A stretch of 52,312 bases of DNA, from contig DYGG01000017.1 in the NCBI GenBank assembly GCA_020724775.1, positions 8,292 through 60,603 of the forward strand. Direction: 5' to 3'. Within the stretch, counting starts at the first letter, position 1. The number at the start of each line of letters is the position of its first letter. A program made the position numbers and the translations under genes. Below are positions 1-52,312 of this stretch, one piece after another. Origin of the DNA: Ignavibacterium sp. Its GTDB lineage: Bacteria; Zixibacteria; MSB-5A5; GN15; PGXB01. A model generated the notes under the pieces. The model did not search any database and was not told the origin of the DNA. It saw only the letters and a program-made list of their open reading frames with translations.

Positions 1-503
1 CGGAGAAAATCAAGAATATAAAACTTCTCGCCCTGGATGTTGACGGCGTTTTGACCGATGACAATATCTACTTCGGTCCCGACGGCCTGGAATTAAAGCA
101 ATTCAACATCTCCGATGGCTTTTTCATCGTGCTGGCGTTGCGTGCCGGACTCGAGATTGCGGTAATATCGGGCCGCCCTTCCAAAGCGACCAGCACCAGA
201 ATGAGAGACCTGGGCGTAAAGCATGTTCTGCAAGAAATGAAAGATAAAAGGAAGCAGATCTTGCCGCTTCTGGAGAAACTGGGGATTACCCATCGGGAGG
301 TGGCCTTTGTCGGAAACGAGATATTGGATATCGGATTGGCAAAGGAAGTGGGCCTATCGATAGCGGTGGCTGATGCCGCCGAAGAATTGAAACAGGTAGT
401 TGATTACGTGACAGTCTCAGCCGGCGGGAAAGGGGCGGTCAAGGAAGTGATTAAGGCGTATTTCAAAGGAAAAAATCTGGATCCGTCTTCCTATCTGATT
501 TAG
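1..503 (+). CDS. kdsC: KDO-8-phosphate phosphatase KdsC, 5' end outside window
   Basis: HAD-family phosphatase that releases 3-deoxy-D-manno-octulosonate (KDO) from KDO-8-phosphate in the cytoplasm, a step in LPS inner-core synthesis. The open frame enters from the left edge (first full codon at base 3), so the start codon is missing. HAD motif I reads DVDGVLTD (bases 36-59), motif II is ISGRPS, and the family's GGKGAVKEV tail signature is present. Motif IV reads VGNEILD where KdsC usually has GDDxxD; only the last acid is unchanged. The next gene, kdsD, starts 7 bases downstream, and the pairing of the two supports the call. A plain HAD phosphatase of other specificity is less likely. Confidence 0.9.
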   Translation, partial: EKIKNIKLLALDVDGVLTDDNIYFGPDGLELKQFNISDGFFIVLALRAGLEIAVISGRPSKATSTRMRDLGVKHVLQEMKDKRKQILPLLEKLGITHREVAFVGNEILDIGLAKEVGLSIAVADAAEELKQVVDYVTVSAGGKGAVKEVIKAYFKGKNLDPSSYLI

Positions 504-510
504 GTGTTAT

Positions 511-1470
511 ATGATATTGAAAAACGGTCGTGAAGTGATAAAGAAAGAGGCGGAGGCGGTCGCCGAACTGGCCGAACGTCTCAATGACAACTTTGTCAAA
601 GCGGTGGAGATGCTTCTTGAGTGCAAGGGACGGGTTATCGTTACCGGCATGGGGAAATCGGGACTGATCGGCAAAAAGGTGGCGGCGACTCTTACCTCAA
701 CCGGCATTGCGGCATTTTTTCTGCATCCGGCAGAGGGAGTGCATGGCGACCTGGGTCTGGTGCGCGCCGAAGACCTGATTATTGCCATATCCAAATCGGG
801 GGCGACCGAGGAACTGTACCAGATTCTTCCGGTGCTGAAAAGAATCGGCGCCCCAATTATACTTCTGACCGGGCAGCCGGATTCGCCGCTGTCGGCAAAG
901 TGCGACATTGTCCTCGATTGCTCGGTTAAGTCGGAAGCCTGTCCCAACAACCTCGTGCCGACCTCCTCGGCGACAGCGGCACTGGTGATGGGGGATGCCC
1001 TGGCAATCGCCTGCCTGAAAGAGCGGGACTTTTCTCCGGAGGATTTTGCCTATCTTCATCCCGGGGGACTTTTAGGTCGTCGGCTCCTGATGAAAGTCGA
1101 GGAATTGATGCATACCAATTCGATGATTCCGATTGTCCGCCCGGAGACAGCCCTGCGCGAGACTATCCTGGAGATCACGGAAAAACGTCTTGGCACCGCC
1201 CTGATTATAGACAACGACAACCGTCTGGTGGGGATTTTCACCGATGGCGACCTGCGTCGTCTGGCGGAAAAAGATGAGCAGTTTTTCAAGAGGCGAACCG
1301 GCGACGTAATGATTAAAAATCCCAAGACCATCCGCCCCGGCGCCATACTCGATGAGGCGCTGGCAATGATGGAGAAATATTCGATTATGGTCCTTCCGGT
1401 TGTCGACAAAGAAAAGCGGCCGGTCGGGATTATCCATCTTCACGATATCCTAAAATCAAAACTGGTCTGA
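511..1470 (+). CDS. kdsD: Arabinose-5-phosphate isomerase KdsD (KpsF/GutQ family)
   Basis: Cytoplasmic isomerase that interconverts ribulose-5-phosphate and arabinose-5-phosphate, the entry point of KDO synthesis. The 319-aa protein has the family layout: an N-terminal SIS sugar-phosphate domain (about residues 35-180; GMGKSG at 46-51, HPAEGVHGDLG at 72-82, SKSGATEE at 94-101) and two C-terminal CBS domains (about 205-319). Length is close to the E. coli enzyme (about 328 aa). The ATG at 511 is 7 bases after the kdsC stop, behind AGGTG, which fits one operon. A GutQ-like paralogue would have the same domains, but the kdsC neighbour favours KdsD. Confidence 0.95.
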   Translation: MILKNGREVIKKEAEAVAELAERLNDNFVKAVEMLLECKGRVIVTGMGKSGLIGKKVAATLTSTGIAAFFLHPAEGVHGDLGLVRAEDLIIAISKSGATEELYQILPVLKRIGAPIILLTGQPDSPLSAKCDIVLDCSVKSEACPNNLVPTSSATAALVMGDALAIACLKERDFSPEDFAYLHPGGLLGRRLLMKVEELMHTNSMIPIVRPETALRETILEITEKRLGTALIIDNDNRLVGIFTDGDLRRLAEKDEQFFKRRTGDVMIKNPKTIRPGAILDEALAMMEKYSIMVLPVVDKEKRPVGIIHLHDILKSKLV

Positions 1471-1476
1471 CCTCCG

Positions 1477-2388
1477 GTGAGGCGCTTCAAGAAAATAAAA
1501 AACAGCGCTGTTTATTATTTCATCGGGGGAATAGTCTTCTTCTTCAATTTTATTCCCCGGTCGACGGCAATTTTTGTCGGCGCCATGCTGGGGTTCTGGG
1601 GGTATCAGATTTTCAGGAAAGACCGCTACAAAGCCGACCGTCATCTCAGGGCGGCATACGGTAATGCCTTAAGTCAAAACGAGCGGGACAGAATAATTCG
1701 CCAGATGTTTATCAATTTTGGCAAGAACGCCGCCGACGTAATCCGCTTCAGGAAGTATTACCGGTCGGAAATCATGCCTCTGGTAGCTGTCGAAGGGCTG
1801 GAGCATTTTGATGCGGTCTATAATCGGGGAAAAGGGGTGATCGCGGTTACCGGACATATTGGAAACTTTGAACTGATTGCGGCGCATATGGCGGCGCTCG
1901 AGTACAAAGTAGCCGTAATAGGACGGGAAATCTATGATAAGCGGCTGAATTCTCTGCTGGTGAGCAACCGGGAAGCGCTGGGGGCGCTCAATGTTGACAC
2001 TAAAGAATCAGTCAAGAAAGTGGTGCGGCTGCTCAAAGAGGGGTACGCGCTGGGAGCCCTAATCGATACCGATTCGATAAGGGTGCGAACCATGTTTGTC
2101 CCGTTTTTTGGACGTCTCTCCAATACTCCGGTAGGGCAGAGCCTTCTGGGGCTAAAGACCGGCGCCGGATTTGTGCCTCTGGCATGTCTTCGTATCGGAA
2201 AAAGGTACAAAATCATAATAAAACCGGAAATAATGATTGAAAGGACTGACAATCTTGAAAAGGATATGTATAATATAACCAGATTATGCACAGAAGCGCT
2301 GGAATCGATAATTGATGAATATCGGGAGCAGTGGATATGGCTTCATAATCGCTGGCAAACCAGGCCGACGGAGCCGATAATGGAGTAA
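1477..2388 (+). CDS. LpxL/HtrB-family lipid A acyltransferase
   Basis: Inner-membrane lysophospholipid/lipid A acyltransferase, 303 aa. It is expected to add a secondary acyl chain to KDO-lipid A or a related lipid. The catalytic HX4E motif is seen as H127-x4-E132 in TGHIGNFE. A hydrophobic N-terminal segment (about 12-42) would anchor it to the membrane. The start is GTG at 1477, 6 bases after the kdsD stop, with CCTCCGG in between and no upstream ATG in frame. The gene lies between kdsD and lptC, so a role in LPS lipid A maturation is inferred. Which acyl position it modifies cannot be told. Confidence 0.85.
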   Translation: MRRFKKIKNSAVYYFIGGIVFFFNFIPRSTAIFVGAMLGFWGYQIFRKDRYKADRHLRAAYGNALSQNERDRIIRQMFINFGKNAADVIRFRKYYRSEIMPLVAVEGLEHFDAVYNRGKGVIAVTGHIGNFELIAAHMAALEYKVAVIGREIYDKRLNSLLVSNREALGALNVDTKESVKKVVRLLKEGYALGALIDTDSIRVRTMFVPFFGRLSNTPVGQSLLGLKTGAGFVPLACLRIGKRYKIIIKPEIMIERTDNLEKDMYNITRLCTEALESIIDEYREQWIWLHNRWQTRPTEPIME

Positions 2389-2389
2389 G

Positions 2390-2950
2390 ATGAAAACAGC
2401 AGTCTTGATAGCGGTTTGTGGAATTCTGATAGGCGCGGGGTGTGCCAGCAAGAACGAAATAAAAGCCCCTCCCGGGGGCGCCGACAGTCTGGCTATGGTC
2501 GTCCGCCCTGACCAGCAGATACGCAACGCCCAGATATTTTTCTACAGTAAAGCGACACGCAAAACGGAAATCCTGGCGGATTACATTGAAAAATATGAAA
2601 AGCAGGATTCGACCCTGGCATGGGGGTTGACCGTATATTTCTATGATTCCACCGGAAAAGAGATTTCCAATCTGGTGGCAGATAGCGGGCTGGTCCGGGA
2701 GCGGACCAATATGATGGTCGCTAACGGCAATGTAAAAGTACTCTCCGAGGACAGTTCCCTTCTTCTCACCGAGCAACTTCTCTGGAATGCCCGCGAAAGC
2801 AAGATAGAGACCGACAAATTTGTAACGATAATCCAGAAAGGGGATACCCTGACCGGGTATGGTCTGGAAGCGGATGAACGTCTGAGCAAAATTACCATCA
2901 AGAAGCAGGTAAGCGGACGATTCCAGGATACCAAAGAACTGGAGCCATGA
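2390..2950 (+). CDS. lptC: LptC-like LPS export lipoprotein
   Basis: 186-aa protein with a lipoprotein signal (MKTAVLIAVCGILIGAGC, acylated Cys18) and the beta-strand-rich LptC/DUF1239 pattern: repeated pairs of polar and hydrophobic strands such as LTVYFYDSTGKEISNLVADSG and the closing VSGRF. LptC is the periplasmic subunit that receives LPS from the LptBFG transporter and hands it to LptA. Typical LptC is held by an N-terminal membrane helix; a lipid anchor as here is found in some lineages. The ATG follows the acyltransferase stop by one base, so the genes are probably translationally coupled. lptA and lptB, which often follow, are absent here. Confidence 0.8.
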   Translation: MKTAVLIAVCGILIGAGCASKNEIKAPPGGADSLAMVVRPDQQIRNAQIFFYSKATRKTEILADYIEKYEKQDSTLAWGLTVYFYDSTGKEISNLVADSGLVRERTNMMVANGNVKVLSEDSSLLLTEQLLWNARESKIETDKFVTIIQKGDTLTGYGLEADERLSKITIKKQVSGRFQDTKELEP

Positions 2951-3075
2951 TGGCGCCCTACTGACCCACAGTTCCCGAGCCCCACTCTAATATCATTGAA
3001 AATCGCTCCATATCCCTTAGAGCGTTGCCCGATGTTAGAACACTTTCTAAACATCTGATTACAGGAAAATAACCG

Positions 3076-3489
3076 ATGGAAAAGCCCCACAAAATTCCGC
3101 AGATATATGGCTATGCCGTCTGTCTGGTATGTATCGTCACCATTCTGATTTCTGTTCCCAACGTTATCACTTCCCTGATTGACCTGGGCGACCCGCTCCA
3201 CGCCGGAGCCTGATATCCGGCCGGCAAAGACCGGAATATGGCGTCATACGAACTGTACAAAGTCGATATCCTGGCGGAATATCACGGGATGAAAACCGAT
3301 TCGACCTCCTATATCCCCGATGAGGCAACCATCCGCGCCATGTATGAGGCGGCAAAAGAGGATAAAATACAGTCAGCGACTCACATCGCCCGGCGCACGG
3401 TAATAGTATTCACGCTGCTTACTATCATTGCCGTGGTTCTTTTCGTCATACATTTTCGCTGGATGCGGGCGCTGGCAAAAGCGGCTTGA
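3076..3489 (+). pseudogene. Small two-helix membrane protein interrupted by in-frame TGA
   Basis: A single reading frame runs from ATG 3076 to the stop at 3487-3489 but has TGA at 3211-3213 (codon 46). The first part (45 aa, HKIPQIYGYAVCLV...DPLHAGA) has one transmembrane segment (about 10-36). The second part has an internal ATG at 3238 (MASYELYKVDIL...), a polar middle (DEATIRAMYEAAKEDKIQSA) and a C-terminal transmembrane segment. Together they resemble a small conserved hypothetical family of about 140 aa found in Bacteroidetes-like genomes, recalled from memory, in which DPLH(A/S)G is followed a few residues later by xASFExYKxDI. A nonsense mutation of a Trp codon (TGG to TGA) is the simplest explanation. 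Translation restart at 3238 or UGA readthrough are alternatives. Function is unknown. Confidence 0.6.
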
Positions 3490-3513
3490 CAATTCCGCAC
3501 ATTCTGATATAAT
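3486..3513 (+). promoter_or_regulatory. Promoter TTGACA-N16-TATAAT for the DUF1028-dockerin gene
   Basis: Both hexamers match the sigma-70 consensus exactly: TTGACA at 3486-3491 and TATAAT at 3508-3513, with a 16-base spacer. The -35 box overlaps the stop codon of the upstream small membrane protein. The predicted transcript start near 3520 leaves an untranslated leader of about 84 bases before ATG 3604. Confidence 0.75.
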
Positions 3514-3603
3514 ATAAACAGGACAGTTTCCGGTCTAATTACGGCCTTAATTTTCGTACGCCGTGACTCGTTACTGCTCGAAATACTACTCAAGAGGTCT
3601 CTT

Positions 3604-4839
3604 ATGTGCAGGTCATATCGTAAACCGCTTTCAGTTTTCTGCCTTTTAGCTCTGCCGCTTTGTCTTATTCTTATATCCCCGGCATACGCTACTTTTTCCA
3701 TTGTGGCGGTGGACACCGCAACCGGCGCCGTCGGTGGCGCGGGGGCATCGTGCATTGCAAACTGCCAGATTATCAATGATATAATAGAGGGGATTGGGGC
3801 GGTCCACACCCAGGCATACTATCTTGCGGAGAATCAGCAGAATGCCCATGCTCTGCTGGCGGCGGGAGCGACGCCTGATTCTATCATACATTGGCTGGAG
3901 AACAACGACTTTGAAGCCTCGCCATACTTTCGTCAGTACGGTGTGGTGACCCTGGCCGGACCGGGGGCGTCGGCCGGCTACACCGGCGCGGCAAACAGTT
4001 ATTGGGCGGGACATCTGAGCGGTCCGGGATATGCAATTCAGGGGAATATCTTGCTGGACGGCTGGATTCTCGACTCGATGCTGGCGGCTTATCAGAGAAC
4101 GACCGGTCCTTTGGAGGACAAACTGATGGCGGCGCTGGAAGCGGCCAATGTGCCGGGGGCTGATACCCGTTGTTTCTCCTGTAATAAACCGTCGATTTCG
4201 GCTTTTGTGAAGGTGGTGCGCCCGGGGGATGGCGGCACCCCTTATCTATATGAACTGGTGACCAATACGGTTTGCGCCAAGAATCCTATCGATTCTCTGC
4301 GGGTGCGGTACGATTTATGGAAGGGACTTCAGCAAGCCGATTCGCTTCTCTCAACGGTGCAAGTCACGCCGCCCGGTCTGCCTGCCGGCGGCAGTTCGAT
4401 CGCAACCATAATCGTGACACCGCGAAATTATCAGGGGCAGCCGCCCATTTATGGGGCAATAGTCGCAATTTCCAACACCGGCGCTGGCGTTCTCTCGCCG
4501 GTAACCGACAATGGGGATGGAACTTTCACAGCGACACTGACAGCGCCGCTTTCGCCGAGCACCGATACCATAAAGGTCACCGTCAGCGCCGGAAATGAAA
4601 ATGTGTTGCTGGCGCAAAAACCGGTGGTGAAATATTATCTGTGCGGCGACGCCAACGGGAGCAATGGTCTTTCGATACTTGATGCCACCTTCGTGATAGC
4701 ATATCTTTTCAAGAACGGACCGGACCCGGTCCCGACGGCAGCGGCGGATGCCAACGGCAACGGGACGGTGAATATTCTTGATGCCACCTATCTTATAAGC
4801 CATCTTTTTAAGAGCGGTCCGGCTCCGGTCTGCCCGTGA
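3604..4839 (+). CDS. Secreted DUF1028 protein with C-terminal dockerin-like repeats
   Basis: 411 aa. Signal peptide 1-29 (cleavage after ISPAYA), then a DUF1028 domain (about 30-245: TFSIVAVDTATGAVGGAGAS, later GPGASAGYTGAANSYWAGH). DUF1028 belongs to the Ntn-hydrolase superfamily; its substrate is unknown. An Ig-like or invasin-like beta domain follows (about 250-345, TDNGDGTFTATLTAP). The last 65 residues hold two calcium-binding dockerin-type repeats (GDANGSNGLSILDATFVIAY and ADANGNGTVNILDATYLISH). The protein is therefore exported and probably displayed or complexed through the dockerin module. It has its own perfect promoter. The enzymatic role is not established. Confidence 0.85.
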   Translation: MCRSYRKPLSVFCLLALPLCLILISPAYATFSIVAVDTATGAVGGAGASCIANCQIINDIIEGIGAVHTQAYYLAENQQNAHALLAAGATPDSIIHWLENNDFEASPYFRQYGVVTLAGPGASAGYTGAANSYWAGHLSGPGYAIQGNILLDGWILDSMLAAYQRTTGPLEDKLMAALEAANVPGADTRCFSCNKPSISAFVKVVRPGDGGTPYLYELVTNTVCAKNPIDSLRVRYDLWKGLQQADSLLSTVQVTPPGLPAGGSSIATIIVTPRNYQGQPPIYGAIVAISNTGAGVLSPVTDNGDGTFTATLTAPLSPSTDTIKVTVSAGNENVLLAQKPVVKYYLCGDANGSNGLSILDATFVIAYLFKNGPDPVPTAAADANGNGTVNILDATYLISHLFKSGPAPVCP

Positions 4840-4872
4840 CCGGGGTTTCCCTTTTCAGAAAAAAGTACGTCT

Positions 4873-4910
4873 GAATTCCGGCGCAATTAGTATGACAGGT
4901 GACGGAATTC
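4873..4910. repeat. Inverted repeat GAATTCCG/CGGAATTC between genes
   Basis: Perfect 8-base arms at 4873-4880 and 4903-4910 with a 22-base loop, in the gap between the dockerin protein and the flavodiiron gene. No T-run follows, so it is not a clear terminator. It could be an operator for the flavodiiron gene or a weak transcript end. A second short hairpin, GCGGATTTCGGCCGC, lies just downstream near 4924-4938. Confidence 0.35.
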
Positions 4911-4996
4911 TCATGAACGGCTTGCGGATTTCGGCCGCTTTCTTATCTTACTTGAAAATGTTTCCAAACTTTGTACAGGATTGAGATTATTTCTTT

Positions 4997-6181
4997 ATGG
5001 GCGCCATCAAAATCGCTGAAAATGTTCACTGGGTCGGAGTGCGCGACCCGCAGTTGCGGAAATTCGATATCATAATGAATACCCGGTACGGAACTACTTA
5101 CAACGCCTACCTGATAAGAGGGGAGAAAACGGCATTAATTGACGCCTCCAAAGCAGCCTTCACCGGTCAGTTTCTCGACAATATAAGAGAAATCATACCG
5201 CCGTCACAAATCGATTACCTGGTGGTCAATCATACTGAGCCTGACCACAGCGGCGCCATCACGGCGCTATTAAAAGAGAATCCGCAAATTGAACTGCTCT
5301 GCTCGGGAGCGGCGATTCCTTTTGTCAAGAATGTGATAAACCTGGAGCGGCCTATACGGGGAGTCAAAGATAATGAAATCCTGGACCTGGGAGGCAAAAA
5401 ACTCCGGTTCTTGCTGACCCCTTATATGCACTGGCCCGATACCATGATGGAGTTTCTCGAAGAGGACGGAATTCTCTTTTCCTGCGATGGCTTCGCGGCG
5501 CATATATCCGATGATTCCCTCTTTGCCGAGACCATTGATAAGGATGTTGATTTCGAGTTTCATTATTACTGGGATGCCATCATGCGCCCTTTCAGCAATT
5601 ATATCCGGAAAAATCTGGTGAAACTGGAGGGTCTGAATATACAGATGATCGCGCCGTCGCACGGACCGGTCTTTCGGGAGAATCCGCGCCGGTATATCGA
5701 GCGGTACAAAGAATGGACAGCCGATAAAGCGGCCGGGCGGAATCTTGTGACAGTCTTCTATGCCTCCAGTTACGGCAATACCAAACTGCTGGGGGAGCGC
5801 ATCGGAGCCGGCCTGCTCAATCAGGGATTTGAGTTGTCGTATTGCGATGCCGAAAATTTTGAACCGGAGAAAGTCCGGGAGGCGATTGAAGCCAGTCGGG
5901 GAGTGCTGCTGGGGACGCCGACGATGAACGGCGATGCCGTCAAACCAATCTGGGATATCATCAATCTCTTCTCTACCGTCAGTAGTGTCGGGAAGAAAGC
6001 CGCGGTGTTTGGGTCGTTCGGATGGGGCGGAGAAGGGATAAAACTGGTGGCGGACCGACTTTCGGGATTGAAACTGAAAGTTTTTGAAGAGAACCTCCGG
6101 GTGCGCCTGGTGCCATCAGATTTCGAACTGAACGATATTGCGGCGTACTGCTCCCGGCTGGCGGCATTCCTGAATTCCTGA
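4997..6181 (+). CDS. Flavodiiron protein (FprA/ROO type oxygen or NO reductase)
   Basis: 394-aa cytoplasmic flavodiiron protein that reduces O2 to water, or NO to N2O, to protect anaerobic metabolism. The N-terminal metallo-beta-lactamase-like domain carries the di-iron ligands: H79-x-E81-x-D83-H84 (in VVNHTEPDHSG), H145, D164 and H222 (SHGP). The C-terminal flavodoxin domain (about 249-394) has the FMN loop ASSYGNT at 255-261 and GTPTMNGD. No rubredoxin or flavin reductase domain is fused, so electrons must come from a separate protein. The ATG at 4997 leads directly into the family start. A strong hairpin at 6182-6216 closes the unit. Confidence 0.95.
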   Translation: MGAIKIAENVHWVGVRDPQLRKFDIIMNTRYGTTYNAYLIRGEKTALIDASKAAFTGQFLDNIREIIPPSQIDYLVVNHTEPDHSGAITALLKENPQIELLCSGAAIPFVKNVINLERPIRGVKDNEILDLGGKKLRFLLTPYMHWPDTMMEFLEEDGILFSCDGFAAHISDDSLFAETIDKDVDFEFHYYWDAIMRPFSNYIRKNLVKLEGLNIQMIAPSHGPVFRENPRRYIERYKEWTADKAAGRNLVTVFYASSYGNTKLLGERIGAGLLNQGFELSYCDAENFEPEKVREAIEASRGVLLGTPTMNGDAVKPIWDIINLFSTVSSVGKKAAVFGSFGWGGEGIKLVADRLSGLKLKVFEENLRVRLVPSDFELNDIAAYCSRLAAFLNS

Positions 6182-6216
6182 GCGGAAAAATCGCGGTGCC
6201 GCAAGATTTTTTCCGC
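6182..6216 (+). terminator. Terminator after the flavodiiron gene
   Basis: Stem GCGGAAAAATC pairs with GATTTTTTCCGC, and the loop contains a second small stem (GCGG/CCGC). The A-run and T-run flank the loop, so it can act in either direction. It begins right after the stop codon at 6181. Confidence 0.6.
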
Positions 6217-6232
6217 CATTTTGATTTAAAGT

Positions 6233-6260
6233 TTGACAAAGGATATAACCCCAGTATATT
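6233..6260 (+). promoter_or_regulatory. Promoter TTGACA-N16-TATATT for the DUF4388 gene
   Basis: TTGACA at 6233-6238 and TATATT at 6255-6260, spacer 16. The predicted start near 6267 gives a leader of about 20 bases to ATG 6288. It follows the terminator of the flavodiiron gene, so a new transcription unit begins here. Confidence 0.7.
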
Positions 6261-6287
6261 TCGACTCAAATCTTCGTCGGAGAATCA

Positions 6288-7178
6288 ATGGAACAAGACT
6301 TGCAGGGAAAAATCGGACGATTCACATTGCCAGAGATCTTTCAGTTGGTCGCCCAGAGTCAGAAAACCGGTACGCTGGGGATTCAGAAAGATGATGATAT
6401 AGTCATGGTCTATTTCAAAAAGGGGCGAATTATATACGGTTATGGCCCGCGACAGGCCTATCATATCGGCGAGTTGCTTCGGGAGCGGGGGAAAATTACG
6501 GCAGAGCAACTGACCGACGCCGTAATGGCGCAATCCCGGCATCCCAGCGCGCGACGATTGGGGCAGATTCTGATTGAAAAGAACTATATCTCGCGGGAGG
6601 ACCTGGAGCAAGTGGTGCGCAATCAGGTGGAAGAACTGGTTTACTCGCTTCTCGCCTGGAACAGCGGCTCCTTTAAGTTTTATGAGAATCAGTATCCGAC
6701 GGATGAAGAGATCACGGTTGACATCACGGTGGAAAAGGCGATTCTGGAGGGGATGCAGCGGCTGGACGAAGAGAACCGGAGGCGGGCAGTAACTCCTTTG
6801 TCAGATTCAATACTGATGCTGTCACCGCATCTTCCGGAGAAGCAGGAACAGTTGGCGCTGACGCGTGAAGATTGGAGCCTCCTGGCGCTGGCAAACGGTC
6901 GCCGTACGGTGCGGGAAATTGTTCGTTTGGCGCGGATTCCGGAGCGGGAATGTCTGAGCCGACTCGGTTCGCTGATGACGAGCGGCATCCTGCAGAGTGC
7001 CGGGGCGCTCCCTGCCGAAACCGACCGGCTGGCTCTCATGGTGGACCGCCTGGCGAATCTTCTGGAGCATTATCTGGCGTCGCGAAGCCAGAAACCAACC
7101 GCAACCTCGCCGCGGCTGGCGGTACGCGATGCCATCCGGATAGAACCGGTTACCCCAAAAGAAAACGAGCCTCGCTAA
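6288..7178 (+). CDS. DUF4388 domain protein
   Basis: 296 aa. Residues about 1-155 match the DUF4388 (PATAN) pattern: GKIGRFTLPEIFQLVAQSQ, TGTLGIQ, VYFKKGRIIYGYG, GELLRERGKITAEQL, and a closing GSFKFYE. Such domains usually sit in signalling proteins of delta-proteobacteria and relatives and are thought to mediate protein contacts. The remainder is helical with no catalytic motif seen (SLLALANGRRTVREIVRLA is the only winged-helix-like stretch). No signal peptide; cytoplasmic. It is the first gene of a unit with the three small genes that follow. A regulatory role is inferred. Confidence 0.75.
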   Translation: MEQDLQGKIGRFTLPEIFQLVAQSQKTGTLGIQKDDDIVMVYFKKGRIIYGYGPRQAYHIGELLRERGKITAEQLTDAVMAQSRHPSARRLGQILIEKNYISREDLEQVVRNQVEELVYSLLAWNSGSFKFYENQYPTDEEITVDITVEKAILEGMQRLDEENRRRAVTPLSDSILMLSPHLPEKQEQLALTREDWSLLALANGRRTVREIVRLARIPERECLSRLGSLMTSGILQSAGALPAETDRLALMVDRLANLLEHYLASRSQKPTATSPRLAVRDAIRIEPVTPKENEPR

Positions 7179-7198
7179 TTCTGACTCGGGCAGATATT

Positions 7199-7846
7199 AT
7201 GACAGCAAGATTAGAGTCACTCAAAAGACTGGAGTCCGTTCTGGAAAATTTTCTGGGGCGGGCAGTTGAACTGGAGATTAATAATCTGAACACGGTAAGC
7301 CGAATAGATTCGCTCGATGAGATTGCCCGGTTGTCCCTCAAAGGACGACTGGTCAACCAGCAACTGGGCAACTGGTTTGCCCGCAATCGGGACTATCTCG
7401 ACAGCGACCGACTAAAAGAAACGGAAGTTGAGACTATCGCCAACCTCTTAAGTGAGATTAAAAAGGGACTTGATTCGTCAGACCCGGAATCGCGTAAACT
7501 GGCCGATGAAATCGAGCGCTGGAAAGAAAAGGGTGTTGTTCCCAAAAGGAAGTTGATTCTGAAGATGAAGTCGCCTGCCGGGGGGATGTCGATAACGGAG
7601 AAATTTGCCGACTATCTCGGACGGGAAAAGGTGCTTCTGGAGCAGGAAGAATACAGCCAGGAACATCTCTTGAGCATTCTTGATGATATCCTCAAATCAG
7701 CGGAAGCGAAAGAAGACCATATCTATATTCATCTGGCCGGTTCGATAATCTATTTCCTGCGAATGAACGGTTACAAGGTTTCGCCTTATGTCAAGAGACT
7801 CAAGCAGATAGAGAAAGAGAGACTGGGGATAGCGTATGCTGAATGA
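7199..7846 (+). CDS. Conserved hypothetical helical protein
   Basis: The open frame extends further upstream, but the ATG at 7199 (MTARLESLKRLESVLENF) is preferred because the earlier stretch overlaps the DUF4388 gene. It gives 215 aa, mostly charged helices with no membrane segment and no recognised domain. The last bases overlap the start of the next gene by 11, which suggests translational coupling. I do not recognise the family. Position after the DUF4388 gene suggests a shared, probably regulatory or structural, task. Confidence 0.6.
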   Translation: MTARLESLKRLESVLENFLGRAVELEINNLNTVSRIDSLDEIARLSLKGRLVNQQLGNWFARNRDYLDSDRLKETEVETIANLLSEIKKGLDSSDPESRKLADEIERWKEKGVVPKRKLILKMKSPAGGMSITEKFADYLGREKVLLEQEEYSQEHLLSILDDILKSAEAKEDHIYIHLAGSIIYFLRMNGYKVSPYVKRLKQIEKERLGIAYAE

Positions 7847-8054
7847 CGGGGTAAAAGCATATCTGCGGGCTCTGGCGGCTCTGAAAGATAAGGACTACCG
7901 GACCGGAGTCGGGTATCTGAAAATCGCCCAAAATCAGTTTGATAATAGCCCTGATTTTCGTATATTAAAAGAAACTACGGAACTGCTTCTGGCGGTAAAA
8001 GAAGAGATATTTGAGCTGGAAGTTGAGAATTCGGAAGTAAAGGAGTTGATATAG
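7836..8054 (+). CDS. Small TPR-like protein
   Basis: 72 aa, MLNDGVKAYLRALAALKDKD. The first half looks like one or two tetratricopeptide-like helical hairpins (YLRALAALKDKDYRTGVGYL, then LKIAQNQFDNSPDF); the tail is an acidic helix. The ATG overlaps the previous gene by 11 bases. The next gene starts 1 base after its stop. Function is unknown; it may be an adaptor. Confidence 0.6.
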   Translation: MLNDGVKAYLRALAALKDKDYRTGVGYLKIAQNQFDNSPDFRILKETTELLLAVKEEIFELEVENSEVKELI

Positions 8055-8055
8055 A

Positions 8056-8241
8056 ATGGCAAAGAAGCAGAGTTTTGCAGAGAAGGCAACCAAGAAAAAG
8101 CATGTCATCAACTGCCCGGTTTGCGAATCGCCGATAAGTTATGTCAAGTATGTCAAGGCGGAGAAGACCGATGGCGGCTGGAAATTCCGCACGACTAATA
8201 TCGGCGTTTGCAAATGCAATCATTCTCAGGTCTATGGTTGA
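8056..8241 (+). CDS. Small zinc-ribbon-like protein
   Basis: 61 aa with a CPVC pair and a later CKC pair about 27 residues apart (NCPVCESP ... GVCKCNH), consistent with a zinc ribbon, and a basic N-terminus (MAKKQSFAEKATKKKH). The size and basic charge would suit nucleic-acid or ribosome association, but this is only inference. It is the last gene of the unit, followed by the terminator at 8268. Confidence 0.65.
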   Translation: MAKKQSFAEKATKKKHVINCPVCESPISYVKYVKAEKTDGGWKFRTTNIGVCKCNHSQVYG

Positions 8242-8267
8242 TTAGACAATAAAGCGAGACTTAAAAT

Positions 8268-8294
8268 ACCCGCTTGATAAAGGCGGGTTTTTTT
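8268..8294 (+). terminator. Rho-independent terminator after the zinc-ribbon gene
   Basis: CCCGC (8269-8273) pairs with GCGGG (8283-8287) over a 9-base loop, followed by seven Ts. The loop and T-run coincide with the -35 box and spacer of the next promoter. Confidence 0.8.
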
Positions 8295-8301
8295 GTATTT
8301 T
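8274..8301 (+). promoter_or_regulatory. Promoter TTGATA-N16-TATTTT embedded in the terminator
   Basis: TTGATA (8274-8279) lies in the terminator loop and TATTTT (8296-8301) just after the T-run, spacer 16. A transcript start 6-7 bases downstream would fall at or one base before ATG 8309, implying a leaderless mRNA for the radical SAM gene; no ribosome binding site is visible there. Confidence 0.5.
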
Positions 8302-8308
8302 CCAGCCA

Positions 8309-10825
8309 ATGCGTCATCTCCTCGAAGCCAGCCTATTTCCCTTCATTAATAAACCGGGACGTTATATCGGCGGCGAACTGGGGCAGATAGTGAAGCCTCC
8401 GGAGGGACGTCTCCAAGTCGCCCTTGGATATCCCGATATGTACGAAATCGGAATGTCGTATCTCGGGACGCAAATACTGTATCATCTAATCAATTCTGAT
8501 GACCGTTTCCTCTGCGAGCGGTTTTATGCTCCCGATTGGGATGCCGAGGAGATACTTCGGAGGGAGAAAATTCCTTACTTCAGTCTGGAGTCATTTCGTC
8601 CGCTGCGGGAATTTGACGTTGTCGGCTTTACACTGGCGTATGAAATGGTTTTCACCAACTTGCTGAATATATTGGACCTTTCCGGGATTCCGCCCCGCTG
8701 GAAGGACCGCAACCAGAGCGACCCATTAGTTATAGCCGGCGGACCGGTGGCGCATAATCCCGAACCGCTGGCGCCGTTTATTGACTTTTTCTGTCTGGGA
8801 GATACCGAAGAGACTATCGGTCCCTTGCTCGGGATAATATTTGAGCATAAAGGAGCGCCGCGTGAGGCTCTGCTGGAAGCGATTGTTAGAGAGATACCGG
8901 GGGTCTATGTCCCGCGGTTTTACAATAATAACGGTGCACCAACGGTCGCATTTGCCCCGCCGCAAGTAAAAAGTCAAAGAGTTAAGTCATTAAAGATTGA
9001 ATCGTATTCCCGGAAGCCGCTGGTGCCGTTTGTCGAGACCGTGCATGATAGGCTTTCCGTAGAGATAATGCGGGGCTGTCCGCGCGGCTGTCGTTTCTGC
9101 CAGGCAACCGCGATATACAGGCCTGTGCGGGTACGACCGGTTGATGATGTCGTGGAGCAGGTCCGCTTGCAGTTAGGAAGCACCGGTTTCGACGAGGTTA
9201 CCATGCTGTCGCTGTCCTCAAGCGATTATCCGCATATTGAAAAATTGACCGGTCTTCTGGCGCGCGAATTATCCTCCCGAAAAGTCTCCCTGTCGCTTCC
9301 CTCTCTGCGCCCCGGGACAATCTCCCTGTCGCTTCTGGAGTCACTGAAACTGACTCGAAAAAGCGGCCTTACATTTGCTCCCGAAGCAGGAACAGAAAGA
9401 CTGCGGGCCCTCGTGAGAAAAGATATAACCGACCGCGACCTCTATGAGACATTGCGTCTGGCTTTTGAAAGCGGCTGGAATCTTATCAAACTCTATTTCA
9501 TGATAGGCCTTCCCACCGAAACGGTTGAAGATGTTGAAGGCATCATTGAGATGATAAGGGCCTCCTCGAATATAGCGCGTCAGTGCCGCGGGAAGAATAT
9601 AATCAATGTCACTATCTCCCCCTTTTCGCCCAAGTCGCATACCCCTTTTCAATGGGATATGCAACTGTCGCCGGAGCAGATTCGGGAGCGCTCGGAATAT
9701 ATCCGAAGGAAAGCCGGCAGCAGTTATGTGAATATTAAACTTCGCGACCCGAACTTGTCGTTTCTGGAGGGGGTGATAGGACGAGGCGGTCGCGAGATGG
9801 GAGAGGTAGTTGAAACGGTTTTTCGGATGGGAGCGCGATTTGACGGCTGGAGCGAAGGTTTAGATTTTGACCGCTGGCTGAAGGCGTTCGCGGATTGCGG
9901 CATTGACCCTTACAGTTACTTGCGGGAGCGGCGGTTTGCGGATTGTCTTCCCTGGGCGCATATTGAACTTGATGTTTCCACGGAACATCTAATGAAGGAG
10001 CGGAACCGGACTTCAACTCTGCTTAAAGAGAGCAAGCCGTCAACAGAGACGGCGCCGGCGATATCAGATGATAATGAAGGTGACCAATTCGGACGGTCGC
10101 GCAAGAAAGGCCCCGCTAAAGCGACGGTGGCTCCGAACAAAGGGAATGTCCGAATTCAGTGGGGGAGAAAGGGGTTGACCAGATTCTTGTCTCATCTGGA
10201 CAATATTCGGGTATTCGAGAGGGCAATTCGCCGCGCCGGATTACCGGTTGAATACAGCCAGGGATTTAATCCGCATATGAAACTCTCTTTCGGTCCCCCC
10301 TTGCCACTTGGATTTACATCGGAGGCGGAATACTTTGATATCTCTCTGGACCGACCGTTTCAGCCGGAAATGGCGGCCGCCCTCGGGAGAACCCTGCCGG
10401 GGGGATATCATATCATCATGGCTAAATCGGTTATGAGCGCCAAAGAATCGCTATCGGGAAAACTGAACCGGGCGGTCTATGAAGTCCCGGTCGAGGCGAA
10501 TCCGGAATATCAGCATCGGCTGGAGAGTTTGTTGGAAAGGAATTCTGTCGAAATCACCCGGGTATCAAAAGAAGAAAGCCGCCGGGTAGAAATTCGTCCG
10601 GCAATCTTTCGCCTGGAGTTTATACCGCAGTGCTCTTTTGACCCCCGGAAGGCGGCGATATTTATGGAATTGGGAGTAGGGACAGCCGGTTATGCACGAC
10701 CGCAGGAGGTAATTCTGGAAAGCGGAATTGCTGATGAATTTCTACTGCCGTCGCTGGCAATTCACCGGAAAGCGCTTCTGTTCGCCGATAATGACGGAAA
10801 CCATCTTACCCCAATGGAATTCTGA
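8309..10825 (+). CDS. B12-binding-like radical SAM protein fused to DUF2344 (TIGR03960 + TIGR03936)
   Basis: 838 aa. Residues 1-240 form a cobalamin-binding-like N-terminal region (ALGYPDMYEIGMSYLG, VIAGGPVAHNPEPL). The radical SAM core has the 4Fe-4S motif C257-PRG-C261-RF-C264. After a charged linker (about 560-610) comes a DUF2344 domain (about 612-838: FLSHLDNIRVFERAIRRAG, YSQGFNPHMKLSFGPPLPLG). In many genomes these two domains are separate adjacent genes; the substrate is not known to me. ATG 8309 directly follows a promoter -10 box. The gene is followed 2 bases later by rsmB, suggesting a link to RNA modification. Confidence 0.9.
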   Translation: MRHLLEASLFPFINKPGRYIGGELGQIVKPPEGRLQVALGYPDMYEIGMSYLGTQILYHLINSDDRFLCERFYAPDWDAEEILRREKIPYFSLESFRPLREFDVVGFTLAYEMVFTNLLNILDLSGIPPRWKDRNQSDPLVIAGGPVAHNPEPLAPFIDFFCLGDTEETIGPLLGIIFEHKGAPREALLEAIVREIPGVYVPRFYNNNGAPTVAFAPPQVKSQRVKSLKIESYSRKPLVPFVETVHDRLSVEIMRGCPRGCRFCQATAIYRPVRVRPVDDVVEQVRLQLGSTGFDEVTMLSLSSSDYPHIEKLTGLLARELSSRKVSLSLPSLRPGTISLSLLESLKLTRKSGLTFAPEAGTERLRALVRKDITDRDLYETLRLAFESGWNLIKLYFMIGLPTETVEDVEGIIEMIRASSNIARQCRGKNIINVTISPFSPKSHTPFQWDMQLSPEQIRERSEYIRRKAGSSYVNIKLRDPNLSFLEGVIGRGGREMGEVVETVFRMGARFDGWSEGLDFDRWLKAFADCGIDPYSYLRERRFADCLPWAHIELDVSTEHLMKERNRTSTLLKESKPSTETAPAISDDNEGDQFGRSRKKGPAKATVAPNKGNVRIQWGRKGLTRFLSHLDNIRVFERAIRRAGLPVEYSQGFNPHMKLSFGPPLPLGFTSEAEYFDISLDRPFQPEMAAALGRTLPGGYHIIMAKSVMSAKESLSGKLNRAVYEVPVEANPEYQHRLESLLERNSVEITRVSKEESRRVEIRPAIFRLEFIPQCSFDPRKAAIFMELGVGTAGYARPQEVILESGIADEFLLPSLAIHRKALLFADNDGNHLTPMEF

Positions 10826-10827
10826 CG

Positions 10828-12189
10828 ATGACACCCAGGGAACAGAGATATGACCCGGTTCGCGGCGCCGCCGTGGAGATAATCGGGCTGGTAGAAGCGG
10901 GGAAACACTCGGCCGAAGAGGCAATTCAGGAGGTCATAAGGGAGAAAGAGTTTCGTTCTCTCGATATCCGATTCCTGAGACTTCTGGTCAACGGCACGGT
11001 AAAGATGAAACGTCGGCTTGACCACGACATCCGCTTCTTCCTGAGTCGCCCGGCGGAGAAACTCCCGCGTCGGATGGCTGACATTCTTAGGTTGGGGTTT
11101 TACCAGTTATTCTATACCGACCGGATTCCGGCCGCGGCGGCAGTTTCGGAATCGGTCAATCTGGCGCGACATTATTGTGATGAGTCGCGCGCTCGGGTGG
11201 TCAATGCCGTTATGAGAGCGGCGCTTCGCGCACCCGAGAAGATTGTCTTTCGCAAAAAAAATGATGACCCGATAAATTATCTGGCTGATTTTTATTCCTA
11301 CCCCAACTGGTTTGTAGAGTACTGCCTGAAGGAATTTCGATTGGAAGAAACGGAAAAACTTCTGGAGGAGATGAATCGCCCGCCACAAGTAACTTATCGT
11401 GTAAATTTTATCAAGGCTAAGCCGGAAGAAGTGGCGGAGTTGCTCAAGAAGGCAGGGGTCGGTTTTCAAGCCGGCGAATATCTGCCGGAATTTTTGCATC
11501 TCGAAGAGGGGAGTTTTCCCTTAGAAGAAGAATTGGTCAAGAGCGGGAAAGTCTATATACAGGATGAATCGGCCGGGATGGCGGTGCGGCTGATGAATCC
11601 CAAGATGGGGATGAATGTTCTCGACATGGCGGCAGCCCCGGGGGGAAAGGCGACCTATGCCGCTATAAAAATGCGCAATAAGGGGATGATTACGGCGGTG
11701 GACCGCTCCCGCCCCCGGCTGGAAATCATGGTGGAGAATTGCCAGAGACAGGGCATAAAGATTGTCAACCCGGTAGCGGCAGATATTCTGGAATTCCAGG
11801 CGGAGCCGTTTGACCGGGTAATGCTGGATGCCCCCTGTTCCGGCTGGGGCAATGCCGGCAAGCACAGCGACCTGCGCTGGCTGAAGACTCCCGAAGATGT
11901 CGAGCGTCTTTTCAAAGTGCAAAGTATGATGATTGACAAGGCGGCAAAACTGGTCAAGCCGGGAGGAATAATGATTTACTCCACCTGCACTTCTATCAGA
12001 AGAGAGAATGATGATGTCGTGGAGGAATTCCTGGTGCGGCGGAAAGATTTTCGCCTGGAATCGGCCGGGGAGTATTTCGGAGACGACGTTGTCTCCGAAA
12101 GAGGCTTCTTGAAAACCTATCCGAACAAAAAAAATCTTTCCGGCGCTTTCGCCGCGCGGTTGAAAAAAGTGCTCGATGCCGAAAAATAG
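10828..12189 (+). CDS. rsmB: 16S rRNA m5C967 methyltransferase RsmB (Sun/Fmu)
   Basis: 453-aa cytoplasmic RNA methyltransferase that makes 5-methylcytosine 967 in 16S rRNA. The N-terminal NusB-like RNA-binding domain spans about 1-140 (AEEAIQEVIREKEFRSLDIR, PRRMADILRLGFYQL). The C-terminal SAM domain has motif I DMAAAPGGKATY, the motif IV DAPCSGWG (Cys337) and the motif VI STCT (Cys387), the two cysteines expected of RsmB-type enzymes. Length is typical. It starts 2 bases after the radical SAM stop. The gene order rsmB-PASTA-rpe is worth notice. Confidence 0.93.
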   Translation: MTPREQRYDPVRGAAVEIIGLVEAGKHSAEEAIQEVIREKEFRSLDIRFLRLLVNGTVKMKRRLDHDIRFFLSRPAEKLPRRMADILRLGFYQLFYTDRIPAAAAVSESVNLARHYCDESRARVVNAVMRAALRAPEKIVFRKKNDDPINYLADFYSYPNWFVEYCLKEFRLEETEKLLEEMNRPPQVTYRVNFIKAKPEEVAELLKKAGVGFQAGEYLPEFLHLEEGSFPLEEELVKSGKVYIQDESAGMAVRLMNPKMGMNVLDMAAAPGGKATYAAIKMRNKGMITAVDRSRPRLEIMVENCQRQGIKIVNPVAADILEFQAEPFDRVMLDAPCSGWGNAGKHSDLRWLKTPEDVERLFKVQSMMIDKAAKLVKPGGIMIYSTCTSIRRENDDVVEEFLVRRKDFRLESAGEYFGDDVVSERGFLKTYPNKKNLSGAFAARLKKVLDAEK

Positions 12190-12229
12190 TTGATGACCTT
12201 TGCTCCTTGAATTTGTAACATAATTCATT

Positions 12230-13024
12230 ATGCATCTGCCGCGACCAAAAGAACAACGCCAGGCAAATCGATGGTTCAATAAACTGAGCCAGCGGCTGAC
12301 ACCCCGGGTTCTCGCCATTTATCTGGGAGCGCCAATTGGGGTGCTGTTCTTGTTGTATGTGATATTTGATTTTGGAATCATGCGGATTATTACACGGCAC
12401 GGCTCCGAATTTCCTCTATCTGATGTCACCGGCAAAGGAATTGAGATGGCTCACGAGATGCTCCGCAGCCAGGGGCTCGATATGGAGGTAGCCGCCGAAG
12501 AATATCACCCCGACAAACCGGAGGGAACCATACTCTCGCAATATCCCGCCCCCGGTACAAAGGTCAAGTCGGGAAGAATTATCAAAGTGACGGCCTCCAT
12601 CGGACAAAAGATGGTGACCATTCCGGCATTGTCAGGATTTTCGGTGCGACAGGCGAAATTGAATCTGGAGGCTTCGGGACTCAAACTGGGTGAAGTCGCC
12701 TGGACTTTTTCCGATTCTCTTCCGGAAAAAGTAGTGGTCTTTTCTTATCCGGCTTCAGGAACAGAAATTCCGGCCGGGTCGGCGGTGAATCTGATGGTCA
12801 ATCGGGGACGTCTGGGGGGAGTAGTCTATATGCCGCAATTGGTCGGGAGACAGTTCACCGACGCAAAGAAGATGCTGGAGGAACTGGGGCTGAAGGTCGG
12901 ACTGGTCACCTACGTTCGCAATGAAGACTTTCTTCCCGAGACAGTTTTGGAGCAGTCGGCCGAGGAGGCATCAGAACTTGAACCGGGAGAAGAGATAGAC
13001 CTGGTGGTCTCAACGACAGAATAG
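12230..13024 (+). CDS. Stand-alone PASTA-domain membrane protein
   Basis: 264 aa: a short cytoplasmic N-terminus, one transmembrane helix (about 26-46), then three extracytoplasmic PASTA repeats (about 60-125, 126-192, 198-264). Typical PASTA signals are SQYPAPGTKVKSG, FSYPASGTEIPAGSAV and the VP/MPxLxGxxxxxAxxxLxxxGL pattern. PASTA domains bind muropeptides and lipid II and normally end Ser/Thr kinases or penicillin-binding proteins; here there is no catalytic domain. It sits between rsmB and rpe, the place held by the PASTA kinase in Firmicutes. A cell-wall sensing or scaffolding role is inferred. Its stop is one base from rpe. Confidence 0.88.
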   Translation: MHLPRPKEQRQANRWFNKLSQRLTPRVLAIYLGAPIGVLFLLYVIFDFGIMRIITRHGSEFPLSDVTGKGIEMAHEMLRSQGLDMEVAAEEYHPDKPEGTILSQYPAPGTKVKSGRIIKVTASIGQKMVTIPALSGFSVRQAKLNLEASGLKLGEVAWTFSDSLPEKVVVFSYPASGTEIPAGSAVNLMVNRGRLGGVVYMPQLVGRQFTDAKKMLEELGLKVGLVTYVRNEDFLPETVLEQSAEEASELEPGEEIDLVVSTTE

Positions 13025-13025
13025 A

Positions 13026-13730
13026 ATGGTCAAAATTGCACCATCAATACTCGCGGCGGACTTCAGCCGTCTTGGCGAAGAAATCAGGGCGGCCGAAAAC
13101 GTCGGCGCCGATATGATTCACCTGGATATTATGGATGGTCATTTTGTCCCGAATCTCTCCTACGGGTCGGTAGTGGCTAAGATCTCAAAGAGAATTACAG
13201 GACTTCCTCATGACGCCCATCTGATGGTCTCCGAGCCGGAAAACCATTTTGAAACCTTTGCGCGTCTGGGGGTCGAGTATATCGCCTTTCATATTGAAAT
13301 TGGGGGGATAAGGAAAAACTGGGAGCGGGGATGGGTCTATACCGCAGAAAAGATTGCTGACGAAAGAAGGATGTTAGACCTGATTGCCGATATCAGAAAG
13401 TCCCGCGCTCATCCCGGTCTGGCGGTTAATCCGCCGACAGAGGTGGAACTGTCCTTCCCGCTCTTGGAAGAAGTCGATTTGCTGCTCCTGATGTCGGTCA
13501 ATCCGGGCTTTGCCGGGCAGGAGTTCATTCCGACCGTTTACGACAAACTTCGGAAGGCGGCAAAGTACCGAAAGGACAATCAATTGCGTTTTGAGATAAT
13601 GGTTGACGGGGGAGTGGGACTGGGGAATGCCGATAAGTTAATTGACGCCGGCGCCGATATTCTTGTTGCCGGCTCTTCCTTTTTTGGCGCAACGGATTAC
13701 GGGGAATTTGTAAGAACGATAAAATCGTAG
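13026..13730 (+). CDS. rpe: Ribulose-phosphate 3-epimerase
   Basis: 234-aa TIM-barrel enzyme of the pentose phosphate pathway interconverting ribulose-5-phosphate and xylulose-5-phosphate. Seen: KIAPSILAADFSRLG, metal ligands H32 and D34 in IHLDIMDGHFVPN, H65 in DAHLMVS, the MSVNPGFAGQ loop, MVDGGV with the catalytic Asp, and AGSSFF. It is longer than usual (about 220 aa) because of about 20 extra residues after HIEIGG (GIRKNWERGWVYTAEKI...). The ribulose-5-phosphate pool links it to kdsD at the left of the window. Confidence 0.93.
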   Translation: MVKIAPSILAADFSRLGEEIRAAENVGADMIHLDIMDGHFVPNLSYGSVVAKISKRITGLPHDAHLMVSEPENHFETFARLGVEYIAFHIEIGGIRKNWERGWVYTAEKIADERRMLDLIADIRKSRAHPGLAVNPPTEVELSFPLLEEVDLLLLMSVNPGFAGQEFIPTVYDKLRKAAKYRKDNQLRFEIMVDGGVGLGNADKLIDAGADILVAGSSFFGATDYGEFVRTIKS

Positions 13731-13737
13731 AAACCGC

Positions 13738-13765
13738 TTGCGGATAAGGGGTATTTTCGTATATT
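13738..13765 (+). promoter_or_regulatory. Promoter TTGCGG-N16-TATATT for the ffh block
   Basis: TTGCGG 13738-13743 and TATATT 13760-13765, spacer 16, giving a leader of about 50 bases before ATG 13826. The -35 match is partial. Its position in the gap between rpe and ffh supports it. Confidence 0.45.
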
Positions 13766-13825
13766 AATAAACTGCCCTGGCGGGGTTTTATCCCTTTTGG
13801 GGAGTTTTAGAATATTGGCAAAAAT

Positions 13826-15154
13826 ATGTTTGGCGAACTGATAGACAGATTTGACGACATTTTCAAGACGCTTCGCGGCGCCGGTAAACTCTCGGAAAAA
13901 AATATCCGCGATTCCTTGAAAGAAGTGCGTCGGGCGCTGCTCGAGGCAGATGTCAACTACAAGGTAGTCAAAGAGTTCATCAAAAGGGTCGAAGAGGAAT
14001 CGGTCGGCGAGAAAGTCCTCAAGTCAATCGAGCCGGGGCAGCAGATTGTCAAGATAGTACATAATGAACTGGTCCAGGTTCTCGGAGAGAAAGCGGTTCC
14101 TCTGGCCCCGATTGACAAGACGCCAACCATTTATATGTTGTGCGGTTTACAGGGCTCGGGGAAAACTACTCTTGCCGGAAAGTTAGCCCTTCAGGCAAAG
14201 CGGAAAAATAAGAAACCGCTCCTGGTTGCCGCCGATATTTACCGTCCGGCCGCTATCACGCAGTTGAAAATACTGGGGGACTCGGTCGGGGTGGAGGTAT
14301 TCCATCGCGAAAACGCCCAGCCGCCGGATATCTGTTATGAAGCAAAGAAGTACGCTGAGAAAAACTTTGTTGACCTGGTAATTCTGGATACGGCGGGACG
14401 TCTCCATATCGACGAAGAGTTAATGGTGGAACTGGAGGAGATTAAGTCGCGCGTAGTGCCCGACGAGTTGCTTCTGGTGGCGGATGCCATGACCGGCCAG
14501 GATGCCGTCAATCTCGCTGAGCAATTCCATAAGCGTCTGGCGCTGACCGGAGTGGCATTGACCAAACTTGACGGTGATGCTCGCGGCGGAGCGGCGATTT
14601 CTATCAGAGCCGTAACCGGATGCCCTATAAAACTGGCGTCGGTCGGCGAGAAACTATCCGACCTGGAGCCGTTCCATCCCGACCGGATGGCATCTCGCAT
14701 CCTGGGGATGGGGGATATCGTTTCGCTGGTAGAAAAAGCCCAGCAGGCGGTCGATATGCAAGCCGCGGCAAAACTGGAAGAAAAACTGAAGAAGAATGCC
14801 TTTACGTTGGAAGATTTCTACGACCAGATGCAGCAAATCAAGAAGATGGGACCGCTGGAGTCGATCATGGGGATGATACCGGGAGTCGGCAAGGCGCTTA
14901 AAGGAATTCAGATAGATGAAAAGGGATTGACACGGGTGGAGGCGATGATACAGTCGATGACTCCGGAGGAGCGGCGGAATCCGCAAATAATCGACGGTTC
15001 CCGGAAAGTGCGCATCGCCAAAGGGTCGGGCAATTCGGTGCAGAATATAAATCTTCTCCTCAAGCAGTTTGCGGCGATGCAGAAGATGATTAAAGATATG
15101 AGCAAATTCAAATTTAAAGGTCTTCCGAAAGGGGCCTTTCCATTCCAAATGTAG
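13826..15154 (+). CDS. ffh: Signal recognition particle GTPase Ffh (SRP54)
   Basis: 442-aa GTPase that binds signal sequences of nascent membrane proteins and SRP RNA. Domains: N helical bundle (1-95), G domain (96-295) with GLQGSGKTT (about 107-115), DTAGRLHIDEEL, TKLDGDARGG, and a methionine-rich M domain (about 325-442; QKMIKDMSKFKFKGLPKG at the end). Length matches the family. It heads the block ffh-rpsP-khpA-rimM-trmD-rplS, a gene order conserved in many bacteria. Confidence 0.97.
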   Translation: MFGELIDRFDDIFKTLRGAGKLSEKNIRDSLKEVRRALLEADVNYKVVKEFIKRVEEESVGEKVLKSIEPGQQIVKIVHNELVQVLGEKAVPLAPIDKTPTIYMLCGLQGSGKTTLAGKLALQAKRKNKKPLLVAADIYRPAAITQLKILGDSVGVEVFHRENAQPPDICYEAKKYAEKNFVDLVILDTAGRLHIDEELMVELEEIKSRVVPDELLLVADAMTGQDAVNLAEQFHKRLALTGVALTKLDGDARGGAAISIRAVTGCPIKLASVGEKLSDLEPFHPDRMASRILGMGDIVSLVEKAQQAVDMQAAAKLEEKLKKNAFTLEDFYDQMQQIKKMGPLESIMGMIPGVGKALKGIQIDEKGLTRVEAMIQSMTPEERRNPQIIDGSRKVRIAKGSGNSVQNINLLLKQFAAMQKMIKDMSKFKFKGLPKGAFPFQM

Positions 15155-15179
15155 TTCTAATTGATGGAGGTATGGCACA

Positions 15180-15545
15180 TTGGCAACACATATTCGACTG
15201 AGACGGCTGGGCGCTAAGAAGAGACCTACATATCGTTTTGTAGCGACCGATTCTCGTATGCCTCGCGACGGAAGATTTCTGGAAATTCTGGGTCAGTATA
15301 ACCCGATCGAGAAACCGGCCCGGGTCAAGATAAATGAAGAGCGGATTTCTTACTGGCTTGACCAGGGCGCTGTCCCGTCAGACACCGTTATCAATCTTCT
15401 GAAGCAGATTGGCTTCATGAAAAAGTATGAGATGGTCAAGAAGGGCGGGGATATTTCGACTCTGGTGGTGGCGGAGACGATTACGGAGCGTCCCAAGAAA
15501 CGCAAGCGGACCAAAGGTGTAAAAGAGACAAAGGCTGAAGCCTGA
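15180..15545 (+). CDS. rpsP: 30S ribosomal protein S16
   Basis: 121 aa. The core (1-80) is S16: IRLRRLGAKKRPTYRFVATD, SRMPRDGRFLEILGQYNP, and YWLDQGAVPSDTVINLL. A basic tail (about 85-121) lengthens it. The start is TTG at 15180, placed by GGAGG at 15165-15169 about 10 bases upstream and by the conserved S16 N-terminus (M-A-T-H-I-R-L). The ATG at 15173 is in another frame and is not the start. Confidence 0.96.
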   Translation: MATHIRLRRLGAKKRPTYRFVATDSRMPRDGRFLEILGQYNPIEKPARVKINEERISYWLDQGAVPSDTVINLLKQIGFMKKYEMVKKGGDISTLVVAETITERPKKRKRTKGVKETKAEA

Positions 15546-15605
15546 GCGGTTTGAAGAAAACACCAGACGCGACAAACCAGAAACGATTCTTCAAAGGAGT
15601 TTGCA

Positions 15606-15836
15606 GTGAAGGAATTCATCGAGACTATCGTCAAGGCGTTGGTTGATAATCCTAATGAAGTGGACCTTACTGAAATTCAGGGCGCCCGCACAACGGTCTA
15701 TGAGTTGCGCGTTGGACCCGGCGACCTGGGCAAGGTCATCGGGAAACATGGACAGACCGCCAAGTCGATCCGGACAATAATAGCCGCCATCTCGGCGAAG
15801 AAGGGGAAACGGGCGGTACTGGAGATACTGGAATAG
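15606..15836 (+). CDS. khpA: KH-domain RNA-binding protein KhpA (YlqC)
   Basis: 76 aa, the usual size. One KH domain with the GxxG loop [15 protein letters not shown]. KhpA-type proteins bind RNA, often together with KhpB, and sit between rpsP and rimM in many genomes as here. The start is GTG at 15606 behind AAAGGAG. Its stop touches the rimM start. Confidence 0.93.
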
Positions 15837-16355
15837 TTGCAAGCGGAACCGGAGTATATAGTGGTGGGACGTTTTGGGCGAACCCACGGCGTTTCCGGCG
15901 AGATATATATCACTCCCATTTCCGACAACCCGTCTCGTTTTCGCAAGAAAAGTGGCAAGTTCTGGGTTGAGACGGAGACGGGATGGCGGGAAATCACCGT
16001 GAGATTCCAGAAGGGTACCACTGAGCGCCCCCTGGTCAGTATCGAGGGAGTGGATTCGCCTGAAGAGGCGAAAAAATACCGCAACGAGTTGATATATATA
16101 AAGGCGTCGTCGCTGGAAAAACTGCCGGAAGGAAGATATTATCATTTTGAGTTGGTTGATTGCCGCGTGACCGATATGGAGGGAACGGAATTAGGCCAGG
16201 TTACGGCTGTGGAGGAATATCCCGCCAACAATGTTCTGGTTATCAAAAGCGCCGGAGGGACAGTGCATCTATTCCCGATGATTAAGCGGTTCCTCAGGAG
16301 CATTGACATAGAGAAAAAGTTGATAGTGGTCGAGCCGCCGGAAGGGATTTTCTGA
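15837..16355 (+). CDS. rimM: Ribosome maturation factor RimM
   Basis: 172 aa. The N-terminal RimM domain (VVGRFGRTHGVSGEIYITP) and C-terminal PRC-barrel (YYHFELVDCRVTDMEGTELG, VLVIKS, PMIKRFLRSIDIEKK) are complete. It helps 30S head assembly by binding S19. The start is TTG at 15837, immediately after the khpA stop; no ATG lies near the conserved start. Confidence 0.94.
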   Translation: MQAEPEYIVVGRFGRTHGVSGEIYITPISDNPSRFRKKSGKFWVETETGWREITVRFQKGTTERPLVSIEGVDSPEEAKKYRNELIYIKASSLEKLPEGRYYHFELVDCRVTDMEGTELGQVTAVEEYPANNVLVIKSAGGTVHLFPMIKRFLRSIDIEKKLIVVEPPEGIF

Positions 16356-16380
16356 TTCCGGAAGTGAAAGACTCGTCCCG

Positions 16381-17127
16381 ATGAAAATAGAGATTATTAC
16401 TCTCTTCCCCGGATATTTTGACTCGGTCATTCGCCAGTCGATAATCGGGCGGGGAAAAGAGAAAGCGCTCTTTGACATCGAGATTATAGACCTGCGCGAT
16501 TTCACCACCGACCGTCACCGGACCGCCGATGACAAACCGTTCGGCGGCGGCGGCGGAATGGTGCTGAAGGTGGAGACGCTGGATGCCTGTTTGAATTCGC
16601 TCGAACACCGAAAATCGGGCGACCCCGGTGACCGGATTATCCTTACGTCGGCGGCCGGGAAATTGTTCGACCAGCAGAAAGCGGTAGAACTCTCCCTCAG
16701 CCGGCGATTGACAATAATCTGCGGCCATTATCTTGGCGTGGATGAGCGGATTCTGGCATTATTTGATATTGAAGAGATTTCGGTTGGAGATTATGTGATG
16801 ACCGGCGGGGAGCCGGCCGCGGCGGTCATGCTGGATGCGATTGTGAGACTTCTGCCGGGAGTCCTGGGCAATTTTGAATCGGCGCTGGATGATTCGCATC
16901 TGGAGGGACTGCTGGGAGCGCCGGTATATACCAGACCGGAGGAGTATCGCGGATTGAGAGTGCCCTCGGAGTTGCTTTCCGGCGACCATAAACTGATTGA
17001 CAGATATCGCCGCCAGGAGGCAATTCGAAAAACGGTGCAGAATCGTCCCGAACTTCTAAAAAAGGCCGACCTGAGCCAGGATGACCTGAAATTTGCAGAT
17101 AGATTGCGGCATGAAAATAATAATTGA
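16381..17127 (+). CDS. trmD: tRNA (guanine-37-N1) methyltransferase TrmD
   Basis: 248-aa SPOUT-class enzyme that methylates G37 next to the anticodon. Seen: ITLFPGYFDS at the start, FGGGGGMV (about 54-61), the trefoil-knot SAM site (GHYLGVDERI, then GDYVMTGGEPAA), LPGVLGN, and YTRPEEYRGLRVP. Length is normal. It lies between rimM and rplS as in most bacteria. Confidence 0.97.
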   Translation: MKIEIITLFPGYFDSVIRQSIIGRGKEKALFDIEIIDLRDFTTDRHRTADDKPFGGGGGMVLKVETLDACLNSLEHRKSGDPGDRIILTSAAGKLFDQQKAVELSLSRRLTIICGHYLGVDERILALFDIEEISVGDYVMTGGEPAAAVMLDAIVRLLPGVLGNFESALDDSHLEGLLGAPVYTRPEEYRGLRVPSELLSGDHKLIDRYRRQEAIRKTVQNRPELLKKADLSQDDLKFADRLRHENNN

Positions 17128-17139
17128 AAGGATAAAGAG

Positions 17140-17520
17140 ATGAAACAGATTGCTCAACTGGAAAAGATGTACCTGAAGGATAAAGTTCCTTCTTTTAAGT
17201 CCGGAGACACGGTCAAGGTGCATGTAAAAATCAAAGAAGGGGATAAAGAGAGGGTTCAGGTATTCCAGGGGACCGTCATAGCCCGCCGCGGCGGCGGCAT
17301 AGGCGAGACCTTCACGGTGCGCAAAATGTCCTCCGGTATCGGAGTGGAGCGTATTTTCCCGCTGCACTCTCCCAACGTATCCAAGATCGAGCGAGTCCGT
17401 CAGGGGAAAGTCCACAAAGCGAAACTCTACTATCTGCGCGACCTGACCGGCAAATCGGCCCGAATCAGCGAAAAACTAATGGCGGATAAGGAAGAAGAAT
17501 CGCCGGCAAAGAAAGAGTAA
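17140..17520 (+). CDS. rplS: 50S ribosomal protein L19
   Basis: 126 aa with the L19 signatures [51 protein letters not shown] and KLYYLR. It has a slightly extended acidic/basic tail. AAAGGATAAAGAG precedes ATG 17140. Last gene of the translation block, directly followed by a strong terminator. Confidence 0.97.
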
Positions 17521-17553
17521 TCAACTCTCCCGCAATTCTATAAACCCGGTTTT

Positions 17554-17583
17554 AAGCAGGGTCGGAAATGACCCTGCTTTTTT
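17554..17583 (+). terminator. Strong terminator after rplS
   Basis: AAGCAGGGTC (17554-17563) pairs perfectly with GACCCTGCTT (17570-17579), a 6-base loop, then a T-run to 17583. It closes the ffh-rplS block. Confidence 0.9.
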
Positions 17584-17636
17584 GTTGCCGGGAAATCTAT
17601 ACCGAAACTTCAGGGCCAGCGTTTCGAAAATACCTT

Positions 17637-17664
17637 TTGGAACCTCGAAAATCGTATATATTAT
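17637..17664 (+). promoter_or_regulatory. Promoter TTGGAA-N16-TATTAT for the beta-helix lipoprotein
   Basis: TTGGAA 17637-17642, TATTAT 17659-17664, spacer 16, upstream of ATG 17714 and after the rplS terminator. Confidence 0.5.
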
Positions 17665-17713
17665 AGATAGCCCGGTTTCTCCTCTTGGAATTTCTCTCCT
17701 GATGGCGGTAACT

Positions 17714-18646
17714 ATGATAGGAATTAAGAAAAAGCCCGTCCATGCGCGACTTTTCTGCCTGGTATTGAGCGGTTTTCTGGGCGGAATGGGAGCGATGATG
17801 CTATCCTCCTGCGGGTCGGAGAAAGTGCCTATCAAACAGGATATGGCGCCGATTATCGATACTACCGTCTACCTTGTTCCGCAGATGTTCTCGACCATTC
17901 AGGAGGCGATTAACGCCGCCGGCGCGGGGGAAACCGTTATGGTGGCGGCGGGGATTTATAAAGGTGATGGAAACCGGGATATCACTTTCCTGGGGAAAAG
18001 GATTGCGGTCATTGCGGCGGCGGGACCGCTCGAGACAGTGATTGATTGCGAGGGGAACGCCGGCGCGCCGCATCAGGCGTTCAACCTTAGCGGTGAAGTT
18101 GAATCGGGAATTATTGACGGGTTCACCGTCCGGGGCGGATATTACAACAACGGCGGCGCCATAAATATTCAATCGTCAGGACCGGTGATTCGCAACTGCA
18201 TTTTTCACGATAACATGGCGCCAATAAGCGGCGGAGCGATAAGGGTAAAAGGACGGGGCGAAGTGCAAATAATCAACTGCACCTTTGCGAACAATTCGTC
18301 GATGGCCGGTGGCGCCATATTCACTATTGCCGGGGCAAAACCGCGTATCGAAAACTGTTTGATTGCTTATTCCGATTCGGGGGGCGCAATTCATGTCAAT
18401 GATGCCACCAGTGTGCCGATGATAAGATGCACCGATATTTTCGGCAATGCTGGCGGCGACTGGAGCGGCGATATCGCCGGAATGATGAATGCCGACGGCA
18501 ATTTCAGCGCCGCGCCGCAGTTTTGCGACCGGAGCGAAGCGGATTTTCGGCTAAAGGAAGGCTCCCCCTGCCTGCCGGCGAACAACAGTTGCGCCGAACT
18601 GGTCGGGGCGGTAGGGGAGACATGCGGGAATGGAGGCGCTCCTTGA
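17714..18646 (+). CDS. Right-handed beta-helix lipoprotein
   Basis: With ATG 17714 (GGCGG 6 bases upstream) the product is 310 aa with a lipoprotein signal ending in LSSC, acylated Cys33. An in-frame ATG at 17702 is possible, and earlier in-frame codons lie upstream of the promoter. The body is a pectate-lyase-like parallel beta-helix: TIQEAINAAGAGETVMVAAG opens it, followed by repeated rungs (GFTVRGGYYNNGGAINI, NCIFHDNMAPISGGAI, NCTFANNSSMAGGAI). It ends with RLKEGSPC and a short Cys-containing tail. Such envelope proteins often bind or cleave polysaccharide, but no catalytic residues can be assigned. Confidence 0.85.
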   Translation: MIGIKKKPVHARLFCLVLSGFLGGMGAMMLSSCGSEKVPIKQDMAPIIDTTVYLVPQMFSTIQEAINAAGAGETVMVAAGIYKGDGNRDITFLGKRIAVIAAAGPLETVIDCEGNAGAPHQAFNLSGEVESGIIDGFTVRGGYYNNGGAINIQSSGPVIRNCIFHDNMAPISGGAIRVKGRGEVQIINCTFANNSSMAGGAIFTIAGAKPRIENCLIAYSDSGGAIHVNDATSVPMIRCTDIFGNAGGDWSGDIAGMMNADGNFSAAPQFCDRSEADFRLKEGSPCLPANNSCAELVGAVGETCGNGGAP

Positions 18647-18947
18647 CCCAGTCCCGCCGCCGGCGCGGGCAAGAACGACTGCCGGCGGAGATACAGTTCG
18701 GGGTGAGAGTCTGGTCGGACTTGTGGCGGAGCATAAGGTGCCGATGCGGACCGAACTTCTCATGAAAGTGGGACTTCTTCACGACCGGTTTCCACAGGAG
18801 AAAGTTCTGGAAGTGCAGGTTAAAAGGAAAAGGAATGCGGCACTGATAGGAACTATCATAGGCGCGGCCATTGATGCGGCATGGATAATTGCGATGGCAA
18901 CTTACGACTGGGACTCATTCAGCTGGGGTGGCGGCGGATCCTGGTGA
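18630..18947 (+). CDS. Hypothetical small membrane protein overlapping the lipoprotein gene
   Basis: 105 aa. It starts inside the end of the previous gene (17-base overlap). The N-terminal third is Pro/Arg rich and low in character. From about residue 39 it reads like a real protein with a signature seen in envelope proteins: strand-rich region, VQVKRKRN, then a small-residue membrane helix (ALIGTIIGAAIDAAWIIAM) and a Gly-rich tail. A start at the ATG 18744 (M39) is equally possible. No homology is recognised. Confidence 0.4.
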   Translation: MEALLDPVPPPARARTTAGGDTVRGESLVGLVAEHKVPMRTELLMKVGLLHDRFPQEKVLEVQVKRKRNAALIGTIIGAAIDAAWIIAMATYDWDSFSWGGGGSW

Positions 18948-19061
18948 AGAGGGGATTTTATAATGACATGCCTTGTCAGTATCGCTTTTTAGTCTGTAGC
19001 GGGATAACGGGCTTGACACGGCTCGAAGTGGAGGGTAATTTGCAATTGAGGAAAATAAGAA

Positions 19062-20462
19062 ATGTCTGAATCATTAGCCAGAAAAGTTGTTGCCGACAAG
19101 GAAAAGGGATTGACTGATGAACAGATTGGGGCGAAATACAGCGTGAACCTCAAGTTCATCGAAAAGGCGATTGTTGAGAAGTACGGCGTCAATATTTCCG
19201 ATCTGAAGCGACCTATCAAGACGTCGAAGCAGTTTGTTCCAAGAGATGACACTTTACAGTCAACGACCGTCTGGAGCTTTAAGTCCCGCGGAGCGTGGGC
19301 TACTCATAGTGGCAATTATCGCGGAAATTGGTCGCCTTATATTCCCAGAAATGTAATCAAGCGATATTCTGAACCGGGTGATTTGGTCCTAGATTATTTC
19401 TGTGGTGCCGGGACGACGGGGGTTGAATGCAAGTTATTGGACCGGAATTTTATCGGAATCGACATCAATCCGGATGCAATTAAGCTCGCAAAGGAAAATG
19501 TGAAATTTGATTTTCAGGGGGACCTGAAAGCTCAACAGCAGCGAGTCATTGATTTTGTAAAAGGTGACGCCCGCAATCTGGATGTTATTGAAGATGGAAG
19601 CGTCGACCTGATTTGTGCCCATCCGCCTTATTCCGATATTGTCCAATACACTGAAAACGACCCGGCCGACCTTTCTCATCTCGGAGTGGAGAATTTTCTA
19701 AATGAGATGCGTAAGGTCGCATTGGAGAGTTTTAGAGTACTCAAAGATGGGAAGAAGTGTGCAATTCTTATAGGGGACATGCGAAAGCACAAGCACGTAG
19801 TTCCTCTGGGTTTCTGGACAATTAAGCGATTTCTCGATGTGGGATTCAGACTAAAAGAACTAGTCATAAAGAGACAGCACAACTGCAAAACGACGGGATT
19901 CTGGTATACTAATAGCATAAAATTCAATTTCCTGTTGTTGGCCCATGAATATCTTGCGATTTTTGAGAAGTCAGTTGGAACTACTAAGCAAAGGCGAAAA
20001 TACGGGAAATGGAAAACAGATTATGAGATTGTGAAGCCGGAACTGGAGTCGACAACGGTCTGGATATTTTCACCCGAAGATTGGCTGACGAAAACTCTAT
20101 CTAATATTGTGCATAGGTATAATGGACAGAACTATGCAGTAGATGGAGAGGGCAAACATGTCAATGGACCTTTAGATTTGGCAGTCTATCTGAATCCTGC
20201 AAATATCACAAAGTTGTTGCAAAAAGTCAAAAGTGATTTGAAAACGGATGGAGTGCTCGCTATTTTATGCGAAGACGTTCGACTGAGGAATGGACGAGTG
20301 TTTTCGAAGGCTATACAAATTGAGCGCCAAATGCGGAAACGTAATCAATTCATGATTCAAGAAATAATCGTCATTTCGTGCGAGAATGGTGCGACAATTC
20401 AAAACGAGAATGAATTGACAATATCACATCGGTATGCATTGATTTATAGGAGGGCTAGATGA
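19062..20462 (+). CDS. DNA methyltransferase (amino-methyltransferase class) of accessory island 1
   Basis: 466 aa. Residues 1-50 look like a helix-turn-helix (KEKGLTDEQIGAKYSVNLKF). The SAM-binding motif I LDYFCGAGTTGVE (about 110-122) comes before the catalytic motif IV CAHPPYSD (about 184-191), followed by a C-terminal region that may choose the target. The PPY motif indicates N6-adenine or N4-cytosine methylation; the site is unknown. The motif STTVW(S/I)F occurs twice, near residues 66 and 327. Base composition is more AT-rich than neighbours, which suggests horizontal transfer. The stop overlaps the next gene's ATG (ATGA at 20459-20462). Confidence 0.85.
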   Translation: MSESLARKVVADKEKGLTDEQIGAKYSVNLKFIEKAIVEKYGVNISDLKRPIKTSKQFVPRDDTLQSTTVWSFKSRGAWATHSGNYRGNWSPYIPRNVIKRYSEPGDLVLDYFCGAGTTGVECKLLDRNFIGIDINPDAIKLAKENVKFDFQGDLKAQQQRVIDFVKGDARNLDVIEDGSVDLICAHPPYSDIVQYTENDPADLSHLGVENFLNEMRKVALESFRVLKDGKKCAILIGDMRKHKHVVPLGFWTIKRFLDVGFRLKELVIKRQHNCKTTGFWYTNSIKFNFLLLAHEYLAIFEKSVGTTKQRRKYGKWKTDYEIVKPELESTTVWIFSPEDWLTKTLSNIVHRYNGQNYAVDGEGKHVNGPLDLAVYLNPANITKLLQKVKSDLKTDGVLAILCEDVRLRNGRVFSKAIQIERQMRKRNQFMIQEIIVISCENGATIQNENELTISHRYALIYRRAR

Positions 20463-20824
20463 AGAGATTGAGCTACCAAAAGTTGCTAAGCAGCAAATAT
20501 ATCCCATCTCAGGGAATTGCTTTTGACTTATTTCAAAGACGTACCGAACATGACCCGAAGTGGAAATGGATACCCATCCGCAGATTGCCTATAAGAGCGG
20601 TGAAGATTGACAGAAGACGGCTGCAGTATGAGGGAGATACAAGCAGAGAAAATATTGATCACATATTCCGCTATTTCTATCAGGAAGCGTGGGAACCTAT
20701 TGAAATAACCGACGACCAATATCTGCTCAATGGGGTGGTTCAATTAAAGGTTGCTGAACAGATAGGACTCCGGTACATTGATGTCGCCAAGAGAGTGCCA
20801 AAGAGCGAGACTGAAAAAAACTGA
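20459..20824 (+). CDS. ParB/Srx-like domain protein, frame broken at an A7 run
   Basis: 121 aa as read. Residues about 38-110 resemble a ParB N-terminal/sulfiredoxin-like fold: IRRLPIRAVKIDRRRLQYE, WEPIEITDDQYLLNG, LKVAEQIGLRYIDV. The usual D-G-H-H-R motif is replaced by LNGVVQLK, so catalytic activity is doubtful. The frame ends just after seven As at 20814-20820. In the +1 frame a charged helical tail continues (KTELKEIRKKERAF ... GIEDLLRTA) to the stop at 20919-20921. The start overlaps the methyltransferase stop by 4 bases, so it is part of that operon. Confidence 0.6.
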   Translation: MKRLSYQKLLSSKYIPSQGIAFDLFQRRTEHDPKWKWIPIRRLPIRAVKIDRRRLQYEGDTSRENIDHIFRYFYQEAWEPIEITDDQYLLNGVVQLKVAEQIGLRYIDVAKRVPKSETEKN

Positions 20825-20921
20825 ACTCAAAGAAATCCGCAAGAAGGAAAGAGCCTTTAGAAGGAAAGAAAGGGCGATATATAGAAAGTTTGGCATTGAA
20901 GACTTATTGCGAACAGCTTGA
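20820..20921 (+). pseudogene. Displaced C-terminal tail of the ParB-like protein
   Basis: Continues from the ParB-like ORF after a one-base shift at the A7 run and encodes about 34 residues of Lys/Arg/Glu-rich helix ending IEDLLRTA. It has no start codon or ribosome binding site of its own. Either an indel in the homopolymer, a sequencing error or transcriptional slippage would join it to the upstream gene. Confidence 0.5.
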
Positions 20922-20939
20922 AAGTGGAACCCCCAGTTT

Positions 20940-20958
20940 AGCCTCTGATTCAGAGGCT
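20940..20958. terminator. Hairpin between convergent island-1 genes
   Basis: AGCCTCT (20940-20946) and AGAGGCT (20952-20958) pair perfectly, loop GATTC; the arms extend by two bases each. It overlaps the stop codon of the minus-strand gene. The T-run is weak on both strands, but placement between convergent genes suggests a bidirectional terminator. Confidence 0.55.
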
Positions 20959-21565
20959 ATTCCAAATACCAAAGTGGTTTCAATTCCTTCTTGAAGCTCT
21001 TATCCTTCCCGTTTTCAAACTTCACGTATTTCGCCGCCGGCGGTTGGCCATTGCAGACACTCATGCAGAGATTATCTATCTCTTTTGGGCTGTCAAGAAA
21101 CTGCCGAATCCATCCCTGCAAAAACAAAGTTGGAGGCGAGAATTTACTTTCTTTGTGATAGCAATACTCTTGCTCAATGACAAAGAGCTGTGCAAGAAAG
21201 CCGATGACAGTGAGGTCATTTAGAAAATGTTGGTAATTGATTGTTGCCAGCGTACTAAGTTCTACCTCTGGGTCTCCGCCATAGAAAATATGGTCGAAGG
21301 CTAATAGCAGGTCTTTCTTCAAATCTGACCTATTCCTGACTCTGAGATTCAAGTCAATCATTACACGCAAGTGATTTGGCCTGAACTCTCTTTTGTCTTC
21401 ACTGAGCCAAATCTGGAAGTTCTTTTTGACATCATAGTCCTTAAAGCGTTTGGCCAGTTCTGAGGGTCTCAAGATATGAACTGCTTCTTTAGACTTCTGA
21501 AAAACTGTCTGCAGAGTATCAAAGGGTAAATCTTGGACAATTTTGAACATGTCGGCCTTTTTCAT
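20957..21565 (-). CDS. Conserved protein of unknown function in island 1
   Basis: 202 aa, soluble, no signal peptide. Recognisable blocks are HILRPSELAKRF, FRPNHLRVMIDLNLRVR, LLLAFDHIFYGGDPE, LFVIEQEYCYHKESK, LFLQGWIRQFLDSPKEID, CNGQPPAAKY and the C-terminal PLWYLE. I recall similar unannotated proteins but no characterised one, and I cannot place a PD-(D/E)xK, HNH, GIY-YIG or PLD motif. It converges on the methyltransferase/ParB-like operon, the same layout as the restriction enzyme and methyltransferase in island 2, so a restriction or defence effector is one possibility. Composition is AT-rich like its partners. Confidence 0.7.
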   Translation of the reverse strand: MKKADMFKIVQDLPFDTLQTVFQKSKEAVHILRPSELAKRFKDYDVKKNFQIWLSEDKREFRPNHLRVMIDLNLRVRNRSDLKKDLLLAFDHIFYGGDPEVELSTLATINYQHFLNDLTVIGFLAQLFVIEQEYCYHKESKFSPPTLFLQGWIRQFLDSPKEIDNLCMSVCNGQPPAAKYVKFENGKDKSFKKELKPLWYLE

Positions 21566-21754
21566 GGCGTTGTTTCCTATTTCATATATTGTTGATGGTG
21601 TTCCATTAACGGACCTGCGACTATGATTATGTGAAGATTAGTGGCATTACTGGCCCTGGGGGAAGGTCTCATGTGCCTAACTTGATAGAAACTGATAGGA
21701 TTTGTCAATGCAAATAATCGGTTGATTCACTTCAAGCCGCCCCCCCTTTTCCAA

Positions 21755-21784
21755 TTGACATCGATATAAGCGGGGCAGTACATT
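21755..21784 (+). promoter_or_regulatory. Promoter TTGACA-N18-TACATT for pgsA
   Basis: TTGACA 21755-21760 and TACATT 21779-21784, spacer 18, a few bases upstream of ATG 21796. The leader would be very short (about 5 bases to 21796, 11 to the in-frame ATG 21802). Confidence 0.4.
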
Positions 21785-21795
21785 CCCCTTTCATT

Positions 21796-22383
21796 ATGAA
21801 TATGCCCAATAAATTGACCCTCTCCAGGATTATCCTGTCCCCGGTATTCATGGTCTTTTTTCTGCTGGAAGCCCCCACCGGACGGGTCATCGGGTTCGCC
21901 ATCTATCTTATCGCCGTAATCACCGACCTGATGGATGGGCATTATGCCCGTAAGTACGGTATTATCACCGGCTTCGGCAAATTCATGGACCCCCTCGCCG
22001 ACAAAATCCTGGTCACCACTGCCCTCATCGCGCTGGTATCCCTGGGGTACGCCCGGGCATGGATGGTTATGCTTATCGTGGCGCGGGAGTTCTATGTCAC
22101 CGGTATCCGCTCCCTGGCGGCATACAAAGGGGCGGTAATTGTCCCCTCCTACTGGGCGAAAGTGAAAACGGTGCTTCAGATGTCGGCCATTACCTTTATC
22201 CTGCTGGTGGTGACGCTTGACTCGGTCTGGGCGCAGACCGGAAATCCGGCGCGGGCAATCCTCAACTTCGACCGGCAGACTGTCTATGATATCCTGATAG
22301 GAGCGGCTACCGCCCTCACACTATATACCGGCTTCGATTACACGGTGAAATATTACTCGATGCTGAAGAATGTTCTAAGATGA
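21796..22383 (+). CDS. pgsA: CDP-diacylglycerol-glycerol-3-phosphate 3-phosphatidyltransferase
   Basis: 195-aa integral membrane enzyme that makes phosphatidylglycerophosphate. The CDP-alcohol phosphotransferase motif DG-x2-AR-x8-G-x3-D-x3-D is seen in DLMDGHYAR followed by GKFMDPLADK. Several transmembrane segments are present. The ATG at 21802 (MPNKLTLSR) is also a typical PgsA start; 21796 adds two residues. It overlaps pgpA by 4 bases, so the two successive steps are coupled. Confidence 0.93.
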   Translation: MNMPNKLTLSRIILSPVFMVFFLLEAPTGRVIGFAIYLIAVITDLMDGHYARKYGIITGFGKFMDPLADKILVTTALIALVSLGYARAWMVMLIVAREFYVTGIRSLAAYKGAVIVPSYWAKVKTVLQMSAITFILLVVTLDSVWAQTGNPARAILNFDRQTVYDILIGAATALTLYTGFDYTVKYYSMLKNVLR

Positions 22384-22844
22384 GAACCGGCAAAATAATC
22401 GCCTTCTTCGCATCGGGATTCTATACCGGATACTCCCCGCTTATTCCCGGGACTACCGGCTCGATTCCCCCCTGGATTATCGGGTACTTTCTTATTGGAA
22501 ACAATCAGACCGCGCTCTGGATTGCCGCCGGCGCAGTCGTGGTTCTTTCGGTCTATCTCTCGACTATCGCTGAGCCGATTATGGGGCATGATTCAAAAAA
22601 AATCGTCATTGATGAATGGGCCGGGATGTTTATATCGTTTCTGCTGCTCCCCTTTACTTTCTCCAATTACCTGATTGCCTTTCTGGCCTTTCGGGCGATG
22701 GATGCCGTCAAATTTTTCCCGGCCAACGAGGCGGAGAAACTTCCCAAAGGCTGGGGGGTGACCGCCGATGATATTGTCGCCGGAATTCAGGCGAATTTAT
22801 TGACACGTCTTATTATATTCCTCTTTGCCATGGTCAAAGGCTGA
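22380..22844 (+). CDS. pgpA: Phosphatidylglycerophosphatase A
   Basis: 154-aa membrane phosphatase that converts phosphatidylglycerophosphate to phosphatidylglycerol, the step after PgsA. Seen: the N-terminal SGFYTGYSPLIPGTTGS, the KKIVIDEWAGMFISF motif with the metal-binding Asp-Glu, and FRAMDAVKFFPA. Three to four membrane segments. The ATGA overlap with pgsA supports the call. Confidence 0.92.
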   Translation: MRTGKIIAFFASGFYTGYSPLIPGTTGSIPPWIIGYFLIGNNQTALWIAAGAVVVLSVYLSTIAEPIMGHDSKKIVIDEWAGMFISFLLLPFTFSNYLIAFLAFRAMDAVKFFPANEAEKLPKGWGVTADDIVAGIQANLLTRLIIFLFAMVKG

Positions 22845-22869
22845 GCCGAATTTGATTTGAAGGATTCAG

Positions 22870-24111
22870 ATGATAATCGAACTGATTACAATCGGGGACG
22901 AAATAATCTCGGGACATACGGTTGACACTAATTCCGCCCTGATAGCGCGGAAACTTCTCGATATCGGGTTCTGGGTTACTTACAAGAGCGCGGTGGGGGA
23001 TGACCCGAAGCGGATGGAAGAGGTAATCTATCAGGCGCTAAAAAGGGCTGATATTGTGATAGCGACCGGCGGACTTGGTCCGACCGATGATGATATCACC
23101 AAGCGGGTGATTGTCAAAGTTTTCAGGCGGAATCTGGTTTTTCATGAGGAAGTGCTGGAGGATATTAAAAAGCGGTATGAGGCGCGCGGCATAAAGATGC
23201 CGTCGATAAATCAAAACCAGGCGCTTCTTCCACAAGGGGCAATGTTCCTGCCGAACCGTCTCGGTTCGGCGGTCGGGATAGTGATTGCCGAGGGAAACCG
23301 GATTTTTGCGGCGCTTCCCGGCGTCCCGCGCGAAGCGGAGATTATGGTGTCGGAGCAGTTGATTCCGTATCTCGAAGCGAATCTCCGCAAGGAGCATATC
23401 AGGGTGATAAAACTTCGGACCACCGGTATTATCGAATCGGCGCTGGCGGAAAAGGTCAAGTCCCTGCCGCGTCTGCCGGAAAATCTCCATCTGGCGTATC
23501 TTCCCTGGTACGGCGGAGTCGATTTGCGGATAATGTCGTTCGGACAGACCAAAGAGATGGCGACCGGTCCGGCGGAAAATTTCGCCAAACAGTTACGTCA
23601 GGTTGCCGGTAAATATATCTATGGCGAAAACGAGGATACGCTCGAAGGGGTGATAGGAAGTCTCTTGAGAGAACGTCATCAGAAACTGGCGACCGCCGAG
23701 TCCTGCACGGCGGGGCTTCTTGCCGCAAAGATAACCGATATCCCCGGTTCCTCCGATTACTTCGAGCGGGGAGTGGTGGCATATTCAAATCAATCCAAAA
23801 TGGAACTTTTGGGTGTGACGGCGAATCTTCTCGAGGAATTCGGGGCGGTATCGCAGGAAGTTGCCGACGCGATGGCCTCAGGTGTCCGGGAAAAAGCGGG
23901 CGTAGATTACGGGGTTTCGATAACCGGTGTCGCCGGACCGGGCGGGGGAACAACGGAGAAACCGGTCGGGACAGTCTTTATCGCAACCTCGTCGGAATCA
24001 GGAATCAGAGGCAGGAAACTTCAGTTGGGACCGGACCGGGAGATGAACCGTAAGCGCTCGGTTTTTGCGGCGCTGGAACTGCTTCGCCGGACAATTTTGG
24101 GAATCGAGTGA
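22870..24111 (+). CDS. cinA: CinA family protein (nicotinamide-nucleotide amidase)
   Basis: 413 aa. The N-terminal MoCF/COG1058 domain (1-170: LITIGDEIISGHTVDTN, GGLGPTDDDIT, NRLGSAVGI, LPGVPREAEIM) acts as a pyrophosphatase in the family; the C-terminal CinA domain (about 255-413: AESCTAGLLAAKITDIPGSS, GVVAYSNQSK, SITGVAGPGGGT, KPVGTVF) hydrolyses NMN to nicotinate mononucleotide. Cytoplasmic NAD recycling. cinA and recA are near neighbours in many genomes; here thpR and island 2 separate them. Confidence 0.94.
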   Translation: MIIELITIGDEIISGHTVDTNSALIARKLLDIGFWVTYKSAVGDDPKRMEEVIYQALKRADIVIATGGLGPTDDDITKRVIVKVFRRNLVFHEEVLEDIKKRYEARGIKMPSINQNQALLPQGAMFLPNRLGSAVGIVIAEGNRIFAALPGVPREAEIMVSEQLIPYLEANLRKEHIRVIKLRTTGIIESALAEKVKSLPRLPENLHLAYLPWYGGVDLRIMSFGQTKEMATGPAENFAKQLRQVAGKYIYGENEDTLEGVIGSLLRERHQKLATAESCTAGLLAAKITDIPGSSDYFERGVVAYSNQSKMELLGVTANLLEEFGAVSQEVADAMASGVREKAGVDYGVSITGVAGPGGGTTEKPVGTVFIATSSESGIRGRKLQLGPDREMNRKRSVFAALELLRRTILGIE

Positions 24112-24671
24112 TGCGTCTGTTCATAGCCTTGCCGCTGCCGCGGGAGATTGAGGAATCGCTGGGGAAAATTATTTTTGTGCTGAAGCAGAAAGGGGGCGGA
24201 AGAATCAAATGGGTGGCGCCGAAAAATATCCATCTCACGGTCAAATTCCTGGGCGAGACATCCGAAGAGAAACTTGAGGGGATAAAGAACGCGATAGAGC
24301 AGATTTCGAAAAAATATAAAGTCGCCGAATGCGCCGTGGATAAAGTGGGGGCGTTTCCCGATTTGGTGCGTCCGCGGGTAATCTGGGCCGGCTTAAGCGG
24401 CGATATTGAGACCCTTCAGACGATAGTCGATGATATCGAAGAAGGGATGGCGGCGCTCGGTTTCCCGCGGGAGGAGAAGCGGTTCAAGCCGCATCTCACT
24501 CTGGGGCGGGTGAAGGAGAATTACGGTTTGGGGGATCTGGTCAGTTATATTAAGGGGTACACGATGGCGCCGGAGCATTTTCGGATGGAGACGCTGGTGC
24601 TCTTCAAATCAACCCTGACCCCCAAAGGCCCAATTTATGAGCGGTTGTACGAGGCGGGGCTGGGGGGGTAG
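24111..24671 (+). CDS. thpR: RNA 2',3'-cyclic phosphodiesterase ThpR (LigT family)
   Basis: 186 aa from ATG 24111; a GTG codon directly before it (24108) is in frame. The two catalytic H-x-T motifs are present: IHLTVKFLGE (about 42-51) and PHLTLGRVK (about 126-134). The ATG shares one base with the cinA stop (TGATG), so translation is coupled. In E. coli-type enzymes it acts on RNA with 2',3'-cyclic ends. It is the last core gene before island 2. Confidence 0.92.
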   Translation: MRLFIALPLPREIEESLGKIIFVLKQKGGGRIKWVAPKNIHLTVKFLGETSEEKLEGIKNAIEQISKKYKVAECAVDKVGAFPDLVRPRVIWAGLSGDIETLQTIVDDIEEGMAALGFPREEKRFKPHLTLGRVKENYGLGDLVSYIKGYTMAPEHFRMETLVLFKSTLTPKGPIYERLYEAGLGG

Positions 24672-24855
24672 GGGGGGACGGTTTCAAAGCAGGTACACAT
24701 GGAAATTGAAACACTGTCAAAAAAGTCCTCATGTTGGGTGATGTACCAAGGGCTTTCAAGTCAAGAGGCGCTTATTGGGACCGAACTTTTGTTTGGATTG
24801 AAAAACTGCGGAGTCTATTTTCACTGAAAATTCTCGTGGCAGAAAGGACTTAGTC

Positions 24856-25485
24856 ATTAATTCGACAAAATCGACGGTCGTTTACCCGTCTCTGCACACA
24901 TTCCGTTCGCCAAAGCTGCAGAGTGTGGTGGCTGAATCAATAGCGTTTCTGCTGAAGACACCTGTACACCCGCTGCCGCCTGGAGAATCATTTGAGGGAG
25001 TTGGCGTGTATGTCATTTATTATCGGGGAAGTTTCGAGCACTACCAGTTCCTTGCCACTGCAAACAAATCTAGGTGCATAATGCCCATTTACGTGGGCAA
25101 AGCGGTACCTTTGGGATGGCGAACGGCGCGGGCTGGAAGGGAACAGGTGACGAGAAGCCTTTATGGACGATTACGTGAGCATGCGCGAAGCATAAATAGC
25201 TGTAGCAACTTGGCGATCGAGGACTTCCTCTGCAGGTTTATGATACTGGAAGGCATTGAGACGGACCTAATCACAGCGGTCGAAGCGAAGTTGGTTCGCC
25301 TGCACCAGCCTCTGTGGAATTCGCTAATTGACGGATTCGGAAATCATGATCCCGGAAGCGGGCGCTACAACCAGGCAAAATCTGAATGGGATGTGCTCCA
25401 TCCCGGAAGAATGTGGGCTGAGCGTCTGACAGGTAAGCCACCCAAGCTACAGAACATTCTCGCAAAGTTGAAAGTCAAGACATGA
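24856..25485 (+). CDS. Eco29kI-like GIY-YIG restriction endonuclease
   Basis: Type II restriction enzyme of the GIY-YIG fold. In the part starting at GTG 24925 (186 aa) the active-site set is Y29 (GVGVY), Y56 (IYVGKA), R82 and H86 (GRLREH), E120 (VEAKL) and N132 (PLWNS). The spacings equal those I recall for Eco29kI (Y49, Y76, R104, H108, E142, N154). GFGNHDPGSGRY and EWDVLHPGRMWAERLTG also match. The 186-aa form lacks about 20 N-terminal residues. The frame is open upstream to 24802 and contains no ATG, GTG or TTG; ATT at 24856, 7 bases after AAGGA, would give 209 aa (Eco29kI is about 214). Its stop abuts the end of the minus-strand methyltransferase. Confidence 0.88.
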   Translation: MNSTKSTVVYPSLHTFRSPKLQSVVAESIAFLLKTPVHPLPPGESFEGVGVYVIYYRGSFEHYQFLATANKSRCIMPIYVGKAVPLGWRTARAGREQVTRSLYGRLREHARSINSCSNLAIEDFLCRFMILEGIETDLITAVEAKLVRLHQPLWNSLIDGFGNHDPGSGRYNQAKSEWDVLHPGRMWAERLTGKPPKLQNILAKLKVKT

Positions 25486-26898
25486 TCAGCGTTTGCGAAG
25501 TTCTACTACCGCTTCGTAGAGACTGTCTGAAGATTTTGCCTTGCCGACTCTAACGCCTGACTGGATGATACTGTTGCCGATCCGAGTGGCACGTGGAATG
25601 TGGATGTCTACTACTTCAAGACCAATGGATTCGGCGATCTTCGCCAAATAGCGGTCTGTGGGAATCATTACCCCCTGAAGGATATTGTTGCCGATTACAA
25701 TGAGTGCAGTTCCCCGCCTGCGCAGAGTCCATTTCGCGCACTTGAGAAACCGGTAGCAATCGTTGAAATATGCCGCTGCGTAGTTTGCCCAGCCGTTTCC
25801 CCCATAAATGCCCTTTTCTGGTTTCTGTGCTCGAACCAATTCCAAAGACCTCACTAGCTCAGCATCAGGATTTGGAAAATCCAATACGAGACGGTCAAGT
25901 TCTCGCACAGTCTGCCAGTATTTTCCGAAGTTGTCCTGTTCAAGTGGGCGAAAATCTTTCGGCGCGTTGGTGAAGCCGAGCCAATAGAGGTGTGGTCTGG
26001 TATTGCGGTTGTAATGGTAATTGTTCAAATACGGTGGTGACGTGATCATCAAATCCACCACGCCAGAATCGAGATGCTGTCTGCAATTGAAGAACGACGT
26101 ATTGTATATCCGTGAGTTAATAGCATTCGTCCCTACTTGGTCTCGCATCCAATCAATATCTTTAGACATCTGACGAAGCTTCGCTGTGATCGCCTCCCCT
26201 ACGGGGAAATCGAAGATGTCACGCTTTCCGCCGGTGACACGACGGCTGAGACTTGGTTCGTACGAGTAATTGGAGTAGGAGACCATCGTACTTGCAAATG
26301 CCAAGGAGAAAAGGTCTCGAACAGTGCCAGCTACATTCTTCGCCAAGAAATCCTGGAGTATGAGGACCTTGTAAAGGACTTTGGGGCTGTAAAACGCAGA
26401 CCGGGTGGAAAATCCTTGAGGAGGCGTGGAGAAAGGTCGGTACTCATTTTGACTGGCGTGATCGTAAAACACTTCAAAGTCCCTGATGGCCGCCCGAAGT
26501 TTCTCGGTATTGACGCGGTGGGCCATAAGTTTCAGGCGACAAGCCATGGCGGCGTACGGGTTGATCTCGAATCCAATTACGTCGTGACCAGCCAGTATAC
26601 TCTCCACAAGGGTTGTTCCTACACCGGCAAAGGGATCGAGAACCGTTCCCGGTTTAGAAAGGTATCGCGAAAGTGCATCGGAAACGAAATTGCGCGAGAA
26701 TCCGGCAATCCACGGTACCCACCTGTGAATTGGGATCTCCTTGTTAACGGCAAAGGAGGGATCAGAGAACCCCCCGCCGTTTGGCACGGCTGCGTCAGAC
26801 TTGACCACCGTGTCACCAAAAAGCGATGGCTGGTCGATTACGGAATCTAGCTTTTTCACACACGTAAACTGCGAAGACAAACGGTGAGTGTCAATCAC
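25486..26898 (-). CDS. DNA amino-methyltransferase of island 2 (TSPPY type)
   Basis: 470 aa, start GTG at 26898. Motif I VLDPFAGVGTTLVES (about residues 85-99) precedes motif IV MITSPPYLNNYHYN (about 285-298), with a downstream region GKYWQTVRE and FNDCYRFLKCAKWTLRRRGTALIVIGN. TSPPY is most usual in N4-cytosine methyltransferases, though N6-adenine cannot be excluded. It converges on the restriction gene with no bases between the two stops, so it is most likely the protecting methylase. The recalled Eco29kI partner is a C5-cytosine enzyme, so this pairing is unusual. AT-richer than the core genes. Confidence 0.85.
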   Translation of the reverse strand: MIDTHRLSSQFTCVKKLDSVIDQPSLFGDTVVKSDAAVPNGGGFSDPSFAVNKEIPIHRWVPWIAGFSRNFVSDALSRYLSKPGTVLDPFAGVGTTLVESILAGHDVIGFEINPYAAMACRLKLMAHRVNTEKLRAAIRDFEVFYDHASQNEYRPFSTPPQGFSTRSAFYSPKVLYKVLILQDFLAKNVAGTVRDLFSLAFASTMVSYSNYSYEPSLSRRVTGGKRDIFDFPVGEAITAKLRQMSKDIDWMRDQVGTNAINSRIYNTSFFNCRQHLDSGVVDLMITSPPYLNNYHYNRNTRPHLYWLGFTNAPKDFRPLEQDNFGKYWQTVRELDRLVLDFPNPDAELVRSLELVRAQKPEKGIYGGNGWANYAAAYFNDCYRFLKCAKWTLRRRGTALIVIGNNILQGVMIPTDRYLAKIAESIGLEVVDIHIPRATRIGNSIIQSGVRVGKAKSSDSLYEAVVELRKR

Positions 26899-26912
26899 AT
26901 TCTTCAGTTACA

Positions 26913-27080
26913 GTAGGTCGGGTTCTGAGTCCGAATCGGGTCGGTTCTCGGTTGCGTGAGGATGAATAACCCGACATCTACATCATTCCTCAAATTAGTC
27001 TTCGTATTTTGGAATGTCGGGTTTCTCGTCCCGCGACCGCCAGATGACTCGAAGATTGCGGGACTCGGAACCCGACCTGC
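26913..27080. repeat. GTCGGGTT palindromic repeat element, copy 1
   Basis: Outer arms at 26913-26932 and 27061-27080 are inverted repeats matching in 18 of 20 bases (core AGGTCGGGTT / AACCCGACCT). Inner arms AACCCGACAT (26968-26977) and ATGTCGGGTT (27014-27023) are a perfect inverted pair. GTCGGGTT thus occurs in alternating orientation, a REP/BIME-like layout. It lies between the island-2 methyltransferase and recA. Related copies are at 28302-28346 and 44947-45099. Confidence 0.7.
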
Positions 27081-27144
27081 GTTCCAATTATATAATATCC
27101 GGTTCGCACTCGCGCTCCAACTTTTTTTTCAATATCACATTTTT

Positions 27145-27163
27145 ACTGACAGGATTTGACAGT
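27145..27163. promoter_or_regulatory. Possible operator overlapping the recA promoter
   Basis: TGACAG occurs twice, 10 bases apart (27147-27152 and 27157-27162), and the block is bounded by ACTG and CAGT. It overlaps the -35 box of recA. A LexA-type site is plausible from position, but the sequence does not match a LexA box I know, so this is a guess. Confidence 0.3.
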
Positions 27164-27183
27164 GGGAGTTTTTATGTTAGATT
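27156..27183 (+). promoter_or_regulatory. Promoter TTGACA-N16-TAGATT for recA
   Basis: TTGACA 27156-27161, TAGATT 27178-27183, spacer 16. GATTAT at 27180-27185 with an 18-base spacer is an alternative. The leader to ATG 27275 is about 85 bases. Confidence 0.6.
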
Positions 27184-27274
27184 ATGGAGACTCAAGAAAC
27201 GACTAATAAAATGGATACACTTTCCTTTAACTCTTTGGCAAATAGTGAATTAAATCTATAGAAAGGTGGGGAAA

Positions 27275-28294
27275 ATGAATGCAGCAATACCTGACCGGAA
27301 AAAAGCCCTCGACAGCGCCCTTCATCAGATTGAGAAATCATTCGGCAAAGGGTCAATCATGCGTCTGGGGGATGCGGCGGTTGCGCCGATTGAAGTTATT
27401 CCAACCGGTTCGCTCGGGCTTGACCACGCCCTCGGTGTCGGCGGCATCCCGCGAGGAAGAGTAACCGAAATTTACGGACCCGAAAGTTCCGGGAAAACAA
27501 CCCTGGCGCTTCATTTTATTGCCGAAGCGCAAAAATTAGGCGGGATTGCGGCGTTTATTGACGCTGAGCATGCGCTGGATGCGGCGTATGCCAAAGCGCT
27601 CGGGGTAGATGTTGACAATCTTTTGATATCGCAGCCGGATACCGGAGAGCAGGCGCTCGATATCGCCGAGACTCTGGTCCGCTCGGGAGCGATTGATATT
27701 GTCGTAATCGACTCGGTGGCGGCGCTGGTGCCAAAAGCGGAAATCGACGGTGACATGGGTGACCAGCATATGGGGCTTCAGGCGCGACTCATGTCGCAGG
27801 CGCTGCGGAAACTGACCGGCGTGATTTCGAAATCGAAAACGGCGGTGGTTTTTATCAACCAGATAAGAATGAAAATCGGGGTGATGTTCGGCAATCCCGA
27901 GACCACCACCGGCGGGAATGCGCTGAAGTTCTATGCCACGATTCGTCTCGATATCCGCAAGATCGCTTCGATAAAAGAGCACGAAGAGGTGACCGGCAGC
28001 CGAACGCGGGTGCGAGTGGTAAAAAACAAAGTGGCGCCGCCGTTCCGGGAGACGGAGTTCGATATTACGTACGGAAAAGGGATTTCGCGCTTCGGCGAGA
28101 TACTTGATTTGGCTTCCGACCAGAGTATAGTGGAAAAGTCCGGAACCTGGTACAGTTTCGGGAAAGAGCGCTTGGGGCAGGGACGGGAATCGGCGCGGCG
28201 ATTTCTGGAAGAGAATGCGGATATAATGGATGGGATTACCTCGGCGCTTCGGGAGAAGATGGGGTTTGCGGTGGTGGGGAAGAAGGGGGAGTGA
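27275..28294 (+). CDS. recA: Recombinase RecA
   Basis: 339 aa from ATG 27275, chosen because AAAGGTGGGG ends 4 bases upstream; an in-frame GTG at 27266 lies inside that ribosome binding site. Walker [10 protein letters not shown] at 68-76, FIDAEHALD, Walker [21 protein letters not shown], the DNA-binding loop [26 protein letters not shown]. It forms the ATP-dependent strand-exchange filament and triggers the SOS response. Complete and typical in length. Its promoter lies beyond the repeat element. Confidence 0.98.
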
Positions 28295-28301
28295 GTTGCG
28301 A

Positions 28302-28346
28302 ATGTCAGGTCTCGTCCCAACGGGAGTCGGTACTAGAATCTGACAT
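28302..28346. repeat. GTCAGG palindromic repeat element, copy 2
   Basis: ATGTCAG (28302-28308) pairs with CTGACAT (28340-28346), with an inner CCC-AAC-GGG stem. The left half GAATGTCAGGTCTCGTCC is nearly identical to segments at 27013 and 45037, so it is a short member of the same family. It lies just after the recA stop. Confidence 0.6.
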
Positions 28347-28388
28347 AACAGTGAAGACAGACACGAGCTGCATAGCTACGGAATCAGA

Positions 28389-28416
28389 GACCCCCGACCT
28401 CTCGGGGGTCTTTTTT
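28389..28416 (+). terminator. Terminator after recA
   Basis: GACCCCCGA (28389-28397) and TCGGGGGTC (28402-28410) form a perfect 9-bp stem with loop CCTC, followed by six Ts. A second GC-rich hairpin with a T-run follows at about 28430-28478 (TCCGAC-GTCA-GTCGGA at its tip), giving a double terminator. Confidence 0.9.
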
Positions 28417-28554
28417 ATAAGTCACGGCAGGCCTTAGGTCCGACGTCAGTCGGAGCGAGACCCGCCGCCTTTTTTGTCTGCGATTCAAGTCAGGTTACCA
28501 CCTCGGTGGAGCCTATAGTCTGACGAAACTGCCTTACAACCGAATCCTCCTACC

Positions 28555-28583
28555 TTGACAATGCCCTGATTTTTCGGTATTTT
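28555..28583 (+). promoter_or_regulatory. Promoter TTGACA-N17-TATTTT for the M48 protease unit
   Basis: TTGACA 28555-28560 and TATTTT 28578-28583, spacer 17, about 20 bases before the start region. It would drive the protease and the two fumarase genes. Confidence 0.6.
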
Positions 28584-28601
28584 CGCAGAAATTTACAAGG
28601 G

Positions 28602-29963
28602 ATGACTATGATGCGCCACTTTTGTCCTCTTCTGATTCTTCTCTTTCTAACCATCACACCAGCCGTTATAGCCATAGATTCGGTAACGACAGAAATTGCA
28701 GATTCTATCGGAATCGGCTCCAGTGACAGTATCGCTGTCGGCGCCGTTTCTGTTGAAGAATCGGTGCGAACGTTCCAGTACCCGATGAGCGAAGAGCGAA
28801 AGGCGCTTTTGATTTCATATTCCAAGTTTGTCAGCCGCTGGCGTTTCCTTTCGTTTTTCATCCAAGTGGCGATTTTTTTGATTTTGCTTTATCTGGGGCT
28901 TTCGGGACTGTTTCGGAGATGGGCGGAGAAGATTTCCAGGAAGAAGATCCCGATGTACTTTTTCTACTTCCTTTTCCTGACAATTTTTCTCTTTCTGATA
29001 AATCTTCCTTTCGGTTACTACCGAGGCTTTCTCATTGAGCATCAGTATGGTTTCTCCAACCAGAGTTTTGGCGAATGGTTTGGCGAATCGCTTAAAAACG
29101 AGGCGGTCGGGCTGATCTTTGGATTTGCAATCATACTGATTTTGTACTGGCTTATCAACCGGTTCCGGAAATGGTGGCTTCTCTTTGGACTCGGCGCGAT
29201 ACCGTTTGCGGCATTTGTAATCATAATCTATCCGGTGGTGGTAGCGCCGCTTTTCAACAAATTCGAGCCGATAAGAAATCAGGAAGTGGCATCGGCGATG
29301 CGGGATTTGGCGGAGAAAGCCGGAATTAATAATCCTGATATTTATGAAGTCGATGCCTCAAAGCAGTCCTCGAAAGTCAACGCCTATTTCACCGGGATGT
29401 TTGGCACCAAGAGAATAGTTTTGTATGATACGACCATAAGAAATTTCTCGGTCAATGAATTGAAATTCATAATGGGGCATGAGATAGGGCATTATCTCTT
29501 GAATCATATCTGGTATGGCTTATTAACGGCGGTGATACTGATATTTTTCGCCGGTTTCCTGGCGGATAAAATTCTGCCGTCATTCATTCGCAGAAATGAA
29601 AATCGTTTCGGCATCAGGAATTTGGGCGATATAGCGAGTCTTCCTGTTTTTCTGCTCTTTATCACCGTCTTTGGCTTTATCACCCAGCCGATTAACAACG
29701 GGGTGAGCCGTTATTTTGAGTATCAGTCGGATGAGTATGGATTGAAGTTATCCGGCGTGAGCGGCGAGGAGGCGGCGATTGCCTTCGATAAACTCTCGGT
29801 ATTTAACTTATCAGACCCGGAGCCGTCAGCGCTTACCGAGTTCTGGTTTTATGACCATCCGGCGTTAAAGAAAAGGATGGAAAATGTTAAAGATTTTTAT
29901 AAGAAACAGTTGGCGATAAAATGCACCGACAAGGTTTGTGATTTCAAGAATACGGAGTTTTAG
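28602..29963 (+). CDS. M48 family (Ste24/CAAX protease-like) membrane metallopeptidase
   Basis: 453 aa from the first ATG; ATG 28608 or 28611 is better spaced from AAGGG (28597-28601), so the real start may be 2-3 residues later. An N-terminal hydrophobic signal, several membrane helices (residues about 85-110, 125-150, 175-225), and the zinc motif HEIGH with H293, E294, H297 in IMGHEIGHYLLNH. A downstream EYQSDEYGLKLSG supplies the third ligand. The architecture matches Ste24 prenyl protease rather than HtpX. In bacteria the substrate is unknown; a membrane protein quality-control role is likely. Confidence 0.9.
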   Translation: MTMMRHFCPLLILLFLTITPAVIAIDSVTTEIADSIGIGSSDSIAVGAVSVEESVRTFQYPMSEERKALLISYSKFVSRWRFLSFFIQVAIFLILLYLGLSGLFRRWAEKISRKKIPMYFFYFLFLTIFLFLINLPFGYYRGFLIEHQYGFSNQSFGEWFGESLKNEAVGLIFGFAIILILYWLINRFRKWWLLFGLGAIPFAAFVIIIYPVVVAPLFNKFEPIRNQEVASAMRDLAEKAGINNPDIYEVDASKQSSKVNAYFTGMFGTKRIVLYDTTIRNFSVNELKFIMGHEIGHYLLNHIWYGLLTAVILIFFAGFLADKILPSFIRRNENRFGIRNLGDIASLPVFLLFITVFGFITQPINNGVSRYFEYQSDEYGLKLSGVSGEEAAIAFDKLSVFNLSDPEPSALTEFWFYDHPALKKRMENVKDFYKKQLAIKCTDKVCDFKNTEF

Positions 29964-29966
29964 AAA

Positions 29967-30809
29967 ATGCGACAGATAAGCATCGAAAAGATAGTCGAAG
30001 CAGTCAGGCAGATTTCGATGAGCGCCGCCTATGATTTGGGAAAAGATGTAGTAGGGGCGATCGAGAAAGCGAAAAATGTCGAGGAATCGCCGGTGGCGCG
30101 AGGGATTCTGGATCAGGTTCTGGAGAATTCCAAGATTGCCCGAAATGAATCGGTCCCGATGTGCCAGGATACCGGATTCGCCGTGCTCTTTGTAGAACTG
30201 GGACAGGATCTTCAGATAGTCGGAGGAGACCTTAACGCGGCACTGAATGAGGGAGTGCGGCAGGGGTACAAGGACGGTTATCTCAGGAAATCAATTGTCG
30301 GCGACCCGCTGGAGCGCAAGAATACCGGCGATAATACACCGGCGGTGGTGCATATAAATATTGTGCCGGGTGATAAAATGAAGATTATCATAGCGCCCAA
30401 AGGGGGCGGCTCGGAAAATATGTCGGAAGTGAAGATGATGAAGCCATCGGACGGAATTCAGGGAGTCAGAGATTTCGTCATCGACCGGGTGCGCCGCTCC
30501 GGCGGCAATCCCTGCCCGCCTATAATAGTCGGAGTCGGCGTTGGCGGGACATTTGAAAAATGTGCCCTGCTTGCCAAGACAGCGCTGCTTCGGGAAGTCG
30601 GCAGCAGAAATCCAAATAAACTCTACGCCGACCTGGAACTGGAGTTACTGGACAAAATCAATAAACTGGGGATTGGTCCCCAGGGGTTGGGTGGAACGAC
30701 CACGGCGCTGGATGTTCATATAGAGACTTTCCCCTGCCATATCGCGAGCCTTCCGGTGGCGGTTAATACGCAGTGCCACGCCGCCCGTCACAAAGAAATC
30801 GTTCTATAA
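29967..30809 (+). CDS. Class I fumarate hydratase, alpha subunit
   Basis: 280 aa. Iron-sulfur hydro-lyase alpha subunit: MCQDTGFAVLFVELGQD, then CPPIIVGVGVGGTFEK, and QCHAARH supply the three cluster cysteines; NTGDNTPAVVH is the substrate loop. With the next gene it forms the two-subunit, 4Fe-4S class I fumarase (or L-tartrate dehydratase) that hydrates fumarate to malate. Class I enzymes are oxygen-labile, in keeping with the flavodiiron protein. It follows the protease by 3 bases. Confidence 0.9.
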   Translation: MRQISIEKIVEAVRQISMSAAYDLGKDVVGAIEKAKNVEESPVARGILDQVLENSKIARNESVPMCQDTGFAVLFVELGQDLQIVGGDLNAALNEGVRQGYKDGYLRKSIVGDPLERKNTGDNTPAVVHINIVPGDKMKIIIAPKGGGSENMSEVKMMKPSDGIQGVRDFVIDRVRRSGGNPCPPIIVGVGVGGTFEKCALLAKTALLREVGSRNPNKLYADLELELLDKINKLGIGPQGLGGTTTALDVHIETFPCHIASLPVAVNTQCHAARHKEIVL

Positions 30810-30824
30810 TCCTGGAGATAGAGC

Positions 30825-31382
30825 ATGAGCAATAAGAAATCAATTACGACCCCGCTGACCGATGATGTGGTGATGAACCTTCGGATCGGGGATGAAGTCC
30901 TTATTACCGGCACGGTTTACTCGGCGCGCGACGCGGCGCATAAACGTCTGGTGGAGTTGATAGACAAGGGAGAGAAACTTCCTTTCGACCCCAAAGGGCA
31001 GATAATATATTTCGTGGGACCGTCGCCATCGAAACCGGGGAAAGTGATAGGTTCGGCCGGACCGACGACATCGTACCGCATGAATGCCTATACCCCGCGG
31101 ATGATAGAGGTCGGATTGAAAGGGATGATTGGGAAGGGGGAGATGGGTGCCGAGGTGATGGCGAAGATGAAGGAGAAAAAGGCGGTCTATTTTGCGGCAG
31201 TCGGCGGAGCGGCGGCATTGATTGCCAAATCGATTGTCGGCAATGAATTGGTGGCATATGAAGACTTAGGGGCCGAAGCGGTTCGAAAGTTGACCGTCAA
31301 AGATTTCCCGGCGATAGTGGCGATGGACTGTTTTGGAGGGAATATCTATAAGGAAGGAACCGCTAAGTACGAGAAGAAGTGA
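30825..31382 (+). CDS. Class I fumarate hydratase, beta subunit
   Basis: 185 aa. Family signatures: ITGTVYSARDAAHKRL, GQIIYFVGPSPSKPGKVIGS, AGPTTSYRMNAYTPRMIEVG, MIGKGEM, and the closing VKDFPAIVAMDCFGGNIY. GGAGATAGAGC precedes the ATG. It partners the alpha subunit directly upstream. Tartrate dehydratase is the alternative; fumarase is far more widespread. Confidence 0.9.
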   Translation: MSNKKSITTPLTDDVVMNLRIGDEVLITGTVYSARDAAHKRLVELIDKGEKLPFDPKGQIIYFVGPSPSKPGKVIGSAGPTTSYRMNAYTPRMIEVGLKGMIGKGEMGAEVMAKMKEKKAVYFAAVGGAAALIAKSIVGNELVAYEDLGAEAVRKLTVKDFPAIVAMDCFGGNIYKEGTAKYEKK

Positions 31383-31614
31383 GAGGAGTTGGCGGAATCT
31401 ACCGTCAGTTTGCGGTTTTTGACTTCGCGCCAAAGGAACTCCAATGCGCGGGGTCGGCTCAGTCTTGCGAACGAGTAGGTCGAAATCCTTCCTTGGGGGC
31501 CGCGCGCGATTTAGGTTTCGACTTCTTTTAGAATGGCAGTGTATATAATTGTCAAAATCCATATCGGATTCTGACCTGCTGCCCGAGTGCAGAAGACAAT
31601 CTACTATATCAATC

Positions 31615-33288
31615 ATGCAAACGGCGCTTCACATTTTTGCCCTGACACGGGAGTTGCAGAATAAGATTATCGGGGCGGAGTTTGTCGATACCGCCTTCTA
31701 CAAGAAAGAGCGGGAAGCCTACCTATTTTTTCAAACCGAAGATTCAACCTATGCGCTGGGAATGGCGTATCATCCGGTCGGATTTGGGGCTTTTTTGATT
31801 CCTCGCTCCAAGATAGAAATCGATACCAAAGAAAAACCTTGGCCCTTCTTCCAGAATGCTTATGGAAGGAAAATTATATCTTTGGAGCAGGTCGGGCTTG
31901 ACCGTATCGTGCGACTGCAACTGGGGCATAGCGCCATTGAATTTACTATTGTGGTCGAGGCGATAGGACCAAACGGAAATCTCTGGCTGCTGGATGGGCA
32001 AGAGCAGATAGTCGCGTCACTGCGGCATAAAAAGTTTGAACCGGGTCAGAAGTATGAAATACCGTCACCTCCGGAACGGACGAATCCGTTTGAAATCGAT
32101 ACAAATCGCTTTAAGGAAGCGCTGAAAAATCATCAGGGGCAGTACATATCGAATTTCTTACGGAAAAATATCGCCGGGCTCGATGAGACTCTTGTTTATG
32201 AGATTCTGTCTCGCGGGAATATTACGCCAGAAACGGTCACCGAAACTTTGAAAGAAAGCGAAATCATCCGGATTGTAGATACTGCAGGAGAACTGGCGGA
32301 ACTTTTCGGACGGGGAGAAACAGGCTTTCTCTATAATTTCGAAGGACGACCGGGGGGGTATCCTTTTAAGTTGAAATCGTCGGATGAAGAGCCAAAACGA
32401 TTTAAAACCTTATCATTGGCGATTTACGGCGCGGTGCGGTCAGGAAGGGAAATAAAAGAAACTAAAGAGGAGCGGGAAAGAATACTGGAGGCGGCGCGGC
32501 GGCAGGTGGCGCGAATCGAGAAAAAGACCAGGAAGATCGAAGAGGATGCGCTCAAAGCGGAAAAATATGACGAACTCCGCAAGATGGCGGAACTACTGAA
32601 GATAAACCTGATGAAGATAAAAAAGGGGATGAGCAGAATTGAACTGGAAAATATCTACGGAACCGGGAAAATAGAGATTCCCCTTAATCCGGCTCTAACA
32701 CCGGCTGCGAACGCCGACGATTATTTCAAGAAATACCGCAAAGCCAAAGAGGGGGTGGAACTTCTCGCCCGACGTCTCGATATCGCGCGACAGGAAATGG
32801 TATCGGCGCGGAAAATGCTCGAGGAGTTAGAGTCGGATTTTGAGTCAGCGTCCCACAAGTATGAGAGTGAAATTAAGGAAATTCTGCCGTCGCAGGCGAA
32901 AAGACCGGAAGCGGCGCCGCGGCTGCCGTACAAGATATATACTCTCTCCAGCGGGGTAACTATTTTTGTAGGACGTGGCGGTGAAGACAACGACCGGACC
33001 ACTTTCGGGCATGCCAGGCCATACGAACTATGGTTTCATACGGCCCAGTGTCCCGGCTCGCATGTGGTGATGAAATTTCCGGACAAAAACTTTGTGCCAT
33101 CGAAGCAGGAGATTACCGAAGCGGCGGCGGTGGCGGCATTCTATTCCAAGGCAAAAAACGCCAAAGCGGTGCCGGTGATATATACCGAGCGACGCTTTGT
33201 TCGAAAACCGCGGGGGGCAAAGCCGGGGCTGGTGACAGTGGAGCGGGAAAAGATGCTGATGGTCGAACCGCGGGAGGGGAAGGAATGA
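31615..33288 (+). CDS. NFACT protein, RqcH/FbpA-like
   Basis: 557 aa from ATG 31615 (MQTALHIFALTREL), the usual family start; the frame is open further upstream but has no conserved sequence there. The NFACT-N domain has the tRNA-binding D96-R97 pair in GLDRIVRLQL. A coiled-coil region (about 300-400) and an NFACT-R domain (about 440-550: FGHARPYELWFHTAQCPGSH) follow. RqcH adds Ala tails to peptides stuck on 50S subunits. The gap before the gene (31383-31614) holds a small hairpin with GTCGAAA/TTTCGAC arms (31484-31525) but no clear promoter. Confidence 0.88.
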   Translation: MQTALHIFALTRELQNKIIGAEFVDTAFYKKEREAYLFFQTEDSTYALGMAYHPVGFGAFLIPRSKIEIDTKEKPWPFFQNAYGRKIISLEQVGLDRIVRLQLGHSAIEFTIVVEAIGPNGNLWLLDGQEQIVASLRHKKFEPGQKYEIPSPPERTNPFEIDTNRFKEALKNHQGQYISNFLRKNIAGLDETLVYEILSRGNITPETVTETLKESEIIRIVDTAGELAELFGRGETGFLYNFEGRPGGYPFKLKSSDEEPKRFKTLSLAIYGAVRSGREIKETKEERERILEAARRQVARIEKKTRKIEEDALKAEKYDELRKMAELLKINLMKIKKGMSRIELENIYGTGKIEIPLNPALTPAANADDYFKKYRKAKEGVELLARRLDIARQEMVSARKMLEELESDFESASHKYESEIKEILPSQAKRPEAAPRLPYKIYTLSSGVTIFVGRGGEDNDRTTFGHARPYELWFHTAQCPGSHVVMKFPDKNFVPSKQEITEAAAVAAFYSKAKNAKAVPVIYTERRFVRKPRGAKPGLVTVEREKMLMVEPREGKE

Positions 33289-33334
33289 TCTCTCTTAGAG
33301 CCCGGTGCTCCATAATCCCTCCGACTGTTTCCAT

Positions 33335-33362
33335 TTGCCTTTTCCAGCGGATTTGCTAAATT
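33335..33362 (+). promoter_or_regulatory. Promoter TTGCCT-N16-TAAATT for glnA
   Basis: TTGCCT 33335-33340 and TAAATT 33357-33362, spacer 16. The same TTGCCTTTTCC(A/G)GCGG block occurs in the promoter at 46609, which suggests a shared promoter style. Confidence 0.5.
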
Positions 33363-33401
33363 AAACGGACAAAATTGTCATTATTTGGACAGGAGAGATA
33401 T

Positions 33402-34820
33402 ATGGCGGCGCCGGATAAAATGAGCAAACTGGTCAAAGAGAAAAATATAGAGTATATCGATGTCAAGTTCTGCGACCTGATTGGGGACTGGCATCATATC
33501 ACTCTTACCGCAGCAAGCCTGAAATCGGAACTTTTCAAAACCGGGGTCGGGCTGGATGGGTCATCACTGCCGGGGTTCACCCGGATTGAGCGGGGAGATA
33601 TGATTGCGATTCCGGACCCGGAAACCGCCTTCATTGATCCCTTTTTTGAGAAGCCGACTCTTTCATTTATCTGCGATATAATGGCGGTAGAGAAAGATAT
33701 CGAGCCATACTCACGCAACCCGCGAAGAGTGCTTCGGGATTGCGACAAATATCTGAAAAAAGTGCTTCCGGGAACCTCCTGCTTTTTAGGTCCGGAGTTT
33801 GAGTTTTATCTTTTTGATGATGTCCGCTTCAACCAGGGACCGGGCGAAGGGTACTATTTTATCGATTCGGAAGAAGCCGAGTGGAACGCCGGACGCGAGG
33901 GAAGCGGCAATCTCGGGTACAAAGTGCAATACAAAGGGGGGTACCATGCCGCTCCGCCAAAAGACCGGACCTTCAATCTGCGCTCGGAGATAACGACCTT
34001 ACTGGAGGCGGTTGGCGTTGCCATAAAATATCATCATCACGAGGTAGGTGGCGCCGGACAGCATGAGATTGAGACAAGTCTGGAGGAGATGACCAGGGTG
34101 GGGGACCAGTCGATGCTCATCAAGTACTTTGTCAAGAATCATGCCTTTCGGCGGGGGAAATCGGCGACCTTTATGCCGAAACCGCTTTTCAATGAACCAG
34201 GTTCCGGGATGCATGTGCATCAATACCTCGCCAATAAGAACGGTTCGATATTCTTTGACAAGAAAGGACCGGCGGGACTCTCGAAAGAGGGGCTATATTA
34301 TGTCGGCGGTTTACTGAAACATGCCCCGGCGGTTTTTGCCTTTACCAATCCGTCAACCAATTCCTATAAACGACTTTTGCCGGGGTTTGAGGCTCCGGTG
34401 CGAGGGACATATTCGGTCGGCAACCGGACTGCCTGCATCAGAATTCCGGGGTATCAGCGGGACTCCAGGACACATCGAATGGAATTTCGTCCGCCGGATG
34501 GCACCTGTAATGTCTATTTGGCTTATGCCGCGATGCTGATGGCGGGGCTGGACGGAATTCAGAACAAGATTGACCCGGGAGAACCGTTCGATAAGGACCT
34601 GACTCATCTTTCCGATGCCGAATTAGCCAGAATTCCGCTTCTGCCAACCTCATTGACCAAGGCGCTGGATGCCCTGGAACATGATTACAAGTTCCTGCTT
34701 AAGGGAAATGTATTCACCGAGGACTTGATTGCCTCTTGGGTGACATTGAAGCGGAAGGATGTGGAGCAGATACGGATTCGCCCGCACCCGTGGGAGTTTT
34801 ATCTCTATTATGATAAATAG
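33402..34820 (+). CDS. glnA: Glutamine synthetase, type I
   Basis: 472 aa from ATG 33402, set by AGGAGAGA just upstream; a TTG at 33375 is in frame but unneeded. Catalytic motifs: DGSSLPGF (52-59), GPEFEFYLFD (130-139), GSGMHVHQ, NPSTNSYKRL, RTACIRIP, and MEFRPPDGTCNVYLAYAAML. It condenses glutamate and ammonia to glutamine. At the loop where E. coli GlnA carries the adenylylated Tyr397 (NLYDLP) this protein reads KDLTHLSD, with Thr401 in the Tyr place, so adenylylation control is unlikely. Confidence 0.96.
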   Translation: MAAPDKMSKLVKEKNIEYIDVKFCDLIGDWHHITLTAASLKSELFKTGVGLDGSSLPGFTRIERGDMIAIPDPETAFIDPFFEKPTLSFICDIMAVEKDIEPYSRNPRRVLRDCDKYLKKVLPGTSCFLGPEFEFYLFDDVRFNQGPGEGYYFIDSEEAEWNAGREGSGNLGYKVQYKGGYHAAPPKDRTFNLRSEITTLLEAVGVAIKYHHHEVGGAGQHEIETSLEEMTRVGDQSMLIKYFVKNHAFRRGKSATFMPKPLFNEPGSGMHVHQYLANKNGSIFFDKKGPAGLSKEGLYYVGGLLKHAPAVFAFTNPSTNSYKRLLPGFEAPVRGTYSVGNRTACIRIPGYQRDSRTHRMEFRPPDGTCNVYLAYAAMLMAGLDGIQNKIDPGEPFDKDLTHLSDAELARIPLLPTSLTKALDALEHDYKFLLKGNVFTEDLIASWVTLKRKDVEQIRIRPHPWEFYLYYDK

Positions 34821-34856
34821 GGGCTCTGTCGAGACCGGCTAAGGTGCGAAAATCGT

Positions 34857-35564
34857 CTATGTTTCGGGGTTGATAAGTGTCATCATTCCGCGGTCGGCGA
34901 CACGATAGAGAGTCATGGCGCTTTCGGCATCCATGATAATAGAGAGAGTCGCTTCCCCAAACGGTTTCTGAAGCACTTTGCGGAATTCAATTACGGCATT
35001 CTTGAGTTTGGAGCGGGGCTCTCCGGCAACCTCGGTCTTGACTTCAAGAGTCAAGCCGTCTCCCCAGTGAATTTCGAACCGCTGCGGAATATCACGTTGC
35101 ATCAGGCTGACATCGGCCCGCACCACCTGACTGACAATCGACAGGATAGAGTCGGAACTCTTTTCGGTGGCGGCAAAAAGATGTTTCTCGGTCACGGGGC
35201 GAACCAGTAACTTCTTCTTCTCCATAAATCTCTCGATGAAATCGTTCAGTTCATCGGAGTTATCGGCGTCAATATTCATCGAATAACTCCAGACCGTGGC
35301 TCCCCCCAGTTTGAGAATAAGGCTCTTTTCTTTGAAGTCGAGAACGAAATAAGTCTTTTTCATCTGTGCCAGTTTCAGTTCCGAAGCGATAAGACGGTAT
35401 TCGAGGTCGGCACTGTCATAGTTCCATTTCTTGGCGCTGGTTTTGGAATTGCTATCGAAGGCATCTTTTTCAGATGTAACGTCATCGCCTCCGCAAGATA
35501 GCAGCAGCGTTGCCGTAAGGGTGAAAAGAATTGCCAGACGGTACAGTATATTCTTATAACTCAT
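34857..35564 (-). CDS. Lipoprotein of unknown function in the L,D-transpeptidase operon
   Basis: 235 aa. A signal peptide ends with the lipobox LLSC, followed by GGDD (Asp at +4, not +2, so outer-membrane sorting is possible). The mature part is mixed alpha/beta with no domain I recognise. It is the last gene of the minus-strand operon after two L,D-transpeptidases, 6 bases downstream, so an envelope role is inferred. Confidence 0.75.
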   Translation of the reverse strand: MSYKNILYRLAILFTLTATLLLSCGGDDVTSEKDAFDSNSKTSAKKWNYDSADLEYRLIASELKLAQMKKTYFVLDFKEKSLILKLGGATVWSYSMNIDADNSDELNDFIERFMEKKKLLVRPVTEKHLFAATEKSSDSILSIVSQVVRADVSLMQRDIPQRFEIHWGDGLTLEVKTEVAGEPRSKLKNAVIEFRKVLQKPFGEATLSIIMDAESAMTLYRVADRGMMTLINPET

Positions 35565-35570
35565 TTCAAA

Positions 35571-36221
35571 CTAAAAAATGTAAATCGGGGTGCCGATAGG
35601 AGTCCGGTTATACAGTCTCTCCAGGTCTTCGGAGCCGACCCGAACACATCCGTGGGTGACATTGATGCCGAGAAGCCGCTCATAGATTGTTCCGTGAATG
35701 AAATAACCGTCGCCAAAGCCAAGAGCGTAATCGCCCATCATATTCGGGTCAAGCCGCTCACTCTGGTCTTTGGGAATCTCTTCCCCTTCCTCCAGAAATG
35801 CCCAGTCCGGTTTGCGCCACCAGGGATGGGGGATTTTACTGGAGACCTTGAAAATACCAAGGGGGGTATCAAAAATCCATTTGCGACCGGTGGTGCTGTC
35901 AATAAACTCGCCACCCGAGCCGGTAGAGGCAGTTGCCGCAAGCAGAATGGAATCTTCATTGCGAAGATAGACTTTGTTGGCATGGGTATCGATGACAATA
36001 TAAGGCTTGCTCGGCTTTAGCCGGGAAAGTGATTTTTTGGCTTCCTGCAGTTCCTTTTTCGCTTTCTTCTCATCTTCGGGAAGCCTTTTCACTTGCAGCG
36101 AATCGGCCAGACCGTTTTGGAGTTCTTCTGCCGAGCGGTTGGTAGCGACCAAGAAATACGCTCCGGCAATCAGCAGCAAGCCGAAGACAGAGAGCGATAT
36201 GTAGATGAAAATTTTTTTCAT
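35571..36221 (-). CDS. L,D-transpeptidase (YkuD domain)
   Basis: 216 aa. N-terminal membrane anchor (about 5-26), a coiled linker (31-70), then the YkuD domain (72-216) with IVIDTHANKVYL and the catalytic motif HG(176)...THGCVRVG, with H190, Cys192 and R194. It forms 3-3 peptidoglycan cross-links or attaches proteins to peptidoglycan in the periplasm. It overlaps the upstream L,D-transpeptidase gene by 4 bases (ATGA). Complete. Confidence 0.92.
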   Translation of the reverse strand: MKKIFIYISLSVFGLLLIAGAYFLVATNRSAEELQNGLADSLQVKRLPEDEKKAKKELQEAKKSLSRLKPSKPYIVIDTHANKVYLRNEDSILLAATASTGSGGEFIDSTTGRKWIFDTPLGIFKVSSKIPHPWWRKPDWAFLEEGEEIPKDQSERLDPNMMGDYALGFGDGYFIHGTIYERLLGINVTHGCVRVGSEDLERLYNRTPIGTPIYIF

Positions 36222-37315
36222 GGCCAGCGGTCGGAGCGTCGCACTATCGTCACCGGCGTGCCGACTCCGACATATTTCATAAGATGGTCCATATCTTTAT
36301 TGGTCAACGCCACGCATCCTTCAGTCCAGTCGCGCCCTTTGCCCCCTTCGCCATGAATCTCGATAAGCCCGCCGATACGGGCGCGCTTCGAAATATGACC
36401 CTTCCGTTTGTTCTCCTCAAAACGGGCTTTGTCCGAGGCGTTGGGATAATTTATGAGCAACGCCTTATAATATTTACTACGACCATACCCCTTTTCTTCC
36501 GTGATATAATATTTCCCTTCCGGCGTGGCGCCGTCGCCGGAAAACATCTTCTGATGCGCCGGATTATAGCCGAACTCAGAATCGTAGGTATGAAGAAGTT
36601 TTCCGCCTTTGATAAGATAAGTCCGATGCTTTGATTTGTCGACAATAATGGCATAACTCCCCGACGCGCGCGAGGATTCCACCGTTTCCGCGACCCAGCG
36701 GCGCCAGATATGAATCTTGGAGGCATCATCATTGTCGTAGGCGGTAATCATCTCCGCCATTTTCTTCAGAGATTCCTTTCCCTCGGCGACCATCTCGCGG
36801 GCTTCGTCATACTCCCGGTTATTGAGGAGGATTTCGCTGGTGCGGTAGGCCAGTTCCGCGGCATTCCAGTGATGCTCCACCTTGTTGCGACTGAGGGCGC
36901 CATTGAGCCCCTCTTTCCACTCGGCGAGTTCCAATTTGAGAGTAGCCCGTTCCGCCTGAATTAAAGTCTCACTGTTGCGGACAAATGTGCCGGCTTCTTC
37001 GGTAGCGCGATTGGCTGTTTCGTAGGCCAGATTCAAAATGGAATCGGCTGGCTTGAAATTCCGGAAGGGACCAAGACGCCCCTGCTGGCGAGCCATTTCC
37101 ATCCAGCCCTGCTGAACCAGTTGCTCGGCGCTGCGGTAAGTCTTTTCGGCATATTTGACAGCGCCCATATTGGAGGCGTGCTCGAGCGCTTTCTTGGCGC
37201 GCTCCAGTGAAGCGGCCGGCGGGTCCTGGCATTCCACCAAAAATAACGATAACCCCAGTAAGACCAACGATGTTAAGATGATTCCTGCGAGTCTTTTCAC
37301 GAGACCTAAAACCAA
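36218..37315 (-). CDS. L,D-transpeptidase with N-terminal DUF4398-like helical domain
   Basis: 365 aa. N-terminal hydrophobic anchor (about 8-28; a Cys29 follows but the preceding Glu argues against lipidation). Residues 36-195 are helical repeats similar to the DUF4398 lipoprotein encoded just upstream (ALEHASNMGAVKYAEKTYRS). The YkuD domain spans about 218-362, with HGEGGKGRDWTEGCVAL: H321 and catalytic Cys334; the usual SHGC is WTEGC as in YafK-like enzymes. Probably periplasmic. It follows the DUF4398 gene on the minus strand after a hairpin. Confidence 0.88.
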   Translation of the reverse strand: MVLGLVKRLAGIILTSLVLLGLSLFLVECQDPPAASLERAKKALEHASNMGAVKYAEKTYRSAEQLVQQGWMEMARQQGRLGPFRNFKPADSILNLAYETANRATEEAGTFVRNSETLIQAERATLKLELAEWKEGLNGALSRNKVEHHWNAAELAYRTSEILLNNREYDEAREMVAEGKESLKKMAEMITAYDNDDASKIHIWRRWVAETVESSRASGSYAIIVDKSKHRTYLIKGGKLLHTYDSEFGYNPAHQKMFSGDGATPEGKYYITEEKGYGRSKYYKALLINYPNASDKARFEENKRKGHISKRARIGGLIEIHGEGGKGRDWTEGCVALTNKDMDHLMKYVGVGTPVTIVRRSDRWP

Positions 37316-37342
37316 TCCCTGGCTGATTTTGTTCTAAAATTC

Positions 37343-37377
37343 ATCTGGGGCGTCCACTGATGGCGGACACCCCAGAT
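37343..37377 (-). terminator. Hairpin between the DUF4398 gene and the L,D-transpeptidases
   Basis: ATCTGGGGCGTCC and GGACACCCCAGAT form a 13-bp stem (one G-T pair) over a 9-base loop. On the minus strand it is followed by only a weak T-rich run, so it may be a partial terminator that makes the lipoprotein more abundant than the transpeptidases. Confidence 0.6.
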
Positions 37378-37405
37378 AGAATATCGGAAGATTCCAAAGA
37401 TTCGA

Positions 37406-37996
37406 TTACTTCTTCATGCCGGCGGCAGTAGCGATCTCTTGAGTGATGCTGTTCGCTTTCTGCATAACGGCCTGAATTTTGGATTTGGCCGTGAGGTATT
37501 TTCCGGCATTGAAATCGTTCTTGGCTTCTTCAAACTGAGCGGCGACGCCTACGAGGTCGGTCTTGATCAGTTCTAACTCCGCCTTGTTGCCTTTCCCTTT
37601 GGGGGCTTTGGCATAAGCGGCGTTGGCGGCATCGATTGCGGCCTGTGCCTCAGTAATCAGATTGGTAACTTCCTGACGGACTCTTTCCTTTTCCTCAGCG
37701 ACTTTCGCGGAGGCTTCTTCCGCCAGCGCCTGGGCGCGGATAAACATCTCTTTGGATTTGCCGTAGCCGCGGAAGAGAGCAAACTTGGAATCCTGCTCGT
37801 TCTTGGCAGCCATCGCAGCGTTGAGTGTATCGGAAGCCATACGGAAGGCGTTCGGTACATACTGCTCGGCTTCAGCCGAACGGGCCGCATTGATAGCATT
37901 ATTTGCCGCCTGCATCTCAGCTTCGGGAGCCTTACTGCAGCCGGCAATGACCAGCAGGGCAAATGCGGCGAGCACTAATGCTACACGCTGAATCAT
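37406..37996 (-). CDS. DUF4398-like lipoprotein
   Basis: 196 aa from ATG 37996 (MIQRVALVLAAFALLVIAGC), chosen over a longer frame because AAAGGG precedes it and it gives a clean lipobox, Cys20. The mature protein is almost all helix and Ala-rich (APEAEMQAANNAINAARSAE, YVPNAFRMASDTLNAA), matching the DUF4398 pattern of envelope helical bundles. It is the first gene of the minus-strand envelope operon and has its own promoter at 38217-38244 with a leader of about 210 bases. Confidence 0.82.
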   Translation of the reverse strand: MIQRVALVLAAFALLVIAGCSKAPEAEMQAANNAINAARSAEAEQYVPNAFRMASDTLNAAMAAKNEQDSKFALFRGYGKSKEMFIRAQALAEEASAKVAEEKERVRQEVTNLITEAQAAIDAANAAYAKAPKGKGNKAELELIKTDLVGVAAQFEEAKNDFNAGKYLTAKSKIQAVMQKANSITQEIATAAGMKK

Positions 37997-38216
37997 GGTG
38001 AAACCCTTTCTGTCCCGATCGTGAGGGACGAAAAAAAAGGATACACGCTGGAAGGATAATCCGGCGCACATCCCGACCGTTTAAGTCACTCAGTTATTGT
38101 TGTATTCTTAATCATGCCGCAGTAATATCTTACCCGGCCGTATCCTTTCAATATCGAGTCAGCCGTCTGACTTTCCAATTAAACCCATAACCATATGGCC
38201 ATCGTTGAAGCAAATA

Positions 38217-38244
38217 AATATATCGGGGGGTCTATTTTTGTCAA
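38217..38244 (-). promoter_or_regulatory. Promoter TTGACA-N16-TATATT for the envelope operon
   Basis: On the minus strand TTGACA (38244-38239) and TATATT (38222-38217) with a spacer of 16. The long leader includes an eight-T run (38031-38038) and a GTCCC/GGGAC hairpin (38012-38029) close to the ribosome binding site. Confidence 0.7.
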
Positions 38245-38250
38245 TATATT

Positions 38251-38700
38251 TTTCTGCCAAAATTTTTCGACAATGGCTTGAATAAGTCATCCCTCTCTCA
38301 CCATTCTCGCGGATTTATAAGCAATTGTGTGGCAGAACGATCTCTTTACCGAATGAGATTAAGAGGAACGTCTAAGCAGGATGCCGTCTCAAGTGCCAAG
38401 ACATCGCCATCGCAGAGCGTCACTGTTCTCCAAATACTACAGTTGCGAGCCGAGGTGTCGCGGCAATGGCTTTCATAGTCAGCGGCGATAAGGGAAAGAG
38501 CCTGCGATTTTCCGAGGGTCCGTCCCATACACTTGAGAAGAGGGGAGGTCGTGATGTCAGGCAATCCTGTGTCAGGTTGAAAGATACCGGCATTATCTTA
38601 ATAAGAGCAAACTCCTCTCGTTTTCGCCATCAATAATGGTGACAAAAAAGTAGAGAAAAACGGATTTATCGGTCGTTTCAGTGAGGAAATAAGTGAAATA
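38251..38700. other. Non-coding stretch, nothing recognised
   Basis: Between the divergent promoters at 38217 (minus) and 38706 (plus) lie about 450 bases with no convincing ORF. Short frames on both strands lack a ribosome binding site and family resemblance. TGTCAGG appears twice near 38556-38575 but no stable palindrome was found. A small RNA cannot be excluded. Confidence 0.4.
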
Positions 38701-38705
38701 ATATC

Positions 38706-38732
38706 TTGACGTTAGGGGAATAAGCGTATATT
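38706..38732 (+). promoter_or_regulatory. Promoter TTGACG-N15-TATATT for the HdrE/HdrD-like pair
   Basis: TTGACG 38706-38711 and TATATT 38727-38732, spacer 15, leaving an AT-rich leader of about 120 bases to ATG 38860, which has GGGGAGGA upstream. Confidence 0.5.
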
Positions 38733-38859
38733 TTATCGAGGATAATTTTCGCAGCATAAAGGCTATTTTAGTCTTTTTATTTTGACATAATATGAGAAAA
38801 ATTTCACAAGCAATTACATATATCCGGAATGAAATCCCGTCTTTTTCGGGGAGGACTTA

Positions 38860-39801
38860 ATGGGCGCTCTGCAATATTTTTTCTACCTCTCGGTGGCCGT
38901 CCTGCTGCTGGGGCTTTTGTACAAGGCGATAAAGATCGCCCGGATGCCGATTCATCTGCGCTGGGACCTTTATCCGATTCCGCACGAAAAGGGCAAGGGT
39001 CATTATGGTGGCTCTTATTTCGAAGAATTGGACTGGTGGACCAAACCTCTGAAAGTGTCACTGGTGTCGGAAGTGAAGGAGATGTCGAAGGAGATCTTAC
39101 TTATACAATCGCTATTTCACCACAATAGATTTCTCTGGTTATCCTCGTTCCCTTTTCACTTTGGGCTTTACTTGCTGGTCGGCTTTCTATTTTTCCTTCT
39201 GCTTGGAGCGATTCTTAATCTCTCCGGGATTGTCATTGGGGTATCTTCGGAAAGCGCGGTCGGCGTGGCCGTCCATTATCTGACGCTTCTCAGCGGTCTG
39301 GCAGGTGCGGCATTAGGGACACTCGGAGCCATTGGTCTTATTCTAAGCCGCGTTTTCAAAGGGGAATTAAGAAGATTTTCAGTCAAGGCAGATTTCTTCA
39401 ATCTCGCCCTCCTGCTTGCCGTCTTCGCTACGCTCTTGATATCATTAGTGACAGTAGACAGAGATGGCGCAATACATCGGGCGCTGGCAGGAAACCTGAT
39501 TACACTTAAACCGACCGGTGAAATGCCATCTCCGATACCTCTGGAGTTATTCCTCGCCGGATTCTTCTTTCTCTATCTGCCGTTCACTCATATGACTCAT
39601 TTCATAGGGAAATATTTCACTTATCATAAAGTTCGCTGGGAGGACCATCCCAATTTGAAAGGGAGTAAGATAGAAAAGGCGGTTACGGAGTACCTGGGAT
39701 ATAAACTATCCTGGGCAGCGCCGCATATCAAAGCGGGCTCGACCTGGGCCGAAGCCGCCACCGATACCAGTCCTGTCACCGGCGAGGAGAAAAAGAAATG
39801 A
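38860..39801 (+). CDS. HdrE/NarI-like membrane cytochrome b subunit
   Basis: 313 aa with about five membrane segments (1-22, 90-120, 135-165, 180-200, 225-245) and conserved histidines on helices (HHNRFLWLSSFPFHFGLYLL, THMTHFIGKYFTYHKVRW), as in the di-heme gamma subunit of nitrate reductase and in HdrE/DsrM/TmcC-type proteins. It would pass electrons between the quinone pool and the iron-sulfur partner encoded next. The stop overlaps the partner's ATG by 4 bases. Confidence 0.85.
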   Translation: MGALQYFFYLSVAVLLLGLLYKAIKIARMPIHLRWDLYPIPHEKGKGHYGGSYFEELDWWTKPLKVSLVSEVKEMSKEILLIQSLFHHNRFLWLSSFPFHFGLYLLVGFLFFLLLGAILNLSGIVIGVSSESAVGVAVHYLTLLSGLAGAALGTLGAIGLILSRVFKGELRRFSVKADFFNLALLLAVFATLLISLVTVDRDGAIHRALAGNLITLKPTGEMPSPIPLELFLAGFFFLYLPFTHMTHFIGKYFTYHKVRWEDHPNLKGSKIEKAVTEYLGYKLSWAAPHIKAGSTWAEAATDTSPVTGEEKKK

Positions 39802-41411
39802 GCTCCAAGAAGGTAAAAGTGACCGATATGTCGAACAACAAGGGGCAGTTGACCGAACTTAACCCGGCAGATTTTCTACCATTGCCCCCGCCCTATGACA
39901 AACTGGAGTTGGAGCCGAAGATGAAACCGCTTACTCCCGACCAGAAACAGCGGTATGAATGCGACCTGGATGGCATCGCGGCGGTGATGATTCCGCGGCC
40001 TAAGTCAGACGAAGAGAAGAAAATTCTGGTCGATAAATTCCTTTCGGGGTTAACCAAACTGTTCAACAAAGAAGACAACTGGACTTTTATTCAGGCGCTT
40101 CTCTTGACAATGGAGTACTGCGCCAAGTGCCAGACTTGCTCGACCGCCTGCCCCATTTTCGAGGAATCGGGTGGGAAAGAGATCTATCGCCCGTCGTACC
40201 GCGCCGACATAATGCGGCGACTCTATAAAAAGTATATCAAGCCGGGCGGAAAAGTCTTCACGAAACTGACCGGTGATGATATCGATGTGAACTGGGAAAT
40301 GATTGCCCGTCTGGCGGAACTGACTTACCGCTGCACGCTCTGCCGTCGCTGCGCCCAGACCTGCCCGATTGGAGCGGATAACGGGCTGGTAACCCATGAG
40401 TTACGCAAGATTTTCAGCCAGGAGATGGGGATTGCCGTAAAGCAGTTGCACGAGGTCGGCTCGGTGCAGCATATTCAAAAAGGGTCCTCGACCGGAATGA
40501 CCCCGCTTGCCTTCAAAGATAATGTCGAATTTATGGAAGATGAGGTCAAAGAGCGAACCGGCATGGACTTCAAGTGGCCTATCGACAAGGTAGGGGCTGA
40601 TGTTCTTCTTCTACATAACGCCGGCGAATTTCTGGCGTGGCCTGAAAATCCGGAAGCATTTGCCATAATTCTGGAAGCAGCCGGAATCAGTTATACTCTC
40701 TCCAGTGACCTTTTGGGATATGACGGGGTCAATTATGGCCTCTGGTACGATGACGTTCAATTAGCGCGGGTGGCGCTAAAGCATATTGAGACGGCAAAAA
40801 AATTGGGGGTCAGGAAAATCGTTCTGGGGGAATGCGGACATTCTCACAAGGCGCTGACCGTGATTGCCGACCGCATTCTTACGGGGGATTATAACATACC
40901 CCGTGAAAGTTCTCTGACGCTTCTGGCCGATATAGTCAAGAGTGGTCGCCTGAAACTGGACAAATCGCGGAACGAAGATATTTATGTGACATTGCATGAC
41001 CCCTGCAATGTGGTACGATTGATGGGAATAGTGAAGCCGCAGAGGGAAATTCTGCGGGCGATTGCGCCAAAATTCCGGGAGATGACCCCTCACGGAGTGG
41101 AGAATTACTGCTGCGGCGGCGGAAGCGGCTTTGCCATTATGCCCAACACCAATTTCCCGGACTGGCGGCACAGCGTTGCCGGACGAAAAAAATTGCGTCA
41201 GGTGCTGGACGTTTTCCAAGATGTGATTGGTCCGGAGCATAAAAAATATGTCTGCGCTCCCTGCAGCAATTGCAAAGGACAGATACGGGAACTGTTCAGC
41301 GCTTACGGTGTCTTTGAGCGGTGCAATATTCTCTATGGCGGTTTGGTGGAGTTGATTGTCAACGCCATGACCGATATAGAGAAGCCGTTTCTGGAATGGG
41401 ACTGGCATTAG
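39798..41411 (+). CDS. HdrD/DsrK-like iron-sulfur protein with CCG domains
   Basis: 537 aa. Two 4Fe-4S clusters (CAKCQTCSTACPIF and CTLCRRCAQTCPIG) lie at about 110-125 and 179-192. Two CCG domains follow: an incomplete-looking first one (GECGHSHKAL) and a full second one (ENYCCGGGSGFAIM, CAPCSNCKGQ), as in heterodisulfide reductase D, DsrK or TmcB. With the upstream cytochrome it forms a membrane-bound redox pair; the natural electron carrier or disulfide is unknown. No HdrABC or Dsr genes are nearby. Confidence 0.87.
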   Translation: MSSKKVKVTDMSNNKGQLTELNPADFLPLPPPYDKLELEPKMKPLTPDQKQRYECDLDGIAAVMIPRPKSDEEKKILVDKFLSGLTKLFNKEDNWTFIQALLLTMEYCAKCQTCSTACPIFEESGGKEIYRPSYRADIMRRLYKKYIKPGGKVFTKLTGDDIDVNWEMIARLAELTYRCTLCRRCAQTCPIGADNGLVTHELRKIFSQEMGIAVKQLHEVGSVQHIQKGSSTGMTPLAFKDNVEFMEDEVKERTGMDFKWPIDKVGADVLLLHNAGEFLAWPENPEAFAIILEAAGISYTLSSDLLGYDGVNYGLWYDDVQLARVALKHIETAKKLGVRKIVLGECGHSHKALTVIADRILTGDYNIPRESSLTLLADIVKSGRLKLDKSRNEDIYVTLHDPCNVVRLMGIVKPQREILRAIAPKFREMTPHGVENYCCGGGSGFAIMPNTNFPDWRHSVAGRKKLRQVLDVFQDVIGPEHKKYVCAPCSNCKGQIRELFSAYGVFERCNILYGGLVELIVNAMTDIEKPFLEWDWH

Positions 41412-41444
41412 GTCAGCAAGCGTCATATTGAAAGTATCTGTCAG

Positions 41445-41480
41445 GCGGCGTCGGTATTAATCGATGCCGCTCGCATTTTT
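41445..41480 (+). terminator. Terminator after the HdrD-like gene
   Basis: GCGGC-G-TCG (41445-41453) pairs with CGA-T-GCCGC (41462-41470), followed by TCGCATTTTT to 41480. The stem has one mismatch. Confidence 0.55.
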
Positions 41481-41582
41481 GCCCCCGCAAGATTCATGGA
41501 ATCTTTTCTTACTCTACCTTGACTTTTCCATGCTGACCCATTTTTGAAAACAAGAGAAATACTGATTTGATTTTCATTTTCG

Positions 41583-41610
41583 TTGACAGACTCTGAAAAT
41601 AGAGTATAAT
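41583..41610 (+). promoter_or_regulatory. Perfect promoter TTGACA-N16-TATAAT with a long leader
   Basis: TTGACA 41583-41588 and TATAAT 41605-41610, spacer 16, exact to consensus. The first good start codon on a recognised gene is at 41936, so the leader is about 320 bases and carries the aptamer-like structure at 41810-41892. Confidence 0.8.
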
Positions 41611-41809
41611 ATATTTATCTGGGATGAGAAGGCGCGGTAAGACTCTCGCAATATTCTGTTCCTAGAGGACTCTCATGTGTAAGACAGATTCTCCTGCCAA
41701 TATGCCGATCGGCAAAATCTTTTCAATCCGGGCAATTCCATCCGTGCCTTCAGGCGATAATCTCTTAGTTTCTCTCCCGGATAGCAGTTTCCGATATGAG
41801 CGGTTTTCG

Positions 41810-41892
41810 GGCTCATCGATTTGCTGATTGAAAAATTTGATCGCAAAGTAGCCGGGCTAAAATCGGCATTGTTCGCCGTTGCCGGCTGATAA
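41810..41892 (+). promoter_or_regulatory. Candidate c-di-GMP-I (GEMM-like) riboswitch
   Basis: Landmarks of the c-di-GMP-I aptamer appear in order: a small hairpin capped by GAAA (ATT-GAAA-AAT near 41826-41836), GATCGCAAAG (41839-41848; consensus GACGCAAAG), CCGGGCTAA (41852-41860; resembles the tetraloop receptor strand), a CGGC/GCCG stem, and GCCGG near the end. The 5' GGCAAACC block of the consensus is not clear (TTGCTGATT instead). The aptamer ends about 45 bases before ATG 41936. If real, it would couple the downstream lipoprotein and outer-membrane gene to c-di-GMP. Confidence 0.45.
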
Positions 41893-41935
41893 GTTTGATT
41901 GAATATCAACAGTCTAACTTGGTAAGGAGAATTTT

Positions 41936-42409
41936 ATGCGAAAAGTGTGCGCACTTTCAGGCGCGGTACTGCTTCTGTGCCTGCTGATGGTCGCCGGTTG
42001 CGGCGATGACGACAAAAAACCCACCAATCCGCTGAGCCCCGTTCCGACAAGTCTTGTCGCTACCTGGTGGTTCAATTCCGCAACCAAAAACGGAACCTCG
42101 ATACCGTACGATAGTCTCAATTACAGCAGTAGTGGCGTCGACCAGTCAGTCACTTTCACTTCCAATCATACCTGGAGTATGACCGAATACGATATTTCCG
42201 ATAACCCCGTTTACACCTCGAGCGGTACTTTTACGATAGAAAACAACTGGATTCATATTAAGGTCCTGCTGGAAAATGGCGCCCCGGCCGACCCGGATGA
42301 TACTTCTTCCTCCCAGTGGTCCGCCACGACCACCCAACTGACAATTTCGAATACTATTATCTTTGACCAGCAGACCATAACGATGATAGCCGTTTATGAC
42401 AAGGAATGA
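41936..42409 (+). CDS. Small lipoprotein
   Basis: 157 aa. Lipoprotein signal with VAGC, Cys22, followed by GDDDKKPTNPLSP. The mature part is beta-rich and resembles a lipocalin-like folding pattern seen in envelope lipoproteins (LVATWWFNSAT, QSVTFTSNHTWSMTEY, GTFTIENNWIHI). AAGGAG precedes the ATG by 6-7 bases. It is followed by the outer-membrane protein gene. Function is unknown. Confidence 0.8.
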   Translation: MRKVCALSGAVLLLCLLMVAGCGDDDKKPTNPLSPVPTSLVATWWFNSATKNGTSIPYDSLNYSSSGVDQSVTFTSNHTWSMTEYDISDNPVYTSSGTFTIENNWIHIKVLLENGAPADPDDTSSSQWSATTTQLTISNTIIFDQQTITMIAVYDKE

Positions 42410-42461
42410 AAAGAAGACGCAAACTCTAAACGTGCAACTTATGACCGAAGAGAGGTTTTAT

Positions 42462-43370
42462 ATGCGCCATTCGGCAAAGATTCTTTTGCTGGCAATATTC
42501 TCTGTTTTTCTAATAGCAGTTCTTCCCGATATCGCTTTGGCTTACTCCGGGAAATTGCAGATTGCTCCTGCGGGCGATAAGCAGTTGATAACGCTGAATG
42601 ATGGCTCTACCCTTGTAGGCAGGATTACCAACATCGGCGAGAGCGAGGTGCGATTCGAGACTGAGATGGGGGAGATGACTATCCAGATCGCCAAAATAAA
42701 GGAAATCAAAGAGCTCCCCGCATCATCCATTAAGGGGGGTAAGTACTGGTTCCCCAATCCCAATCGGACGCGCTTATTCTGGGGACCGACTGCCCGAAAT
42801 CTCCAGAAAGGTGACGGGTATTTCTTCGACCTCTGGATATTCTTTCCCGGTATCGCCTACGGCATCACCGACAACATTATGGTAACCGGCGGGATTTCGA
42901 TAGTTCCGGGCGCTGACGCCGAAGACCAATTATACTATCTCTCGCCTAAAATCGGTTTTGCCGCCTCGGACAAACTGGATGTCGCTTTCAACTTCATTCT
43001 CTTCCATCTCTGGGATGAGTCATTTTACTTTGCAATGGCCAACAGCACTTACGGCACCGATGACAACAGCCTGACCGGCGGACTTGGAATCGCCTTCGAT
43101 GAAGATGATATGGCTGATAATCCGGTGACTGCCCTGGGCGCCGAATATCGTCTTGGCCGCAGGGTTGCGGCTGTTGGCGAGACTTGGTTTATTCCCGGTG
43201 AAACCGACAGCGGCGTTCTCGGCATCGTGGGATTGAGACTGATGGGTGAACAACTCACGGTTGATTTCGGCATCGGATTCGCAACCGAGACCGATCATTC
43301 TGAGAACGAATTTGATGATGATAGCGCCACCAACTGGATCCCGTATGTAGATTTTGTCTGGAATTTCTAA
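42462..43370 (+). CDS. Outer-membrane or surface beta-barrel-like protein
   Basis: 302 aa from ATG 42462 (AGAGAGG upstream); a longer frame overlaps the lipoprotein gene and is not needed. Signal peptide 1-28 (ending IALA). Residues about 30-95 form a small strand domain (KQLITLNDGSTLVGRITNIG, EVRFETEMGEMTI). The rest alternates aromatic and polar strands (NIMVTGGISIVPG, LYYLSPKIGFAASDKLDVAF) and ends WNF, a C-terminal aromatic as in beta-barrel proteins. No known family is recognised. Confidence 0.75.
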   Translation: MRHSAKILLLAIFSVFLIAVLPDIALAYSGKLQIAPAGDKQLITLNDGSTLVGRITNIGESEVRFETEMGEMTIQIAKIKEIKELPASSIKGGKYWFPNPNRTRLFWGPTARNLQKGDGYFFDLWIFFPGIAYGITDNIMVTGGISIVPGADAEDQLYYLSPKIGFAASDKLDVAFNFILFHLWDESFYFAMANSTYGTDDNSLTGGLGIAFDEDDMADNPVTALGAEYRLGRRVAAVGETWFIPGETDSGVLGIVGLRLMGEQLTVDFGIGFATETDHSENEFDDDSATNWIPYVDFVWNF

Positions 43371-43410
43371 GCGGTAAGGCCTGAGTAAGCAATTCATCCG
43401 TTCTGACAAG

Positions 43411-43446
43411 AACAGCCCGAACACTCCGGTAGGTTCGGGCTGTTTG
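43411..43446 (+). terminator. Terminator after the outer-membrane protein
   Basis: ACAGCCCGAAC (43412-43422) pairs perfectly with GTTCGGGCTGT (43433-43443), loop of 10, followed by TTGGATTTTC. It separates the convergent OsmC gene. Confidence 0.85.
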
Positions 43447-43475
43447 GATTTTCAGTTGACGGTTTAGACTAAGCC

Positions 43476-43901
43476 TTACGGCTCCAGTTTTGCATCCATA
43501 GTAATATTGGTTTTCAGAAGGCGCGAGACCGGGCAACCGGCTTTGGCGTTGTTCGCCGCGGTCTGGAAGGCATCCGGTTTGGCGCCGGGAATCTTAGCGG
43601 TGACATCAAGATGCACCGCGGTAATCGTGAAGCCGTCACCAACTTTCTCCAGACTGACCGTGGCCGTTGTCCGGATACTTTCCGGGGTCATTCCGGCTTT
43701 CCCCAATTCTCCCGATAGCGCCATGGAGAAACATCCTGCATGTGCCGCGCCAATCAATTCTTCGGGATTAGTCCCTCTCCCGGTTTCGAATCTTGAGCCA
43801 AAAGAATATTGTACATCCTTCAGGACACCGGTTTCGGTCGAAACCGTTCCTTTGCCCTCTTTGAGTCCCCCGTTCCAAACCGCTGAACCTTTTCTTTTCA
43901 T
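43476..43901 (-). CDS. OsmC family peroxiredoxin
   Basis: 141 aa, cytoplasmic thiol peroxidase that removes organic hydroperoxides. The two redox cysteines are in HAAHAGCFSMAL-type and AKAGCPVSRLL contexts, and the RFETGRGTNPEELIGAAHAG signature is present. It lies near the pirin gene on the same strand. Typical length; complete. Confidence 0.92.
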   Translation of the reverse strand: MKRKGSAVWNGGLKEGKGTVSTETGVLKDVQYSFGSRFETGRGTNPEELIGAAHAGCFSMALSGELGKAGMTPESIRTTATVSLEKVGDGFTITAVHLDVTAKIPGAKPDAFQTAANNAKAGCPVSRLLKTNITMDAKLEP

Positions 43902-43950
43902 AACTTCCCTTTAGATTGGAATATAGTTTTCGTTAAAAATTCAGATAATT

Positions 43951-44868
43951 TCATTTTCTTGTATCACCATGCTTCAAGAATGTCCCTTGTCGCAGTTCCT
44001 CGTATGCCTGACGCAACTCGTCCTGAGTGTTCATCACAATCGGTCCGTACCATGCCACCGGCTCCCGTAATGGACTCCCCGAAACCAGCAGAAAGCGAAC
44101 ACCCTTCTCTCCCGCCTGCACGGTGACTTCGTCGCCGGTATCGAACAGCACCAGCGAGCGATTGTCGGCTTCGGTGGGAGGGGTGGTGTCAAGCCAGCCG
44201 ACACTTTCGGTCGGGACGGCGAGCGGCTCGGAGGCGTTGCAGAATTTCCCGGAACCGGCGAAAACATAGGCGAAAGCGTGGCTTTTGGTTTCAACCGCAA
44301 ACGTTTTTCTCTTTCCCGGCGGGACTGTAATATCAACATAGACCGGGTCGGCGGCGATTCCTTCGACCAGCCCCCGCTTGCCCCAGAACTCACCGCAGAC
44401 TATTCGCGCCTGAGTGCCGTCATCATCAGTCACCTCCGGAATATCGGCTGATTTTATTTCCTGATAGCGGGGCGGAGTCATTTTGAGCGATGAGGGAAGA
44501 TTCGCCCAGAGTTGGAAGCCGTGCATTTTGCCGGTCGGGTCTCCTTTGGGCATCTCCTGATGCAAAATGCCGCTTCCGGCGGTCATCCACTGGATATCGC
44601 CTGCTCCGATCCTGCCGCGGTTGCCGATACTATCGCCATGCTCAACCGTTCCGGCGAGAACATAGGTGATGGTTTCGATGCCGCGATGAGGATGCCAGGG
44701 GAAACCGGCAAGATAGTCATCCGGGTTGTCGTTGCGGAAGTCGTCGAGGAGGAGAAAGGGGTCAAAATCGGAGGTGTTGCCGAAACCAAAGGCGCGCCGG
44801 AGATGAACGCCGGCTCCTTCCAATGTAGGTTTGGCTTTTATCAGTTTCTTAACGGGGCGTATAGACAT
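43951..44868 (-). CDS. Pirin family cupin protein
   Basis: 305 aa. N-terminal cupin metal site in FPWHPHRGIETITYVLAG and later HG-x-QLW with further His/Glu ligands (GILHQEMP, HGFQLW), followed by a C-terminal cupin domain. Pirins are iron-binding; bacterial members act as quercetinases or regulatory proteins. With OsmC it may be part of an oxidative-stress unit. A TATAAT-like element lies upstream on the minus strand near 44915. Confidence 0.92.
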   Translation of the reverse strand: MSIRPVKKLIKAKPTLEGAGVHLRRAFGFGNTSDFDPFLLLDDFRNDNPDDYLAGFPWHPHRGIETITYVLAGTVEHGDSIGNRGRIGAGDIQWMTAGSGILHQEMPKGDPTGKMHGFQLWANLPSSLKMTPPRYQEIKSADIPEVTDDDGTQARIVCGEFWGKRGLVEGIAADPVYVDITVPPGKRKTFAVETKSHAFAYVFAGSGKFCNASEPLAVPTESVGWLDTTPPTEADNRSLVLFDTGDEVTVQAGEKGVRFLLVSGSPLREPVAWYGPIVMNTQDELRQAYEELRQGTFLKHGDTRK

Positions 44869-44946
44869 ATTTAACTCCGCTGAATTCTATTCCTCTTTTA
44901 ATAGTACAGTATTATACGAAATATCGCTTCGGAAAAGTAGAAAAGC

Positions 44947-45099
44947 GGGTCGGGTTCCGATATAGAGATTCGGCGAATCTTAGAAACCTGACACCATCTT
45001 ATGTTGAATTGACGAATTTTAAAAAGCAGAGCCGAGAATGTCAGGTCTTTCGTCCTCAAGTATCCCTTTACCCTCCCTTTTCGGACTCGGAACCTGGCC
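44947..45099. repeat. GTCGGGTT palindromic repeat element, copy 3
   Basis: Left arm GGGTCGGGTTCCGA (44947-44960) and right arm GGACTCGGAACCTGGCC (45083-45099) are partial inverted repeats; the inner arms AACCTGACA (44985-44993) and TGTCAGGT (45039-45046) pair. The segment GAATGTCAGGTCTTTCGTCC (45036-45055) matches copies 1 and 2. It lies between the ends of the peptidase gene and the start of the pirin gene. Confidence 0.65.
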
Positions 45100-45118
45100 T
45101 ATCCAAATGGATTGTCTC

Positions 45119-46513
45119 TCACCGTATCATTTCAAACATCGGGTCCCAGGGTGGAATGGTCGTAACCGGCTGGTCGAATATCTTAAGAACTTCCGCCGGA
45201 ACATATTTCTTTTTGACGATTATATTGAAGACATAGTTATCGAACCAGTTGTCGTACATAGTCCAGAAACCGCCGCTTCCGTTTTCTGTCCCCCAACTGT
45301 TTTCGACCAGCCATTTGACCGCTTTGCTGTCTCTGATATCGACCCCTACCAGCGCCATGGCATGATTGATGGAGCCTTCACGATACAGAGCCCGGTCCGC
45401 TTTTGTCATGGCAAATTCGCTGCCATATATGGAACTGTAATCATACAGATTGACCGCCATGATTCCTTTCTGGCGATGCTGGTCTTTGCCGACATCGCAG
45501 GCAAACCAGACCGGCTCATTGTCGAGCACAGATTTTGCCGCCAGTTCTTTCAGGAAGCCTGTTTCGAGATTGGCATAGTCCATATCGGGGCGGTCATAGA
45601 TATTGCGGGACATTCGCACCTGATAATGCTTCCCGTATTCCCGGGTGGGGTCATTAAAAAGAGTCACGTATTCATTGAGGTCGATACCGACAAATTCTTT
45701 ATAGAAACTGTGCGGGGTATAGGTCTTCAGAGCGCTTACAACAGAATCGCGGTTTTCGAAGCGATAGGGGAACTCGGTCGGCGGCTCGCCCAGATTCATA
45801 ACCAGCATCCGATAGAGTTCAGCCATCATCGAATCTTTCGCAGTCCGAAGTTCTTCGACTGATTTCCCCTCGGCCTGAAGTTGGCGAAGTCTGACGGCAT
45901 CGGCGCGGAGTTTCCGGCTGATTAAGTCATTCATAGCGCCGGTATTTTCCGAACTATTAGTCTCCGGCATGACCTCTTTGGGAACGACCCCGTATTGTTC
46001 CACGAGGTCAACCATATAATTCCACCAGCCGCCGTCCCCAAACGGATTGCGCAGTATGATTTCCATTTCGCGGTCAAGAAGGTCGCGATCGCGAAATTCG
46101 ATAATCTGCTCAAGAAAGCAGTTCCCCTTTTCCATTTTATCCCAGAAGGAGAGATAATTTTGGGAGAATTCGAAGGAGGGGAGTTTGTATTTTTCGGTTA
46201 CGTGCGGGCGCATGATATTAAGCCCGGCAAAAAGCCAGCAGCGGCCGGATGACTTCTGATTGGTTACTTCGCGAACTTTAATTTTGTGGCTGAAGACTTC
46301 ATTGTGCCTATTCAGCAAGTCACGGTTCAGCGCCAGGTTTTTGATATCGCCGTTGGTAATCGCATTGTACATCGCCCGGGTGTGCGGATTCATCTGGAAA
46401 GAATTTCGGAACTGGGTAAGCAGTTCCGTCGTCAAACCGCCCTCGGCAGATAAGGAAACTTCAGCCAAGAGCAGAATGAGAATTCCGGCGACGATTAAAG
46501 GAAGACGGTTCAT
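45119..46513 (-). CDS. Exported C1B family aminopeptidase (bleomycin hydrolase/PepC-like)
   Basis: 464 aa from ATG 46513 with AGGAG upstream; a longer frame to 46546 exists. Signal peptide 1-23 (ILLLAEVSLSA), unusual for a family that is normally cytosolic. The papain-like catalytic set is Q86 and C92 (QKSSGRCW), H384 (NHAMALVGVD) and N405 (VENSWG). It ends ...MFEMIR; bleomycin hydrolases normally carry a C-terminal lid that limits cleavage to single residues. Periplasmic peptide degradation is inferred. Confidence 0.9.
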   Translation of the reverse strand: MNRLPLIVAGILILLLAEVSLSAEGGLTTELLTQFRNSFQMNPHTRAMYNAITNGDIKNLALNRDLLNRHNEVFSHKIKVREVTNQKSSGRCWLFAGLNIMRPHVTEKYKLPSFEFSQNYLSFWDKMEKGNCFLEQIIEFRDRDLLDREMEIILRNPFGDGGWWNYMVDLVEQYGVVPKEVMPETNSSENTGAMNDLISRKLRADAVRLRQLQAEGKSVEELRTAKDSMMAELYRMLVMNLGEPPTEFPYRFENRDSVVSALKTYTPHSFYKEFVGIDLNEYVTLFNDPTREYGKHYQVRMSRNIYDRPDMDYANLETGFLKELAAKSVLDNEPVWFACDVGKDQHRQKGIMAVNLYDYSSIYGSEFAMTKADRALYREGSINHAMALVGVDIRDSKAVKWLVENSWGTENGSGGFWTMYDNWFDNYVFNIIVKKKYVPAEVLKIFDQPVTTIPPWDPMFEMIR

Positions 46514-46608
46514 AGCGGCTCCTGTCTTTAGCGGGTTTGAAATCAATATGACAATCTATCGAAACTAATCAAGGCTGTCAATACGGGCGAAATTAACCGT
46601 GGTACCGG

Positions 46609-46636
46609 TTGCCTTTTCCGGCGGTTTGATTATATT
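46609..46636 (+). promoter_or_regulatory. Promoter TTGCCT-N16-TATATT for the M32 carboxypeptidase
   Basis: TTGCCT 46609-46614 and TATATT 46631-46636, spacer 16, about 40 bases before ATG 46676. Confidence 0.6.
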
Positions 46637-46675
46637 CCGTAAAATTTTGCACCATTAAATGACCGAGGTAATATC

Positions 46676-48190
46676 ATGGCAAAATATGATGAGCAGTACA
46701 AGGAACTTCTCAACCGCTGCAAGGAAGTAAATACAATCGGCTCCTGCGCGGGGCTTTTGGGCTGGGATGAGCGGACCTATATGCCGCGGGCCGGGGCGGC
46801 ATCGCGCGCGACCCAGATTTCGTATCTTTCCGGGCTGGCGCATGAGAAATTTGTCGACCCCCGCATCGGTGAACTGCTTGCCGAACTGGAGCAATCGCCA
46901 CTGGTGAAAGAACAATTCTCCGATACCGCCGTCAATATTCGAGAAATACGTCATGATTATGATAAATCGGTCAAAGTGCCCAAAGAACTGGTGGAGGAAT
47001 TGAGCCATACTCGCACCATGGCGCAGGGGATCTGGGCGGAGGCGAGAAAAGAACTGAATTTTCCCAAATTTCTTCCTTGGCTGGAGAAGATAATCAAACT
47101 CGACTTGCGACTGGCGGATTGTTATGGATACAAGAAAGACCCGTATGATGCCCTTCTCGACAATTACGAACCGGGGGCGACTTTTGAAACAATCGGGAAG
47201 GTGCTGGCCGACTTCCGCAAAGACCTGGTTCCGATTGTAGCGGCAATAATTGACTCGCCCAAGAAACCGAATATCTCAATCATTGAGCGCGACTACCCGG
47301 TGGAACGTCAGGCGATGTTCGGGCAATCGGCGGCGGCGGCGATTGGATTCGATTTTTCCGCCGGACGGCTCGATATTACCACTCATCCCTTCTGCAGCGG
47401 TATTGCTCCCGGAGACACCCGAATCACGACCCGGTACAATCCCCGTCATTTCGGGCAAGCCTTCTTTGGAATTCTGCATGAAACCGGTCACGGCATTTAT
47501 GACCAGGGTCTAAAACACGAGCACTGGGGAGCGCCCCTGGGGGATTCCGTCTCCCTGGGAATACATGAGTCGCAGTCGCGGATGTGGGAGAATCTGGTGG
47601 GGCGAAGCCGCTCATTCTGGCGGCATTTCTTTCCGCGGGCGCAGCAGATGTTCCCTGAGGCTCTTCAGGGCGTTAAATTTGATGACTTCTATTTTGCCAT
47701 TAACGACGTTCGCCCGTCTTATATCCGGGTGGAAGCAGACGAAGTAACCTATAATGTCCATATCATTCTCCGTTTCGAGATCGAGCACGCTTTCTTGAAT
47801 GGAGAAGTCAAGCCGTCGGAATTGCCCGGACTCTGGAATGAAAAATTCAAACAGTTTTTTGGGATTACTCCCCGCAATGACGCCGAGGGATGTCTGCAGG
47901 ATGTCCACTGGTCGATGGGGTATATCGGATATTTCCCTACCTATACCCTCGGGAATCTCTATTCGGCACAGTTTTTTGCCAAAGCGAAGCAGGATATCAA
48001 AGACCTCGATGAGCAGTTTGCCCGCGGTGAATTCCTTCAATTGAAAAAATGGCTTAACACGAATATCCATGAGCATGGGAAACGATATCGCGCCGAAAAA
48101 CTGGTGGAGGTTGTAACCGGCAAACCACTGAGTCATCAGCCGCTGATAGACTACCTGAAGAGCAAGTTCGGCGAACTGTACGGCATTTAA
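46676..48190 (+). CDS. M32 family metallocarboxypeptidase (Taq type)
   Basis: 504 aa, the usual length. Zinc motif HETGH with H268, E269 and H272 (ILHETGHGIYDQG), the downstream GIHESQSRMWENLVGRS that supplies the third ligand, and the DIRPSYIR-like NDVRPSYIRVEADEVTYN. It is a cytoplasmic carboxypeptidase with broad specificity. It has its own promoter and is followed by a hairpin. Confidence 0.95.
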   Translation: MAKYDEQYKELLNRCKEVNTIGSCAGLLGWDERTYMPRAGAASRATQISYLSGLAHEKFVDPRIGELLAELEQSPLVKEQFSDTAVNIREIRHDYDKSVKVPKELVEELSHTRTMAQGIWAEARKELNFPKFLPWLEKIIKLDLRLADCYGYKKDPYDALLDNYEPGATFETIGKVLADFRKDLVPIVAAIIDSPKKPNISIIERDYPVERQAMFGQSAAAAIGFDFSAGRLDITTHPFCSGIAPGDTRITTRYNPRHFGQAFFGILHETGHGIYDQGLKHEHWGAPLGDSVSLGIHESQSRMWENLVGRSRSFWRHFFPRAQQMFPEALQGVKFDDFYFAINDVRPSYIRVEADEVTYNVHIILRFEIEHAFLNGEVKPSELPGLWNEKFKQFFGITPRNDAEGCLQDVHWSMGYIGYFPTYTLGNLYSAQFFAKAKQDIKDLDEQFARGEFLQLKKWLNTNIHEHGKRYRAEKLVEVVTGKPLSHQPLIDYLKSKFGELYGI

Positions 48191-48219
48191 TCATCGGTCA
48201 GACGACCGGGCTGATCTTA

Positions 48220-48246
48220 ACAGGGGCTGAATTGTTTCGCCCCTGT
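48220..48246 (+). terminator. Hairpin after the carboxypeptidase gene
   Basis: ACAGGGGC (48220-48227) pairs with GCCCCTGT (48239-48246), loop of 11. There is no T-run, so termination would be weak; it ends directly before an in-frame ATG (48247) of the next gene. Confidence 0.4.
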
Positions 48247-48279
48247 ATGAAAGTATTTCCATCGAGAAACACTGACGCT

Positions 48280-49083
48280 ATGGACAGCAATCGCAAAAAA
48301 TATACGGAAGCCAACCGGCAAGCCTGGAACGAGGTGACGCCGTATCATCAGAAAGCGAACAAGGAACGGCTGTATCATTTGTTTGCACAACCGGGATATT
48401 CCTGTCTTGATGCGACTATTACGAAGAAATTGCGAGAGTGGGGAATTGCCGGCAAAGATGTAGCGCAGTTAGGTTGCAACAACGGGAAAGAATTGATATC
48501 GCTTAAGAATCTCGGCGCCGCGAGAGCGGTCGGATTTGATATTTCCGATTCCGCTATCGATGAGGCGCGCTCTCTTGCCCGTCATGCCGGAGTTGAAAGT
48601 GAATTAGTCCGAACCGATATCTATGAAATTCCGAAAGAATATTACAACCGGTTTGACCTGCTTTATATCTCTATCGGCGTTCTCCCCTGGATGCCGAACC
48701 TAATCGACTTCTTCCAGGTCGCTGCGAGAATTTTGCGGGCGGGCGGGGCGATATTTATTTACGAGATGCATCCCTTTATGCAGATGGTCGATGAGCAGCG
48801 GAAAGAGGCTCCGGTGCAACTGCAAGAGTCGTACTTCCGAAAGGAGCCATGGGTCGATACCGACAGTCTCGATTATTACTCGCATACAGAATATCAGGCA
48901 AGCCCTAAATACAACTTTCCGTACACCGTTTCCGGATTACTCATGGCGCTCATAAGCAACGGCATCCGGATTGAATATATGGAAGAGTTGGAAGATGATA
49001 TTTCCTGCTGTTTCACTGAGATAGAAAAACTGAAGCCGGGGCTGCCGATGAGTTTCATTCTTATCGGGAAGAAAACCGAATAA
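48280..49083 (+). CDS. Class I SAM-dependent methyltransferase
   Basis: 267 aa from ATG 48280 (MDSNRKKYTEANRQAWNEVT); ATG 48247 would add 11 residues and overlap the hairpin. Motif I reads VAQLGCNNGKEL, then VGFDISDSAIDEARSLA and FDLLYISIGVLPWMPNL, followed by LRAGGAIFIYEMHP. The order suits small-molecule methyltransferases (UbiE-like). Substrate unknown. Confidence 0.85.
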   Translation: MDSNRKKYTEANRQAWNEVTPYHQKANKERLYHLFAQPGYSCLDATITKKLREWGIAGKDVAQLGCNNGKELISLKNLGAARAVGFDISDSAIDEARSLARHAGVESELVRTDIYEIPKEYYNRFDLLYISIGVLPWMPNLIDFFQVAARILRAGGAIFIYEMHPFMQMVDEQRKEAPVQLQESYFRKEPWVDTDSLDYYSHTEYQASPKYNFPYTVSGLLMALISNGIRIEYMEELEDDISCCFTEIEKLKPGLPMSFILIGKKTE

Positions 49084-49087
49084 GAAA

Positions 49088-49107
49088 GGGGGCGCTGACG
49101 CGCCCCC
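49088..49107 (-). terminator. Terminator of the response regulator gene
   Basis: GGGGGCGC (49088-49095) and GCGCCCCC (49100-49107), loop TGAC. On the minus strand the stem is followed by TTTCTTATT, so it best serves the minus-strand gene; it may also stop the converging methyltransferase transcript. Confidence 0.65.
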
Positions 49108-49135
49108 CGTATATAATAAACCCCTCGTTACAAAT

Positions 49136-49492
49136 CTAAAGCAGATCGGTTAAGAGCCGCTCGATATCCGACATCATAAAGGGCTTGTTCAGAAAGCCGT
49201 CGGCTTTCGATTTCACTATGTCCGAGCCGACTTCATCGACCGAATACCCGGAAATCATCACCACCGGCAACCCCGGCTTTCTCTCTTTAATTGTCTGAAG
49301 AAGTTCCAGTCCCGACATGCGGGGCATCCGCATATCGGTAATCACCATGGCGATATCATCCTGCTCGATTTTTTTGAGAGCATCGTGACCGTCATTGGCG
49401 CGGATAGCGTTGAAATGGAATACCTCAAGCATCTCCGCCAGAAGGCTCGACATATTGGGGTTGTCATCTACAATAAGTATATTCTTTGCCAT
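49136..49492 (-). CDS. Single-domain response regulator
   Basis: 118 aa, receiver domain only. D9-D10 (LIVDD), phospho-acceptor D53 (VITDMRMPRMSG), S81 (MISGY) and K103 (NKPF). No output domain, so it works as a CheY/Spo0F-like phosphate relay or motor-type switch. No histidine kinase is nearby. It is 36 bases downstream of hflX on the same strand. Confidence 0.92.
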   Translation of the reverse strand: MAKNILIVDDNPNMSSLLAEMLEVFHFNAIRANDGHDALKKIEQDDIAMVITDMRMPRMSGLELLQTIKERKPGLPVVMISGYSVDEVGSDIVKSKADGFLNKPFMMSDIERLLTDLL

Positions 49493-49528
49493 AATTCTCG
49501 TGCTCTCCCTACGAAAATCGGCAAAAAA

Positions 49529-50638
49529 TCAGTATTCTTTAGAGAATTGTCGGAAATAAAGGACAGCCCTGTCCGAGATATGATTCTTGAGTCTTTCGAC
49601 CCCTTCTCCGGTGGCAGCGGAGAGGTAAAAGCCGCTCTGGGCGCTGTTCGCAAATTCAACAACCTCGTCCGTCAGGTCGATTTTATTATAAACCGGTACC
49701 GACGCCACCCGGTCGGCCCCTATATCTACCAGGACCTTATCGGTCTGAGACGCTTTGTCACTATACCCGGGATCGGAGTAATCGATTACCTTGAGAATGA
49801 GGTCGGCATAAACCGCCTCCTCCAGAGTTGCCTTAAACGAGGCAACCAACTGGTGGGGAAGTTTTTTAATAAAACCGACCGTGTCAGTGAAGATAATCCG
49901 CTCCGGATAGCCGGATGACATAACGCGACTGGTGGAATCGAGGGTGGTAAAAAGTTTATCTTCAACTTTCACTCCGGATTTGGTGAGACGGTTGAAAAGG
50001 GTCGATTTGCCGGCATTGGTGTAGCCGACAAGGGCAACTTTGAAAAGGTCCTGTCGCCGTTTCCGCTGAGTCTCTCTCTGGACACCGAGTCTTTCGATAT
50101 CTTTCTTCAAGCGGGCGATTTTGTCGCGGACTCGACGGCGGTCGGTTTCGAGCTGAGTTTCGCCCGGTCCTTTGGTGCCGATACCTCCGTACTGGCGGCT
50201 GAAATGGCTCCAGGCGCCGGTCAGACGGGGGAGCATATATTCAAGTTGCGCCAGTTCAACCTGAAGTTTCGCCGCTGCCGTTCGGGCATGGAGAGCGAAG
50301 ATATCGAGTATCAGCATGGAGCGGTCAATGACCTTTACTCCGAAAGATTCTTCCAGATTGCGTTGCTGCGCCGGAGTGAGGGGGTCATCGAATATGACCA
50401 GAGTAACGCCGTTGCCCGAAATCTCTTCCTTGAGACGCTCCACCAAACCCCGCCCGATATAATAAGCGGGGTCGGGGTCGCGCGTCTGCAGAACTTCCCT
50501 GGTCACCTCGGCGCCGGCCGAGCGCGTCAGTTCCGAGAGTTCCTTAAGTGAAGCCGCCGATTCCTCTTTCTTGAGAGAAGAGCGGGACAGTCCCACCAGA
50601 CAGGCTTTCTCAGTTTCTCTACCGGCTCTTTGATACAT
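49529..50638 (-). CDS. hflX: Ribosome-associated GTPase HflX
   Basis: 369 aa. N-terminal HflX nucleotide-binding domain (SAGAEVTREVLQTRDPDPAYYIG, LVIFDDPLTPAQQRNLEE), then GGIGTKGPGETQLETDRR and a coiled linker. The GTPase domain has VGYTNAGKSTLFNRLT, TLDSTSR, FTDTVGFIKKLPHQLVASFKA-type switch II and YNKIDL. It rescues stalled or hibernating ribosomes. Shorter C-terminal part than E. coli HflX (about 426 aa). Confidence 0.95.
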   Translation of the reverse strand: MYQRAGRETEKACLVGLSRSSLKKEESAASLKELSELTRSAGAEVTREVLQTRDPDPAYYIGRGLVERLKEEISGNGVTLVIFDDPLTPAQQRNLEESFGVKVIDRSMLILDIFALHARTAAAKLQVELAQLEYMLPRLTGAWSHFSRQYGGIGTKGPGETQLETDRRRVRDKIARLKKDIERLGVQRETQRKRRQDLFKVALVGYTNAGKSTLFNRLTKSGVKVEDKLFTTLDSTSRVMSSGYPERIIFTDTVGFIKKLPHQLVASFKATLEEAVYADLILKVIDYSDPGYSDKASQTDKVLVDIGADRVASVPVYNKIDLTDEVVEFANSAQSGFYLSAATGEGVERLKNHISDRAVLYFRQFSKEY

Positions 50639-50697
50639 CAGTAATAATATAACTCCAACCTGGAACTTCGGACAGAAATTTGTTTTATAAAACAGAA

Positions 50698-50723
50698 TCC
50701 CCGCCCGATTGTTCGGGCGGGGA
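50698..50723 (-). terminator. Terminator of the secreted 128-aa protein
   Basis: TCCCCGCCCGA (50698-50708) pairs perfectly with TCGGGCGGGGA (50713-50723), loop TTGT. On the minus strand it is followed by TTCTGTTTT. Confidence 0.85.
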
Positions 50724-50753
50724 GGAACGGATCTATATTAAAAGAGGGTACTC

Positions 50754-51140
50754 TTACCGGGTGCAACTGCCGTCTTTCAACTTCGTCTTATCGCGGTCGC
50801 GAAGGCGAATCAGGTCGCCTTTGCCGTTATCGCTGCTCTTCTGATACTCAGGACCGTAACCGAACGAAGATTTCGGCTTGGTGGCGCCAAAACCGGTGCC
50901 ATCCTCCGGCTTGATATAGTCATCGTCTATGCCGTTAGGAATACCGTCACCGTCGGCGTCGCGATTCCAGGAATACTGGTTGAAAATCATGAAAGTATTC
51001 ATATGGCCGATTCCAACCACGGTACCAGCCCATCCGAACACGTGACCGTTCTTGAACGATTTCCCGTTACCGGCGGAGGCGGAAGCCGAAATCAGGACGG
51101 CCATTCCCAGTACCAGGGCGAAGGTGAGAATCTTACGCAT
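50754..51140 (-). CDS. Small secreted protein with a calcium-binding-like motif
   Basis: 128 aa from ATG 51140, chosen because AGGAG lies 9 bases upstream; a TTG at 51146 is in frame. Signal peptide 1-25 (ALVLGMAVLISASASAG). The mature part contains DADGDGIPNGIDDDY, like one thrombospondin-3/calcium-binding loop, then a Lys/Asp-rich tail. No known domain beyond that. Probably periplasmic or surface-bound. Confidence 0.8.
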   Translation of the reverse strand: MRKILTFALVLGMAVLISASASAGNGKSFKNGHVFGWAGTVVGIGHMNTFMIFNQYSWNRDADGDGIPNGIDDDYIKPEDGTGFGATKPKSSFGYGPEYQKSSDNGKGDLIRLRDRDKTKLKDGSCTR

Positions 51141-51455
51141 ATACAATTACTCCTTTCTCCTTATGGAGGTTTCAGTTTTCATTTTCATCGAAAGTATATG
51201 TCAATATCCGTGCCAGAAAGTTTGTATTCACGTATAAGCCGTTTCCATTAAGGGTTACAGAGAAGAACTGATTTCTGATGATTAAGGACCGGTGTACCTG
51301 ACGGTTCAAAATGGAGAATTTTGTACCTTTTCGTATATGGGTGATAATTTTCACTCTCATTGAGAGAATTTTTGGTGTTGCCCGGATATTCGCGCTCTTT
51401 CCCGGTGAAAATCGACTTGATATTATTTGCAGAATAGGCATATTCCCCGCTTGGT
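51141..51455. other. Divergent intergenic region
   Basis: Holds the upstream region of the minus-strand secreted protein (ribosome binding site AGGAG at about 51149-51153) and the promoter of the plus-strand membrane protein at 51417-51444. A TTGACA exists on the minus strand near 51200 but without a good -10 box. No ORF or RNA gene is recognised. Confidence 0.45.
51417..51444 (+). promoter_or_regulatory. Promoter TTGATA-N16-CATATT for the membrane protein
   Basis: TTGATA 51417-51422 and CATATT 51439-51444, spacer 16. The transcript would start about 5 bases before ATG 51456, so the leader is too short for a normal ribosome binding site. Confidence 0.45.
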
Positions 51456-51994
51456 ATGAGAATTAATGGCAAATTTAGAAGGTTCCTGAGCAATCTTAGA
51501 GAGCGCTCGATATTCTTAACCCCGGCCGGAGCCGGTATTGCAATAATCTCTTTTTTTCTGCCGTGGGTCCGTGTCTCCTGCGGGACGGTGACAGTGGAAG
51601 CCTCCGGGGCAAGAATCGGAGGGATATTCTGCCGGTCTTTGCCGTAGCGGTCGCTATATTTTTGGCGTTTTTCTATTTCTGGAAAATTCGTCAATTGCTC
51701 AAAATTAGACTGGCGGTAATCATAGGAGCCGTTTTCTCGCTGACGGTAATGCTGTACAGATTCTTTGATGCTTTCGGAGGTGAGCCCTCGGATATCAAAT
51801 TGTCAGACCTGGGAGGTGCGCTCCGTTACGGCGCGGTGGGGGAATTCCTGGGAATGCTTGCGGCGACTTCCGGGATGCTCTTCATCGAACGCCCCACCTC
51901 TGACAAGAAACGAAAAATGCTCCGGAGATTCGGCTTTGCACAATCCCAAAACCGACCCGAAAACGGTTCTCGCCTCCCTCCCAAAATACCATGA
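51456..51994 (+). pseudogene. Membrane protein gene with a frameshift
   Basis: The first part (ATG 51456, 55-60 residues: IFLTPAGAGIAIISFFLPWV, then TVEASGARIGG) has one membrane segment and stops at 51645-51647. The matching continuation is in another frame: DILPVFAVAVAIFLAFFYFW, then RLAVIIGAVFSLTVMLYRF, LGGALRYGAVGEFLGMLAAT, to the stop at 51992-51994. One extra base near GGAGGG (51618-51623) would join both into about 180 aa with four membrane segments. Either a real mutation or a sequence error in a G-run. No family is recognised. Confidence 0.6.
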
Positions 51995-52312
51995 TTGGGT
52001 GGCGATAGTCATTCAGGTCAGAACGCGCTTGAGACTGACGGTTCCGACATTCACCGTCGGGCATAACTGCCAACAGCGCAAAAGTAGCAGGCGACAGTCT
52101 GCCACTGACAGAACTGGGCAGTCTGGAATAAATTGTCAAAATAGTGGAGGCTATAGACCTGAAGTAAGTTAATTCCGCTTGACAGAAAAAGGGGATGGGG
52201 CGTTATTATAAGTGGAGCACTATCCCGGATTCTTATCTTGGAATAACGGGGGTATCGTCCTGGGCTGACAGCGAAATTGTTTGCTTGCGATTATCATCCC
52301 CGCCGTTGGCGG
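51995..52312. other. Right-end region without a recognised gene
   Basis: No convincing ORF. A promoter-like pair TTGACA (52179-52184) and TATTAT (52204-52209), spacer 19, suggests that a gene or RNA begins near the right edge. About 100 bases of GC-mixed leader follow to 52312 with no start codon that has a ribosome binding site. Confidence 0.4.

Follow-up and report, generated by a model that had tools for sequence, protein, structure and literature searches.

Convergent genes for an Eco29kI-family endonuclease (R) and an N4-cytosine-type methyltransferase (M), located in the 52,312-nucleotide stretch of Ignavibacterium sp. DNA that we analysed (hereafter the window), very probably form a complete Type IIP restriction-modification (R-M) cassette of the R.DraR1/M.DraR1 kind—a mobile unit through which CCGCGG in the host would be m4C-marked and unmarked DNA cut, from a family whose protective chemistry would have changed several times. 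We take the "DraI R-M system" of Deinococcus radiodurans (R.DraR1/M.DraR1) to be distinct from the TTTAAA enzyme DraI. In the mechanism we propose, M would N4-methylate the inner C of the host's own CCGCGG sites, the GIY-YIG enzyme would cut CCGC/GG in incoming DNA lacking the m4C mark, the cassette would have inserted between thpR and recA, and the endonuclease family would have switched several times between N4-C and C5-C methylases, in one direction or the other, presumably keeping its target; the sequence cut, the base methylated and activity in the host are predicted from characterised relatives. The gene pair itself is ordinary, and the repeated exchange of chemistry is the interesting part.

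A convergent pair between thpR and recA

The pair and its surroundings comprise the following features:

24672..27090, no strand: inserted island of ~2.4 kb between thpR and the recA promoter region, delimited by thpR-recA spacing in relatives and by homology to G077, which resumes at 27091
24844..24848, + strand: putative Shine-Dalgarno-like AAGGA, read from the sequence, 7 nt before ATT 24856
24856..25485, + strand: Eco29kI-family (GIY-YIG) Type II restriction endonuclease gene (R), from the PF09517 and 3mx4 matches, six catalytic residues and start analysis
25486..26898, - strand: M.DraR1-like N4-cytosine-type DNA methyltransferase gene (M), 470 aa, GTG start, from PF01555, identity to the CP1 methylase and motifs
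26911..27082, no strand: 172-bp element with inverted ends (arms 26915-26932/27061-27078) between M and recA, with a copy elsewhere

R matches PF09517 (RE_Eco29kI) at 218.5 bits (profile search, cut-off 30.8, E 5.9e-65) and, in phmmer, the solved Eco29kI chains 3mx4 (E 7.1e-60), 3nic and 3mx1, all at E 7e-60 to 1.4e-59; it is 48.6% identical to the Eco29kI endonuclease over 182 aa and ~39% identical to R.DraR1. The active site of R.Eco29kI is reported to consist of Y49, Y76, R104, H108, E142 and N154 (PMC1952068), and a preliminary description had placed all six in R at the spacing of Eco29kI. All six equivalents are indeed present (Y52, Y79, R105, H109, E143 and N155, numbered from 24856), and their spacing is that of Eco29kI with the sole exception of the Y76-R104 interval, which is 28 in Eco29kI vs. 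26 in R. In the 113 family members whose partner was typed, a count that omits 4 rows without one, the only departures at the six residues are a single gap at Y49 and a single C at N154.

M matches PF01555 (N6_N4_Mtase; profile search, E 1.4e-10) and carries an FxGxG-type motif I, DPFAGVGTT (residues 88-96), ahead of TSPPY (residues 286-290). TSPPY recurs in 63/63 aligned methylases, the window's and M.DraR1 included, and motif I in nearly all. The stops of the two genes abut (R TGA 25483-25485; M stop 25486-25488, - strand), which, together with the motifs and the PF01555 match, bears out the convergent amino-methyltransferase of the preliminary description. Among plasmid-borne sequences, M comes closest to the methylase of D. 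radiodurans plasmid CP1 (46.8% identity over 426 aa), presumed to be M.DraR1 because the latter is reported to lie on that strain's small plasmid (PMC6712171).

Of 10 same-family genomes, 7 have thpR and recA ~180-200 bp apart, uninterrupted, compared with 2,594 bp in the window; the remaining three are G077 (same genus), where different sequence precedes recA at a contig end, and G083 and G080, with no thpR in the stretch fetched. The G077 sequence (L253:1-407) is unrelated to the window, so the gap may have taken up insertions repeatedly. The same convergent pair lies beside unrelated genes in 2 genomes of one genus, belonging to another family of the same order. That the pair interrupts thpR-recA here and adjoins unrelated genes in those two other-family genomes indicates a mobile cassette. 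Another contig of the same genome carries a copy of the 172-bp element with 75% identity across 171 bp. A consensus scan of the island found 5 promoter-like sites, 3 of them just upstream of recA, vs. 2.2 (sd 1.4) in shuffles, and 1 terminator-like site vs. 2.7 in shuffles.

The start of R departs from that of its relatives. In its frame, the stretch from the preceding stop (24799) to GTG 24925 contains no ATG, GTG or TTG, and the conserved N-terminal HTFRS box lies upstream of that GTG with no such codon preceding it in frame, vs. a candidate start ahead of the box in 22/22 inspected relatives. Either R starts at ATT 24856, or it is truncated or attenuated; ATT, a very rare start codon, is the best candidate. 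An R with no standard start codon ahead of its conserved N-terminus may be weak or dead, and a decaying cassette—M active, the R start codon lost, M in effect an orphan—would also accord with the loss of R elsewhere in the family, where, among the best 80 of 155 methylase relatives, R is missing at 18 loci and represented at 7 only by a weaker, partial or remote match. We nevertheless regard such decay as unlikely, as R keeps an unbroken frame and its full set of catalytic residues, ATT is preceded by a well-spaced AAGGA, and a weak ATT start would be a plausible brake on a toxic endonuclease gene.

Protective chemistry and recognition site

M.DraR1 is reported to make C(m4C)GCGG, on the basis of SMRT sequencing, a knock-out, mass spectrometry and protection assays (PMC6712171), and R.DraR1 to be an Eco29kI-like enzyme whose cleavage of CCGCGG is blocked by m4C and far less by m5C (PMC10855626). 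M.DraR1 is the nearest characterised methylase, and homology to it upholds the suggestion, made in the preliminary description, that a CCGCGG-type site is protected by m4C. We also weighed whether M could be an N6-adenine enzyme protecting a different or overlapping site, given that its Pfam family unites N4C and N6A enzymes, and find this scarcely credible: its TSPPY is the same as that of M.DraR1, for which mass spectrometry and SMRT data are reported to show m4C with m6A unchanged (PMC6712171), and CCGCGG contains no adenine. The preliminary description had considered a C5 methylase encoded elsewhere as an alternative protector of the site; a PF00145 search found none in the window's own genome, which is 95.7% complete (an unassembled one is conceivable).

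Relatives of both halves, Eco29kI-type endonucleases and M.DraR1, point to the same site, which supports CCGCGG as the predicted target, a specificity assigned at 47-49% identity. At such identity the site may instead have drifted, with M and R sharing another GC-rich sequence, and CCGCGG is indeed avoided no more strongly in the host than in an endonuclease-free relative. Counts in a sample of the window's own genome (343,853 bases) were 161 observed vs. 160.1 expected under a maximal-order model or 251.0 under a second-order model; in same-genus G077, which has no endonuclease, they were 100 vs. 105.2 or 175.8. The second-order observed/expected ratios are 0.64 and 0.57, respectively, with no clear signal of a restriction footprint in the host beyond G077. 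We consider drift improbable all the same, as relatives of the two halves, drawn from two distinct R-M systems, are each reported to act on CCGCGG (PMC1952068, PMC6712171, PMC10855626), and the equivalents of H108 and N154, to which a role in specific binding is ascribed in Eco29kI (PMC1952068), are conserved in R. In the same samples (L213-L232 plus the window for the window's own genome, G000; L233-L252 for G077), two other hexamers are scarce under the second-order model: GGGCCC (11 observed vs. 96.2 expected in G000; 9 vs. 62.7 in G077) and GGATCC (8 vs. 106.7; 3 vs. 69.0).

An AlphaFold2 model of M built from 32 sequences (pLDDT 85.5, pTM 0.84) has mostly helical stretches between motifs I and IV (~114-255) and after TSPPY (~295-391). 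M.DraR1 has been labelled an alpha-class amino-methyltransferase (PMC6712171), a class whose target-recognition region lies between those two motifs; with helices on both sides of TSPPY, the model of M does not confirm that label. Foldseek placed Dam first, and a second aligner placed Trm11-type tRNA methylases at the top (6zxv, Z 16.1, rmsd 2.9, 181 aligned), followed by many Rossmann methylases at Z 13-15. No DNA N4-cytosine methylase appeared by title among the matches listed (50 per table) in either search, which is no evidence of absence.

The tailed Haloarcula virus HJTV-2 (MZ334513) likewise carries an N4C methylase (31.1% identical to M) convergent with an Eco29kI-family endonuclease, and differs from the window in that the pair is virus-borne and has a Trm112-like gene between M and R. 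The whole viral pair lies at L011:2989-5240, where gp45, weakly Trm112-like (PF03966, 21.5 bits, cut-off 22), overlaps the end of M; a Trm112-like gene stands beside M only in the three loci holding the HJTV-2 record. This protein has been read as an RNA-methylase activator (PMC8651126), and it may instead serve the DNA methylase, because one aligner puts Trm11, including the Trm11-Trm112 complex, closest to the predicted structure of the window's M.

Known systems and distribution of the pairing

The window shares its six catalytic residues with the Eco29kI system of plasmid pECO29, whose R precedes M on one strand and whose partner is, as the preliminary description stated, a C5-cytosine methylase; in the window, by contrast, the partner is of N4C type (PF01555 with TSPPY) and convergent. 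In its combination of an M.DraR1-like N4C methylase with an Eco29kI-family endonuclease it resembles D. radiodurans, where R and M are ~10 kb apart rather than abutting tail to tail. The gap there (within L004, NC_000959.1 7000-26000) contains genes for a Tn3-family transposase and an integrase. The m4C-type combination is also reported for Roseiflexus castenholzii and Roseiflexus sp. RS-1, the latter with R and M fused in one ORF (PMC10855626), unlike the separate genes of the window. A natural M-R fusion occurs in our Chloroflexota draw at L203:5133-6686 (G992), with an N4 methylase remainder and an Eco29kI-type endonuclease in a single 518-codon frame; this genome may be Roseiflexus sp. RS-1 itself.

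The Eco29kI-family/m4C pairing of the window is thus already in print for D. radiodurans, where it was shown experimentally in 2024 (PMC10855626), and no other publication on it was found in the open-licence PMC literature, among the matches listed. Both ideas of the preliminary description, exchange of methylases within the family and, by homology, m4C protection, stand, and the pairing is not new. The same paper names three cases only and tallies 310 m5C systems vs. 3 m4C (PMC10855626).

To gauge the pairing from the methylase side, we scanned GTDB species genomes with an alignment of M, which yielded 155 relatives, and kept the best 80, calling R linked where a match to the Eco29kI family scoring 150 bits or more lay within 105 bp of the M 3' end (HMM search, six frames). 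Among these best 80 of 155, 55 loci have an Eco29kI-type gene at the M 3' end, 43 convergent and 12 on the same strand, and with 55/80 loci linked we reject chance adjacency. The 55 paired loci span 18 phylum names, 2 of them archaeal, with 3 loci lacking a phylum name; 6 of the 55 pairs are from Pseudomonadota, and the 3 Methanoregula loci come from one assembly. The weaker, partial or remote matches include L056, which is adjacent and scores 122 bits, and at 17 of the 18 loci without R no endonuclease was seen by eye in the neighbour listings. At L074:10347-11783, a second, different TSPPY-type methylase lies shortly downstream of an endonuclease-free M.DraR1-like gene. Distances between R sequences and between M sequences are correlated (63 pairs, r 0.694; none of 2000 permutations as high): within N4 systems, the two genes diverge together.

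From the endonuclease side, we drew genomes by phylum and searched them with PF09517, which avoids selecting by M, covering the groups of six seed genomes and the window's own phylum. Matches were found in 12/398 genomes of the Pseudomonadota group, 2/292 of Cyanobacteriota, 21/301 of Chloroflexota, 4/246 of the Actinomycetota group, 2/294 of the methanogen phylum and 8/198 of Nitrospirota (4 of the 6 seed genomes being counted among these matches), and in 3/132 genomes of the window's own phylum, one of these being the window's genome. The neighbour survey suggested in the preliminary description, run on 35 typed non-seed loci, gave an N4 partner in 10 (one of them, L196, cut by a contig end), a C5 partner in 23 and neither in 2. 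By group, the N4/C5/neither counts are 0/11/1 in Pseudomonadota, 0/2/0 in Cyanobacteriota, 7/5/1 in Chloroflexota, 0/2/0 in Actinomycetota, 1/0/0 in the methanogen phylum and 2/3/0 in Nitrospirota, so that m4C pairing is common among the Chloroflexota genomes drawn, with no case among the Pseudomonadota drawn.

This tally leaves out the seeds G132, G135, G136 and G137, which had been picked for their N4 methylase, and ten genomes with a short, split or broken PF09517 match (G903, G838, G855, G1064, G955, G1072, G1119, G1216, G1714 and G1833); the exclusion was not strict, with G878 (split in two) and G992 (126/164 positions) staying in. Typed later on short loci, the ten excluded genomes gave N4 in 6, C5 in 2 and neither in 2, and the exclusion therefore gave N4 no advantage. 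Because 6 of these 10 short, split or broken matches adjoin an N4 methylase (L153, L154, L156, L157, L176 and L177), endonuclease decay may be frequent in N4 systems. In 28 endonuclease loci on viral contigs, 24 have an adjacent C5 methylase, 1 a remote C5 methylase, 1 an N4 methylase (HJTV-2) and 2 neither.

With linked pairs at 55/80 methylase loci (best 80 of 155) and at 10/35 typed endonuclease loci, the Eco29kI family is often found beside TSPPY methylases in genomes, which the preliminary description had named as evidence against its reading. These surveys suggest that m4C pairing is more widespread than reported, and they revise the published REBASE-based view of it as very rare, a rarity that a bias of REBASE toward cultured strains may explain.

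Apparent exchange of partner chemistry in the endonuclease family

We built a quick tree from endonuclease pieces that reached 130 codons and 80 bits, dropping near-copies (127 to 117 rows). Of these 117 endonucleases, 66 have an N4 partner, 47 a C5 partner and 4 none, and the N4 and C5 labels need 13 changes each, of which the starred branches force at least 4 (N4) or at least 5 (C5); with the 4 others omitted there are 12 N4/C5 changes. A more careful tree was computed from a hand-picked subset of 55 rows, leaving out 62, including the long L088, L206, L122 and L011 and the divergent L187, L188, L189 and L191. It requires 8 partner changes (7-8 in bootstraps), at least 5 of them forced by starred branches. 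Constraining this tree to one clade per partner type, as a single origin of each would require, gives a log-likelihood 157 lower and is rejected (p-AU 4e-146). The mixing of N4 and C5 partners in the endonuclease tree agrees with the methylase swapping proposed in the preliminary description, and the family seems to have swapped partner chemistry repeatedly.

Within the 55-row tree, the Eco29kI/Neisseria C5 group (6 rows) joins the N4 row L041 (branch 96/87) and is nested in 20 N4 and 7 C5 rows (94/97); the tree is unrooted, and if its root lies outside the Eco29kI-containing group, N4 would have come first there. The convergent N4 methylase could accordingly be the older and main partner in the Eco29kI branch, and Eco29kI's C5 methylase a substitute that came afterwards, in one of five or more chemistry exchanges during which the endonuclease lineage presumably kept CCGCGG, a history that we regard as evenly balanced between right and wrong. 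If it is true, R-M systems swap their protective chemistry while keeping the cutter.

Such a change around a working endonuclease should be hard, since a cell whose methylase no longer fits its endonuclease would be expected to die. Cutting of m5C-marked sites by R.DraR1 has been reported (PMC10855626), and for that reason protection between m4C and m5C systems may be one-way. The trees make this testable, as cross-protection of m4C- vs. m5C-partnered endonucleases by each other's methylase. Across bacteria, archaea and a virus, one endonuclease family has seemingly exchanged its protective chemistry repeatedly.
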